A stretch of 45,627 bases of DNA, taken from positions 1-45,627 of the forward strand of contig CACZXG010000015.1 of NCBI GenBank assembly GCA_902785055.1. The letters are read 5' to 3'. This document shows, in pieces, positions 1 through 45,627 of the stretch. Source of the stretch: an uncultured Lachnospiraceae bacterium. Its GTDB lineage: Bacteria; Bacillota; Clostridia; Lachnospirales; Lachnospiraceae. The notes beneath the pieces are model-generated. The model was not told where the DNA came from. It worked only from the letters and a program-made list of their open reading frames with translations, and did no database searches. Numbering within the stretch: position 1 is the stretch's first letter; each line of letters begins with the position of its first letter. The translations under genes were made by a program, and so were the position numbers.

Positions 1-614
1 GGGAGATGCTGCGCATCATCAATTATGTGATCGATACCTATGAGGGGATTGAAGAGATGATCGGAGAGATCGACCGCAAGCATGTGGAGTATACAAGAGC
101 TTCCGTTGAACATATCCGATATCTGATGAATGCGGACCGAGGGACTAAGGGAAAGCTGATCGAGCTCTTAAAGCATTCCGGGGATCAGGAAGTGATGGAG
201 ATGATGGCGGATTCGGTCGGCATCTACCGGCACAGGTTTTATGATGACAAGTCCCTTTATGCGGAAGTGAAGCGAACCCGGAGGGAGATGGGAGAGCCGC
301 TGCCTCTTGCGGAGCCTGTCGAGGATGCGGCGGCGGTCCGCGCCTTTTTGGAGGGGATTCGGAGCCAGTATACGAATGCCAGGATCGACAGCTATGTGCG
401 GGACTGTTTTGGCGGAAGGGACACCTATTCTACGGAGGAAGTGCCGGCAGATACGGCGGAGGACTTTGTGCTGTTCCTCATGAGCACAATACGGGGACAG
501 GAAAGGAGTGCGTTCTTTACGGCAGAATTTCTCGAGGGGGATTTGCAAAAGAACGGCAGCAGTCTGCCCAGAGTATTATTCAGAAAGAAACGGAGACGAG
601 ATGCTGAAAGATAA
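1..614 (+). CDS. jetA: Wadjet subunit JetA, C-terminal part (5' end outside window)
   Basis: The frame is open to the left edge, so this is the last ~203 residues of a longer protein and the first ATG at base 6 is probably internal. The visible part is helical and charged with no enzyme motif. It is called JetA from position: it directly precedes jetB, jetC and jetD and its stop overlaps the jetB start. In Wadjet, JetA is the kleisin-like subunit that bridges the SMC-like JetC heads with JetB in a complex that extrudes and cleaves circular plasmid DNA. A DUF5716-like JetA is my best guess at the family, but the subtype cannot be fixed without the N-terminus. Confidence 0.85.
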   Translation, partial: EMLRIINYVIDTYEGIEEMIGEIDRKHVEYTRASVEHIRYLMNADRGTKGKLIELLKHSGDQEVMEMMADSVGIYRHRFYDDKSLYAEVKRTRREMGEPLPLAEPVEDAAAVRAFLEGIRSQYTNARIDSYVRDCFGGRDTYSTEEVPADTAEDFVLFLMSTIRGQERSAFFTAEFLEGDLQKNGSSLPRVLFRKKRRRDAER

Positions 615-1281
615 TTATGAAAAACTCAGCCTGGCAGAGAGGGAGACTTTCGCCAGGGTCACGAATCAGCTGCTGGCCCACAGTTTTCTTTTGTCCGACG
701 AGTTTGATTACAAGGAAGGGATCAGCAAGGTCAACCGGGATTATATATTTCTGGAACGGAACTATGAGCTGTTTACCGAGTATCTGGAACTGGCGGGATT
801 CGGACTTGTGAGGGACAGCGGCTACGGGGTGATCAGCCTGACCAGCGGTTACGATGGGAGTCGGGTGCATTTTGACAAGTTGACAACGATCATGCTCTAT
901 GCGCTGCGGCTGATCTATGAGGAAGAGAGGGAGAAGCTGACGCTGTCAAAGGAGGTCGCGCTGACTGTAGGAGAGCTGGTACATAAGCTGATCAATCTCG
1001 GGGCAATCGGCAAAAAGCCCGCGAATCTTGCCCTCGGAAGGTCGCTCAGAATGCTGAGCCAGTTCAGGATCCTTCGCAAATTGGAAGGGGCGTGGGACAG
1101 CGCAGATACGCGCATCGTGATCCTGCCTACGGTCCTGTTTGCGGTTTCCGGCGAGCAGATCGCGAACATGGCAAGGCTCGTGGAGGAGAAGGACGATGAT
1201 GCAGCGGCGTTTGCAGAGGAAGACGACGCTGTAGATCTTGCAGAAGAGGACGATGCGGCGGCGTTTGCAGAAGAGGAATGA
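601..1281 (+). CDS. jetB: Wadjet subunit JetB (DUF4194-like) with acidic repeat tail
   Basis: This 226-residue protein fits JetB, the small winged-helix (KITE-like) subunit that binds JetA in the Wadjet complex. The ATG at 601 overlaps the end of jetA by 14 bases and follows GGAG. A start at 508 is also open but would overlap jetA by over 100 bases, so I reject it. The body (residues about 1-190) is compact, with helical segments such as TVGELVHKLINLGAIGK. The last ~33 residues are an unusual acidic repeat of the form EEDDAAAFA, in about three imperfect copies, that I do not expect in the family. The identification rests mainly on gene order between jetA and an unmistakable jetC. Confidence 0.88.
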   Translation: MLKDNYEKLSLAERETFARVTNQLLAHSFLLSDEFDYKEGISKVNRDYIFLERNYELFTEYLELAGFGLVRDSGYGVISLTSGYDGSRVHFDKLTTIMLYALRLIYEEEREKLTLSKEVALTVGELVHKLINLGAIGKKPANLALGRSLRMLSQFRILRKLEGAWDSADTRIVILPTVLFAVSGEQIANMARLVEEKDDDAAAFAEEDDAVDLAEEDDAAAFAEEE

Positions 1282-1313
1282 TGCGGCGGTCTGCACGGAG
1301 GAGGAATGACGAT

Positions 1314-4300
1314 TTGAAAAAACTGACCAGACTGCTCCTCATACATTGGTATACCTATGACCGGGAGCTGATCGAATTTGAAAATATCAATTTTCTGACC
1401 GGGAAAACAGCGGCGGGAAAGTCTACGATCATTGACGCGCTCCAGCTGGTCCTCCTCGGAGACACGAATGGGAATTTCTTCAACAAGGCGGCGAACGAGC
1501 GGTCGGTGCGAACGCTCAAGAGTTATCTGTACGGAGAAAACGGCGACGACGGAGAGACGGGTTTCCGGTATCTGAGGGCCGCGACCTTTACCAGCTATGT
1601 GGTGGTGGAATTTGAGGACACGGAGAAGCAGACGCGGTTTTTGCTCGGGCTGGCGGCGGACTGCTATGAGGATCTCCACTTCGACTACAAGTGGTTCACA
1701 GTGGACAAGATGGGCATCCCCGAAAACTGCTTTACTAATCCCCGGACGAACACGCCCTACACGATCCCACAGCTCAAGCGCTATCTGCGGGACAGCAGAA
1801 AGCGCTTTGAGATCATCGATACGAACCGCCGCTATCAGGAAATCATCATGGGCAAATACGGGGCGGTCAAGCGCAAGTATCTGGTCCTGCTCAAGAAAGC
1901 AGTCCCCTTCACACCGATCACGGACATCGAAAAGTTTATTACGGAGTCGATCTGTGACGTCAGGAACAATATCCAGATCGAGCAGATGCAGAGCGACATC
2001 CGCCAGTACAAGAACCTGGAGGCCGATGCCGCGCGCACGCATGAGAAGGTGATCGCTCTGCGGGAGATCGAAACTCTGACAGAGGAGTACGAGGCGGATC
2101 GGGAGAGGTACCGCCTGCAGAGCTATATTATTCTGCGTGCACTTAGGGAGGAGGCCGAGCAGGAGGCCGCCCGCATACTCGACGGGATCCGGGAGCAGAG
2201 GGATATCCTCGAGGAGGCCGAGGCGCAGTATCAGAACGCGGAGAAGGAGATTTCCCGCCTGCGCAGAGAGATCGAGGAAATGGAGAGCGAGTATCACGGG
2301 TCGGACATCGCGCAGAAGCAGAAGCGGCTGGAGGAGGAGATCCGCTCTGTCAAAACACAGATCGGCGAGTTGGAAGACGGCCTGCGCCGCACGGCGGAGC
2401 GCATTGGAAGTTTCGGAGCGCACTGGCTCGCGAGTATGGACAGCATAGAACAGACGCAGTTCCCGGCAGACACGGAGAAAAGGGAGCTGGCGGGCAGGAT
2501 GGCTGCGCTTGGGGCACAAAGGACCGCGCTTGCGTCTGCGGCGGAAGAGCTGCCGGCGTTTGACATCAAAGGTGCGGCCAGGGAAATGGCTGCCTTAAGA
2601 GAGGAACTGGCAGGACATGCGTTCGAGCTCAAGCTTCGGGCGAGACAGATCGCGGGCAGGATCGAGGAACTGTCTGGAAGGATACAGAACCTGAAGAAGG
2701 GCATTAAGCCGTATCCGTCCCGGGTGACGGCCCTCAAGAGCCGGCTGGAAGCGGAACTTTTCAAAAGACACGGGAAAGCGGTGGAGATCCCGATCTTTGC
2801 GGAGCTTCTCGAGATCCGCGATCCCGCCTGGCAGGATGCAATAGAGGGATATCTGGACAAGCAGAAATTCTATCTTCTTGTGCCGGATCAGCACTTTACC
2901 GAGGCAAACAAGATTTATAACCGGATCAAAAAGGAAGAGAAGATCTTCGACGCGGGACTGGTGGATCTTGGCCGGCTCAGACGGGAATATCGCGGCAAAC
3001 CCGCTGTCAATTCCCTGGCCGAAGAAATTGAGACGGACAACAGAGACGCCCGCTTATATGCAGATTACCTTCTGGGCAATGTGATGAAATGTGAGGATCC
3101 CGGAGATTTTGCGGCATGCAGGACCGGGATCACCAAAGAAGTCATGCTTTATAAGAACTATGTCAGCCGACGGCTCAATCCGGCGCGATACGCCGACCCC
3201 TTTATCGGGAGACGGTCGCTGGAGATTCAGCTGCAGAATCTGACAAGGCAACTGGAGGAGGAAAAGCGTGAGCTGCAGAGCACTCAGAATGAGCATCGGC
3301 TGATCGACCGGGCTGCCAAAGAGAACGAAATGAGCGAATTCGAGGCGGAGCAGCTGGGCAAGGCTGTGGAGAAGGCCCACCGGATCCCTGCGCTTGCAGA
3401 GCGGCTTGACGAGGTACAGTCGGAGTATGAGGGGCTGGATCTGACCTGGCTCTTCAGGCTCGGCGAGAAAATTGACGAAAAGAAAGAGGAGCGGGAGGCC
3501 AGAGAGAAGGAGAGAAGCAGCGCGCTGGAGACCCGCGCAGGGGCCAAAGTCCGCTTGGAACAGCTGGAAAAAACGGATCTGGCGGCAGCGGAAGAGAAAA
3601 TCAGGCAGGTGAAGGGGGAGATCGCCGGACAGTTCGCACAGAACTGGATTGAGGAGACCGCCGAGCCCCGTTTTCTTAAAGAACTCCATGCGGACGGGCG
3701 CTCGCGCATGACGCTGCGGGAGAGCTTCACCCGTGCGAGGAATCAGACGGCTACCATCATGGAGGAACATTTACGGGAGCGCCGCAAAAAGCGCAGCGAT
3801 TACAATCAGGAATACAGGATGCCTTATGATACGGAACGTGAGGATAATGATGAATACTCCGGAGAACTCCGCGTTCTCAGTGACATCCGCCTTCCGGAAT
3901 ACCTCAGCCGGATCGTGGATGCCAAAGAAAAGGCCTATAACCAGTTCCGGGACGATTTTATTGCGAAGCTGAAGTCCAACATAGAGTCTGTCCGGGCTCA
4001 GATCGAGGAACTTAATTACTCGCTGAGGAACAGCGTTTTTGGAACGGACCGTTACCGGTTTACGATCGGCCCGAGGGCGGAATACCGCAATTACTACGAC
4101 ATGATCATGGATCCGCTCCTGATGGACACGGGCGGATGGAACATCGCCTCGCAGAGCTTCAATGAAAAGTATCAGAAGGAGATAGATTCTCTCTTTAAGA
4201 CGCTGATTTTCAATGAGACCAATGTCACGGCCGAGCGCCGCGCCGAATACGAAAAGATCGTGAAGAAATTCACCGATTACAAGACGTATCTGGTTTTTGA

Positions 4301-4685
4301 CCTGATCGTCACGAATGAACAGGGGGAAGAACAGCGCCTTTCCAAAACACTGCTCAAGAAGTCCGGCGGCGAGACGCAGATCCCCTTCTACATCGCTCTT
4401 TTGGCGTCCTTCTCCCAAGTGTGCAGGATCCGCAGCAAGGGTAAGAACAATACGATCCGCCTGATCATTCTCGATGAGGCGTTCAGCAAGATGGATGGCG
4501 AGCGGATTCGGGAGAGCATCGGCCTGCTCAAGCGATTTGGGCTGCAGGCAATCTTTTCGGCGCCGCCCGAGAAAATACCGGATATTGCGCCGATCGTGGA
4601 TCGGAATATCGCGGTTTATAAGTCGGGGCACCATTCGTTTACGCGGAGCTTTGACCCGGCGCAGATTGAAGAGGAGTTTCAATGA
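1314..4685 (+). CDS. jetC: Wadjet SMC-like ATPase JetC
   Basis: This SMC/MukB/SbcC-like ATPase of about 1123 residues drives DNA loop extrusion in Wadjet. Seen: Walker A GKTAAGKST at residues 30-38, long charged coiled-coil stretches, a globular hinge-like centre (about 455-620), an ABC signature KSGGETQ near 1020, and Walker B LIILDEAF with D1054/E1055. I prefer the TTG at 1314 because GGAGGAGG sits at 1298-1305 just upstream and the protein then begins MKKLTRLLL, the usual short lead to Walker A. An ATG at 1278 overlapping the jetB stop would add 12 arginine-rich residues and has a poorer site. The gene overlaps jetD by 4 bases (ATGA), so the two are translationally coupled. Confidence 0.95.
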   Translation: MKKLTRLLLIHWYTYDRELIEFENINFLTGKTAAGKSTIIDALQLVLLGDTNGNFFNKAANERSVRTLKSYLYGENGDDGETGFRYLRAATFTSYVVVEFEDTEKQTRFLLGLAADCYEDLHFDYKWFTVDKMGIPENCFTNPRTNTPYTIPQLKRYLRDSRKRFEIIDTNRRYQEIIMGKYGAVKRKYLVLLKKAVPFTPITDIEKFITESICDVRNNIQIEQMQSDIRQYKNLEADAARTHEKVIALREIETLTEEYEADRERYRLQSYIILRALREEAEQEAARILDGIREQRDILEEAEAQYQNAEKEISRLRREIEEMESEYHGSDIAQKQKRLEEEIRSVKTQIGELEDGLRRTAERIGSFGAHWLASMDSIEQTQFPADTEKRELAGRMAALGAQRTALASAAEELPAFDIKGAAREMAALREELAGHAFELKLRARQIAGRIEELSGRIQNLKKGIKPYPSRVTALKSRLEAELFKRHGKAVEIPIFAELLEIRDPAWQDAIEGYLDKQKFYLLVPDQHFTEANKIYNRIKKEEKIFDAGLVDLGRLRREYRGKPAVNSLAEEIETDNRDARLYADYLLGNVMKCEDPGDFAACRTGITKEVMLYKNYVSRRLNPARYADPFIGRRSLEIQLQNLTRQLEEEKRELQSTQNEHRLIDRAAKENEMSEFEAEQLGKAVEKAHRIPALAERLDEVQSEYEGLDLTWLFRLGEKIDEKKEEREAREKERSSALETRAGAKVRLEQLEKTDLAAAEEKIRQVKGEIAGQFAQNWIEETAEPRFLKELHADGRSRMTLRESFTRARNQTATIMEEHLRERRKKRSDYNQEYRMPYDTEREDNDEYSGELRVLSDIRLPEYLSRIVDAKEKAYNQFRDDFIAKLKSNIESVRAQIEELNYSLRNSVFGTDRYRFTIGPRAEYRNYYDMIMDPLLMDTGGWNIASQSFNEKYQKEIDSLFKTLIFNETNVTAERRAEYEKIVKKFTDYKTYLVFDLIVTNEQGEEQRLSKTLLKKSGGETQIPFYIALLASFSQVCRIRSKGKNNTIRLIILDEAFSKMDGERIRESIGLLKRFGLQAIFSAPPEKIPDIAPIVDRNIAVYKSGHHSFTRSFDPAQIEEEFQ

Positions 4686-6004
4686 GCCGATTCATGGAAA
4701 AGAAAATACTGACTGTCCTCCTGGACAGCTATGAGCGGAGCAGGCTTTTCAGAGAAGGCGGTTCTGCGCGGCGGATCCAGTTCCGCCCGATGGAGAGGGA
4801 AGACTTTGCGGAGCTGGCAGAGAAGTCCGATGCGAGAAGGGAATTCCTGGATACGGCAGAGGAATTGGCGGCGGAAGGCCTGATCGAATATGATTGGGTC
4901 CGCTATGAGGAAGGGAACCTGATCGACAGAATCTTTCTGCGTACGGAAGAGGCGGCCGTCAGGCAGAGTTATCTGCGAATCGGCCGCGTTCGAAAGCAGG
5001 CGCAGCTGGACGTGCTGGAGAGTCAGGTGCAGGCCGCTCTTTTCAGGATCGAGGCTGCGTTTCAGAAGATTGAGAGAAAGGGAGATGAGAAGATCACCGC
5101 GTGGCTTAGGGCTGCGCTGGAAGAGATTCGGTGCAAAAGGAGGATCCCGCGCCTGTTTTTCAAAGGAGAAAAGGATCCGGAATCGGAGAAGACGGCTGAG
5201 AAGAAGAATGAACGGCTGCTGCAGTTTCTCGAGCTTCTTGCGGGGAATGAAGACGAACTTCTGGAGCGGGTGGTCAGCACCCGACTGTATGGGGACAGCA
5301 AGTACTTTGAGCGCGAGCTTCGGAGCAAGGTCCTGTCCGTTCTGCGCAGGATCGAGGAGGATGGCTATGCGGAGGAACTGAACGGGGAGGAGCTTCTTGG
5401 CCGGTACGGAATCGTCCGTTGGCCGGAGATCCTGGAATTTACCGGGCCGGTCGTGGCTATGCTGGACGGCGGGGACGGGAGTCTTAGAAAGATTGATTAT
5501 CGGGATGAAGTTTACGGCGCCTATATCAATTCCGATACCGTGAGGCATCTTACAGGCGTGCGGCTGAATGGGGTGAGCAGGATTTTGACCATAGAGAACA
5601 AGGCCAATTATATCTCCTATATTAATGGGATGACGGCCGAGGACGAGCTGGTCATCTATCACGGGGGCTGCTACAGCCCGATCAAGGGCCGGTGGCTGCG
5701 CCTGATCGCGGAGGAAGCGGAGAAGAGCAAGATCCAGGTATTCCACTGGAGCGATATTGATCTGGGGGGATTCCGGATTTTTGTGCGGCTTAGAGACGAG
5801 ATATTCAGCAGCCTCAGGCCCTATAAAATGGATCTGGAGACCCTTGAAAAATACGGAGACAGGTGCATGCCGATCGATGATCAAAACTATTTGGACACTT
5901 TAGCCGGGTTGGAGGCAAAGCCGGAGTATGAGGTTTTTTATGAAGTGATCCGAAAGATGTGCAGCGAAAAGATAAGACTGGAGCAGGAGGCGGAGATTGT
6001 ATAG
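4682..6004 (+). CDS. jetD: Wadjet Toprim nuclease JetD (DUF3322/DUF2220)
   Basis: This 440-residue protein is the nuclease subunit that cleaves plasmid DNA held by JetABC. The N-terminal ~200 residues are helical and charged, as in the DUF3322-type arm. The C-terminal half is a Toprim fold of the topoisomerase VI A/DUF2220 type: the acidic residue E305 in TIENKANY and the DxD pair D358/D360 in HWSDIDLGG are the expected metal ligands, so it looks active. The length matches the family. It starts at the ATG overlapping the jetC stop by 4 bases, and is the last gene of the operon; no strong terminator is seen just after it. Confidence 0.94.
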   Translation: MSRFMEKKILTVLLDSYERSRLFREGGSARRIQFRPMEREDFAELAEKSDARREFLDTAEELAAEGLIEYDWVRYEEGNLIDRIFLRTEEAAVRQSYLRIGRVRKQAQLDVLESQVQAALFRIEAAFQKIERKGDEKITAWLRAALEEIRCKRRIPRLFFKGEKDPESEKTAEKKNERLLQFLELLAGNEDELLERVVSTRLYGDSKYFERELRSKVLSVLRRIEEDGYAEELNGEELLGRYGIVRWPEILEFTGPVVAMLDGGDGSLRKIDYRDEVYGAYINSDTVRHLTGVRLNGVSRILTIENKANYISYINGMTAEDELVIYHGGCYSPIKGRWLRLIAEEAEKSKIQVFHWSDIDLGGFRIFVRLRDEIFSSLRPYKMDLETLEKYGDRCMPIDDQNYLDTLAGLEAKPEYEVFYEVIRKMCSEKIRLEQEAEIV

Positions 6005-6090
6005 CGGGCCCACTTAACGGGTGACGCGTTTTTTGGCATCAGGAGCGTTCAGAACGCCGATTTAAAACGATTAAGCCAATAGCTGTTATT
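6005..6090 (+). other. Spacer after jetD; 5' flank of structured RNA
   Basis: There is no reading frame of note. Bases 6061-6076 contain TTTAAAACGATTAAG, nearly the same as the 3' end of the dispersed repeat at 9302-9461 (TTTTAAACGATTAAG). If the RNA that follows is of the IscB omega type, its guide would be the 15-20 bases just before 6091, as those RNAs carry the guide at the 5' end. This last point is inference only. Confidence 0.35.
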
Positions 6091-6300
6091 AATCTCCGAA
6101 TTGTTCCTAGATTCGGAGCCGGAGGTCATAACCAGCCGCCGCAGGGACCCCATGCGGGGTTCTCAGGCGGATGCTACAATACGTGTCCCGACGGCTCAGC
6201 GGCCTAAAGCCTGTTCCTGAGTTCCTCGCCGTCGGTCGGCGGCCGAGCAGCATCCGGCTGAGGTTCGCGCAAGGGCGGCGTACGGGTGAGAAAGACTATA
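6091..6300 (+). ncRNA. Structured RNA resembling HEARO / IscB omega RNA, without nuclease gene
   Basis: A dense series of stems is visible: CTCCGAAT/ATTCGGAG (6094-6101 with 6111-6118); a CCGCC/GGCGG stem enclosing GGACCCC/GGGGUUC (about 6132-6168); and CCGACGG/CCGUCGG enclosing CTCAG/CTGAG (about 6188-6236). The 3' part runs CCGGCTGAGG, CGCGCAAGGGCGG, then CGTACGGGTGAGA. From memory this closely resembles the 3' half of HEARO RNAs, now known as the omega RNAs of IscB nucleases. No IscB or IsrB frame lies nearby on either strand; the next gene is a lipoprotein at 6424. It is not tmRNA, 6S or RNase P as far as I can judge. A 74-residue frame across it is ignored. Confidence 0.55.
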
Positions 6301-6334
6301 GTATTAAATACAGGATTAACAGCAGGTTAGAAAC

Positions 6335-6362
6335 ATTCGGGCAAGAAATTCGCAAACCGAAT
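6335..6362 (+). promoter_or_regulatory. Stem-loop in leader of lipoprotein gene
   Basis: ATTCGG (6335-6340) and CCGAAT (6357-6362) form a 6-bp stem with a 16-base loop about 60 bases before the lipoprotein start. There is no U-tract, so it is not a terminator. It may be part of the 3' end of the structured RNA or a leader hairpin. Confidence 0.3.
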
Positions 6363-6423
6363 AAACAGCTTGCGAGAATGCATAGCAGCAAGTGAGGCAC
6401 ATATCAGAGAGGAGGATGAAAAA

Positions 6424-7902
6424 ATGAGAAAATTATTTGCGGTTCTGATCAGTGTCAGCATAGCGGTATCGCTCCTTTGCGGATGCGGCGGATCAAATGG
6501 GTCAGGCGGCTCCGCAGGGGAGCAGCAGGCGGCCGGTGAAGCTGCTCAGGGAGCGGAGCAGAAGGCAGGTGAAGCCGCCGACGCGGCTGATGCGCCCCCG
6601 ACGGTGAGCGATGCGGAAAACACTTATATTATCCTGGTCCAGGATGCCGACGACGCTTCGCCGCTCTCCGGCGCCATGGTTCAGTTCTGCTCGGATACGC
6701 AGTGCATGGTGGGGCGCACAGACGCGACCGGCTCGGCATCTTTTGAAGTCGATCCCGGGAACTATACGGCCCATGTGCTGAGAGTTCCTGAGGGGTATGA
6801 GGCGACCGAGGAAGAAATCGCGCTGTCGGCGGATAACCGGACGGCGGTATTTGCGATTCATAAGGCGGGCGCGGCCGAAAAGAGCAATGCGGAAGCAGAC
6901 GCAGCCCCTTCCAACGGCAAGCATGCGAAAGCCTGGGATCTCCCGCTCGCGGGCTTCTCCTTTACTGTTCCCGAAAGCTTCAGCAGCTGTAAGGGTCAGC
7001 TGTACTACGCCGATCGCGGTGAGACGGATTACGGCTCGGAGATTTTCTCAGCCGACATTATCTATCTGGCGAGGTCGGATGAAGAGAAGGCTGCCTATGA
7101 AGAAAAGATTGCCGGCGCCACGGAATTAACACCGGAGCTTCAGGCTGTGACTGACGAGTATTACGACAACCGCAATCCGGGCCTGGTCTCTTTTGTCTGT
7201 GCCGGGAAAGCGATTGATTCCCAAAAGATCATAGACACTGTTTTGTATGGCTTTCCGACCAAGGAGTTCACACAGGTCGGTGAGACTGACAAATATAATT
7301 TCTACTTCATCGTTCCCGACTATACAGGGTATGAGGACTTTCTGCGTGAGAATCTCGGCAATGAGCTGTATGAGGAGTTCGATGCGCAGCTGAAAAATGC
7401 GGGTTCGCTCAAGGCGCAGGTCTCCGTAAAGGAGCCTGTAAGGCCGGTCACCGCGGCGGGAACCGGGGAACAGTTTGTTTTTGAGACTACGGATCTGGAC
7501 GGGAACGCCGTGACGAGCGCAGCGCTTTTCGCCGGCCATAAGGTAACGATGATCAACATCTGGGCTACCTGGTGCGATCCCTGCAAGAATGAGCTCCCGG
7601 AGCTGGAGGAGTTTGCCAAGGAACTGGCCGGAAAAGACTGCCAGATCATCGGAATCTGCGAAGATACATCCTATGACGACACTGCCGCCTCCGAGGCAAA
7701 AGAGATCCTCGCGAAGGCAGGCGTCACCTACACAAACATTAAGGCGACGGATGAGATGCTTGAGATGATGACGTGTCTCGCTATGCCGACATCCTACTTT
7801 GTGGACAGTGAAGGCCATGTCCTTACTATGCCGGTAAGGGGCGCGGACTTCGAAAAATACAGAGAGAGGATCGAGGAGGCGTTAAAGATTGTCGGAGAGT
7901 GA
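6424..7902 (+). CDS. Lipoprotein with prealbumin-like domain and C-terminal TlpA-type thioredoxin domain
   Basis: This is a 492-residue surface lipoprotein. The N-terminus has a basic start, a hydrophobic core and the lipobox LCGC (Cys about residue 22), followed by an Ala/Glu/Gly-rich linker. Residues about 60-155 look like a small transthyretin/Cna_B-like beta domain (YIILVQDADD, then GRTDATGSASFEV and GNYTAHV). A middle region (about 175-340) is unrecognised. The C-terminal ~150 residues are a TlpA/ResA-like thioredoxin fold with WCDPC (C384/C387) and the cis-proline in AMPTSYFVD (P458), so thiol-disulfide exchange outside the membrane is likely. The ATG at 6424 follows AGAGGAGG; an upstream frame start at 6370 lacks a site. 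Confidence 0.85.
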   Translation: MRKLFAVLISVSIAVSLLCGCGGSNGSGGSAGEQQAAGEAAQGAEQKAGEAADAADAPPTVSDAENTYIILVQDADDASPLSGAMVQFCSDTQCMVGRTDATGSASFEVDPGNYTAHVLRVPEGYEATEEEIALSADNRTAVFAIHKAGAAEKSNAEADAAPSNGKHAKAWDLPLAGFSFTVPESFSSCKGQLYYADRGETDYGSEIFSADIIYLARSDEEKAAYEEKIAGATELTPELQAVTDEYYDNRNPGLVSFVCAGKAIDSQKIIDTVLYGFPTKEFTQVGETDKYNFYFIVPDYTGYEDFLRENLGNELYEEFDAQLKNAGSLKAQVSVKEPVRPVTAAGTGEQFVFETTDLDGNAVTSAALFAGHKVTMINIWATWCDPCKNELPELEEFAKELAGKDCQIIGICEDTSYDDTAASEAKEILAKAGVTYTNIKATDEMLEMMTCLAMPTSYFVDSEGHVLTMPVRGADFEKYRERIEEALKIVGE

Positions 7903-7924
7903 TCCGGCATAGTGCCATTAAAAA

Positions 7925-7952
7925 TCAGGTGCCTGAAAAATCAGGTGCCTGA
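7925..7952 (+). repeat. Two tandem palindromes TCAGGTGCCTGA
   Basis: The perfect 12-bp palindrome TCAGGTGCCTGA occurs at 7925-7936 and 7941-7952, flanked by CCATTAAAA on the left and CACCATTAAA on the right. GGTGCCTGACACC-type palindromes are common dispersed extragenic repeats in Bacillota. It lies between a lipoprotein gene and a dipeptidase gene. Confidence 0.6.
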
Positions 7953-8092
7953 CACCATTAAATTTGTTAAAAAATGCTTGTAAAATTATAATAATGGATT
8001 ATGGAGGAGAGGATGAGCTTGTGCTTATCCTCTCCGAATTAATATATTATACATTGACTAGCGGCAGAGGATTTACACCCGCAAGGAGAACT

Positions 8093-9109
8093 ATGATACC
8101 AATAATTGACATGCACTGTGACACAATTTTCAAAATTTACGAGCTGCGGCGCCAGGGGCAAGACGTCAGACTTCGCAGCAACAACCTGCATCTGGATCTT
8201 CTGCGGATGAAAGAGGCGGGGTATATGGCGCAATGTTTTGCCCTATTTACGTATATGCCCTATACGCAGGATAGGGGCGTGGATCCGTTTGAGTACGCGA
8301 AGACCCTGTCAGATACGATGGACAGAGAGCTCGAAGCCAATGCGGATCTGATTCGTCCGGCTTTGTCTGCGGGGGATATTGTCCGCAACTACCGAGAGGG
8401 ATTTCTGTCAGCAATTAAGACCATAGAAGAGGGGGCTGTATACAAGGGAAGTCCTGAATTGGTTCAGTTCTTCTATGATCACGGTGTGAGAAAGTCCACG
8501 CTTACATGGAACTTCGAGAATGAGCTGGCTTTTCCGAATCGGGCGGTCAGGGATCCGGAAACCGGGGAGTATCATGTCTTTCCGGAGACGGAGCGGGGAC
8601 TCAAGAAGGCGGGGCAGGATGTCGTGCAGCTCATGGAGGAGCTGGGAATGCTGATCGATGTCAGTCATCTCGGAGATGCGGGAATTCTCGAGATTCTGGA
8701 TATAGTGGGGCCTCATACGCCGGTGATCGCAAGTCATTCCAACGCGCGGGCGGTTGCAGGTCATCCGCGCAATCTGACGGATCAGATGCTGCGAGAGATC
8801 GCGGAGCATGGCGGCTTGACAGGCATCAACTTTTGCGCAGCGTTTCTGACAGAGGATGGGAAAGGTGTGAGCCGCATCAATGATATGGTCAGACACGCGC
8901 GGTACATTTACAATGTCGCCGGCATCGATGCCATTGGACTTGGGACAGATTTTGACGGGATTGACGATCAGCTGGAATTAAACGGTGCGGGTGAGATGCA
9001 GAAGCTTGCTGACGCGCTGTCCGTAGCAGGTTTTACGATTGGGGAGATTGAGAAGATCTTTTGGCGCAATGCTTTGCGGGTGTATGAGGAAGTGTTGGTT
9101 GAGCGGTAA
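8093..9109 (+). CDS. Membrane dipeptidase (peptidase family M19)
   Basis: This 338-residue zinc dipeptidase is of the renal-dipeptidase/M19 family, which hydrolyses dipeptides, often with D-residues at the C-side. Visible ligand motifs in order are DMHCDT (H8, D10), IEEGAVY (E112/E113), DVSHLGD, SHSNAR and GLGTDFDG. There is no signal peptide, so it is cytoplasmic. The start at 8093 has an AAGGAGAA site; a longer frame from 7964 would add 43 residues without family similarity. It stands alone, with a GC hairpin about 150 bases downstream. Confidence 0.93.
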   Translation: MIPIIDMHCDTIFKIYELRRQGQDVRLRSNNLHLDLLRMKEAGYMAQCFALFTYMPYTQDRGVDPFEYAKTLSDTMDRELEANADLIRPALSAGDIVRNYREGFLSAIKTIEEGAVYKGSPELVQFFYDHGVRKSTLTWNFENELAFPNRAVRDPETGEYHVFPETERGLKKAGQDVVQLMEELGMLIDVSHLGDAGILEILDIVGPHTPVIASHSNARAVAGHPRNLTDQMLREIAEHGGLTGINFCAAFLTEDGKGVSRINDMVRHARYIYNVAGIDAIGLGTDFDGIDDQLELNGAGEMQKLADALSVAGFTIGEIEKIFWRNALRVYEEVLVER

Positions 9110-9261
9110 ATGACATAAAAGGGTTCTGCAGGCCATACATATTACTACCACGGCTGAAGAAGCTGCGCGTAAAAGCGGATGCGTTCGTTGATACCGAGCG
9201 CGGAAAAAGGCGTGGTTTGCGAAAAATGGCAGGGGAGTCTGACCACTTTGCATGGCAGACC

Positions 9262-9282
9262 GGGGGCTGTGCCCCCTCTTTG
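9262..9282 (+). terminator. Short GC hairpin with weak T-run
   Basis: GGGGGC (9262-9267), loop TGT, GCCCCC (9271-9276) are followed by TCTTTG. It could end the dipeptidase transcript, although it lies about 150 bases after the stop codon. Confidence 0.45.
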
Positions 9283-9301
9283 CGACTCGTTGTAGACCGC
9301 G

Positions 9302-9461
9302 GCTAACTTAAAAAGTTGGCAATTTTCGCTCTGGGATGCCGCGATTTATGATATTTCGCACGCCTTTTTGAGGGCTATATGGGTGTGTGAGAACCCTTTA
9401 TTGTTAACAATTTGCCCAAAACACGATTTTAGACGTAAATTCGTTATTTTAAACGATTAAG
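9302..9461 (+). repeat. Dispersed intergenic repeat R1, copy A
   Basis: This ~160-bp non-coding sequence is matched by 19591-19751 over its whole length. By eye the two are about 70% identical with almost no gaps. Shared blocks include GCTAACTTAA, AATTTTCGCTC, ATGATATT, GAGGnCTATATGnGTGTGTGA, CCCTTTATT and the end AAACGnTTAAG. No terminal inverted repeats are seen. A TATAAT follows at 9482. No coding potential was recognised. Confidence 0.8.
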
Positions 9462-9498
9462 AAGACTGCAAAGAATAATCTATATAATTAATGTAAAG

Positions 9499-9540
9499 AG
9501 CCGGCTGCAGCGCATGTGACTGCAGTCGGCTTATTGTTTC
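9499..9540. terminator. Bidirectional-type hairpin beside Rpn remnant
   Basis: AGCCGGCTGCAG (9499-9510) pairs with CTGCAGTCGGCT (9520-9531) around an 9-base loop. On the plus strand it is followed by TATTGTTTCTCTTTT. On the minus strand it lies directly after the stop of the Rpn-like remnant, with a poorer T-run. Confidence 0.65.
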
Positions 9541-9546
9541 TCTTTT

Positions 9547-9825
9547 CTAAGCAATTCCGTACTTTTTATACAGCTCCTTGCGCTCCTCGGAGGAGGCGTT
9601 CAAGGCCTTATAATAATCTTCACTTCCGGGCGTGAGCTTTTTGAGCAGGGAGATAATCATGTCTTCGCCTTTCGCCATGCCCTCGGCTCTGCCTTTCGCC
9701 ATGCCTTCGGCTCTGCCTTTTTCCATGCCTCTGGCTTCCACTCTATCTAGCATTTCACACATATTCTTGGGCTTGCCTCCTTCCGAGTTAAGTGTAAGTT
9801 TATAAAAAGCAGTACCTCCTTTTGC
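9547..9825 (-). pseudogene. C-terminal remnant of an Rpn / PD-(D/E)XK transposase-like gene
   Basis: The minus frame gives about 92 residues ending in the typical Rpn tail: a short NSEGGKPKNMCEMLDRVE segment, three copies of a KGRAEGMA-type charged repeat, then the helix MIISLLKKL and ERKELYKKYGIA. The frame runs back only to a stop near base 9826, so the nuclease domain is gone. An ATG at 9762 would allow a 71-residue product but it would hold only the tail. Rpn proteins are recombination-promoting nucleases, often found as decayed multi-copy genes in Clostridia. Confidence 0.75.
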
Positions 9826-10205
9826 TCATAGGTGGCGCAGGGAGAGCGCAGGCAGATTCCGTATCGAAGCTGATTCTTTCTGAGCGGATCCGGGCATGCT
9901 TCCCTGCAGGTTATGAAATTCTTAAATGCAGGGACTATTCCGGTGAATACCGGCTCGAACAGAACATAAGCCGTGAAAAGGGATGCGGCGAAGACGTCGC
10001 CGCGAAATGCCTGCAATTCATAGAGGTATTATAGGCCTGAGATAAAAGGCAGTCAAGTAAGGGGTCAGTTTCTGGTTTGCGGCTTACTATTTACCGCAAC
10101 CCAAGTTAGGGTCCCCCTACTACTGTGATATAATACTTAAGGTCGCTTACTGTAAAGTATCTGAAATGAAACTGATGTTAAGTTATATGCAAACGGGAGG
10201 GTTGT
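9826..10205 (+). other. Intergenic stretch before primase-helicase: remnant frame, hairpins, promoter-like TATAAT
   Basis: An open plus frame runs to a stop at 10032-10034 but has only a TTG start (9822), no ribosome binding site and no recognised homology; I treat it as a possible remnant. Hairpins: GCGGCGA/TCGCCGC near 9984-10002 and GGTTTGCGG/CCGCAACC near 10073-10102. TATAAT at 10129-10134, preceded by TGTGA, is a candidate -10 for the gene at 10206, but no good -35 is seen. Confidence 0.4.
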
Positions 10206-13200
10206 ATGCGTATTAATGAGCACAACCTTGAATCGCTAAGAAAAGTAGTTCGTGATCTGCAGCAGGAGAATCAGGCGCTGAAGGCGATACTAGATGAAAA
10301 CAGTATTCCCTATGAGAGCAGGAATGTGCTGGAGGACCAGTTCCTTCCGGATGAATATGACGAGGATCAGGGGGCCAGGATTCTGCCTTATTACCCCAAT
10401 GAGGATATGGCGAGAGAGTTTTACAGTTATTTCTGGGGAAGGATGGACGTTTTCGCAAAGCGCGGAAGAAAAGGAGGATACTTTCCGCAATGTGCAGCAA
10501 GGTGGAACAATTCGCTTTGTCCGAAAGCGAGGGATGAGAAGGCTTTTTGCGATGAGGATTGTCAGTATAAGGCATGGAAGCCGCTGGAACTATGGATGAT
10601 TGTGCAGCATTTGCGCGGTGTGAAAGAAGATTGTACTGATGTTATTGGGGTGTATCCGCTATTTCCCAATAACACATGTCGTTTTCTAGTTTTTGACTTT
10701 GATAATCATGAAAAGGATTCCTACAAAAACGATGATGCCAATGAAAATGATCTGTGGAAAAGCGAGGTGGACGCACTTCGCAGGATCTGCGAGATCAACG
10801 GAATTGATGCCCTGACAGAGCGGTCAAGGTCCGGGAGAGGCGCACATATTTGGATTTTCTTTAGGAGCGCCGTTCCGGCGGCGCTGGCGCGTGCATTCGG
10901 ATACGCATTGCTTGACCGCGGTGCTTCATCGATCAATATGCCATCGTTTAAATATTACGACCGGATGTATCCGTCGCAGGATGTGCTTAGCAAATTAGGA
11001 AATCTGGTGGCGCTGCCTTTGCAAGGGCAGGCGCTGAAGCAGGGGAACAGTGCTTTCGTGGACGATGCGTGGAATGCTTATCCGGATCAGTGGAAGAAAC
11101 TCAGGTCCGTCAATAAACTGACCGAGGCGCAGATCACGGAAAAACTTCAGGCGTGGAATAAAGAAGACCTTGAATGCGTGGTGTGTTCAGCAGATGAAGC
11201 CGGGAAAAACAATTCTCTGAAGGGTCATAGGAAATATGCTGATAAAAACAGACAGGTCAGGCCCTGGCAGAAAGATGATCGCTTTAGGGCCGAAGATGTT
11301 ATTGGGGGAACGATTCATCTGGTGTTGGATGACGGTGTATATGTCGATACTTTGAATCTTCTTCCGAGAATACAGAATCAGATCAAGGGGATGGCGACGA
11401 TCGACAATCCGCAGTTCTATGACAATAAGTTGTATGGCAGATCCAATTATTATAATCTGCGGACGATTTCGATGTGGAGCGAGAGTAACGGATATATTAA
11501 AGTACCACGGGGGCTGCTGGAGACGATAAGTGTCAAGGTGAGTGAGAGTGGAATCGGCTTAGATGTGGCAGATGAGCGATTTTTTGGCAAACCGATAAGA
11601 GTAAGGTTTGTGGGAGAGCTCCGGGACAAGCAGGAGTTTGCTGCTGCACGGCTGGAGAGGTTTGAAAATGGTGTTCTGAGTGCGCCGACGGCATTTGGCA
11701 AGACGGTCCTTGCGGCCTATATGGTTGCGGAGCGCAAAGTCAATACGCTAATCTTGCTGGATAAGGCGGATTTGATTCCACAATGGATCAGTGAGTTCGA
11801 GAAGTTTCTGGAGATAGATGAAAAGCTGCCAGTTTATTATACGAAGACTGGTCGGGCAAAAACGAGAGACAGTGTCATTGGGACATTGAAGGCCGGACAG
11901 GATAAAACGACAGGGATTATTGATTTTGCGTTGATTGGATCCGCCTATCATAAGGGAGAATTCTTTGAGAACATTGATACTTATGGCATGGTTCTGATTG
12001 ATGAGTGTCATCATATTGCCTCGGCTCAGGGGCAGGCCCTTATGCAGAGAATTCGTGCAAAATATATCTATGGATTGTCAGCGACGCCCAATCGCAGTGA
12101 TCGGCTGGACGATATTATTTATATGCTTCTTGGGCCGGTCAGGCACAAATATACGGCTAAGGAACAGGCGGATGAGCAGGGGCTCGATCGATTTGTTGTT
12201 CCGCGGTTTACGAGGGTGGCCAATATAACCGGAGCGAAATTGGATATACACCAGGCAGACAGCCTGATCGCTGAAAGTTATGTGAGGAATGAGCAGATTA
12301 TCGGGGATGTCTGTCAGGCGATCGCCAGCGGCAGAACGCCGGTCGTACTCACTAAACTCAAGAGACATGCGGAGACGCTTAGTAAAATGCTCGCGGACAA
12401 GGCAGATCACGTCTTTTTGGTATATGGGGGACAACCGGATAAGCAGAATCAGCTTATTATAAAGGAAATGCTATCTGTACCGGACTCGGAGACACTTGTC
12501 CTTATTGCAACAGGGCAAAAAATAGGAGAAGGTTTTAATTTCCCGCGCCTTGATACACTGATGCTTGCTTCTCCAATAAAGTTTGAAGGAAGACTCGTAC
12601 AGTATGTGGGACGACTAAATCGGACATATAAAAACAAGAAGGAAGTGATGGTCTTTGATTATGTGGATCCGCACATAAGATTTTTTGACAGACAATACCG
12701 CAGCAGGCTGGCTGCATACAAGAAACTTGGATATAAAGTAATATCAGCGCCGGTACGTGGTACAGTGTCGGAGCGACAGGAACAGATTAATGCTATATAT
12801 GATCGGCGTGATTATACAGAAGTTTTTGAGCGGGATCTGATTGAGGCAAATGCGGAAATCGTGATTGCCAGTCCGGGTCTTATCAGAAAGAAGGCAGAGC
12901 GATTTATGGAACTGGTTAAGGCGAGACAGGAAGCGGGTGTATCTGTTACAGTCATTACACTGGATCCCGATGCAGAAGGCTATGAAAATACGATCGAACG
13001 ACATATACTGCTCGACGAAATGAAGAACAATGGAATTTATGTTCGAACGACGGAAGATGATAGTGAGCATTACGCAGTCATAGATCATGAAATTGTGTGG
13101 CATGGCGGAATTAATCTGCTGGGAAAAGAGGATGCCTGGGATAATCTGATCCGGGTAAGAAACCGGCAGGCAGCGGCGGAATTGCTCGAAATTTCGTGTA

Positions 13201-13211
13201 AATTGTTATAA
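10206..13211 (+). CDS. TOTE-like primase - SF2 helicase - PLD-domain fusion protein
   Basis: This 1001-residue protein has a short N-terminal coiled coil (1-35) and an archaeo-eukaryotic-primase-like domain (about 60-330) with a cysteine cluster (C96, C105, C115, C119), DxD in VFDFDNH (D164/D166) and SRSGRGAH (H214). A superfamily 2 helicase follows, with APTAFGKT (K499), DECHH (D599/E600), LSATPNR and QYVGRLNR (R803, R806). The last ~150 residues resemble a phospholipase D unit, but HYA (955-957) replaces HxK, so a PLD nuclease may be inactive. This order matches primase-helicases of TOTE conflict systems; a defence role is inference. GGGAGGG precedes the ATG. Base composition is more AT-rich than the neighbours, suggesting transfer. 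Confidence 0.82.
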   Translation: MRINEHNLESLRKVVRDLQQENQALKAILDENSIPYESRNVLEDQFLPDEYDEDQGARILPYYPNEDMAREFYSYFWGRMDVFAKRGRKGGYFPQCAARWNNSLCPKARDEKAFCDEDCQYKAWKPLELWMIVQHLRGVKEDCTDVIGVYPLFPNNTCRFLVFDFDNHEKDSYKNDDANENDLWKSEVDALRRICEINGIDALTERSRSGRGAHIWIFFRSAVPAALARAFGYALLDRGASSINMPSFKYYDRMYPSQDVLSKLGNLVALPLQGQALKQGNSAFVDDAWNAYPDQWKKLRSVNKLTEAQITEKLQAWNKEDLECVVCSADEAGKNNSLKGHRKYADKNRQVRPWQKDDRFRAEDVIGGTIHLVLDDGVYVDTLNLLPRIQNQIKGMATIDNPQFYDNKLYGRSNYYNLRTISMWSESNGYIKVPRGLLETISVKVSESGIGLDVADERFFGKPIRVRFVGELRDKQEFAAARLERFENGVLSAPTAFGKTVLAAYMVAERKVNTLILLDKADLIPQWISEFEKFLEIDEKLPVYYTKTGRAKTRDSVIGTLKAGQDKTTGIIDFALIGSAYHKGEFFENIDTYGMVLIDECHHIASAQGQALMQRIRAKYIYGLSATPNRSDRLDDIIYMLLGPVRHKYTAKEQADEQGLDRFVVPRFTRVANITGAKLDIHQADSLIAESYVRNEQIIGDVCQAIASGRTPVVLTKLKRHAETLSKMLADKADHVFLVYGGQPDKQNQLIIKEMLSVPDSETLVLIATGQKIGEGFNFPRLDTLMLASPIKFEGRLVQYVGRLNRTYKNKKEVMVFDYVDPHIRFFDRQYRSRLAAYKKLGYKVISAPVRGTVSERQEQINAIYDRRDYTEVFERDLIEANAEIVIASPGLIRKKAERFMELVKARQEAGVSVTVITLDPDAEGYENTIERHILLDEMKNNGIYVRTTEDDSEHYAVIDHEIVWHGGINLLGKEDAWDNLIRVRNRQAAAELLEISCKLL

Positions 13212-13264
13212 GTACAGTAAGGGAGCAGTACAGTACGGGGGCTGCCCACCTTTGCTTACCCAGG

Positions 13265-13368
13265 ATGCATAAAAACTGCATACTCATGCATACAGATCCT
13301 CTCCGAAAGCGAATATTAAAGAATAAAGGGTAAAACAAGAGGGGGATACGCCGTCAAAATACTGTATA
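13265..13368 (+). repeat. Dispersed intergenic repeat R2, copy A
   Basis: This 104-bp non-coding block matches 22263-22366 without gaps over the same length. Shared parts are ATGCATAAAAA, a second and third TGCATA (CATGCATAC), AAGGG-AAAA, AGAGG and TACGC-GTCAAAATACTG. The spaced TGCATA boxes look like repeated operator half-sites (ArgR-like boxes are one possibility). It lies 115 bases before the kinase gene. The stretch after it up to 13482 is GC-rich with a CGCGGCCGCG palindrome and no gene. Confidence 0.8.
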
Positions 13369-13482
13369 ATCACATGTGAATATGCAGATTTTATACATTT
13401 TGGGCGGCTCGCGGCCGCGCCACGCGGGCGGCAGCAGCAAGCAGGTGAAAGCCCGGAGGGTCCGGTGATTCAGGAGGTATTT

Positions 13483-16400
13483 ATGGAATTATCGTCAAAC
13501 AGCTTAAGCAATGAGCTGAGTAAGGGATCCGTGAACGAAGCGCTGTCCATGCGCCGCGCGACTATGGAGGACGCCTTAAGCCGGTCAGCATCCGGAAGAA
13601 GACCGGATGCAATCTCCAACGAGGAGATCCACAATGGCGATCCGATCCTGAACACATACAAGGTGACTTCTGACGCGATCCATGGCGGCATGGGAAGTGT
13701 CTGGCGGGTGCATCATAACGGCTGGGACGTGGATCTGGCCATGAAGCGGCCGCAGCCGAAGTACTTTGCCGAGGGCAGCGATGACAGCAAAGAGGAGTTC
13801 ATTGCGGAATGCGAGAACTGGATCAATCTGGGCCTTCACCCCGGCATTGTCAGCTGCTACTATGTGCGTGATATCAGCGGAGTTCCGTCCATTTTCTCGG
13901 AATGGATGGAGGGCGGCAGCCTCAGGGACCGGATCCGCGACGGCTCTCTCTACGAGGGTACGGAGCAGGAGGTGCAGGAGCGCATTCTGCGCATTGCCAT
14001 TCAGACCGCGAGGGGCCTGCAGTATTCCCACGAACAGGGGCTGGTCCATCAGGATGTGAAGCCGGGTAATATTTTGCTGTCAAAAGAGTGGGACGCCAAG
14101 GTCGCTGACTTCGGCCTGGCCAAAGCACAGAGCCGGCTGCGCGACGGCGATAGGCCGCTTTCTTTCGGGGGTACTTTGGAATACTGCCCGCGGGAACAGG
14201 CGGAAGGCAGAGAGCCGGAAAGATGGATGGATCTGTACGCCTTCGCGCTGACGGTCATAGAGATGTATGCGGGCGGCCGCTCATGGAAAACCGGCGCGGA
14301 AGCCGGGGAGCGGGCGGTAGAGATCCTAGGAAACTGTCGGGTATCCTGCTCGGCCTCTCTGGCGGAGGCGCTTGTGGCATGGCTGCGCCATCCGGCCGGC
14401 GATACTGCATCTGGGGATGGCGTATCCGGCGACAATGCATCCGGCGTCGGTGCATCCGGCGACATTGCAGCTGGGAACAATATTTTCGCTGAAGCAGAAC
14501 AGGTACTGCTGAAGGTTTACCGGGATGTGACCGGAATGGAGTATCCGGATGACCGGACTTCTTCCGCCGACGCTACATCGGATTCGCTCAACAATTATGC
14601 GCTGAGTTATTTGGATCTGGGCTTTCCTGAGCACGCGGAGCAGCTTCTCGAGGAAGCGGTGCACAGGCAGAATAACGCGCGCGATCCTGTGTTCAATTAT
14701 GCGCTGCTGCGCTGGCGGAGCGGCGAGATCACGGACGCGGAGTGTGTCGCTTTTTTGACAGAGCATCTCGGAGACAGAGATGACAGCATTTCGGAGATCA
14801 AGCGGGAGCGCGGGTACGAAGACGGCTTGTGCCGGGTCACAACGGATACGTCTGTGTCCACTTACAATCTGAAGTCTCTTACGAAGCCCATGGCGTTTGA
14901 CGTAAGAGCGGCAAAACATGGAAATTATCTCGGTGTGCTCAGAGCCAGGGACTGGTCGGATCCCAATAATCTTTTTTCGGTCTTTTCCTGCGATGAAAAC
15001 GGGATCGCAGACAGCGAGATCATGCAGACGGAGACCGGGAACGCTTCGACATGCTTCAGCGTGATCGATGATTCGGTGCTTGTTTTTACGAACGAGGGTG
15101 TGCTGTTCTATCATTTTGGCGTTGGTGCGCCGTATCACACGATTCATGAGGATGGCGCTTACTGGAACAAGCATATCGTTGAGACGGATGATTCGCGGAT
15201 CATCGTCCTGACGAAAGAAAGCGGAGGTGAAAAGTATCGCTATCGAGTCGAGAATTACGGGAATCTCGCTCAGTTGGTGGAAGAACGGGAAAACCGGAGA
15301 ACGGAAATAGAGATCTCCGATGAAATCGACAATGTGTATTGGAGTGCCGGAAAGCTCTTTCTCATCGGCTTTGACAGTATTATCGTGCTCGACGGGCAGC
15401 TGAAGGAACTGGCGAATATTCCGATCCCGGCCACCGAACATACAATTCTGAAGAATGGTAAAGTCTATATTTTGGCAAAGAAAGCGATCCTGTCGCTGGA
15501 TACGGGAACGCATGAGCAGGAAATGATCGCCGCGGGCAGCAGCTCTGCCAACGGGAGAGGCGATGTGACCCCGGACGGGAAACATGTCATTACATTTGTA
15601 GACAGTCATATCAGGATTTATGATACAGAGCTGCACCGGTGCGTCGCTGACTGGCATGAGGACCGGTTCCGGGAGTGGGAAAAGGTCGTTGTGATCGCCG
15701 GCAGCGCGGATACTTTTACGCTGCATGTCAAGAACAAAGTTTATGATCAGTCCATTCATGGCCATCACCCGGAGTACATCCATGAAACATACAGGATACC
15801 GGCTCAGGGAGAACCGTGCGCATGGAACCTTTCCAGGATCCAGAGCTTTTCTGAGCGCCTGGAAGCGGAGAAAGCTTTCCGCAAGCTGCTCGGTGACGCC
15901 CATGACGCATTGGATGCCGGGAACATTTCTGAATGCCTCCGCCTGTTGGAAGCGGGCTACGGAATGAAGGGATTCGAGCAAAACAGTGAACTCCGAAAGC
16001 TCAGCGAGACTGCCGGAAAGGGCAGGGATATAATCGGGATTCGGTATATTCAGAAGATGGCTTCAGCCTATAAGCTGGCAGAGGGAGAAAGGATTGTCGG
16101 GCTGGCTGGGGCCGGGAGTATTCTTACGTGTTACAGGTCGGAAGGCGATCGTCAGTCGGAATACCGTCTGGTCGATTGGCAGACGGGGGAGATTCAGGCT
16201 GTTTATCCTGCAGCGGACAATTCCGCGTTTGCCTGTGTCAGCAGAGATGGTACGCTAGCTGTGGCATTTGAGGATATCTCGCAGGAAAGCTTTACTGTTC
16301 TTAAGATGTATCTTCGGGAAGGTGGTTCGGAGAGAGTTGTGCTTCCCGTTCATACAGAATCGGATCAGTTGCATGCGGCAACGGACGGAGAAAGGATCCT

Positions 16401-17220
16401 CATTTTTACAGGGCATCACTTCGTTCTGATTGGCAACGGTAAAGAATATCAGATTGCGGAAAATGAGTCGGAATCCATGGCGTTTGGGTGCTTTTCACCG
16501 GATGGGCAATATTTTGCCAGAGCCGGGATATCATCTTACTCTGCCGGAAGTGAAATGATGGGACAAGGAGTGACGGTCATACGAACCGAAGGCCTGCCGA
16601 AAGACCGCGAAAGAGTATACAGTGCCGATGCGTACGGCCTTACAGGACTGGATGTCAATGACGAGGGGATGGCCCTGGTGTCTGCTATTGTGTTCTTTCC
16701 CGATACGGCCGGGTTTGCGGTGCGGTGCTCCGGGCTGGACGGAGAAAGCAAATTCGAGGCGTCTTCCTTTACGCCGGACGGCAGCGGGTTTGTGGCGGTC
16801 GGTGACGACGGATCCCTTGTGTTGTTCCTGCCGCGGTCGGATGAAGACTTTCAGATCGAGGTTCAGGACTCTGATACGAGAAAGCAGCTTGTGTACGAAA
16901 GGCCGGTCAAATCTATGCGGATTTCTCCTTGTGAAAGAGTTTCCGGAGCATCGGCCATTTCAGCAAACGGGAGAATACTGTTTAATGGAAACGGCACGGC
17001 TTTTCTCGATGCAGGCGGCGATCTCTGGGTAATCGATTACAAATACTCGGAAGACGAGCGGAGGCCTTTCCTCAGACCGTCTTACGGGAAGATGACGCAG
17101 ATCGACGAGTATCAGAGGGAGCTCGGCAAAATAGCGCGGCCTGAACTGTTCGCACCGCAGAAGAGTAAGCGGGAAGGGAAGAAAGGGCTTTTGGAGAGAT
17201 TGTTTGGGTGGATGAAATGA
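13483..17220 (+). CDS. Ser/Thr protein kinase with TPR and beta-propeller-like regions
   Basis: This 1245-residue cytoplasmic protein has a Hanks-type kinase domain (residues about 55-290): glycine loop HGGMGSV, K88 in LAMKRP, catalytic HQDVKPGN (D191) and DFG (209-211), all apparently intact. A Gly/Ser/Asp/Ala repeat (about 305-331) follows, encoded by degenerate ~15-bp DNA repeats. Residues about 365-425 resemble TPRs. The rest is beta-rich with SPDG/TPDG turns (VTPDGKHVITF, FSPDGQYFAR, FTPDGSGFVAV), as in WD40/propeller proteins. No membrane segment is seen. The ATG at 13483 has CAGGAGG upstream; a GTG at 13465 with CGGAGGG is a rival start. The target is unknown. Confidence 0.88.
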   Translation: MELSSNSLSNELSKGSVNEALSMRRATMEDALSRSASGRRPDAISNEEIHNGDPILNTYKVTSDAIHGGMGSVWRVHHNGWDVDLAMKRPQPKYFAEGSDDSKEEFIAECENWINLGLHPGIVSCYYVRDISGVPSIFSEWMEGGSLRDRIRDGSLYEGTEQEVQERILRIAIQTARGLQYSHEQGLVHQDVKPGNILLSKEWDAKVADFGLAKAQSRLRDGDRPLSFGGTLEYCPREQAEGREPERWMDLYAFALTVIEMYAGGRSWKTGAEAGERAVEILGNCRVSCSASLAEALVAWLRHPAGDTASGDGVSGDNASGVGASGDIAAGNNIFAEAEQVLLKVYRDVTGMEYPDDRTSSADATSDSLNNYALSYLDLGFPEHAEQLLEEAVHRQNNARDPVFNYALLRWRSGEITDAECVAFLTEHLGDRDDSISEIKRERGYEDGLCRVTTDTSVSTYNLKSLTKPMAFDVRAAKHGNYLGVLRARDWSDPNNLFSVFSCDENGIADSEIMQTETGNASTCFSVIDDSVLVFTNEGVLFYHFGVGAPYHTIHEDGAYWNKHIVETDDSRIIVLTKESGGEKYRYRVENYGNLAQLVEERENRRTEIEISDEIDNVYWSAGKLFLIGFDSIIVLDGQLKELANIPIPATEHTILKNGKVYILAKKAILSLDTGTHEQEMIAAGSSSANGRGDVTPDGKHVITFVDSHIRIYDTELHRCVADWHEDRFREWEKVVVIAGSADTFTLHVKNKVYDQSIHGHHPEYIHETYRIPAQGEPCAWNLSRIQSFSERLEAEKAFRKLLGDAHDALDAGNISECLRLLEAGYGMKGFEQNSELRKLSETAGKGRDIIGIRYIQKMASAYKLAEGERIVGLAGAGSILTCYRSEGDRQSEYRLVDWQTGEIQAVYPAADNSAFACVSRDGTLAVAFEDISQESFTVLKMYLREGGSERVVLPVHTESDQLHAATDGERILIFTGHHFVLIGNGKEYQIAENESESMAFGCFSPDGQYFARAGISSYSAGSEMMGQGVTVIRTEGLPKDRERVYSADAYGLTGLDVNDEGMALVSAIVFFPDTAGFAVRCSGLDGESKFEASSFTPDGSGFVAVGDDGSLVLFLPRSDEDFQIEVQDSDTRKQLVYERPVKSMRISPCERVSGASAISANGRILFNGNGTAFLDAGGDLWVIDYKYSEDERRPFLRPSYGKMTQIDEYQRELGKIARPELFAPQKSKREGKKGLLERLFGWMK

Positions 17221-17348
17221 CGATTACAACATCGCCGGGTCATCCTTCATAGGAGAGGGCATCGCATTATTTGGCGCTTATAGCTGCTAAAGCAAGTGTT
17301 ATAATAATATATCGGCAAGTTACATTATATTAATAATACGGTGAACAA

Positions 17349-18323
17349 ATGAGAATTCTTGAGAACAGAGGAAATTGGTATAAGGGAAATCTCCACATGC
17401 ACACGACGCTGTCTGACGGCGTGCTGGATCCTGTGGAGGCCATCAATATATATCGGGAGGCCGGCTATGATTTCATTGCCATCACCGATCACCGAAAGGT
17501 CGGGCATCTCTGGCAGGACGAGAGTTTCCTGATCCTGCCCGGCGTCGAGTGGGACACCGGTGATGCCGTTCACATGCCGGTTTACCATATTTTGGGAATC
17601 GGAATGGACGGGGAAACCGTTGACTTCTATCACGGTGCACCCTACGAGGGCGCTCCGCTCGGAAATGCCAGGGCAGGACTGTGGGTTGGAAGCCGGACGG
17701 GCCGCAAGCGCTATCATCCCCACCCGCAGGCGGTCATCGAGGCGATCAGGGCAGCGGGCGGAATAGCGATCCTCGCGCACCCTGCCTGGTCCGTAATGTC
17801 GCCGGAGGAACTCTATGACCTTCACGGCTTAGCCGGAGCGGAAATCTTCAACAGCGTCTCCGGCGCTCCTTTCAATCCCGGAAGGGACGAGGCGTCCTAC
17901 TATTGGGATATTTGGGCAAAAAATGGACGGCTGATAGGTGCTTTCGCAAACGATGATACGCACTATTACAGCGGTGAGCAGACGAAGGCGTTTACGATGG
18001 TGAACGCGCCCGCCCTTCACCGTGATGCCATTATGGAAGCTCTTCGCAAAGGAAATTTCTACGCGAGCTGCGGGCCGAGGTTCCACAGCATCGATTATGA
18101 TCCGGAAGAGGGGCTTGTAAACGTGAAATGCTCCAAAGATGTGCAGACAGTCGTATTCAAATCCAATACACCCTGGCCGGACGATGCCTTCCAGGAAATT
18201 AATGGAAGCGGCGCTGCGTCCTACCGGATCATGCAGGCGGACCGGTTCGTCAGGATCGAGCTGACCGACAGGCAGGGAAGAAAAGCGTGGTGCTCGCCGT
18301 TCGCAGTGGGGAGAAGTAGATGA
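17349..18323 (+). CDS. PHP-domain metal-dependent phosphoesterase
   Basis: This 324-residue PHP (polymerase and histidinol phosphatase) family protein shows the metal-binding motifs HMHTTLSDG (H16, H18, D23), ITDH (D47/H48), GVEW (E67), LAHPAW (around H142) and ANDDTH (around residue 200). These predict a phosphoesterase with two or three metals; the substrate is unknown, and relatives act on nucleotides or sugar phosphates. There is no signal peptide. The ATG has only a weak GGTGA site. Its stop overlaps the ATG of the next gene by 4 bases, so it is probably co-translated with the glycosyltransferase. Confidence 0.9.
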   Translation: MRILENRGNWYKGNLHMHTTLSDGVLDPVEAINIYREAGYDFIAITDHRKVGHLWQDESFLILPGVEWDTGDAVHMPVYHILGIGMDGETVDFYHGAPYEGAPLGNARAGLWVGSRTGRKRYHPHPQAVIEAIRAAGGIAILAHPAWSVMSPEELYDLHGLAGAEIFNSVSGAPFNPGRDEASYYWDIWAKNGRLIGAFANDDTHYYSGEQTKAFTMVNAPALHRDAIMEALRKGNFYASCGPRFHSIDYDPEEGLVNVKCSKDVQTVVFKSNTPWPDDAFQEINGSGAASYRIMQADRFVRIELTDRQGRKAWCSPFAVGRSR

Positions 18324-19474
18324 GTATAGATAATTGTAAGGCGGCGGAAGTTGTGGCCGCTGAAGGCGCGGCGGCGGAAGACGCGGCAGCAGAAGTTGTG
18401 GCGGCAGAAGGCGCGGCGGCTGAACAATTGGCGGCAGAAGGCCTGGCGCCGGAAGGCGCGGCGGCTGAAGCGCCGCTGGTTTCTGTAGCGATCCCGGTAT
18501 ACAACGTCAGGCGCTATCTGCAGCAGTGCCTGGAAAGCGTGATCGCGCAGACTTACAAAAACCTTGAGGTCATCATTGTTGATGACGGATCGACGGACGG
18601 CAGCGGCAGCATATGCGATCAATACGCGGAAAAAGATGATCGCGTCCGCGTGATCCACTCCCCGAACGGAGGCATCGCCTCTGCCAGAAACCTCGGGCTG
18701 GAGAATGCAAAAGGCAGGTTTATTTCCTTCCTTGACAGCGATGACTGGTTTGAACCGCACGCTGTCGAGACGCTTGTCAGAACTGCGCAGCTGACAGGCT
18801 CAGAAATAATCGATGCAAGAAGCTGCGCGGAATATGTGGGGAAAACAATCCATCGTGCAGCTGGGGCAAAATATTGCTATACATACCACGGTCAGGAAAT
18901 CTTGCCTGCTTTTTCGGAAGGCTGGATCGACAATGTGGCGTGGAACAAGCTTTACCGAGCGGAATGTTTTGACCGGATCCGTTTTCCCGAAGGGCGCGAT
19001 TACGAGGACATAGCAGTTGTATGGAAACTGATGAAAGATCAGGCGGACAAGGGCGGATTGGTTACGGCCTTGTCAGACGAATTGTTTCATTACCGCGTAA
19101 GGAAGAGCAGTCTTTCTCATGGCTGGTCTCTCAAAAGCATCAGGGATGGCTGGGCAGCATATAGCAGCAAATTCGAGGCGATGCCCGATTTCAAGGAGCC
19201 TCTCGAGGAGTGCTTCCGGCCGATCAAGCGCATGTGGATGAGCTTCAGCGGCTACACAAAAGAAGAAAAAGCCGAGGCCCGCAAGACCGTCCGGGAGATG
19301 CACGAATTCTCGAAAAAGCACTTCTCCAAAGTCATGAAAGGAAACTATTCCAAACTCACGAAACTGACCTGCCTTCTGTCTCAGAGCAAAAGCAGACCTG
19401 CGATGTGGATCGGCTACTACGCGAATAAGCTGAGCCAGCGGGTGAAAGACAGGAAGAATAGGATGTTTGAGTGA
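18320..19474 (+). CDS. Family 2 glycosyltransferase with Ala/Glu repeat N-terminus
   Basis: This 384-residue protein has a GT-A fold of family GT2 from residue ~53: VSVAIPVYN, the nucleotide-sugar-binding DDGSTDGS (88-95), then the DxD-type FLDSDDW (139-143). It probably transfers a sugar in surface polysaccharide or wall-polymer synthesis; the acceptor is unknown. The first ~50 residues are low-complexity Ala/Glu repeats (AAEGAAAE, AAEVVAAEG), encoded by ~15-bp GCGGCGGAAG-type DNA repeats, and are not part of the family. An alternative is that translation starts later, but no good internal site is seen. It overlaps the PHP gene (ATGA) and ends before a clear terminator. Confidence 0.9.
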   Translation: MSIDNCKAAEVVAAEGAAAEDAAAEVVAAEGAAAEQLAAEGLAPEGAAAEAPLVSVAIPVYNVRRYLQQCLESVIAQTYKNLEVIIVDDGSTDGSGSICDQYAEKDDRVRVIHSPNGGIASARNLGLENAKGRFISFLDSDDWFEPHAVETLVRTAQLTGSEIIDARSCAEYVGKTIHRAAGAKYCYTYHGQEILPAFSEGWIDNVAWNKLYRAECFDRIRFPEGRDYEDIAVVWKLMKDQADKGGLVTALSDELFHYRVRKSSLSHGWSLKSIRDGWAAYSSKFEAMPDFKEPLEECFRPIKRMWMSFSGYTKEEKAEARKTVREMHEFSKKHFSKVMKGNYSKLTKLTCLLSQSKSRPAMWIGYYANKLSQRVKDRKNRMFE

Positions 19475-19521
19475 GGATCACGATTGGCGATCATGTCTCA
19501 GCTCAGCGATGATTGCGCGCG

Positions 19522-19556
19522 AAAAGGCGTCATGACTACGGTCGGGGCGCCTTTTT
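19522..19556 (+). terminator. Terminator after glycosyltransferase
   Basis: AAAAGGCG (19522-19529) pairs with CGCCTTTT (19548-19555), followed by further T-rich sequence, about 50 bases after the stop codon. Confidence 0.75.
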
Positions 19557-19590
19557 CTTGTGATGCAGACGTGCCCGTTAACTATGCGCA

Positions 19591-19751
19591 GCTAACTTAA
19601 TTTTCAAAGAAATTTTCGCTCCCTGATGTGCCAAAATATGATATTCCGTGCGCTTTTTTGAGGACTATATGCGTGTGTGAAGACCCTTTATTCTTTTCAA
19701 CTGGCCTGAAACACTATTTTGAACGAAAAATCGTCACTCAAAACGTTTAAG
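19591..19751 (+). repeat. Dispersed intergenic repeat R1, copy B
   Basis: This is the second copy of the ~160-bp element at 9302-9461, in the same orientation and of nearly equal length. It ends in AAACGTTTAAG. It lies in the 388-base gap between the glycosyltransferase terminator and the nucleotidyltransferase pair, about 110 bases before the start at 19863. The part TTTTGAACGA-N4-TCGTCACTCAAAA is partly self-complementary. No reading frame is seen in it. Confidence 0.8.
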
Positions 19752-19775
19752 TAAAATGCCTGATTAGATAATTAT

Positions 19776-19806
19776 TTGGGTTAAATGAAAATGTCTATTG
19801 TATAAT
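19776..19806 (+). promoter_or_regulatory. Candidate promoter of nucleotidyltransferase pair
   Basis: TATAAT at 19801-19806 is a perfect -10. The best -35 is TTGGGT at 19776-19781 with a long 19-bp spacer. It lies about 57 bases before the ATG at 19863. Confidence 0.45.
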
Positions 19807-19862
19807 GTAATTGCTATACACAGCATCAACCGATGGATGATAAGCAGTAGGAATTTAAACCG

Positions 19863-20885
19863 ATGAATTTCACACCCCTATTGAACACAAAAGAATATGA
19901 ATTTCTTCGCACTAACCCCCGACTTGGCTCCCGAATCATGCTCCTTGGCGTAAGCGGGAGCTATGGTTATGGTACGAACCGTGAAGGAAGCGATATTGAC
20001 TTTCGAGGAGTTGTACTGAATCTGCCGTCGGATCTGATCGGCCTGACTTCTTTTGAGCAGTACGAGGATACGGCTACAGACACGGTAATATATTCGTTCA
20101 ACAAGCTGGTCAGCCTGCTCCTCAACTGCAATCCCAATACGATCGAGATCCTGGGGCTAGATGAGGAACAGTATGTGATTAAAACACCTGTCGGCCAGGA
20201 ACTGCTGGATCATCGCCAGTTGTTCCTATCCAAGCGGGCGGCGGCTTCATTCGGTCACTATGCGGACGCACAGCTGAGAAGGCTGCAGAATGCGATAGCC
20301 AGAGACACGCTGCCGCAGCCATCCAGGGAGGAGCATATCCTCAAATCTGTGAATCACGCACTGGAGGATTACAACCGCAGGCAGAAGGAAGTCTATAAGA
20401 CCGATGCGAAGCTTTATATCGATAAGGCAGAGACGGAAGGGCTCGAGACAGAGATTTTTCTGGATGCTGATTTCCGCCGCTTTCCTTTGCGGCGGTATAA
20501 CGACCTGATGAACACCCTGAATTCAGTAGTAAGGGATTATGACCGCATCGGCAAGAGGAATCACAAGAAGGACGACAACCACCTGAACAAGCATGCCATG
20601 CACCTGGTGCGGCTTTTTATGATGGGAATCGATATTTTGGCAGACGGAGAGATCCGGACGCACAGACCGGAATCGGATCTGAAGCTTCTTATAAGTATCC
20701 GCAACGGAGACTACATGCGGGAAGGCATCCTGACACCGGCCTTCTACGAGATTGTTTCGGACTACGAGCGGCGTTTTCACGAGGCGGAGAAGAACAGCTT
20801 CCTGCCCGACAATCCGGATATGGAAGCGGTCGCGGCCTTTGTCGAGAGCATCAACCGCCGCGTAGTGACGGGAGAGATCGGATGA
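19863..20885 (+). CDS. Nucleotidyltransferase of the RlaP/YcgL type (first of pair)
   Basis: This 340-residue protein has an N-terminal DNA-polymerase-beta-like nucleotidyltransferase core: LLGVSGSYGYGTNREGSDIDFRG gives the GS motif (32-33) and the metal-binding D44 and D46. The helical C-terminal half, with many Arg/Lys/His (LNKHAMHLVRLFMMG), fits the RlaP/YcgL family (PF10127, linked to RNA repair in some operons). The substrate is unknown. It overlaps the next gene by 4 bases. A TATAAT promoter lies upstream, and the ATG has only a weak GTAGGAA site. Confidence 0.85.
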   Translation: MNFTPLLNTKEYEFLRTNPRLGSRIMLLGVSGSYGYGTNREGSDIDFRGVVLNLPSDLIGLTSFEQYEDTATDTVIYSFNKLVSLLLNCNPNTIEILGLDEEQYVIKTPVGQELLDHRQLFLSKRAAASFGHYADAQLRRLQNAIARDTLPQPSREEHILKSVNHALEDYNRRQKEVYKTDAKLYIDKAETEGLETEIFLDADFRRFPLRRYNDLMNTLNSVVRDYDRIGKRNHKKDDNHLNKHAMHLVRLFMMGIDILADGEIRTHRPESDLKLLISIRNGDYMREGILTPAFYEIVSDYERRFHEAEKNSFLPDNPDMEAVAAFVESINRRVVTGEIG

Positions 20886-21787
20886 GAGACATTCAGAAAG
20901 AAATCCAGGACAGCCTGAACCAAATAGAAGAGCAGTATGATGTCAAAATCCTTCTGGCTGTGGAATCCGGGAGCCGCGCGTGGGGCTTTGCCTCTGCGGA
21001 CAGCGACTACGATGTCCGTTTCATCTACGTTCATCGGCCGGAGGAATACCTGCGGATCGATTCGATGAAAGATGTGATCGAGTGGCAGCTCGACGAAGTC
21101 CTCGACATCAACGGCTGGGACCTCCGCAAAGCCCTCCTTGCCTTTGCCAAAGGCAACCCAAACGTAATGGAATGGGCCAACTCGCCCATCATCTACCGCA
21201 AGTCAAAACATTGGGATGCCCTGCGTGAAGCAGCAATGCACTATTTCTCCGAAAAATCTGCCCTGTGCCACTACTACGGTACCGCAAACAGCACCCTCAA
21301 AGGCTACCTCACCGGAGAATGTATCCGATACAAAAAGTACTTCTACGCACTTCGCCCGCTCCTGTGTTGCCGATGGGTCGAGAAATATCACACTGCGCCG
21401 CCGATGGAGTTCGCTAAGCTGCTGACGCTGTTCGAAGACGATTGGGACCGGAACAAGGGCGACGCTCTTATTAGTGGAGATCGTGACCAAGGCGATGTTT
21501 TGACTGAGGATCGTAATCGGGATAATCCGTTGTCCGACGACAATGGCTGGAGTGACAAACTGACCGAAGAACTCTGCAACAGCATTCAGGATCTGCTGGC
21601 TCGCAAGGCAGCAACCGAAGAAAAAGACCTGAACCCTCAAATACCGGTCATCATCGACTTCATCCAAAGCGAGTGCGCCCGGCAGAAACAGCTCTCCGAC
21701 GCAGCACCCGACGACCACCGGCACGATTACGGGGAACTGAATGAAGCGTTCAGAAACCTGCTGAATAATATCGATAACTCCTTGTGA
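20882..21787 (+). CDS. Nucleotidyltransferase of the RlaP/YcgL type (second of pair)
   Basis: This 301-residue protein begins at the ATG in ATGA overlapping the previous stop, with GGGAGAG upstream. The core ESGSRAWGF then SDYDVRF gives GS (30-31) and the acidic pair D42/D44, as in PF10127. The remaining helices (CHYYGTAN, GYLTGECIRYKKYFYALRPLL) are typical of that family. Residues about 193-225 form an Asp/Arg/Gly-rich low-complexity insertion (GDALISGDRDQGDVL) between family helices. With the preceding gene it forms a bicistron of two diverged enzymes of one superfamily. Whether they form a heterodimer or an enzyme/antidote pair cannot be told. Confidence 0.85.
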   Translation: MRDIQKEIQDSLNQIEEQYDVKILLAVESGSRAWGFASADSDYDVRFIYVHRPEEYLRIDSMKDVIEWQLDEVLDINGWDLRKALLAFAKGNPNVMEWANSPIIYRKSKHWDALREAAMHYFSEKSALCHYYGTANSTLKGYLTGECIRYKKYFYALRPLLCCRWVEKYHTAPPMEFAKLLTLFEDDWDRNKGDALISGDRDQGDVLTEDRNRDNPLSDDNGWSDKLTEELCNSIQDLLARKAATEEKDLNPQIPVIIDFIQSECARQKQLSDAAPDDHRHDYGELNEAFRNLLNNIDNSL

Positions 21788-21844
21788 GAACTATATAATA
21801 GTATTAAGCAAAAACCAATTAATGTATCAGAGGAGGAAACAGGA

Positions 21845-22243
21845 ATGGCAACAATAGATAGAGCAGAATACGCGGCGGAACTCAAGAATCATCGTGGCTA
21901 CAACTGCTGTCAGGCCGTGACAGCTGCCCTGGCGGATGAGACAGACATGCCCAAGGATCAGCTTAAGATGATTTCGACCGGCTTCTGCGTTGGCATGGGA
22001 GCCATGGAGGCAACCTGCGGTGCCCTGATCGGCGCCGGTATGATCGCCGGCCTCAAAACTGAGGGCTCAAGAACCCTCATATATACCAAGCAGATTGTAG
22101 ACGAGTTCAAGAAAAACTCCGGTGCGATCAGATGCAGAGACCTTAAGGGAATCGACACAGGTGAGGTTCTCTGTCCCTGCGACGATTGCGTTAGGAATGC
22201 AGTGCGCGCCTATGAAACCGTTATGGCGCAGTATCCCGGCTGA
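21845..22243 (+). CDS. C_GCAxxG_C_C family redox-type protein
   Basis: This 132-residue protein matches the C_GCAxxG_C_C family (PF09719): the ordered cysteines are NCCQAV, GFCVGMGAMEATCGALIGAG, AIRCRDL and LCPCDDCVRNAV. Members are thought to bind an iron-sulfur or other metal centre; the role is uncharacterised. The ATG follows AGAGGAGGAAAC. It lies 57 bases after the nucleotidyltransferase pair and might share their transcript, though it is unrelated in function. Repeat R2 copy B follows. Confidence 0.9.
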   Translation: MATIDRAEYAAELKNHRGYNCCQAVTAALADETDMPKDQLKMISTGFCVGMGAMEATCGALIGAGMIAGLKTEGSRTLIYTKQIVDEFKKNSGAIRCRDLKGIDTGEVLCPCDDCVRNAVRAYETVMAQYPG

Positions 22244-22262
22244 CAGGCCATGTGAGTCGGAT

Positions 22263-22366
22263 ATGCATAAAAAAATGCATATCAATGCATACGCTTCCTA
22301 TTCAAAAACAAATTTTTGGAAAAAAGGGAAAAATAAGAGGTGTGTACGCTGTCAAAATACTGCATA
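22263..22366 (+). repeat. Dispersed intergenic repeat R2, copy B
   Basis: This copy is 104 bp long and aligns gap-free with 13265-13368 at roughly 70-75% identity by eye. It contains three TGCATA boxes in the first 32 bases and CTGCATA near its end, with TATGCAG a little further on (22390-22396) making an inverted repeat. It lies between a plus-strand gene end and a minus-strand gene end, so unlike copy A it is not in a promoter position for any gene in this window. Confidence 0.8.
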
Positions 22367-22420
22367 TTTGGCAAAAAATATTCATTTTTTATGCAGTCCT
22401 GGCTGATGGGAGAGTTTACA

Positions 22421-22492
22421 CAAAAAAGCGGCAGGAGAGCCAACCGCCGGCGCAAACAACAAACTGCCAGCCGGCCGGCAAATCCTGCCGCT
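22421..22492 (-). terminator. Terminator of minus-strand RSH-like gene
   Basis: Read on the minus strand, AGCGGCAGGA (22483-22492) pairs with TCCTGCCGCT (22427-22436), with GCCGGC-type inner pairing, followed by TTTTTTG (22421-22427). It starts 8 bases beyond the RSH-like stop codon. Confidence 0.85.
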
Positions 22493-22500
22493 AATACTAA

Positions 22501-23964
22501 TTAATAGCCCAGTTTCTGGAAATACTTAACGAGGTTATGTTTTGCCCTGCTCGTGTTCACATGCTTGAACCATGTGATATCGGGCAGGATTTTTTCGTTT
22601 GAAACGACTGTGATCAGGTCGCCCTCGCTAAGGCGTGTGTTCTTGGGCAGCTTGGACTTGGATTCATCGACCAAGGCGTAGTCGAAATGGAGCCCCAGGT
22701 CGGTGTGGACATAGAAGGCGAAGTCCAGCACAGTGGCGCCTTTGTCGATGTCCATGGCGGAGCCGTCACGGCGGAAGACTTTGATCTTCTCGTTGTAAGT
22801 GTCCTGCGGCTCGATCTCGTTGACGTTGCTAATGGAGAAATTGGAGTCGGGATCTACGATGCTGCCGTAGAGGAAGCGAAGGTATTCCAACTCTGTGCGT
22901 ACAAAGAGTCGATACAGGTTGTCCATCTCGTCGGAGAGAAGAAAGTAGCCGGTGTCTTTGTTGGTAGTAAAGCAGTACTTGACCAGATAGAAACCGTAGG
23001 ATGAAAGTGCTCTGTCAAAATAGTGGAAGAATACATCGTATGGGTGCAGGTTGGGCTTTTCTTCGCCAAGTTCATCGCTCACGATGAGTGTGATGTCGTA
23101 AAGCGCGATGTTGTTCTTGTTAAGGAGGGAAGACCAGTCATCTTTGAGGTTCGTGGCGCTGCGGCTGATCTGGCGGTAAATGCTGATACAGGAGCGCTCA
23201 TTGTGGATCAGATCCACGATATACCGGCGATAGCGGCTGAGCGCCGCGTTGCTGTAATTCGCGCTGAAGATCTGTTCCAGCGTATTGAGGGATTCCTTGC
23301 AGGCATTACTGTTAGTCTCCAGAAGAAGGCTGTACTTTCTGTTGATGTTCTCATACATGTTATCGTGCTCTATTTTGAAACAGAGATCTTCGAGAATATC
23401 TGCCAGATAGTCCGCCTTCGCAAGCCTTGCCATGGGAATGATGATCGCCTTGGTGTGCTCGGCCTTTGGGATGCGCTTCTCCTCTTTAACTCCGGAAAGG
23501 GTATTGAGGTTGTCGATCCTGTCGGCGATTTTTACCAAAAGAGCCTTGCTGGTCATCTTGCTCTGCAGCTTGGCGTCCGAAAGGAGATCCTTTTGCGCCT
23601 TAGTTGGGGTGCCATTGGTACTGTCGAAGTCTTTGTCGCTCAGGGAGGTAACCGTATCTACGATGTCCCGGACGATTGAGCCGAACTCCTTTTCAATATC
23701 GTCCAGCGTAACGTCGCAGTCTTCGACGACATCATGGAGCAAAGCAGCCATGATCACTTCACTTTCAGCCCCCCATTCAGCTACAGAACGCGCAGTGCGA
23801 AGTACATGGTTTATATAAGGCTCGCCCGTGCCGCGGGTCACTCCCGCATGCTTTTCCTCCGCAAAGTGGTAAGCGCGCTTGATGCCGTTCTTATTTCCGA
23901 CTTTGTGATTCTTGCTGTAAGTATTCATGATCTCTTTGAGATCTACTTCCAATTTGTAACTCAT
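22501..23964 (-). CDS. RelA/SpoT-like protein: HD hydrolase and TGS, degenerate synthetase region
   Basis: This 487-residue protein has an HD domain (residues about 20-200) with the family metal ligands visible: H53 (YINH), H77/D78 with E81/D82 (LLHDVVED) and D148 (KIADRIDNLNT). (p)ppGpp or related hydrolase activity is therefore plausible. The middle (about 240-380) is where the synthetase should be, but I see only a DITLIVSD-like trace and none of the usual catalytic Arg/Lys or YxSxH motifs. A TGS domain (about 395-455, IKVFRRDGSAMDIDKGATVLDFAF) follows, and there is no ACT domain. A GGAGG site precedes the ATG. It is the second gene after the HTH regulator (30-base gap), with a strong terminator. 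Confidence 0.86.
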   Translation of the reverse strand: MSYKLEVDLKEIMNTYSKNHKVGNKNGIKRAYHFAEEKHAGVTRGTGEPYINHVLRTARSVAEWGAESEVIMAALLHDVVEDCDVTLDDIEKEFGSIVRDIVDTVTSLSDKDFDSTNGTPTKAQKDLLSDAKLQSKMTSKALLVKIADRIDNLNTLSGVKEEKRIPKAEHTKAIIIPMARLAKADYLADILEDLCFKIEHDNMYENINRKYSLLLETNSNACKESLNTLEQIFSANYSNAALSRYRRYIVDLIHNERSCISIYRQISRSATNLKDDWSSLLNKNNIALYDITLIVSDELGEEKPNLHPYDVFFHYFDRALSSYGFYLVKYCFTTNKDTGYFLLSDEMDNLYRLFVRTELEYLRFLYGSIVDPDSNFSISNVNEIEPQDTYNEKIKVFRRDGSAMDIDKGATVLDFAFYVHTDLGLHFDYALVDESKSKLPKNTRLSEGDLITVVSNEKILPDITWFKHVNTSRAKHNLVKYFQKLGY

Positions 23965-23994
23965 GGGTACCTCCTTTCCCGCGCCGGGCGCTGT

Positions 23995-25101
23995 TTAATC
24001 TGAGCTCTTCACGGAAGCGGCCTTGATGACGTGATACCACTGGTCGTCGTCTGTCGCCCCGGAGATCTTGCCATATCTGAACATATTCCGCTCTAAGCTC
24101 TTCTTAACAAATCTTTCCAAAGTCGATCGAACCATAACTGCCTTCTGGTACTCTGAAAACTGTTCATAGATTGCTCCGTTCGGATCTGCGTATAATGCCT
24201 TGAAATTCATGATCATCTCATCCACCATTTCCGGGTCCGCCTCGAAGGTCGGGTAATCGAGCAGGAGCTTGTGGTGGATTTCCTCTTCAGACAAAGAGAG
24301 AGGGTATCTTGAAATCCCTATGAACTGTATCACAGGAGTGTGTTCGCGGCCCTTGGATACGGAGTTGATCGTGCCAATTCCTCCGATATACTCCGGCTTA
24401 TTGTTGTCGACCCGGTGGAAGATCAGCAGCGCCTTGTCTGTACTTGCGTGGTTGATACTGACGAAAGCATGGTACTGTGTGAGTGAAAAGTCTCCGTAAT
24501 AGGCCATGCTATCATAATTCTTTCCAATATGATCGATGACCCTCTCCGGATCTTTCATTTCGTCCAGCTTCTCTTTGATCCGGGTCACATCTTCTCTTTT
24601 GCTGATCCCGAGAACAGCCGCGCAGCAGAATTCCGGTTCATCTAAGGAAGTGGGATTCTCATATATGTAGAGAATGCCGTAATGAAGGGATTGTTTGGGC
24701 GGCAGCAGGTCCCGTCCTTTCGATTTGCTCGTGTCAAAATAGTACATGTAGTACGCTGCACAATACTTGTGGTAGGTCTCCATCTTCTCCTTGTCGATTA
24801 CTGTGCTCCTGGGAACAACTGTTACAGCAGGAGGAGTTATGCTCTTAGTAAGGAAATCATCGATGGAGATGTCAAAATGCTTCTTCAGTACAAGCAGGTG
24901 CTCTGTGCCCAGGGTCCGCCGGCCTTTACAGTAATCGGTCATCGAGGCGGGCGCCACGCAGAGTATGTCTGCCAGGTCCTTCTGCGTCAGGTCATGGTGT
25001 GAGATCAGTTTCTTGAGGTTGGAAGATGTGATCTCTGCCAATTCCTGATTGTTTGCTGCAACTGCAGATTTTGCGCTTGGTTTACTTTCTTTCTCGCTCA
25101 T
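23995..25101 (-). CDS. XRE-type HTH regulator with uncharacterised C-terminal domain
   Basis: This 368-residue protein has a Cro/CI-type helix-turn-helix at residues about 26-84 (LTQKDLADILCVAPASMTDYCKGRRTL) behind a short polar leader. The remaining ~280 residues are not recognised. They contain mixed alpha/beta text such as SLHYGILYIYENP, FVSINHASTDKALLIFHRV and PVIQFIGISRYPLS, and could be a ligand-sensing domain. The start MSEKESK at 25101 has AAAGGAGG upstream; a start at 25164 would overlap the promoter. It is the first gene of the operon with the RSH-like gene and probably regulates it, and perhaps itself. Confidence 0.85.
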   Translation of the reverse strand: MSEKESKPSAKSAVAANNQELAEITSSNLKKLISHHDLTQKDLADILCVAPASMTDYCKGRRTLGTEHLLVLKKHFDISIDDFLTKSITPPAVTVVPRSTVIDKEKMETYHKYCAAYYMYYFDTSKSKGRDLLPPKQSLHYGILYIYENPTSLDEPEFCCAAVLGISKREDVTRIKEKLDEMKDPERVIDHIGKNYDSMAYYGDFSLTQYHAFVSINHASTDKALLIFHRVDNNKPEYIGGIGTINSVSKGREHTPVIQFIGISRYPLSLSEEEIHHKLLLDYPTFEADPEMVDEMIMNFKALYADPNGAIYEQFSEYQKAVMVRSTLERFVKKSLERNMFRYGKISGATDDDQWYHVIKAASVKSSD

Positions 25102-25135
25102 TGTATCCGTCCTCCTTTTGTGTGATGATTGGGCA

Positions 25136-25164
25136 ATTATATAGTAAATAGACTGACAATTCAA
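25136..25164 (-). promoter_or_regulatory. Sigma-A-type promoter of HTH/RSH-like operon
   Basis: On the minus strand TTGAAT (25159-25164) and TATAAT (25136-25141) are separated by exactly 17 bp, placing transcription start near 25130, about 28 bases before the HTH start codon. Confidence 0.75.
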
Positions 25165-25291
25165 GTTTTTGCCAAAAATCCGATATGGATTTTCTGAATT
25201 TGCAAAAATTAATCCTTGATTTCGTTTAGGCTAATGCGTGTAAATTTACTGAATTTCAGCTGCTTTACGGAAATTAAGAAACACCGAGAAT

Positions 25292-25325
25292 TAAAATCTG
25301 AATTTTGGAATCCGTTCAGATTTTA
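25292..25325. promoter_or_regulatory. 11-bp inverted repeat, candidate operator
   Basis: TAAAATCTGAA (25292-25302) and TTCAGATTTTA (25315-25325) are perfect inverted arms 12 bases apart. CTGAATTT also occurs near 25193, 25250 and 25298. The gap between the divergent HTH gene and LRR gene is otherwise empty, so these are candidate binding sites for the neighbouring HTH protein. Confidence 0.5.
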
Positions 25326-25361
25326 CAGATTGCCACAAAATGGAGGAGGAGAGTAATATTT

Positions 25362-25385
25362 ATGAAACAAATTTGGAAGACTTAA
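25362..25385 (+). CDS. Possible 7-residue leader peptide
   Basis: ATG at 25362 encodes MKQIWKT and stop, behind the strong site GGAGGAGGAG (about 25342-25351) and just before the LRR gene, which has its own AGGAGG. It may be a leader peptide or chance. Confidence 0.35.
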   Translation: MKQIWKT

Positions 25386-25400
25386 AGTGAGGAGGTTACT

Positions 25401-26216
25401 ATGAAAAAAAGTACTATCATGGCGGCTGTTATTGCGGCGATCATTGTTGTGGCCGGCGGCGGATTCGCAATTGCAAGTTATCTGGAGAACAGGCCCGTTG
25501 TCTTCAGTGATCCAGCGCTCGAGCAGGCTGTCCGCACCAACATCGGGATCTCAGACCGCCCGATCACCCACAAAGAAGCTAAGCAATACGTCTCCCTTGA
25601 TCTTGCCCTGATGGAAGGATACACCAAAGAAATCCGGGATCTTGGGGGACTTTCTGCTTTTTCTAATCTCACTAAGCTGAATCTCGAAAACAACATGATC
25701 ACAGACACCGATGAACTCAGCAAGTTCAAAAAATTGCAATTCCTCGACCTGTCAGGCAATCAGATCAGCGATGTCTCGGGCCTGTCTTCCCTCGTCAACC
25801 TGGAATTTCTCGACCTCGATGGCAATAAGGTTTCCGACATCAGCGCCCTCAAACGCCTTAAAAAGCTCAATGTTTTGGATCTTCGCAATAACAAGGTTTC
25901 AGATATCAACAGCCTGTCCGCCATGAAAGATATGAGATGTCTCTACCTCGGCCATAACGATATCAGAGATATATCACCGCTGAAAGCCCTGGTGAAACTG
26001 ACCTACCTGAGCATGGGAGAGAACGAGATCGAAGACATCGAACCGATCCGCGACATGAAATCCCTCGATCACCTCCTGGTCTGCTACAACCGGATCAATG
26101 ACATCAGCGTGCTCCAGGACCTTCCCGGCCTTGAGTACCTTGAGGTCCAGGGAAACCCGATCGATCCCGGCTTTACGCTTGACGATATGGCTGAAAGATG
26201 TGAGGTGGTTCAGTGA
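25401..26216 (+). CDS. Membrane-anchored leucine-rich repeat protein
   Basis: This 271-residue protein has one N-terminal hydrophobic segment (residues about 6-27, IMAAVIAAIIVVAGGGFAIA) and then about eight 22-residue internalin-type leucine-rich repeats of the form LxxLxFLDLSGNQISDVSGL (about 75-260). The repeats face outside the membrane if the segment is an uncleaved anchor; there is no LPxTG motif. It probably binds a protein or wall ligand, which is unknown. The ATG follows GTGAGGAGG. The gene is divergent from the HTH regulator. Confidence 0.9.
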   Translation: MKKSTIMAAVIAAIIVVAGGGFAIASYLENRPVVFSDPALEQAVRTNIGISDRPITHKEAKQYVSLDLALMEGYTKEIRDLGGLSAFSNLTKLNLENNMITDTDELSKFKKLQFLDLSGNQISDVSGLSSLVNLEFLDLDGNKVSDISALKRLKKLNVLDLRNNKVSDINSLSAMKDMRCLYLGHNDIRDISPLKALVKLTYLSMGENEIEDIEPIRDMKSLDHLLVCYNRINDISVLQDLPGLEYLEVQGNPIDPGFTLDDMAERCEVVQ

Positions 26217-26412
26217 TCACCGGGCTGGCACTACTTGTCGTACGGCAGAGACAGACTATTTTAAGGAAGTAAAAAACGTCCTAAAACTAATCAAGAATCA
26301 TCCTTATCTTTCTGAGCCTGGAGGACTAATATAGCCAATGTAGGGCGTAGGGCCCAGCAAAATCATTAAAAGAGTTTAATTGGACCGAATAAGGTCAGAA
26401 AGAGTGGAAAGA

Positions 26413-26784
26413 ATGAAACTTAGAAATATGATCCTCAGAACAATGCTTGTAGCTGGTGTTGCATGCGGCGCTGTTGCAGCTTACCCCGCAGTAACATATG
26501 CAGCCGGAACTGCCATAGAAGCAAAGGCGGAGAATCATGATCACATATATGTAAGAAGCCAGCTGATGGATTACACTACAGAGCAGGGACAGAAGATGAC
26601 TCTGACCGTAAATGCTAACAGCGATGAGACAGCAATGGTTATGTATTATGGCGACAAGCAGCGCGCCAAGGTCGAAATGAACGAGAACGGCCAGTACGTA
26701 GTTACTGAGGGCGAGTTCACTGAGACAGATGCAGAGAAGATCGCTGAGACAGCTGCCAACAACGGCCAGTGGAGAGAGATGTAA
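26413..26784 (+). CDS. Small exported protein of unknown function
   Basis: This 123-residue protein has a clear signal peptide (MILRTMLVAGVACGAVAAYP then AVTYAAG, cleavage near residue 33). The mature part is ~90 residues, polar and rich in Thr/Glu/Asn (TLTVNANSDETAMVMYYGDK), with a likely small beta fold. I recognise no family. The ATG at 26413 follows GTGGAAAG; a TTG at 26380 would place extra charged residues before the signal. It is a single gene with a strong terminator 30 bases downstream. Confidence 0.75.
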   Translation: MKLRNMILRTMLVAGVACGAVAAYPAVTYAAGTAIEAKAENHDHIYVRSQLMDYTTEQGQKMTLTVNANSDETAMVMYYGDKQRAKVEMNENGQYVVTEGEFTETDAEKIAETAANNGQWREM

Positions 26785-26812
26785 TCACAAAACGATGCAA
26801 ATGAAGGAAGTA

Positions 26813-26848
26813 AAAAATCGGACCGACATATTTGTCGGCCCGATTTTT
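26813..26848 (+). terminator. Strong intrinsic terminator
   Basis: AAAAATCGG-A-CCGACA, a short loop, and TGTCGG-C-CCGATTTTT form a long stem with a T-run, following the small exported protein gene. Confidence 0.9.
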
Positions 26849-26899
26849 ATATTAGGAAATATATAAAAACAACATTAAGTTTTTTTCAATTTTTGATGT

Positions 26900-26918
26900 A
26901 TCGGTCAAATTGACCGAT
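26900..26918. promoter_or_regulatory. Palindromic operator-like site before aldo/keto reductase
   Basis: ATCGGTCAA-A-TTGACCGAT is a perfect 9-bp inverted repeat around one base, as bound by dimeric TetR-type repressors. It lies about 140 bases before the reductase start. TTGGCA near 26980 and TATTAA near 27004 could be the promoter. No regulator gene is adjacent. Confidence 0.6.
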
Positions 26919-27056
26919 GTTATCTAAAGGAGACGGAGTTCCAAGCCGAATATTACAAAAAACGACAAGTACTGAGTCTTGGCATGCAAAAAAATGATAA
27001 AATATTAATTAAATATCGACCGGTAACAGGTATGGCGGGCGGAAGGAGAAGGAATT

Positions 27057-27971
27057 ATGAAATATCTTAACTTAGGGAAAAACGAGAAAGTATCCTGCAT
27101 CGGCATCGGCTGCATGCGGATCGCGGGGATGAGCGGCAAGGAAGTGGATACACTGGTCAAAACAGCGCTGGATGAAGGGATCAATTTCTTTGACCATGCG
27201 GATATTTATGGAGGAGGGAAGAGCGAGGAGATTTTTGGAAAGCTGCTCGCGGAAGAGCCCGGTCTGAGGGAGAAGATGTTCATTCAGTCGAAGTGCGCGA
27301 TCCATGACGGTCTCTATGATTTCGATGGGGATTATATCAGGAAGTCGGTGGACGGTATTTTGGCAAGGCTGCAGACGGACCATCTGGACAGTTTGCTGCT
27401 GCACAGGCCGGACCCGCTGATGGAGCCGGAGGAGGTCGGAGAGGTTTTTGACGAGCTGGAGCGAAGCGGGAAGGTGCGGCATTTCGGCGTTTCGAATATG
27501 AACCGGTACCAGATCAAGCTGCTGAAGAGCGGAGTGAAGCAGAAGCTGTGGACGGACCAGCTGCAGATGAGCCTGGCGCATACGCCGCTGATCGACGAGG
27601 GGATCAATGTGAATACGCAGTTCGACGGCGGTGTGATGCGTGGCGCGGGAACGCTGGAGTATTGCCGTCTGAAGGGGATCGGCGTGCAGACGTGGTCGCC
27701 GCTGCAGAAGGGGTTCTTCGGGGGCGTTTTCCTGGGCGACGAGGAGTACGCGGAGCTGAATCAGGAACTGGACAAGCTGGCTGAGAAGTATGGCGCCACG
27801 CCTGATGCGATCGCGTATGCGTGGCTGTTGCGGTATCCGGCCCGGATGCAGGTGGTGCTCGGAACGACGAATCCGGCCAGGGTGAAGAGCGCGGCGAAGG
27901 CTGCGGAGATCACGCTGACAAGGAGCGAGTGGTATGCGCTGTACAAGGCGGCGGGGAATAAGCTGCCGTAA
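27057..27971 (+). CDS. Aldo/keto reductase
   Basis: This 304-residue NADPH-dependent TIM-barrel oxidoreductase has the catalytic set visible: D46 in FFDHADIY with Y51, K79 in IQSKC, and the histidine in LLLHRPD (about 116). The cofactor part shows FGVSNMNRYQ and the C-terminal VLGTTNPARV. It resembles YdhF-type reductases of unknown substrate. AAGGAGAAGG precedes the ATG. It is a monocistronic gene ending in a strong terminator, with a palindromic site upstream suggesting induction. Confidence 0.93.
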   Translation: MKYLNLGKNEKVSCIGIGCMRIAGMSGKEVDTLVKTALDEGINFFDHADIYGGGKSEEIFGKLLAEEPGLREKMFIQSKCAIHDGLYDFDGDYIRKSVDGILARLQTDHLDSLLLHRPDPLMEPEEVGEVFDELERSGKVRHFGVSNMNRYQIKLLKSGVKQKLWTDQLQMSLAHTPLIDEGINVNTQFDGGVMRGAGTLEYCRLKGIGVQTWSPLQKGFFGGVFLGDEEYAELNQELDKLAEKYGATPDAIAYAWLLRYPARMQVVLGTTNPARVKSAAKAAEITLTRSEWYALYKAAGNKLP

Positions 27972-27987
27972 AGCTGCAGAAGTTATG

Positions 27988-28014
27988 CGGCGCCCTAATG
28001 GGCGCCGTTTTTTT
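27988..28014 (+). terminator. Terminator after aldo/keto reductase
   Basis: CGGCGCCC-TAAT-GGGCGCCG followed by seven T. Confidence 0.92.
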
Positions 28015-28144
28015 ATGCAAACAGGTAGAAAATGTCCATATTTTGATCGGATTTTGTCCTTGTTTTTGGTGTAGAAGGTTGTAGAATAATCGACCGAAAG
28101 AAGAAATATAAGAAATAAAGAAGAAAGAAGATTAAACAAATTAA

Positions 28145-29569
28145 ATGACTGTACATGCTTTGCCCAGGCTTCATGAGCCGAGGCGTCTACGTAACCCGTT
28201 TGTTTCTGCACGGGAAGAGGTTCGGACCGCAGAGCCGCTTCTGTTCTCTGATTCGCAGCTTTATGCGCTGCTTGTTCCTATTATAATAGAGCAGTTTTTG
28301 AACGCGCTCATGGGAATGGCCGACACGATGATGATCTCCAATCTGGGGAGCGCCGCGATCTCGGCTGTCTCTCTTACGGATTCCATCAACACACTGATGA
28401 TTCAGGTTTTTGCCGCGCTGGCAGCGGGCGGAACGGTCATCTGCTCACAGTATCTGGGGCAGAAGAATCTTGAGCAATGTAATAAGGCTGCAAAGCAGCT
28501 GCTGCTCGTAATTCTGGTTCTGTCGGGCAGTATTGCGGCGTTTTGCTTCGCGCTGAGGAGGCCGCTGCTGACTATGATCTTCGGGCAGGTGTCTGAGGAG
28601 GTCATGACTGCTTCGCTGGTCTATTTCCAGATTACGGTGTTGTCTTATCCCTTCTTTGCGCTGTTTCAGGGAGGCGCGGGGCTCTACAGAGCGTGCGGGG
28701 ACAGTAAGCTCCCGATGAGGATCAGCATCATCACGAATCTGATGAACATTGCGGGCAACGCTGTTTTGATCTTTGTGTTCCAGATGGGAGTTGCGGGAGC
28801 TGCACTCTCGACGCTGCTGTCGCGTGTGGTCGGCTGCGTCTGGATCCTCGGATATCTGCACAGGAACAAGCAGGAGATCGTCGTGCGCAACTACCTGTCC
28901 GTTCGCCCGGATGCGGGCATGATCCGGAAGGTGCTGTGGCTGAGCATTCCCGCAGGCGTTGAGAACGGGATGTTCCAGTTCGGTAAGCTTGCGATCCAGT
29001 CCAGCGTTTCCACGCTCGGTACGACGGCGATCGCTGCGCAGGCAATGACGGCGATCCTGGAGAACGTAAACGGCATCGCGGGCTGCGGCGTCGGAATCGG
29101 CATGATGACGGTCGTCGGGCAGTGCCTGGGCGCCGGATACAAAGATCAGGCAGTCTACTATATTAAGAAGTTAACCGGATGGGCCGAAATAGTGATCATC
29201 GCATCGTGTCTTTCCGTGTATATTTTGGCAAGACCGGTCGTGTGGCTGGCGGGCATGGAGCCGGATGCGGCTGCGCTCTGCCTGAAGATGATCCTGCTCA
29301 TCACGATCGTGAAGCCCCTTTTCTGGGCGATGAGCTTCATCCCGGCGTATGGCTTCAGGGCAGCTGGCGATGTGAAATTCACGATGATCGTCTCCTCGAT
29401 GACCATGTGGCTCTGCAGAGTGGCCGGCTCGATCTTCATGATCCGTGTGCTGCACCTTGGCATCCTTTCCGTCTGGATCGGCATGTTCATGGACTGGGGC
29501 GTTCGCGCGGTCATATACAGGATCCACTTCGTGAGTGGAAAGTGGCTGAGCAAATCTGTAATTGAATGA
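28145..29569 (+). CDS. MATE family multidrug/Na+ efflux transporter
   Basis: This 474-residue membrane protein has about 12 hydrophobic segments and MATE-type text: IIIEQFLNALMGMADTMMISNLGS in the first helices, AAGGTVICSQYLGQKN, FQGGAGLYRACGDSK at the end of the first half, and the matching PAGVENGMFQFGKLA and GVGIGMMTVVGQCLGAG in the second. It exports drugs or metabolites against Na+ or H+. The first ~32 residues are polar and longer than usual; a later start is possible, but I see no better ribosome site. A terminator follows directly. Confidence 0.93.
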   Translation: MTVHALPRLHEPRRLRNPFVSAREEVRTAEPLLFSDSQLYALLVPIIIEQFLNALMGMADTMMISNLGSAAISAVSLTDSINTLMIQVFAALAAGGTVICSQYLGQKNLEQCNKAAKQLLLVILVLSGSIAAFCFALRRPLLTMIFGQVSEEVMTASLVYFQITVLSYPFFALFQGGAGLYRACGDSKLPMRISIITNLMNIAGNAVLIFVFQMGVAGAALSTLLSRVVGCVWILGYLHRNKQEIVVRNYLSVRPDAGMIRKVLWLSIPAGVENGMFQFGKLAIQSSVSTLGTTAIAAQAMTAILENVNGIAGCGVGIGMMTVVGQCLGAGYKDQAVYYIKKLTGWAEIVIIASCLSVYILARPVVWLAGMEPDAAALCLKMILLITIVKPLFWAMSFIPAYGFRAAGDVKFTMIVSSMTMWLCRVAGSIFMIRVLHLGILSVWIGMFMDWGVRAVIYRIHFVSGKWLSKSVIE

Positions 29570-29580
29570 ATTGTATAATT

Positions 29581-29613
29581 AACCGCGGGCGGCTTGTAGT
29601 CGTCCGCGGTTTT
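29581..29613 (+). terminator. Terminator after MATE transporter
   Basis: AACCGCGGGCG pairs with CGTCCGCGGTT around a short loop, with TTTT at the end, 12 bases after the stop. Confidence 0.85.
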
Positions 29614-29651
29614 ACGTGTTAATATGGCGGTAGAAATGTGAGGTGTTGCTT

Positions 29652-30593
29652 ATGATTGCTATGCTGCGGCTTCAATTTATTATATTCTCGCTGATCGGGA
29701 TTGGCTTTGTGACCCGCAAAAAGGGGATCGTCAGCCGCGAGGGCCAGAGGAGCATCACGGATCTCGTGATCAACGTCGTGCTCCCCTGCAATATTGTCAC
29801 GTCCTTCGTGCAGGAACTGCCGGACAGCGCGCTGCGCGAATGCGCGATGATCTTCCTGATCTCAGTGGGCATGGAGGCGATGTGCATGCTGTATGCGCGG
29901 ATCGCCTACCGGAATGTGGAGGCGAACAAGCAGAAGTGCCTGACCTACGGAACTCTGGTTTCTAACGCGGGATTTCTGGGAAATCCTGTGGCTGAAGGCG
30001 TTTACGGCCCGATGGGCCTGATGCTTGCCAGCGTTTATCTGATCCCTGTCAGGGTGATCATGTGGTCCAAAGGAATCGCCATCTTCAGCGGTGAATCCGA
30101 CCGTCGGCAAACCCTTCGCAAAGTAGTGACTCACCCCTGTGTCATCGCCTGTATGATCGGAATCGTGATCATGCTGGCCGACCTTCTTGCCGGTGTCTCG
30201 ATCGTTCCGGAGTGGCTCTTCGACATGCTCAAAACGGTCGGCCGCTGCAACACAGGCCTTTCGATGATGGTGATCGGCATGATCCTGTCCGACATCGATA
30301 TGGAGCAGCTTATGGACAAGCTTGTGATCCGCTACACTGTGGAGCGTCTGATCGTTATTCCGGGAGCTCTCGGCATGATCCTTTTCGGGCTCTCCAGACT
30401 CGGCTTGGTCACCGGCCTTTCTCCGAATCTGGCTGTCCTGCTCGCAGCGATGCCTGCGCCCGCCACGACCAGCATGCTCTCGTCAAAATATAACTGCGCT
30501 CCGGATTTTGCCACCAAGATGGTCATCCTGTCGACGCTGTGCTCGATCCCGACGATTTTCTTGTGGGGATTGTTGTTGAAGGCGAGTGGGTGA
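29652..30593 (+). CDS. AEC family (auxin-efflux-carrier-like) permease
   Basis: This 313-residue membrane protein has ~10 hydrophobic segments. The text is typical of AEC permeases: FSLIGIGFVTRKKGIVSREG, then ITDLVINVVLPCNIVTSF in the first part, SNAGFLGNPVAEGVYGPMGL in the middle, and the late NLAVLLAAMPAPATTSM. It probably exports or exchanges organic anions; the substrate is unknown. The ATG at 29652 has GTGAGG upstream and is preferred over the GTG at 29643. A terminator lies ~80 bases downstream within a 37-bp repeat. Confidence 0.93.
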   Translation: MIAMLRLQFIIFSLIGIGFVTRKKGIVSREGQRSITDLVINVVLPCNIVTSFVQELPDSALRECAMIFLISVGMEAMCMLYARIAYRNVEANKQKCLTYGTLVSNAGFLGNPVAEGVYGPMGLMLASVYLIPVRVIMWSKGIAIFSGESDRRQTLRKVVTHPCVIACMIGIVIMLADLLAGVSIVPEWLFDMLKTVGRCNTGLSMMVIGMILSDIDMEQLMDKLVIRYTVERLIVIPGALGMILFGLSRLGLVTGLSPNLAVLLAAMPAPATTSMLSSKYNCAPDFATKMVILSTLCSIPTIFLWGLLLKASG

Positions 30594-30670
30594 TGGGGCC
30601 GGAGGATTGGAAAGGCTTGTGTATTGAATGATGTGAATTGTCTGGGGTTTTGGATCAGGTAGTTTAGGAA

Positions 30671-30695
30671 GGCTTCGGTACAGAAGCCTTTTTTT
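30671..30695 (+). terminator. Terminator formed by a 37-bp repeat copy
   Basis: GGCTTC-GGTACA-GAAGCC followed by TTTTTTT. The hairpin is built from the TTCGGTACAGAAGC half of repeat R3 copy 1. Confidence 0.85.
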
Positions 30696-30710
30696 CTTGT
30701 TGTCTCGTCC
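30674..30710 (-). repeat. 37-bp dispersed repeat R3, copy 1
   Basis: Read on the minus strand it runs from GGACGAG to GCTTCTGTACCGAA. It is exactly 37 bases between the two conserved ends, like the other four copies. It lies after the AEC gene. Confidence 0.75.
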
Positions 30711-30767
30711 TTGAAAGAGGGGCTATGTGGTGTGAATTGCTTAATTCTAAGGCCAGGCGGTTGTTGA

Positions 30768-30804
30768 TTCGGCACAGAAGCTTAATTTGAACAAATCCTC
30801 GTCC
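30768..30804 (-). repeat. 37-bp dispersed repeat R3, copy 2
   Basis: The minus strand begins GGACGAGGATTTG and ends GCTTCTGTGCCGAA, 37 bases in all. Confidence 0.75.
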
Positions 30805-30843
30805 CACAATAAATAGGATTCCTGGGAAGATTCTCGTGAGCAT

Positions 30844-30880
30844 GGACGAGAATTTTTAAGATCGGTGCTTCTGTACCGAA
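30844..30880 (+). repeat. 37-bp dispersed repeat R3, copy 3
   Basis: The plus strand begins GGACGAGAATTTT and ends GCTTCTGTACCGAA, 37 bases. An upstream TTCTCGT (about 30830) pairs with its ACGAGAA. Confidence 0.8.
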
Positions 30881-30937
30881 AAATTAGTAGAGTAGAGGTA
30901 GAAAGGGAAGAAATCATTGATCTTAGCTGCTCTGCAG

Positions 30938-30974
30938 GGACGAGAATTTGTGTAAATGAAGCTTGTGTACCGAA
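30938..30974 (+). repeat. 37-bp dispersed repeat R3, copy 4
   Basis: The plus strand begins GGACGAGAATTTG and ends GCTTGTGTACCGAA, 37 bases. The rest of the 533-base gap 30594-31126 holds no gene that I can see. Confidence 0.8.
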
Positions 30975-31126
30975 ACAGGAATTAATGATCAGATGATATG
31001 CCCGGATCAGGCAAACCTCTGCACCCGAATGTTATTGTCCGCACCTCCCTGTATTGATAAAATTGATTTGTAAACATCTCAAAAATGACACTGTTGATGC
31101 AGTAAGCCACTGCCTGAGGAAACAGT

Positions 31127-31714
31127 ATGGAAACACACCACACAGATTACTTAATACTGGTGAACCCCTTCCACAAGATCCCGGAATCCTATTTCGACAA
31201 CCTCGAACTGGTCGAGATGCGCGGTTATGATAACGAGCTCTTCCGTGTTGAGAAAGAGGCTGCGCAGCAGTTCCGCAAGCTGGAGAAAGCCGCGTCAGCA
31301 AAAGGAATACCGATTCTTCTCTCCTCAGCTTATCGAAGCGTCGAGAAGCAGCTTCAGATCAAAGAAGAATTCACCGCCGAATACGGCGCGGACTACGCCA
31401 AGCGCTACGTCGCCGAGCCAGGCTGCAGCGAGCATCACACAGGCCTGGCGCTGGACTTCGTAGCGAAGATCCGCGGCAAATGGCTGATCGAAAACGACGA
31501 GATAATAGAACGCGCTTCAGAGCTGCAGCCGGTTTACGATCTTTTGCCCCAATATGGCTTTATCCTGCGCTATCTTAAGGGAAAAGAGAAGATTACCGGT
31601 TATCCCGCCGAGCCCTGGCACATCCGATATCTAGGTGATCCGGAGATTGCGGCAGAGATCACTGCGCAGGGAATCACGCTTGAAGAGTACTGCGAGCGGG
31701 TGAGTAAGTCCTGA
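31127..31714 (+). CDS. M15 family D-Ala-D-Ala carboxypeptidase/dipeptidase (VanY-like), no signal peptide
   Basis: This 195-residue zinc peptidase has the VanY/VanX motifs: SSAYRS (66-71), SEHHTGLALD (S101, H103, D110, the SxHxxGxAxD signature) and EPWH (E162, H165). It should cleave D-Ala-D-Ala peptides of peptidoglycan precursors. There is no signal peptide or membrane anchor from the chosen start, so it would be cytoplasmic unless exported otherwise. The ATG at 31127 has a modest GAGGAAA site. No vanHAX-like partners are seen. The gene is flanked on both sides by R3 repeats. Confidence 0.9.
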   Translation: METHHTDYLILVNPFHKIPESYFDNLELVEMRGYDNELFRVEKEAAQQFRKLEKAASAKGIPILLSSAYRSVEKQLQIKEEFTAEYGADYAKRYVAEPGCSEHHTGLALDFVAKIRGKWLIENDEIIERASELQPVYDLLPQYGFILRYLKGKEKITGYPAEPWHIRYLGDPEIAAEITAQGITLEEYCERVSKS

Positions 31715-31817
31715 GTAGAATGTCAGCAAGCTTTGTACCGGCTGCGAGCAAGCCTTGAACAGGCCTGTTTGCCAAAACATTGGAGCAAATGTAGGGCGGT
31801 GTTCTTTATGTTCCCGA

Positions 31818-31909
31818 TTTGTGTTCCGGTTATCATTTGTCTTGGATTCCGGATATCGTCTATCTTGGATTCCGGATACCATCTGTCATGGATTTCGGAT
31901 ATCGTCTGT
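31818..31909 (+). repeat. 23-bp tandem repeat, about four units
   Basis: Three clear units start at 31841, 31864 and 31887, each of the form CTTGGATTCCGGATATCGTCT. A weaker unit precedes them at 31818-31840. The array runs straight into CTGTACCGAA (31906-31915), the end motif of repeat R3. Open frames of 83-120 residues across it look like chance. Confidence 0.8.
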
Positions 31910-31972
31910 ACCGAATTTCTGACTGTCCATTCTATAAATCAAGCAATTTATCTCAGTCTGATCTTTCTTCGT

Positions 31973-32009
31973 GGACGAGAATTTTCTCAAAATGTCTTTC
32001 TATACCGAA
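31973..32009 (+). repeat. 37-bp dispersed repeat R3, copy 5
   Basis: The plus strand begins GGACGAGAATTTT and ends TTTCTATACCGAA, 37 bases. It lies in the gap 31715-32177, about 170 bases before the Pce-like gene. The rest of that gap holds the tandem repeat and no gene. Confidence 0.75.
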
Positions 32010-32177
32010 ACACGTCCTCCAACTACAATCCCATTTTTCCTGTTTACGAAATCCCGTACGTCATTACCGATTTAGTGGTAAAAGTGCATGAGTAGTGTTA
32101 AACAAGTTTCTATGATATATTGTTAAATGTGAAAAGAGGGGCAACTGTTAACTGTGTATTCACGTAAAGAGGGGAAA

Positions 32178-34772
32178 ATGAAACGCTTACATCCTATTGC
32201 ACTTGTTACACTGTGTATCAGCATCGTTTTCAGCAATGTGCCGGCTTATGCGGCAGAAACCGCACAGGAAAACACTGCAGCGGAAGTGATGGCAGCGGAG
32301 CAAGATATTGCGGGCGAAAATGTCGAGGATGAAGCTCCACAAAACGCAGAAGATACTGACGAAACCGGAACTATGCAAGGCGCAGAAATTATTGACGAAA
32401 CTGAGGATGTGACAGCTGCAGAAGCCACAAATGAAACCACTGAGGATACTGCAGAAACCACAGAAGACGCAGTAACGACTGATGCCGCCGCGGCAGAAGA
32501 AACAGCCGCCGACGCAACTACTGAAATCGCCGCTGCAGACGAAAACGCGACAGCTGCCACAACAGAGGCTGCCGCAACGGATGAAGCCATCGCGGGAGCG
32601 ACCGCCACCGAGGCGGCAGATGAAGTTGTCGCGACAGAAGCTGGGGAAGCAGAGGAAGCCGCCGCGGCTGCCGTCACAGCAGAAGCCACAGTGGCAGAGG
32701 AAGCTGCAGCAGAGGAAGCCGCAGCAGAAATTGCCGACAGCGCCGCGCAGGAATCCCAGCATGCTGCTGCGCCCGCTCTTCAGTCGGTCGCGGGTGCTGT
32801 GGAGGAAAAGGTCGCGCAGATGAAGCTGGAAGTGATCGACTATCTTGACGAGGGGTTCGGCGACGGCCAGATGCTGTCCAGTGGGGGAAGCAGACTGCTG
32901 ATCGATACTTATTCGCAGGGCTCCTGGAACGTGCTTGATTCCTGGCTGAACGACAAGAAGTATATGGATTTTGACATATATATCAGCCATTATCACGGCG
33001 ATCACATGGGAAATGTGGAGAACATCCTTAATGACGGCAAGTATAAGGTGAATAAGCTTTATCTTCCTGATTATGGATATATGACCGGCTCCAGCAGCTA
33101 TATGAGTGACTACAGAAGTGAGTGCGAGAGCATGATGAGAACCGCCAGTTCCAAAGGTGTGGAGATCGTACAGCTGGTGAGGGATTCCATCTTTACGGTT
33201 GGGGATGTTCTTGCGGAGGTGCTTTGGGGGGCTGAGTATGAGGACGACAGCCATGATACGCACTACATCAACAATAATTCACTGGTGACAAGGTTTACCT
33301 GCGGCAATACGCGATATTTGAACGCGGGAGACATCGAAGTGGCTACAGAATTTGAGATGCTGGAAGCCGGGGTGGATCTGTCTGCGGATATCTGCAAGCT
33401 CAGTCACCACGGGGGAGACACCAGCAATACGTATGATTTTCTGGAGGCGGTCGGCGCAGAGTTCTATTATTACAATTACTGCGGGGATACGCCGTCCACG
33501 TTTTCTCCTAAAGATTCATGGACATACTGGTCTGTGCACGATGCGCAGGAACTTGGAAATGTGGCGAGTGTACGCTATAACGGGAATATCACATACGGTG
33601 TTTATGACGACGTGATCTCCCAGGAGCTTGAGCGCAACTGCACGACGCAGACTATTTACCTCTATGATCCTGACGACCCGAGCAAACTCAGGGGAATCGT
33701 GACGCAGGATTTCAACAAGGCGGCGACAAAATATATCGATGACCGCGCCTATGGCGGCTATGATTATTCGATGACATTGAGAGAGAACTCCTATGCGGAG
33801 GACGGCTGGCTCATAGGTAATGGGGATACGCAGTATTATTACAGGGATAATGAGCCTGTTACGGGATGGCTCGAAGATGGCGGGTCAAAATATTACATGA
33901 ACCCGGACACAGCCAAAAAGGAAACGGGCTGGCTGACCCTGGATCCTGACACTTATTTCTTTGATGAAACGGGCAGAATGCAGACCGGTTTTGTGAAGAT
34001 CGGAACGGCGGTTCATCATTTTGATGAGCAGGGGCGCCAGACCAAGACCGGCTGGAAGAAAATCGATGGAAATTGGTACTATTTTGGCGAGTATAACAAG
34101 CTGGCGCTGGGCGTTCATGCGGTCGGCGGGAAGAAATATCTCTTTGACTGGAGAACGGGCATCCTGCAGACCGGTGTGGTATGGCAGGGGAGCAGGCTGT
34201 ATTTTGCCGACGGTTCGGGAGTTGTGTATCCGGCAGGATGGACCAAGTACAACGGCAGCTGGTATTATCTTGACGGCAACGGAAGAGCGGCGATCGGCTG
34301 GCAGAAGGTTTCCGGGAAGTGGTATTTAATGAACAGCAGCGGCGTCATGCAGACCGGCTGGCAGCTGACCGGCGGCAAGTGGTACTACCTGGACGCCAGC
34401 GGGGCAATGAAGACCGGCTGGCAGAAGATCGATGGCAAATGGTATTACATGACCAGCAGCGGAGCAATGAAGACCGGCTGGCAGCGGATCGATGGCAAAT
34501 GGTATTACCTTGACAGTAAAGGCGTGATGCAGACCGGCTGGCATCTTCTCGGCGGCAAGTGGTACTACATGGACGTCTACGGGGTAATGAAGACCGGCTG
34601 GCAGAAAATTGACGGTGACTGGTATTACATGACCGGCGGCGGAGCAATGAAGACCGGCTGGCAGAGAATCGACGGCAAATGGTATTATCGGCGGCAAATG
34701 GTTTTACCTGGACGGAAGCGGAGCGATGGCAACCGGATGGCGTACGATCGGCGGCAGAAGGTATTACTTTAA
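32178..34772 (+). CDS. Secreted Pce-like metallo-beta-lactamase-fold protein with choline-binding-type repeats (3' end frameshifted)
   Basis: The product has a signal peptide (1-27, ending PAYAAE), a ~175-residue Ala/Glu/Thr low-complexity stalk, then a metallo-beta-lactamase fold: HYHGDHMGN (H271, H273, D275, H276), D385 in NAGDIE and LSHHGGD (H410). From residue ~540 there are about 12 repeats of the TGWQKIDGKWYYM type that bind wall choline or similar groups. This order matches pneumococcal phosphocholine esterase Pce/CbpE, so removal of substituents from surface polymers is plausible. The ATG at 32178 follows AGAGGGG. Near 34686 the repeat frame is lost and translation ends with 27 unrelated residues. 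Confidence 0.88.
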   Translation: MKRLHPIALVTLCISIVFSNVPAYAAETAQENTAAEVMAAEQDIAGENVEDEAPQNAEDTDETGTMQGAEIIDETEDVTAAEATNETTEDTAETTEDAVTTDAAAAEETAADATTEIAAADENATAATTEAAATDEAIAGATATEAADEVVATEAGEAEEAAAAAVTAEATVAEEAAAEEAAAEIADSAAQESQHAAAPALQSVAGAVEEKVAQMKLEVIDYLDEGFGDGQMLSSGGSRLLIDTYSQGSWNVLDSWLNDKKYMDFDIYISHYHGDHMGNVENILNDGKYKVNKLYLPDYGYMTGSSSYMSDYRSECESMMRTASSKGVEIVQLVRDSIFTVGDVLAEVLWGAEYEDDSHDTHYINNNSLVTRFTCGNTRYLNAGDIEVATEFEMLEAGVDLSADICKLSHHGGDTSNTYDFLEAVGAEFYYYNYCGDTPSTFSPKDSWTYWSVHDAQELGNVASVRYNGNITYGVYDDVISQELERNCTTQTIYLYDPDDPSKLRGIVTQDFNKAATKYIDDRAYGGYDYSMTLRENSYAEDGWLIGNGDTQYYYRDNEPVTGWLEDGGSKYYMNPDTAKKETGWLTLDPDTYFFDETGRMQTGFVKIGTAVHHFDEQGRQTKTGWKKIDGNWYYFGEYNKLALGVHAVGGKKYLFDWRTGILQTGVVWQGSRLYFADGSGVVYPAGWTKYNGSWYYLDGNGRAAIGWQKVSGKWYLMNSSGVMQTGWQLTGGKWYYLDASGAMKTGWQKIDGKWYYMTSSGAMKTGWQRIDGKWYYLDSKGVMQTGWHLLGGKWYYMDVYGVMKTGWQKIDGDWYYMTGGGAMKTGWQRIDGKWYYRRQMVLPGRKRSDGNRMAYDRRQKVLL

Positions 34773-34797
34773 CAGTTCCGGTGTGTGGGTCAAATAG
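34687..34797 (+). pseudogene. Out-of-frame last choline-binding repeats
   Basis: In the +1 frame, bases 34687-34797 encode IGGKWFYLDGSGAMATGW, then RTIGGRRYYFNSSGVWVK and stop, clearly the original C-terminus of the upstream protein. The two frames meet where GGCAAATGG occurs twice about 19 bases apart, as expected of an unequal deletion between repeats. Confidence 0.85.
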
Positions 34798-34849
34798 TAA
34801 ATGATATTAAAACGGCGGTATCAGGAAGCCTGACGGGCGGAGGCTGGCT

Positions 34850-35686
34850 ATGGAGAAGAGAAAACAATTTCTATATGCGCTGATCGCTTCAGCAGTGGTC
34901 ACCGCTCTGATCGGAGCGGGCATCCTGCGGAGGGTGGACCGGATGTTCTACATCCCCTACACGGGCCGTCCGGGCAACTATTATGACGGCGTTTCGATCG
35001 CCCGGCTCATCAGAGGCGAGGTGCCGGCCGATTACTGGGCGGGGCGCATCGTGCTGATCGGTCCTTATGCGGCGGCACTTCAGGACGCCTACTTTACGCC
35101 GATTGACAAGGGCGAGCAGATGTACGGCGTGGAGATCCAGGCCAATATAATCCAGAGCTTTCTGGATAACAATTCCAAAAAAGAGATTCCCGAAGCACCT
35201 CAGATTGCCTTTCTGTTTGTGCTTTGCGCGGCAGCTTTAGCGCTGTTTCTGCATCAGGAGGTTCTGCCGGCGAGCCTGAGTGCAGGCGCGCTGTCAGCCC
35301 TGTGCCTTGCATGCGCAGTCAATCTTTATGATGCCGGCTTTGTCACACATCCGCTGTGGGGAGCTGTCGGTGTGGCGGCGGTCTATGTTTTGGCAATGGC
35401 GGCTCACTATGTGAGGACTGTTCGGGAGAGGCAGGCGCTCGCACTTGAGAAGGAGAGGATCGGAGCTGAGTTGGAACTGGCATACCGCATTCAGACAAGC
35501 GCGCTGCCCAAGGAGTTCCCCGAGCAGAAGGAATTCGGTGTGTACGCGTCGATGACTCCGGCCAAAATGGTCGGCGGCGACTTCTACGACTTCTTCATGA
35601 TCGACGAGGGGCATCTGGGGCTGGTCATTGCTGACGTTTCAGGAAAAGGTGTGCCGGCAGCCCTGCTCATGATGGTCTCCTTATAA
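34850..35686 (+). pseudogene. Truncated CHASE2-SpoIIE (PP2C) phosphatase
   Basis: The 278-residue frame begins with a membrane helix that passes into only the last third of a CHASE2-like sensor (GRIVLIGPYAAALQDAYFTPI, MYGVEIQANIIQSFL). Three membrane helices and the start of a SpoIIE/RsbU phosphatase domain follow (IQTSALPKEFP, VGGDFYDFFMIDEGHLGLVIADVSGKG). It stops after ALLMMVSL, where the intact paralogue at 37303 continues for ~170 residues with the later catalytic aspartates. Both an internal deletion in the sensor and loss of the 3' half seem to have occurred. CGGAGG precedes the ATG, so a product may be made, but it should be inactive as a phosphatase. Confidence 0.8.
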
Positions 35687-35693
35687 GAATAGG

Positions 35694-36683
35694 ATGACAG
35701 AAATGGACAACAGAACCAAAAAAATCATATCGATCGGTGCAGCCGCCGTAGGTGCTGCAGCCGGCGCGGGCGCGGCAGCCTGCATGAATTCGGAACAGCT
35801 TTTCGCCATCGGGATCAGAAAATCCTTCAAGAAAAACGACGACAAGCGAGACCGTGGTCTTACAGCGCCTGAGGATGTGACACGCGTGACGGATCTGGCC
35901 TACGGAGACGACCCTGAACAGGTCCTTGATATCTACTATCCTGCGGGGACCCGGGAGCCTCTGCCTGTCATCGTAAGCGTTCACGGCGGAGCCTATGTGT
36001 ACGGCGATAAAAATCTGTATCAGTACTACTGCATGGGCCTGGCTCAGAAGGGTTTCACTGTAGTGAATTTCAGCTATAGACTTGCGCCAAAACATAAATT
36101 CCCTGATCAGCTGTGTGACATCAACGCCGTAATGCAGTTTGTCTGTGCGCATGCAGGAGATCATTTTTACGGTCCGAGGTATGCCGGCGATTACTTCTGC
36201 GATCCGGACAATGTCTTCTTCGTCGGAGATTCGGCGGGAGCGCAGATGGCAAATCAATATCTGACAGCGGTGACTAATCCGGAGTACGCTGCGCTTCTAG
36301 GCCTTGAGATCCCTGTCTTTACAGTACGGGCAGCTGCACTTAACTGCGGCATGTACAAGTTGGATCCGGTTCGGGAGAAAATGCTGATCCGCTGCTATCT
36401 GGGCAGCAAAGTGTCAGCCGATTCGGAGGAAATGGACGTCCTCAGTCACATGACCGGCGCATTTCCGCCAACCTTCATCATGACATCAACAGGCGACTTC
36501 CTTCGCGCGAATGCAGCGCCCCTGGGCGATCACCTCACCGGCCTCGGCGTCGAAAACGAAGTCCACGTCTATGGTGAGGAAGTCGAGCCGCTGGGGCATG
36601 TCTTCCACTGTGATATGCGCAATTCCTACGCAGCAGCATGCAACGAAGAAGAGTGCGAATTCTTCCGCAAGCATCTGGCCTGA
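35694..36683 (+). CDS. Alpha/beta hydrolase (esterase/lipase family)
   Basis: This 329-residue hydrolase of the hormone-sensitive-lipase/BD-FAE type has the oxyanion motif SVHGGAYVYG, SYRLAPKHKFP, nucleophile elbow GDSAG (S180), an acid in TSTGDFLRA and the histidine in PLGHVFH. The N-terminus has an Ala/Gly-rich hydrophobic stretch (IGAAAVGAAAGAGAAACM, about 12-30) that may anchor it. It probably hydrolyses a carboxylic ester; the substrate is unknown. It starts 7 bases after the truncated phosphatase stop. A second ATG at 35703 is possible. Confidence 0.88.
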   Translation: MTEMDNRTKKIISIGAAAVGAAAGAGAAACMNSEQLFAIGIRKSFKKNDDKRDRGLTAPEDVTRVTDLAYGDDPEQVLDIYYPAGTREPLPVIVSVHGGAYVYGDKNLYQYYCMGLAQKGFTVVNFSYRLAPKHKFPDQLCDINAVMQFVCAHAGDHFYGPRYAGDYFCDPDNVFFVGDSAGAQMANQYLTAVTNPEYAALLGLEIPVFTVRAAALNCGMYKLDPVREKMLIRCYLGSKVSADSEEMDVLSHMTGAFPPTFIMTSTGDFLRANAAPLGDHLTGLGVENEVHVYGEEVEPLGHVFHCDMRNSYAAACNEEECEFFRKHLA

Positions 36684-36717
36684 TACAAAGATACTTTTCT
36701 TTCAATGAGGTACAAAC

Positions 36718-37011
36718 ATGGACGAGCGGGAGAGAATAACCGAAGAATTAATAAAGCAACTGGTCAAGATGGGCTATCCGGCTGAATTCGGCGCCGCGAT
36801 AGCGAACAACCTGCGCACAGAGAAAACTATGAGCCGTATGATCCGCTATCTGCGCAACGCCAACCCACGGAGCGCCGAAGAAATCGCGGACGAAATGCTG
36901 GCGATCATGGAAGACCGCAACCGCTGGATACAGAAAAAGGAAGCCGAGTACTACAATGCAAAGTACAATGAGATGTTATTCAACGGCCTGGACGTAGAGA
37001 ACGAGGAGTAA
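36718..37011 (+). CDS. Small conserved-looking hypothetical protein
   Basis: This 97-residue, charged, all-helical protein starts MDERERITEELIKQLV, with MGYPAEFGAAIANNLRTEKTM and RMIRYLRNANPRSAEEIADEM in the middle. I cannot name its family; similar short proteins occur in Clostridia as far as I recall. It has no signal peptide or metal motif. The ATG follows AATGAGG, 34 bases after the esterase. Confidence 0.75.
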   Translation: MDERERITEELIKQLVKMGYPAEFGAAIANNLRTEKTMSRMIRYLRNANPRSAEEIADEMLAIMEDRNRWIQKKEAEYYNAKYNEMLFNGLDVENEE

Positions 37012-37120
37012 GAAGATTCACTGTTTAGAAATTGATGTACCTAATAAAATAGGTATAATAAAAATGTGAAGCACCGGCATATCCCGTGCGAAAAGTAAAT
37101 GAAAGAAGTTTAAGAAGCTA

Positions 37121-37305
37121 ATGTCCAGTAATATAGAGAAGGTCAAGTCCATATTAAGAGTCCCGGGATCGCGGCGCTGGATATCTGCGACTATACGCTG
37201 CATATCGAGGAAGGCGTGATGAGCCGGAAAGAGTAGGCATTTAGAGGGTGTGATGAGCCGGAAGGAACAGGCGAAGGACATCAAACAGACGAGGAATAAG
37301 GCATG
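37121..37305 (+). pseudogene. Gene remnant with duplicated 3' end before phosphatase
   Basis: ATG at 37121 opens MSSNIEKVKSILRV, but that frame soon degenerates. Another frame reads SPGIAALDICDYTLHIEEGV, then MSRKE and stop. A third gives GVMSRKEQAKDIKQTRNKA, whose TGA overlaps the phosphatase ATG (ATGA). GTGATGAGCCGGAA occurs at 37216 and 37250. This looks like the ends of a lost gene, with a 34-bp tandem duplication at its 3' end, once coupled to the phosphatase. Function unknown. Confidence 0.5.
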
Positions 37306-39468
37306 AAAACTTTTAAAAACCTGGTCATAGGCGGAATTGAGAATAAGGTGGTCAATCTGATCCTGGTCACGATCATTGTGATCTCTGCTGCTTTCATGGG
37401 AATGAGCCTGTATCAGAACAAAATGCTGGAGGACATCAATGCAGAGACGATCAGCAAACAGGAGCAGGCGCTGACGGATATCACGAACGGGATCATGAAC
37501 GATATCGTGAACCAGAGCATGGACCAGACCACGGAGCTTAAGGCGCAGATGGCGGACGAGGTCTTCCATAATCTTGCAGTTCGAGTGGAAATGATGGGCG
37601 AATATGCGGGAAAACTGTTCCGGGATCCTTCTTCAGTCGGGCGCGAGGAGTACGCGGCGCCGGATAAGTCACAGGACGGCCAGCTCGTATGCCAGACGAT
37701 CCTGGCGGACGATGTCAATGAGGAGGAGATTGCGGATAGGATCGGTCTTGCTGCCAACATGACAGATATGATGACTACTCTTTTCGGTTCTAACGCGGAC
37801 ACGAATTCGTGCTTTATCGCTCTGCCGGAAGGAGCTTTTCTGGTTGTGGACGACCGCTCGGCTTCGAAGTTCTCGGAGAGCGGCGAGCGCGTGATCTACG
37901 ACTGCAGGACCCGCCCGTGGTATCAGCAGGCGGTCGAGAAGGAGAGTCTTATCTTCACGGATGTGGAGGTGGATGCTTTTACCGGCGATATAGGGATCGT
38001 ATGCGCGATGCCCGTCTACGCGAACGGTGAACTTGTGGCGGTCGTCGGATCCGACCTGTTCCTGAACTCGATGAATGAATCGATCCAGTCCTCTGAGGCA
38101 AACGGCGGCTTTGAGTGTGTGATCAACAGCGCCGGGCACGTAGTGCTCTCGCCCAAAGAGAGCGGTCCTTTCCGCGCGGTGGAATCCGCGAACGCCACGG
38201 ACCTGCGCTCAAGTTCAAACAGCGAACTGGCCGCGATGATCACAGACGCATTAAAGGACAACACCGGCGTGCGGCTGGTCCACATGGACGACGGAACTTA
38301 CTATATGGCCGGCTCGCCGATCGGTTCGCTCGGATGGACGCTGCTCTATGTTTTTGACCAGGCGATGGCGGACAAGCCCGCTGAAATGCTGACTTCCAGC
38401 TATCAGGAGATCCAGGAAGGAGCCGGATCCGCGTATCTTGCCAAAATGGCGAGGATCAGGACAACGATGAGGGTGATCTATTTTGCCATTGTGATCCTGG
38501 CACTCGCTTCGGCGATCATCCTGGGCAAAAAGATCGTACGGCCTCTGAACCTGATCACGAAGAGGATCGCGAATCTGAGCGAGACTAACCTGGAATTCAC
38601 GATGGAAGACGAGTACCGCACGGACGATGAGATAGAAGTGCTGGCGGAATCTTTTGCCAAATTATCGCACAGGACAGTGGAATACGTGGGAGAGGTGCGG
38701 CGTGTCACCGCGGAGAAGGAGAGGATCGGCACGGAGCTGCACATGGCCAACCAGATCCAGGAGAGCATGCTGCCCAGTATTTTCCCTGCTTTCCCGGAGC
38801 GCAGAGAGTTCGACATTTACGCTGTGATGGATCCGGCCAGAGAGGTCGGCGGCGACTTCTACGATTTCTTCCTTATTGATAAGGATCATCTGTGCATGGT
38901 GATCGCGGATGTCAGCGGCAAGGGTATCCCCGCAGCGCTGTTCATGATGATCTCCAAGATCATTATCCAGAGCTGCGCAATGCTCGGAAGGGGCGCGGGC
39001 GAGATCCTCACTAAGACGAACGAGGCGCTGTGCTCCAACAACAGGATGGAAATGTTCGTTACAGTGTGGATCGGAATTCTGGAAATCAGCACCGGCAAGC
39101 TCAAGGCAGCTAACGCGGGCCACGAGTACCCGGCGATCAAGACCGGAAATAAGTTCGAGCTTCTCAAGGACAGGCACGGGCTGGTCATTGGCGCAATGCC
39201 CGGTATTGTTTACAAAGAATATGAACTGGATCTTAAGCCCGGCGACAAGCTTTTCCTGTATACGGACGGCGTAGCGGAGGCGACGAGAGCAGGTGAAGAG
39301 CTCTTTGGCACGAAGAGAATGCTCGACGCCCTGAACCAGGATCCGGACGCGGAGCCCGAAATGCTTCTTGTTAATGTGCGCCGGGCAGTGGATGAGTTCG
39401 TCGGAGACGACGAGCAGTTTGACGACCTGACAATGCTGGCAATTGAGTACAAGGGACCGGAGGCTTGA
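37303..39468 (+). CDS. Membrane sensor Ser/Thr phosphatase: dCache - HAMP - SpoIIE (RsbU-like)
   Basis: This 721-residue protein has membrane helix 1 (about 17-35), a ~340-residue external sensor resembling dCache (VIYDCRTRPWYQQAVEKESLIFTDVEVD, then GDIGIVCAMPVYANGELVAVVG), helix 2 (about 385-405), a HAMP region and coiled coil (406-490) and a C-terminal PP2C/SpoIIE domain. The last shows VGGDFYDFF, VIADVSGKGIPAALFM, LYTDGVAEA and DDLTMLAIEY, with catalytic aspartates present. It should dephosphorylate a Ser/Thr-phosphorylated anti-sigma antagonist, but no such partner is in the window. A truncated paralogue lies at 34850. Confidence 0.93.
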   Translation: MKTFKNLVIGGIENKVVNLILVTIIVISAAFMGMSLYQNKMLEDINAETISKQEQALTDITNGIMNDIVNQSMDQTTELKAQMADEVFHNLAVRVEMMGEYAGKLFRDPSSVGREEYAAPDKSQDGQLVCQTILADDVNEEEIADRIGLAANMTDMMTTLFGSNADTNSCFIALPEGAFLVVDDRSASKFSESGERVIYDCRTRPWYQQAVEKESLIFTDVEVDAFTGDIGIVCAMPVYANGELVAVVGSDLFLNSMNESIQSSEANGGFECVINSAGHVVLSPKESGPFRAVESANATDLRSSSNSELAAMITDALKDNTGVRLVHMDDGTYYMAGSPIGSLGWTLLYVFDQAMADKPAEMLTSSYQEIQEGAGSAYLAKMARIRTTMRVIYFAIVILALASAIILGKKIVRPLNLITKRIANLSETNLEFTMEDEYRTDDEIEVLAESFAKLSHRTVEYVGEVRRVTAEKERIGTELHMANQIQESMLPSIFPAFPERREFDIYAVMDPAREVGGDFYDFFLIDKDHLCMVIADVSGKGIPAALFMMISKIIIQSCAMLGRGAGEILTKTNEALCSNNRMEMFVTVWIGILEISTGKLKAANAGHEYPAIKTGNKFELLKDRHGLVIGAMPGIVYKEYELDLKPGDKLFLYTDGVAEATRAGEELFGTKRMLDALNQDPDAEPEMLLVNVRRAVDEFVGDDEQFDDLTMLAIEYKGPEA

Positions 39469-39638
39469 AAAGAGTACTTTCGAAGAAATCAGGCGGCTGC
39501 GGACTGTGGTATATTTTGACCAAATCCCGGGCAAAAAAGGGGAATTCGATTTTTCCTATTTCTAAATCGGCAAAAATTGTATATAGTGTTATCTGAGAAG
39601 GCGTCTCCACCCCGCGCGGAGGAGGGGAGAGGCAGCCA
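39469..39638 (+). other. 5' region upstream of glmS ribozyme
   Basis: This is non-coding. It contains CGATTT/AAATCG flanking an AT-rich loop (about 39548-39576) and TTGTATATAGTG (about 39578-39589), which could hold a -10, but I see no convincing -35. The purine-rich GGAGGAGGGGAGAGG just before the ribozyme is probably leader sequence. Transcription of the glmM operon must start here or upstream. Confidence 0.4.
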
Positions 39639-39794
39639 GCGCCGGGACCGGAAGGTTGACGAGGACAGCAGTTATCGAAATATTCGGCGGATGCTGCTGC
39701 GGCGGGCGCGCCGTCAGAGACAGAGGTAAAAAGCAGAATCAACACTGTAACAGATGCTGTCTCAACGCAGAGCAGGCCGGAAACTTGCGGCCGA
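39639..39794 (+). ncRNA. glmS ribozyme (GlcN6P-activated self-cleaving riboswitch)
   Basis: The conserved glmS ribozyme core is plain: AGCGCC at the cleavage site (cut expected between A39638 and G39639), GGTTGACGAGG, then TTATCGAA-ATA-TTCGGCGG within the CAGCAG/CTGCTG P3 stem. Next come GCCGTCAGAGACAGAGG-TAAAAAGC, AGATGCTGTCTC, and a terminal GGCCG/CGGCC hairpin. Glucosamine-6-phosphate is the cofactor for cleavage, which marks the downstream mRNA for decay. It normally precedes glmS; here it precedes glmM, with nagB and glmS further down the same apparent operon. Confidence 0.95.
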
Positions 39795-39823
39795 TGAAAT
39801 GAATGATTTTTAGGAGGCTTATT

Positions 39824-41173
39824 TTGGGCAAATATTTTGGAACAGACGGTTTTCGCGGAGAGGCAAATGTGGTACTGACTTATGACCATGCGATCAAGAT
39901 CGGCCGTTTTCTGGGCTGGTATTACGGCGCCAGGATCGGCAAGAAAGCCAAGATCGTTATCGGCAAGGACACACGCCGCTCTTCATATATGTTTGAGTAC
40001 GCGCTGTGCACAGGTCTTATGGCATCCGGTGCGGACGCCTATATCATGCATGTCACGACTACGCCGTCCGTATCTTATATAACCAGGACGGATGACTTTG
40101 ACTGCGGCATCATGATCTCCGCATCCCATAACCCTTACTATGACAATGGCATCAAGCTGATGAATTATAACGGCGAGAAGATGGACGAGGCCACGATCCT
40201 TGAGGTCGAGAAGTACATCGACGGCGAGATCCCGGAGATCCCCATGGCCAAGGACAGCGACATCGGCAGGACAGTTGACTATGTCGCGGGCCGCAACCGC
40301 TATATCGGCTATCTGATCTCTTTGTCAAAATACAGTTACAACGGCAAGCGCGTAGGCCTTGACGTCGCGAACGGAGCGGCCTGGACTATTGCGAAGGCGG
40401 TCTTTGACGCGCTGGGCGCCAAGACCTATGTCATGAACAACGATCCCGACGGATTCAACATCAACACGGACTGCGGCTCCACTCACATCGAGCATCTGCA
40501 GAAGTTCGTCAAGGACAACAATCTTGACGTCGGTTTTGCTTATGACGGCGATGCGGACAGATGCCTGTGCGTCGATGAGAAGGGCAACGTTGTCACCGGC
40601 GACCACATCCTGTACATCTACGGCCGCTATATGAAGGAGAGAGGGAAACTCCTCAATAATAAGGTCGTCACAACCGTTATGTCCAACTTCGGCCTCTATA
40701 AGGCACTGGACAAGATCGGGATCGACTATGAGAAGACCAAGGTCGGCGACAAGTATGTCTATGAGAACATGGTGACCTACGGAAACCGCATCGGCGGCGA
40801 GCAGTCCGGCCACATTATCTTCTCAAAATATGCGACTACCGGCGACGGTATTCTGACCAGTATGAAGATCATGGAAGTTATGCTGGCCAAGGACAAACCG
40901 CTGAGCGCTCTGGCAGCGCCTGTGCTCGTATATCCCCAGGTGCTCAAGAACGTGCGCGTAAAGAGCAAACCCGACGCGCAGAATGATCCCGACGTGCAGG
41001 CAGCAGTCGAGAAGGTCGGGAAGGAACTGGGAGATGAAGGCAGGATCCTCGTCCGCGAGTCCGGCACAGAGCCGGTCATCCGCGTTATGGTAGAGGCGGA
41101 CAGTATCGAGACCTGCGAGAAATACGTAGACTATGTCATCGATGTGATCACAAATAAGGGTCACCTCGCGTAA
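39824..41173 (+). CDS. glmM: Phosphoglucosamine mutase GlmM
   Basis: This 449-residue enzyme interconverts glucosamine-6-phosphate and glucosamine-1-phosphate for UDP-GlcNAc and peptidoglycan. Seen: KYFGTDGFRGEAN at the N-terminus, phosphoserine loop MISASHNPYYDNG (S101), metal loop DGDADR (D241, D243, D245), and the phosphate-binding RESGTEPVIRVM near the C-terminus. The TTG at 39824 is chosen because AGGAGG lies just upstream and the family begins at this point; an ATG at 39803 would add seven residues across the ribosome site. It lies about 30 bases after the ribozyme and 24 before nagB. Confidence 0.95.
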   Translation: MGKYFGTDGFRGEANVVLTYDHAIKIGRFLGWYYGARIGKKAKIVIGKDTRRSSYMFEYALCTGLMASGADAYIMHVTTTPSVSYITRTDDFDCGIMISASHNPYYDNGIKLMNYNGEKMDEATILEVEKYIDGEIPEIPMAKDSDIGRTVDYVAGRNRYIGYLISLSKYSYNGKRVGLDVANGAAWTIAKAVFDALGAKTYVMNNDPDGFNINTDCGSTHIEHLQKFVKDNNLDVGFAYDGDADRCLCVDEKGNVVTGDHILYIYGRYMKERGKLLNNKVVTTVMSNFGLYKALDKIGIDYEKTKVGDKYVYENMVTYGNRIGGEQSGHIIFSKYATTGDGILTSMKIMEVMLAKDKPLSALAAPVLVYPQVLKNVRVKSKPDAQNDPDVQAAVEKVGKELGDEGRILVRESGTEPVIRVMVEADSIETCEKYVDYVIDVITNKGHLA

Positions 41174-41197
41174 AACAAATAATAAGGAGAAATAGTA

Positions 41198-41986
41198 ATG
41201 AGAGTAGTTATTCAGGAAAATTACGATAATATGAGCAAGTGGACAGCGAACTACATCGCTGCCAAGATCAAGGCACACAAGGAAGACAGACCTTTCGTTC
41301 TGGGCCTTCCCACCGGTTCTTCTCCCATCGGCGTTTACAATGAGCTGGTGAGAATGTATAAGGCAGGCGAGATTTCCTTCAAGAACGTCGTTACATTCAA
41401 CATGGACGAGTATGTAGGTCTTCCCAAAGAGCACGATCAGAGCTACTGGTACTTCATGCATTACTATTTCTTCGATCATGTCGATGTTCCGAAGGAGAAT
41501 ATCAACATCCTGAACGGCCTGGCAGAGGACCTGGAAGCTGAGTGCGCCAACTATGAGGCGAAGATCGCTTCATACGGCGGCATCGATCTGTTCCTGGGCG
41601 GCATCGGCGTTGACGGACACATCGCTTTCAACGAGCCCGGCACTTCCCTTGCATCCCGCACCGGCCTGAGAAAGCTCACAAGAGATACCAGGATCGTAAA
41701 CTCCCGTTTCTTTGACAACGATCCTGAGAAGGTTCCTGCATACGCACTGTGCACAGGCGTTGCTACCGTTATGGACGCTAAGGAAGTTATCATCGAGATC
41801 AGCGGCCACAACAAGGCGCGCGCGATGGCACATGTGGTTGAGGGCGCTGTCAGCCAGATGTGGACATGCAGCTGCCTGCAGATGCATGAGAACGCGATCA
41901 TCGCCTGCGACGAGTCCGCATGCGACGAGCTGAAGGTAGGCACTTACAAGTACTACCTCGACATCGAGAAGGACGAAAGACTTTAA
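41198..41986 (+). CDS. nagB: Glucosamine-6-phosphate deaminase NagB
   Basis: This 262-residue enzyme converts glucosamine-6-phosphate to fructose-6-phosphate and ammonia. Family motifs are GLPTGSSPIGVYNEL (phosphate binding), TFNMDEYVGL (general base D70), LGGIGVDGHIAFNEPG (active-site His) and the C-terminal ISGHNKA and VEGAVSQMW. Length and sequence are typical. AATAAGGAG precedes the ATG, 24 bases after glmM. It is opposite in direction to GlmS, yet it lies in the same operon under the same ribozyme. Confidence 0.96.
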   Translation: MRVVIQENYDNMSKWTANYIAAKIKAHKEDRPFVLGLPTGSSPIGVYNELVRMYKAGEISFKNVVTFNMDEYVGLPKEHDQSYWYFMHYYFFDHVDVPKENINILNGLAEDLEAECANYEAKIASYGGIDLFLGGIGVDGHIAFNEPGTSLASRTGLRKLTRDTRIVNSRFFDNDPEKVPAYALCTGVATVMDAKEVIIEISGHNKARAMAHVVEGAVSQMWTCSCLQMHENAIIACDESACDELKVGTYKYYLDIEKDERL

Positions 41987-41997
41987 TCTAAGCTGAT

Positions 41998-42040
41998 GGC
42001 CGGGCTCTTTGTCAGTATTATGGCAGAGGGCCCGGTCTTA
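41998..42040 (+). terminator. Weak attenuator-like hairpin between nagB and glmS
   Basis: GCCGGGCTCT (from 41999) pairs with AGAGGGCCCGG (42025-42035), with one bulged G and only TCTTA after it. It may be a processing site or partial terminator, lowering glmS relative to nagB. Confidence 0.5.
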
Positions 42041-42057
42041 TAAGGAGAATACTTAAT

Positions 42058-43926
42058 ATGTGTGGAATTGTTGGTTTTACCGGCCATAAGCAGGCGGCTC
42101 CTATACTGCTTGCAGGGCTGAAAAAACTGGAATACAGAGGATATGACTCCGCGGGAATCGCGGTGAGGAACGGAGAGGAGCTGGCGCAGGTGGTCAAGGC
42201 CACCGGCAAGCTCAAGAATCTGTCTGAGAAGACGGACGGCGGCAACTCCCTCAAGGGTACTTGCGGCATCGGCCATACGCGCTGGGCGACTCATGGCGAT
42301 CCGACCATAACTAACGCGCATCCCCATGTCTCGGGCAACTGCACAGGTTCCGGTTCCGGTGAAGTGGAGTCCCTGGTTGTTGGCGTACACAATGGTATCA
42401 TCGAGAACTACCAGGAGCTTAAGGACAAGCTGCTCAAGCATGGCTATCAGTTCTACAGCCAGACGGATACGGAAGTAGCCATCAAGCTGGTTGACTATTA
42501 TTACAAGAAGTACAAGATCGGTCCCATCGACGCGATCGCCAAGACCATGGTCCGTATTCGCGGTTCTTATGCTCTGGAGCTGATGTTCAGGGATTATCCC
42601 GGTGAGATCTGGGTAGCCCGTAAGGACAGCCCGATGATCATCGGCATTTCGGACGACGAAACCTATGTGGCATCCGATGTCCCCGCAATCCTCGAGTACA
42701 CAAATCAGGTCTACTACATCGGCAACCTGGAGATGGGCAGACTTTCCCCGGGCAAGGCTGTTTTCTACGACCTCAACGGCGATGTGATCGAGAAGGAGCA
42801 GGTGGAGATCACTTTCTCCGCGGAAGCAGCAGACAAGGGCGGCTATGAGCACTTCATGATGAAGGAGATCAACGAGCAGCCCAGAGCTGTCCAGGATACC
42901 CTGAACTTCGCTCTCGAAAACGGGCGCATCGACCTTGGCAAAATAGGAATCACCGACGAGATCATCAAGGAGATCACGCAGATCCACATCGTGGCCTGCG
43001 GATCGGCATGGCATGTCGGAACGGCCGCTCAGTATGTTATTGAGGATCTGGCGAGGATCCCTGTGCGCGTCGAGCTCGCTTCCGAGTTCCGCTACAGAAA
43101 TCCTATTCTTAACCCCACTGATCTGGTTGTGATCATCAGCCAGAGCGGCGAGACGGCGGACAGCCTGGCAGCTCTTCGCGAGGCGAAGGAGAGAGGCATC
43201 AAGACTCTCGCTATCGTTAACGTCGAGGGCAGCAGCATCGCGCGAGAGGCGGACTTCGTGTTCTACACCAAGGCCGGCATCGAGATCGCGGTAGCTACTT
43301 CCAAGGGCTATTCCGCCCAGCTGATCGTCACTTACCTGCTGGCGCTGCAGTTCGCGCTGGTGAGGGGAAGAATTGACGAGCAGCAGTATTTTGACTACAT
43401 CAAGGAGATCCAGAAGATCCCGGCGGGCATCTCCAGGATCCTTGAGGAGAAAGAGAGACTGCAGTGGTTCGCATCCAAGTACTCGAATATGCACGATTCC
43501 TTCTACATCGGCCGCGGACTTGACTTCGCGATCTGCCAGGAAGGGAGCCTGAAGATGAAGGAGATCTCCTACGTGCACTCCGAGGCTTATGCGGGCGGCG
43601 AGCTCAAGCACGGCACGATCAGCCTGGTTGAGGACGGCATCCTTGTGGTCGGCGTCCTGACCCAGAATGAGCTCTTTGAGAAGACCATCAGCAATATGGT
43701 CGAATGCAAGAGCCGCGGCGCGTACCTGATGGGCCTTACCACTTACGGCCACTACGAGATCGAGGAGACGGCGGACTTTGTCATCTACGTTCCCAAGGTG
43801 GATCCGCACTTCGTGGCAAGCCTTGCGATCATCCCTCTGCAGCTGCTGGGCTACTATGTAGCAGTAGCTAAGGGTCTCGACGTGGACAAGCCGAGGAACC
43901 TTGCCAAGAGCGTGACCGTGGAGTGA
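42058..43926 (+). CDS. glmS: Glutamine-fructose-6-phosphate aminotransferase GlmS
   Basis: This 622-residue enzyme makes glucosamine-6-phosphate from fructose-6-phosphate and glutamine, the entry step to amino sugars. It has an N-terminal class II glutamine amidotransferase domain starting MCGIVGFTG (nucleophile Cys2), with RGYDSAG and THGDPTI. Two SIS domains follow (VACGSAWHVG; IISQSGETADSLAALREAKERG; IGRGLDFAICQEGSLKMKE), and it ends in LAKSVTVE. AAGGAGAA precedes the ATG. It is last in the operon, before a strong hairpin. Confidence 0.97.
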   Translation: MCGIVGFTGHKQAAPILLAGLKKLEYRGYDSAGIAVRNGEELAQVVKATGKLKNLSEKTDGGNSLKGTCGIGHTRWATHGDPTITNAHPHVSGNCTGSGSGEVESLVVGVHNGIIENYQELKDKLLKHGYQFYSQTDTEVAIKLVDYYYKKYKIGPIDAIAKTMVRIRGSYALELMFRDYPGEIWVARKDSPMIIGISDDETYVASDVPAILEYTNQVYYIGNLEMGRLSPGKAVFYDLNGDVIEKEQVEITFSAEAADKGGYEHFMMKEINEQPRAVQDTLNFALENGRIDLGKIGITDEIIKEITQIHIVACGSAWHVGTAAQYVIEDLARIPVRVELASEFRYRNPILNPTDLVVIISQSGETADSLAALREAKERGIKTLAIVNVEGSSIAREADFVFYTKAGIEIAVATSKGYSAQLIVTYLLALQFALVRGRIDEQQYFDYIKEIQKIPAGISRILEEKERLQWFASKYSNMHDSFYIGRGLDFAICQEGSLKMKEISYVHSEAYAGGELKHGTISLVEDGILVVGVLTQNELFEKTISNMVECKSRGAYLMGLTTYGHYEIEETADFVIYVPKVDPHFVASLAIIPLQLLGYYVAVAKGLDVDKPRNLAKSVTVE

Positions 43927-43961
43927 TCTGCGGGCAGAATACAAACGAATAAGTAATGATC

Positions 43962-44006
43962 GAGAGCCTGCGGCATTTTCAAATGCTTCGGGCTCTCATT
44001 GTTTTG
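43962..44006 (+). terminator. Terminator of glmM-nagB-glmS operon
   Basis: GAGAGCC (43962-43968) pairs with GGCTCTC (43991-43997), with inner GCATTT/AAATGC, followed by ATTGTTTTGG. Confidence 0.85.
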
Positions 44007-44079
44007 GTTGTGAACAGGGACTGAAAACGGTAATATATCAGTAGCAGGCCTTATGAGGCACAGAAGGGAACCAGATCGA

Positions 44080-44772
44080 ATGAATTACGCGGTGATTTTG
44101 TCCGGAGGAATCGGGACCAGAATGCATATGGGGGATTTCCCCAAACAGTATTATAAAGTGAAGGACAAGATGATCCTGGAGTACACGCTGGACGCTTTTG
44201 AGAAGTCCGGGTCGGTGGACGAGATCATCATTGTGATGGCTCCGGAGTGGCAGGAGCAGCTCGGGGAGGAACTTCGGTCAAAATATAAAAAGCTGCAAGG
44301 CTTCGCAAAACCGGGCTCGATCCGGCAGGAGTCGATCCTGAGCGGGCTTTCTGCATGCATGGAGCGGTCCGGGTCGGACACGGACAAGGTGATCATTCAT
44401 GACGGAGTAAGGCCGCTGGTGAGCTGTGAGCTGATCGATGCGTGTTTTGACGCGATCGGAGAGTATGAGGCGTGCCTGCCGGTGATTCCCGCGACGGATA
44501 CGATTTACTACAGTGATGACGGAAAGGGCGTCGACAAGCTGCTGGACAGGTCCAAACTGTTCATGGGGCAGTCGCCGGAGACTTTCTGGCTGCACCGGTA
44601 TTATAAGATCCACGAGGGGAAGAGCCATGAGTTTCTGATGTCGATGCGGGGGACGACGGAGATCGCGTATGTGGCCGGGATGAAGATCTGCATGATCCCC
44701 GGGGATCCCATGAATTTCAAGATCACACATCCCGCGGACCTGCAGAGATTTCGCATGATCGTGGGGGAGTGA
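44080..44772 (+). CDS. IspD/TarI family cytidylyltransferase
   Basis: This 230-residue CTP-dependent nucleotidyltransferase shows the Gly-rich CTP loop LSGGIGTRMHMGDFPKQYYKV, then RQESILSGL, HDGVRPLVS and the C-terminal DPMNFKITHPADL. IspD makes CDP-methylerythritol in the isoprenoid pathway; TarI makes CDP-ribitol for teichoic acid. HDGVRP is closer to what I recall of TarI than the HDAARP of IspD, but no tar or isp partner is adjacent, so the choice is open. The ATG at 44080 is where the family begins; an in-frame ATG at 44053 would add nine polar residues. Confidence 0.9.
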   Translation: MNYAVILSGGIGTRMHMGDFPKQYYKVKDKMILEYTLDAFEKSGSVDEIIIVMAPEWQEQLGEELRSKYKKLQGFAKPGSIRQESILSGLSACMERSGSDTDKVIIHDGVRPLVSCELIDACFDAIGEYEACLPVIPATDTIYYSDDGKGVDKLLDRSKLFMGQSPETFWLHRYYKIHEGKSHEFLMSMRGTTEIAYVAGMKICMIPGDPMNFKITHPADLQRFRMIVGE

Positions 44773-44802
44773 CCGCGCAGAGATCAGGGGTGAGCGCAGG
44801 GA

Positions 44803-44832
44803 GTGACGGGCATGTCGCTTTCATGATATAAT
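44803..44832 (+). promoter_or_regulatory. Candidate promoter of lipoprotein gene
   Basis: GTGACG (44803-44808) and a perfect TATAAT (44827-44832) are 18 bp apart, 58 bases before the start at 44891. Confidence 0.5.
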
Positions 44833-44890
44833 GATTAATAATATGTTCCTGGTTTTGGGAAACCGGGACGGAACTTGAAGGGAGGACACG

Positions 44891-45627
44891 ATGAGAAGGT
44901 TTACAGGAGTTTTTCTTTCGATAACGCTTGCGGTATCAATGCTGGCCGGATGCGGCGGAGCAACCGGAGCCGCTGCGCAGCAGGGCGCTGCGCAGGAGGC
45001 GGCGGCTGAAACTGCAGAGGATAAAGCCGAGGAAACTGTGGAAGCAGGGGCGGAAGCCGCTGAAGCTGAAGTAAAAGAGGAAGCCCAGGCAGTAGCATCT
45101 GCCGCAGAGGGAGAACCTCAGCCTCTGGCAGCGCTTAACATTGCCGGATTCAATGGCCTCAGACCCATGGAAGAGATGGAAGAGACCGAAGAGCTGACCG
45201 CGGAAGATACCGACAAGATGGACAGGGCGATGCGCGCTTATACACCGCCGGCTGACTCTCTTTTGGTAAACAGGGCCAAGAGCTATCACTATTACAGTGA
45301 GATGAATAAGGATCAGCAGGCAATGTACGACGCTATGTACATGTGCGCGGCGGACCCGACAGACCCCGACAATATCACGGTAGCCTATCTGACAGTAGAT
45401 CCGACAAGTGCTGATTTTTCCGAGGTTCTTCTCGTCTCTTACTGGGGACTTCTGTATGACCATCCGGAGCTGTTCTGGCTCTACAACGGCATTGAGGCGG
45501 AGATGTCCTTCGGCGCGCCTTACCAGCAGCCCGGAGACGGCACATATATGGTTTACTGCTACTTCGAGGAGCCTTTCGACGACTTCGAAGAGATGATGAC
45601 CAAATTCAATAACGCGGCAGACGAGTT
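44891..45627 (+). CDS. Lipoprotein, N-terminal part (runs off window)
   Basis: The open frame from ATG 44891 (site GGGAGG) continues to the window edge without a stop, giving 245 codons. It has a lipoprotein signal with lipobox LAGC (Cys about residue 21), then an Ala/Glu/Gln-rich stretch of ~55 residues, then a globular start (RAKSYHYYSEMNKDQQAMYDAM, LLYDHPELFWLYNG). The latter is like the region before transglutaminase-like domains in Clostridial surface lipoproteins. The catalytic part would lie beyond the window, so the function is only a guess. Confidence 0.8.
   Translation, partial: MRRFTGVFLSITLAVSMLAGCGGATGAAAQQGAAQEAAAETAEDKAEETVEAGAEAAEAEVKEEAQAVASAAEGEPQPLAALNIAGFNGLRPMEEMEETEELTAEDTDKMDRAMRAYTPPADSLLVNRAKSYHYYSEMNKDQQAMYDAMYMCAADPTDPDNITVAYLTVDPTSADFSEVLLVSYWGLLYDHPELFWLYNGIEAEMSFGAPYQQPGDGTYMVYCYFEEPFDDFEEMMTKFNNAADE

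What the first reader, a model, noticed from the sequence alone, without database searches (positions are those of the whole stretch)
6091..6300. Orphan HEARO/IscB-omega-like RNA with no nuclease gene
The non-coding stretch after jetD folds into several strong stems, and its 3' half (CCGGCTGAGG, CGCGCAAGGGCGG, CGTACGGGTGAGA) closely recalls the conserved end of HEARO RNAs, the guides of IscB. No IscB is present in the window. It could be a decayed IS element, a stand-alone RNA used in trans by an IscB elsewhere, or a domesticated guide RNA at a defence locus.
Basis: partly seen in the sequence, partly recalled or inferred. Interest (0 to 1): 0.75.

Follow-up and report, generated by a model that had tools for sequence, protein, structure and literature searches.

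The report
Orphan copy of transposon-tail RNA
The stretch after the defence gene jetD is a worn, lone copy of a structured RNA that several unrelated kinds of jumping gene carry in Clostridia; it is not the suspected IscB guide RNA, and intact relatives hold a 12-letter loop that copies the 12 letters just in front of the RNA.

Summary
The folded stretch is real but not HEARO: on 5950-6450 Rfam gives only a chance snoRNA hit outside the RNA at E up to 10, and RF02033 finds nothing in the genome. It belongs to an RNA family without an Rfam 15 match. In 41 aligned copies 91.8% of paired cells are standard pairs and 29 of 41 pairs change on both sides (slid controls 12-17). Its covariance model hits 32 of 397 genomes of the family and 22 of 391 of the class, own genome included. 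It rides on unrelated insertion sequences (IS6-like, IS3, ISL3, IS110); 37 of 117 distinct copies start within -15..+8 nt of a transposase-like stop codon. The 12 nt before the RNA recur in its apical loop and covary: 39 of 68 pairs match at 11 or 12 positions (shuffled mean 5.4, maximum 13). I infer a guide that recognises the element's own 5' edge. The window copy (6103-6280) keeps the structure, but its guide match is 7 of 12 and no transposase adjoins: probably a relic, absent after jetD in two related genomes.

The parts
6007..6309 (+). unit shared with relatives (mobile or hitch-hiking unit)
   Evidence: Window and L145 are 97.8% identical over 1-6006 and 99.0% over 6211-6309, with no further match in the first 9 kb; window and L143 share 6003-6050 (81%) and 6046-6309 (84%). 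The left edge is approximate.
6097..6108 (+). 12-nt leader ('address', R1) CGAATTGTTCCT
   Evidence: Place of the 12-nt direct repeat defined over 68 copies; here it matches the loop copy at 7 of 12 positions.
6103..6280 (+). structured RNA, full length of model R1
   Evidence: 126 bits, E 4.5e-27, model 1-180; the window copy is one of the 41 rows of the model.
6109..6125 (+). conserved 5' block AGATTCGGAGCCGGAGG
   Evidence: Alignments A1 and A3.
6135..6138 (+). helix P1, 5' strand (GCCG; GCCA in most relatives)
   Evidence: Pairs with 6276-6279; A-U to G-C change on both sides in 4 of 41 sequences at one pair.
6149..6175 (+). helix P3, 5' strand
   Evidence: Pairs with 6249-6275; 22 of 26 pairs of this helix have changes on both sides.
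6190..6194 (+). helix P4, 5' strand GACGG
   Evidence: Pairs with 6229-6233 CCGTC; 91.5% of cells of the P4 helix paired, but only 1 of its 7 pairs changes on both sides.
6207..6218 (+). 12-nt apical-loop copy ('guide', R2) AAGCCTGTTCCT
6219..6228 (+). conserved loop block GAGTTCCTCG
   Evidence: Highly conserved in alignment A3; many copies were found through this block, so its conservation is partly by selection of the search.
6229..6233 (+). helix P4, 3' strand CCGTC
6276..6279 (+). helix P1, 3' strand CGGC
4682..6004 (+). jetD, the gene upstream (Wadjet type I)
   Evidence: PADLOC JetD1 E 8.5e-100; jetA (partial), jetB and jetC precede it. Context, not part of the RNA.

Best explanation
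The feature is a lone, probably decaying copy of an RNA family carried by insertion sequences of Clostridia (and, more divergent, of a Geobacillus plasmid). Shown by sequence: the RNA folds into P1, P2, a long P3 and P4; it exists as repeated copies; it sits on unrelated transposons, in many cases starting at a transposase stop codon; and 12 nt just before the structure recur in the P4 loop, the two copies changing together between lineages. Inferred: the loop is a guide. It is identical to its own leader and no partner for the leader stands out inside the RNA, so the strand it can pair with is the complementary DNA strand of the leader, in the same element or in sister copies. The RNA would then recognise its own element by a private 12-nt address, with a host or element protein acting there (copy-number control, retention or mobilisation; not resolved). 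In the window the leader no longer matches the loop and the model finds no second copy in the assembly, so this copy is most likely inactive. Confidence about 0.9 for identity (not HEARO; IS-borne RNA family), about 0.35 for guide-type self-recognition, about 0.7 for the window copy being a relic.
For: Structure: (91.8% of cells paired; 206 cells with double changes against a shuffled mean of 56 and slid values of 33-58); G-U cells exceed A-C cells 95 to 25, which favours the + strand as RNA. Family spread. IS association; IS ends and exact 8-bp target duplications (13 of 21 IS6-like copies). Guide and address: 24 non-redundant copies without an IS6-like transposase, some of them on ISL3 or IS3: 104 matches at -8..-2, shuffled mean 56, maximum 80, 0 of 10000; 68 copies: positions -12..-1 match in 42-68 copies, positions -16..-13 in 18-21 against permuted means of 15-18; 39 of 68 pairs match at 11 or 12 positions. 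Window copy degenerate: 7 of 12, 0 of 5 variable positions. Not a fixed part of the Wadjet system: two genomes with jetD at 97-99% identity lack it.
Against: No transcription data; no promoter-like site by the consensus scan of 5800-6500. The RNA is dispensable: IS6-like elements without a model hit occur in several copies per genome (L383/L403, L387/L405). In ISL3 elements such as L082 and L128 the RNA points away from the transposase gene, so an mRNA-tail role does not fit all. In one search the positions of TGTTCyT are nearly constant (permuted means 34.6-60.4 of 68) and position -1 shows no excess, so the covarying part is mostly five to six letters; in the 17 IS6-like copies the excess is small (79 against a mean of 68, maximum 78). 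One search also lists weaker complementary signals touching the leader's left part (windows -18/-10, z 5.1; -8 with loop +22, z 3.6; z uncalibrated, many tests). No protein partner was found. Two identical motifs could equally be two sites for one protein.
Confidence: 0.55

Rival explanations
1. The two 12-nt copies are two binding sites of one RNA-binding protein (a transposase or host factor). The RNA is a regulatory element, often in the 3' tail of transposase mRNA, and the lineage-specific letters follow the protein.
For: The repeat continues as a degenerate similarity (AGATTCnGAGCC against GAGTTCyTCGCC; alignment); the RNA often begins at a transposase stop codon; it is an accessory module.
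Against: The same RNA occurs with four unrelated transposase families, so a common transposase domain is unlikely to bind it; the match ends sharply at 12 nt; copies with no recognised transposase nearby, such as L109 and L129, also keep it (their neighbours were not exhaustively typed).
Confidence: 0.3
2. It works as DNA: a palindromic recombination or transposition site (attC-like, MITE-like), the 12-nt repeats being crossover or duplication sequences.
For: Long inverted repeat; at least 10 copies have lost exactly the segment between the two repeats (L014, L048, L061, L088, L091, L097, first copy of L111, L116, L142, L145; read by eye, among 147 core occurrences that include duplicates, cut copies and chance matches); a partial copy in this genome lies beside a tyrosine recombinase.
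Against: The segment between the repeats pairs with the sequence after the second repeat, with compensatory changes across lineages, so the two sides evolve as one unit; G-U is tolerated 95 times against 25 for A-C; deletion between 12-nt repeats is expected from replication slippage alone.
Confidence: 0.15
3. It is a HEARO (IscB omega) RNA that lost its nuclease.
Against: No hit to RF02033 at E up to 10 for the region or the genome; no Rfam hit for 16 relative loci at gathering scores, and only chance miRNA-type hits for a double-copy relative at E up to 10.
Confidence: 0.02
4. The window copy is functional where it is: a domesticated RNA acting as the 3' end of the Wadjet operon.
For: It starts 98 nt after the jetD stop, same strand; a second genome (L145) also has RNA sequence after the same jetD.
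Against: In L145 the 5' half of the RNA is missing; two other genomes with nearly identical jetD have none; the guide match is lost.
Confidence: 0.1

Closest known systems
HEARO RNA, RF02033 (omega RNA of IscB; properties recalled)
   Same: Structured RNA of about 200 nt on mobile elements, often found without a protein gene, with a segment that matches flanking DNA.
   Different: No covariance-model hit; carried by DDE/DEDD insertion sequences; the guide-like segment is in an internal apical loop.
Bridge RNA / seekRNA of IS110 and IS1111 (recalled, no call)
   Same: IS-encoded RNA with loops presenting short guides; one copy (L169) lies after an IS110 transposase.
   Different: That IS110 copy also has at least 229 nt upstream of the transposase frame with no frame of 80 aa or more, the usual place of the bridge RNA (recalled); the other typed carriers are DDE elements.
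reRNA of TnpB (IS200/IS605, IS607; recalled, no call)
   Same: RNA at the 3' end of a transposon gene, overlapping or abutting the stop codon.
   Different: TnpB is not the carrier gene in the typed copies (one copy, L166, lies upstream of frames that look IS607-like, untyped); the guide-like segment is not at the 3' end.
MRSC 'mobile/repeat sequence candidates' of Narunsky et al. 2024 (PMC11109978; abstract, outline and passages seen)
   Same: Multi-copy structured motifs near transposase genes, thought to be selfish.
   Different: The one described in the passages (MRSC-65-2) is a single long stem; the full list of 250 candidates was not seen, so overlap with this family cannot be excluded.
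IS6 family clade VIII (clade i): ISHahy6, ISHco2, ISTet2 (PMC6807381, PMC7986276; passages seen)
   Same: Long IS6-like transposase with zinc finger and extra N-terminal domain, about 450 aa, 8-bp target duplications; the commonest carrier here.
   Different: Placement is by size and features, not by a tree made here; a term search found no 'noncoding' or 'non-coding' in either paper.

Membership tests
HEARO (RF02033) | Match to the family covariance model | tested here: not met
   No hit at E up to 10 on 5950-6450; none in the genome.
HEARO (RF02033) | Association with an IscB/IsrB nuclease gene in at least some members | not tested
   None noticed among neighbouring frames listed or typed, but no IscB profile was run.
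Bridge RNA / seekRNA | Encoded by an IS110/IS1111-family element | tested here: not met
   1 of 37 transposase-abutting copies is IS110 (L169).
Bridge RNA / seekRNA | Two loops with distinct target and donor guides | tested here: inconclusive
   Leader and loop carry the same 12-mer; no second guide-type signal of like strength was recognised, which saw only 40 nt around three anchors.
TnpB reRNA | RNA overlaps the 3' end of tnpB, with the guide at the RNA 3' end | tested here: not met
   Typed carriers are DDE/DEDD transposases; the guide-like segment is internal.
Integron attC-type site | Works as folded DNA recombined by a tyrosine recombinase; partners recombine freely | tested here: not met
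   Compensatory pairing across the putative crossover; the only adjacent recombinase typed lies beside a partial copy.
RNA family defined here (model R1) | Full-length model match with P1, P3, P4 and both conserved blocks | tested here: met
   126 bits, positions 1-180; the window copy is in the seed alignment, so the score is partly by construction.
RNA family defined here (model R1) | 12-nt leader repeated in the P4 loop | tested here: not met
   7 of 12 in the window copy, only in the near-constant half: a degenerate member.
RNA family defined here (model R1) | Transcribed and processed as a separate RNA | not testable with these tools
   No expression data.

The most novel reading that the evidence does not exclude
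A third kind of transposon-borne guide RNA, besides omega/reRNA and bridge RNA: an accessory RNA that spreads between unrelated DDE and DEDD insertion sequences and uses a 12-nt apical-loop guide to recognise a private 12-nt address at its own 5' edge, letting an element (or a protein acting in trans) find its own copies in the genome.
Probability: 0.3. Interest if true: 0.9.

Novelty: new variant of a known kind. Interest (0 to 1): 0.68.

Why it matters
The family is found in about 6 to 8% of the sampled genomes of its class and family, has strong covariation support and has no match in Rfam 15. It shows that DDE insertion sequences, usually described as needing only a transposase and ends, can carry a structured RNA. 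If the 12-nt copy is a guide, RNA-guided recognition in simple transposons reaches beyond IscB, TnpB and IS110. It also gives a direct test: swap one 12-mer or both and follow transposition, copy number or RNA-DNA contacts.

Tried and rejected
HEARO: rejected. Skipping-rope RNA: a recalled idea; I recall it as an Rfam family (the Rfam 14 paper mentions it in a listing; one passage elsewhere), and no such match appeared in cmscan. Pairing between the 5' and 3' flanks of the RNA (an outer stem): not supported, permutation P 0.83 and 0.85. Target-site duplication or cassette exchange as the cause of the 12-nt repeat: rejected because sequences on either side of the second repeat covary. Bridge-RNA identity: rejected for the family. 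RNA as the determinant of the insertion site of IS6-like elements: rejected, because copies without it show the same preference. Stop-codon bypass: considered and dropped, because where the leader carries the stop codon the loop copy repeats it.

Most subscription papers and all bioRxiv preprints are not held, so absence from print is not shown.

In 'standalone' meant only 'no hit to the IS6-like transposase'; some of those copies sit on ISL3 or IS3. In one search, 5 of 68 rows are mis-anchored (L208, L226, L227, L232, L244) and were kept. In one search, 9 of the 37 matched frames are themselves reference sequences. In one search the 'type A' group also holds copies with no model hit (L395) or traces; L408 and L409 were called RNA-less by look, not by the model; L388's right side is cut; flanks count only where a left end was recognised, and for L385 and L392 I took the candidate end at the usual distance. 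Model match counts per genome include opposite-strand hits of the palindrome.

Full report
What is there. The window is the whole of contig 15 of a 3.13 Mb, 196-contig assembly estimated 87% complete. Its first six kilobases encode a Wadjet type I system: jetA (cut by the contig start), jetB, jetC and jetD. jetD ends at 6004. Rfam gives nothing there at gathering scores and, at E up to 10, only a chance snoRNA hit at 6409-6425, outside the RNA. HEARO (RF02033) gives no match in the whole genome at E up to 10. Folded alone the sequence is only mildly more stable than shuffles (z -1.4 for 6091-6300; z -2.5 for 406 nt; other strand z -2.3).

It is a repeated family. A DNA search of 250 genomes of the same family found matches in 16, the window's own included. 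The pieces line up as one architecture: a 5' block AGATTCnGAGCCnGAGG, GCCACC, a variable hairpin, and a long stem whose tip carries a small stem GACGG/CCGTC with TGTTCyTGAGTTCyTCG in its loop. From 95 full-length copies I kept 41 non-redundant ones. On their alignment the structure P1-P4 has 91.8% of cells paired, 29 of 41 pairs with changes on both sides, 206 doubly changed cells and a covariation score of 0.386. Shuffles give 78.2%, 17.4, 56 and 0.143; structures slid by one to three columns give at most 50.1%, 17, 58 and 0.084. P3 carries most of this (22 of 26 pairs); P4 varies little (1 of 7). G-U cells outnumber A-C cells 95 to 25, so the + strand is the likely RNA. None of 16 relative loci matches an Rfam family at gathering scores.

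How common. A covariance model built from the 41 copies hits the window copy at 126 bits and no other place in its genome at E up to 1; the window copy is one of the seeds. At E up to 0.001 the model finds 10 of 61 genomes of the genus and 7 of 398 of the phylum; at E up to 0.0001, 32 of 397 of the family and 22 of 391 of the class. Each count includes the window's genome. Some genomes hold several copies (four in G378; six in G1056). A weak relative follows an IS6-like transposase on a Geobacillus plasmid (20.8 bits, E 6e-4 with filters off; sequence).

Where it sits. Among 117 distinct model hits I looked for an open frame ending near the RNA start; 91 have one. In 40 a frame ends between 15 nt before and 8 nt after that start, and 37 of these resemble the reference transposases, nine being references themselves: 31 an IS6-like transposase of about 460 residues (Pfam DDE_Tnp_IS240 for the type sequence), 5 IS3 (L149, L168, L213, L238, L239) and 1 IS110 (L169). 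Pfam confirms IS3 for L149, L239 and L168, IS110 for L169, and ISL3 for two transposases near other copies (L151, L082). The IS6-like elements have terminal repeats of the type GGTAGTGTCAA and exact 8-bp target duplications in 13 of 21 copies examined. In ISL3 elements such as L082 and L128 the RNA points away from the transposase gene. Many copies, the window's included, have no transposase recognised next to them. The RNA is an accessory: of 27 IS6-like loci scanned, seven carry full-length hits above 100 bits, two diverged hits (L396, L398), two only traces (L386, L404) and sixteen none. Elements without a hit include ones in several copies per genome, and some carry a different hairpin at the same place.

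The 12-nt repeat. The letters just before the 5' block recur in the apical loop just before GAGTTC. In 24 non-redundant copies without an IS6-like transposase (some on ISL3 or IS3) positions -8 to -2 match 104 times against a shuffled mean of 56 and maximum of 80 in 10000 shuffles; in the 17 IS6-like copies the excess is small, 79 against 68, maximum 78. With 68 copies the picture sharpens: the twelve positions before AGATTC/GAGTTC match in 42 to 68 copies, the four positions before them in 18 to 21, where permuted means are 15 to 18. 39 of 68 pairs match at 11 or 12 positions (shuffled mean 5.4, maximum 13), with 49 distinct leader 12-mers. Five of the 68 rows are mis-anchored by an indel and were kept. 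Within the 12 nt the TGTTCyT part is nearly constant (permuted means 34.6 to 60.4 of 68, and no excess at the last position), so the covarying part is mostly five to six letters. No segment complementary to the whole leader stands out near three anchors of the RNA; the strongest complementary signals touching its left part are weaker (z 5.1 and 3.6, uncalibrated). The 5' and 3' flanks do not pair in general. At least ten copies have lost exactly the segment between the two repeats (by eye), as replication slippage would give. That such repeats persist suggests selection for the match (inference).

Reading of the mechanism. An RNA loop identical to its own leader can pair with one thing near at hand: the other DNA strand of that leader, in its own or a sister element. 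I therefore favour RNA-guided self-recognition through a 12-nt private address, with an unknown protein acting there (about 0.35). The main rival is that the two motifs are two binding sites for one protein (about 0.3); the carriers are four unrelated transposase families, which speaks against a transposase as that protein. A purely DNA-level role is disfavoured because the two sides of the second repeat pair with compensatory changes.

The window copy. Its structure is complete, but leader (CGAATTGTTCCT, 6097-6108) and loop (AAGCCTGTTCCT, 6207-6218) agree at 7 of 12 positions, none of them in the five variable ones. Another genome with a 97.8% identical Wadjet operon (L145, G668) has, after the same jetD, unrelated sequence and then only the RNA's 3' half (99% identical to 6211-6309), with different DNA beyond. 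Two further genomes of the genus with jetD at 97-99% identity have no model hit there and other sequence after the stop. The RNA is thus a visitor at this defence locus, not a component of it. The own genome holds one further trace, 34 nt at 88% identity at the end of contig 139, followed by a tyrosine recombinase gene. I conclude that this is most likely an orphan relic.

Known or new. Papers seen: PMC11109978 and PMC8632094 (abstract, outline, passages), PMC8040213, PMC7986276 and PMC6807381 (passages), PMC8501573 (one passage). None of these passages describes the family. The ten searches cover only open-licence papers, so prior description elsewhere is possible. Facts on omega RNA, reRNA and bridge RNA are recalled.

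Noticed in passing
IS6-like copies among L032-L148 and L380-L409, and L252, L253: The long IS6-like elements insert at a fixed place: 43 of 45 copies with a recognised left end have CAT, which reads as the start codon of a gene facing away from the element, at 22-25 nt from that end (31 at exactly 23), usually with a Shine-Dalgarno-like stretch between. Copies without the RNA (10 of 11) and with the other hairpin (4 of 4) do the same, so it looks like a property of the transposase. Random 45-mers from the same loci show the SD-plus-CAT pattern in 233 of 2875 against 17 of 21 copies. One literature search listed no report of it.
   Followed up: partly
L389, L390, L392, L393 (L380 and L391 similar): A second conserved hairpin (TATGCCGCGAAAGCCTCTTGATAATGAG ... 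CTCATTGTCAAGAGGACCGTGGAATAAATGCG) occupies the same place after the transposase stop in other IS6-like elements; its stem base resembles that of the RNA family (by eye).
   Followed up: no
L138 3517-3695 and 3971-4149 (minus strand): Two copies of the RNA about 454 nt apart in what looks like a diverged tandem duplication: RNA plus about 30 nt before and 20 nt after are nearly identical while the rest has drifted, a possible sign of selection on the RNA unit.
   Followed up: partly
L153 2408-2545 and 6643-6744: A copy of the RNA split by an insertion of about 4.1 kb that holds a frame with weak similarity to a tyrosine recombinase (26.8% identity).
   Followed up: no
G000 contig 139, L010: A partial RNA 3' end at the contig edge is followed by a tyrosine recombinase (Pfam) and a short second frame, then what looks like another transposase gene pair (not typed).
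   Followed up: partly
L179, L181, L185, L186, L188-L190, L193 (genus relatives): A diverged subclass with leader and loop of the type GATATCCCT, several copies in some genomes, four of them (L179, L181, L185, L186) beside a similar gene in different species (by eye).
   Followed up: no
minus strand of the RNA in 11 loci, such as L118, L020, L134, L138: Small open frames (mostly 77-118 aa) run antisense through the RNA and cluster by blastp. I take them as a by-product of the conserved RNA, but did not test coding.
   Followed up: no
apex of P3 in the family (AATGCTACAATGCTG): A second covarying direct repeat, z about 12 (uncalibrated), which would let the 3' strand of P3 pair in two registers.
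   Followed up: no
window 39627-39772: glmS ribozyme, 60.8 bits, ordinary.
   Followed up: no
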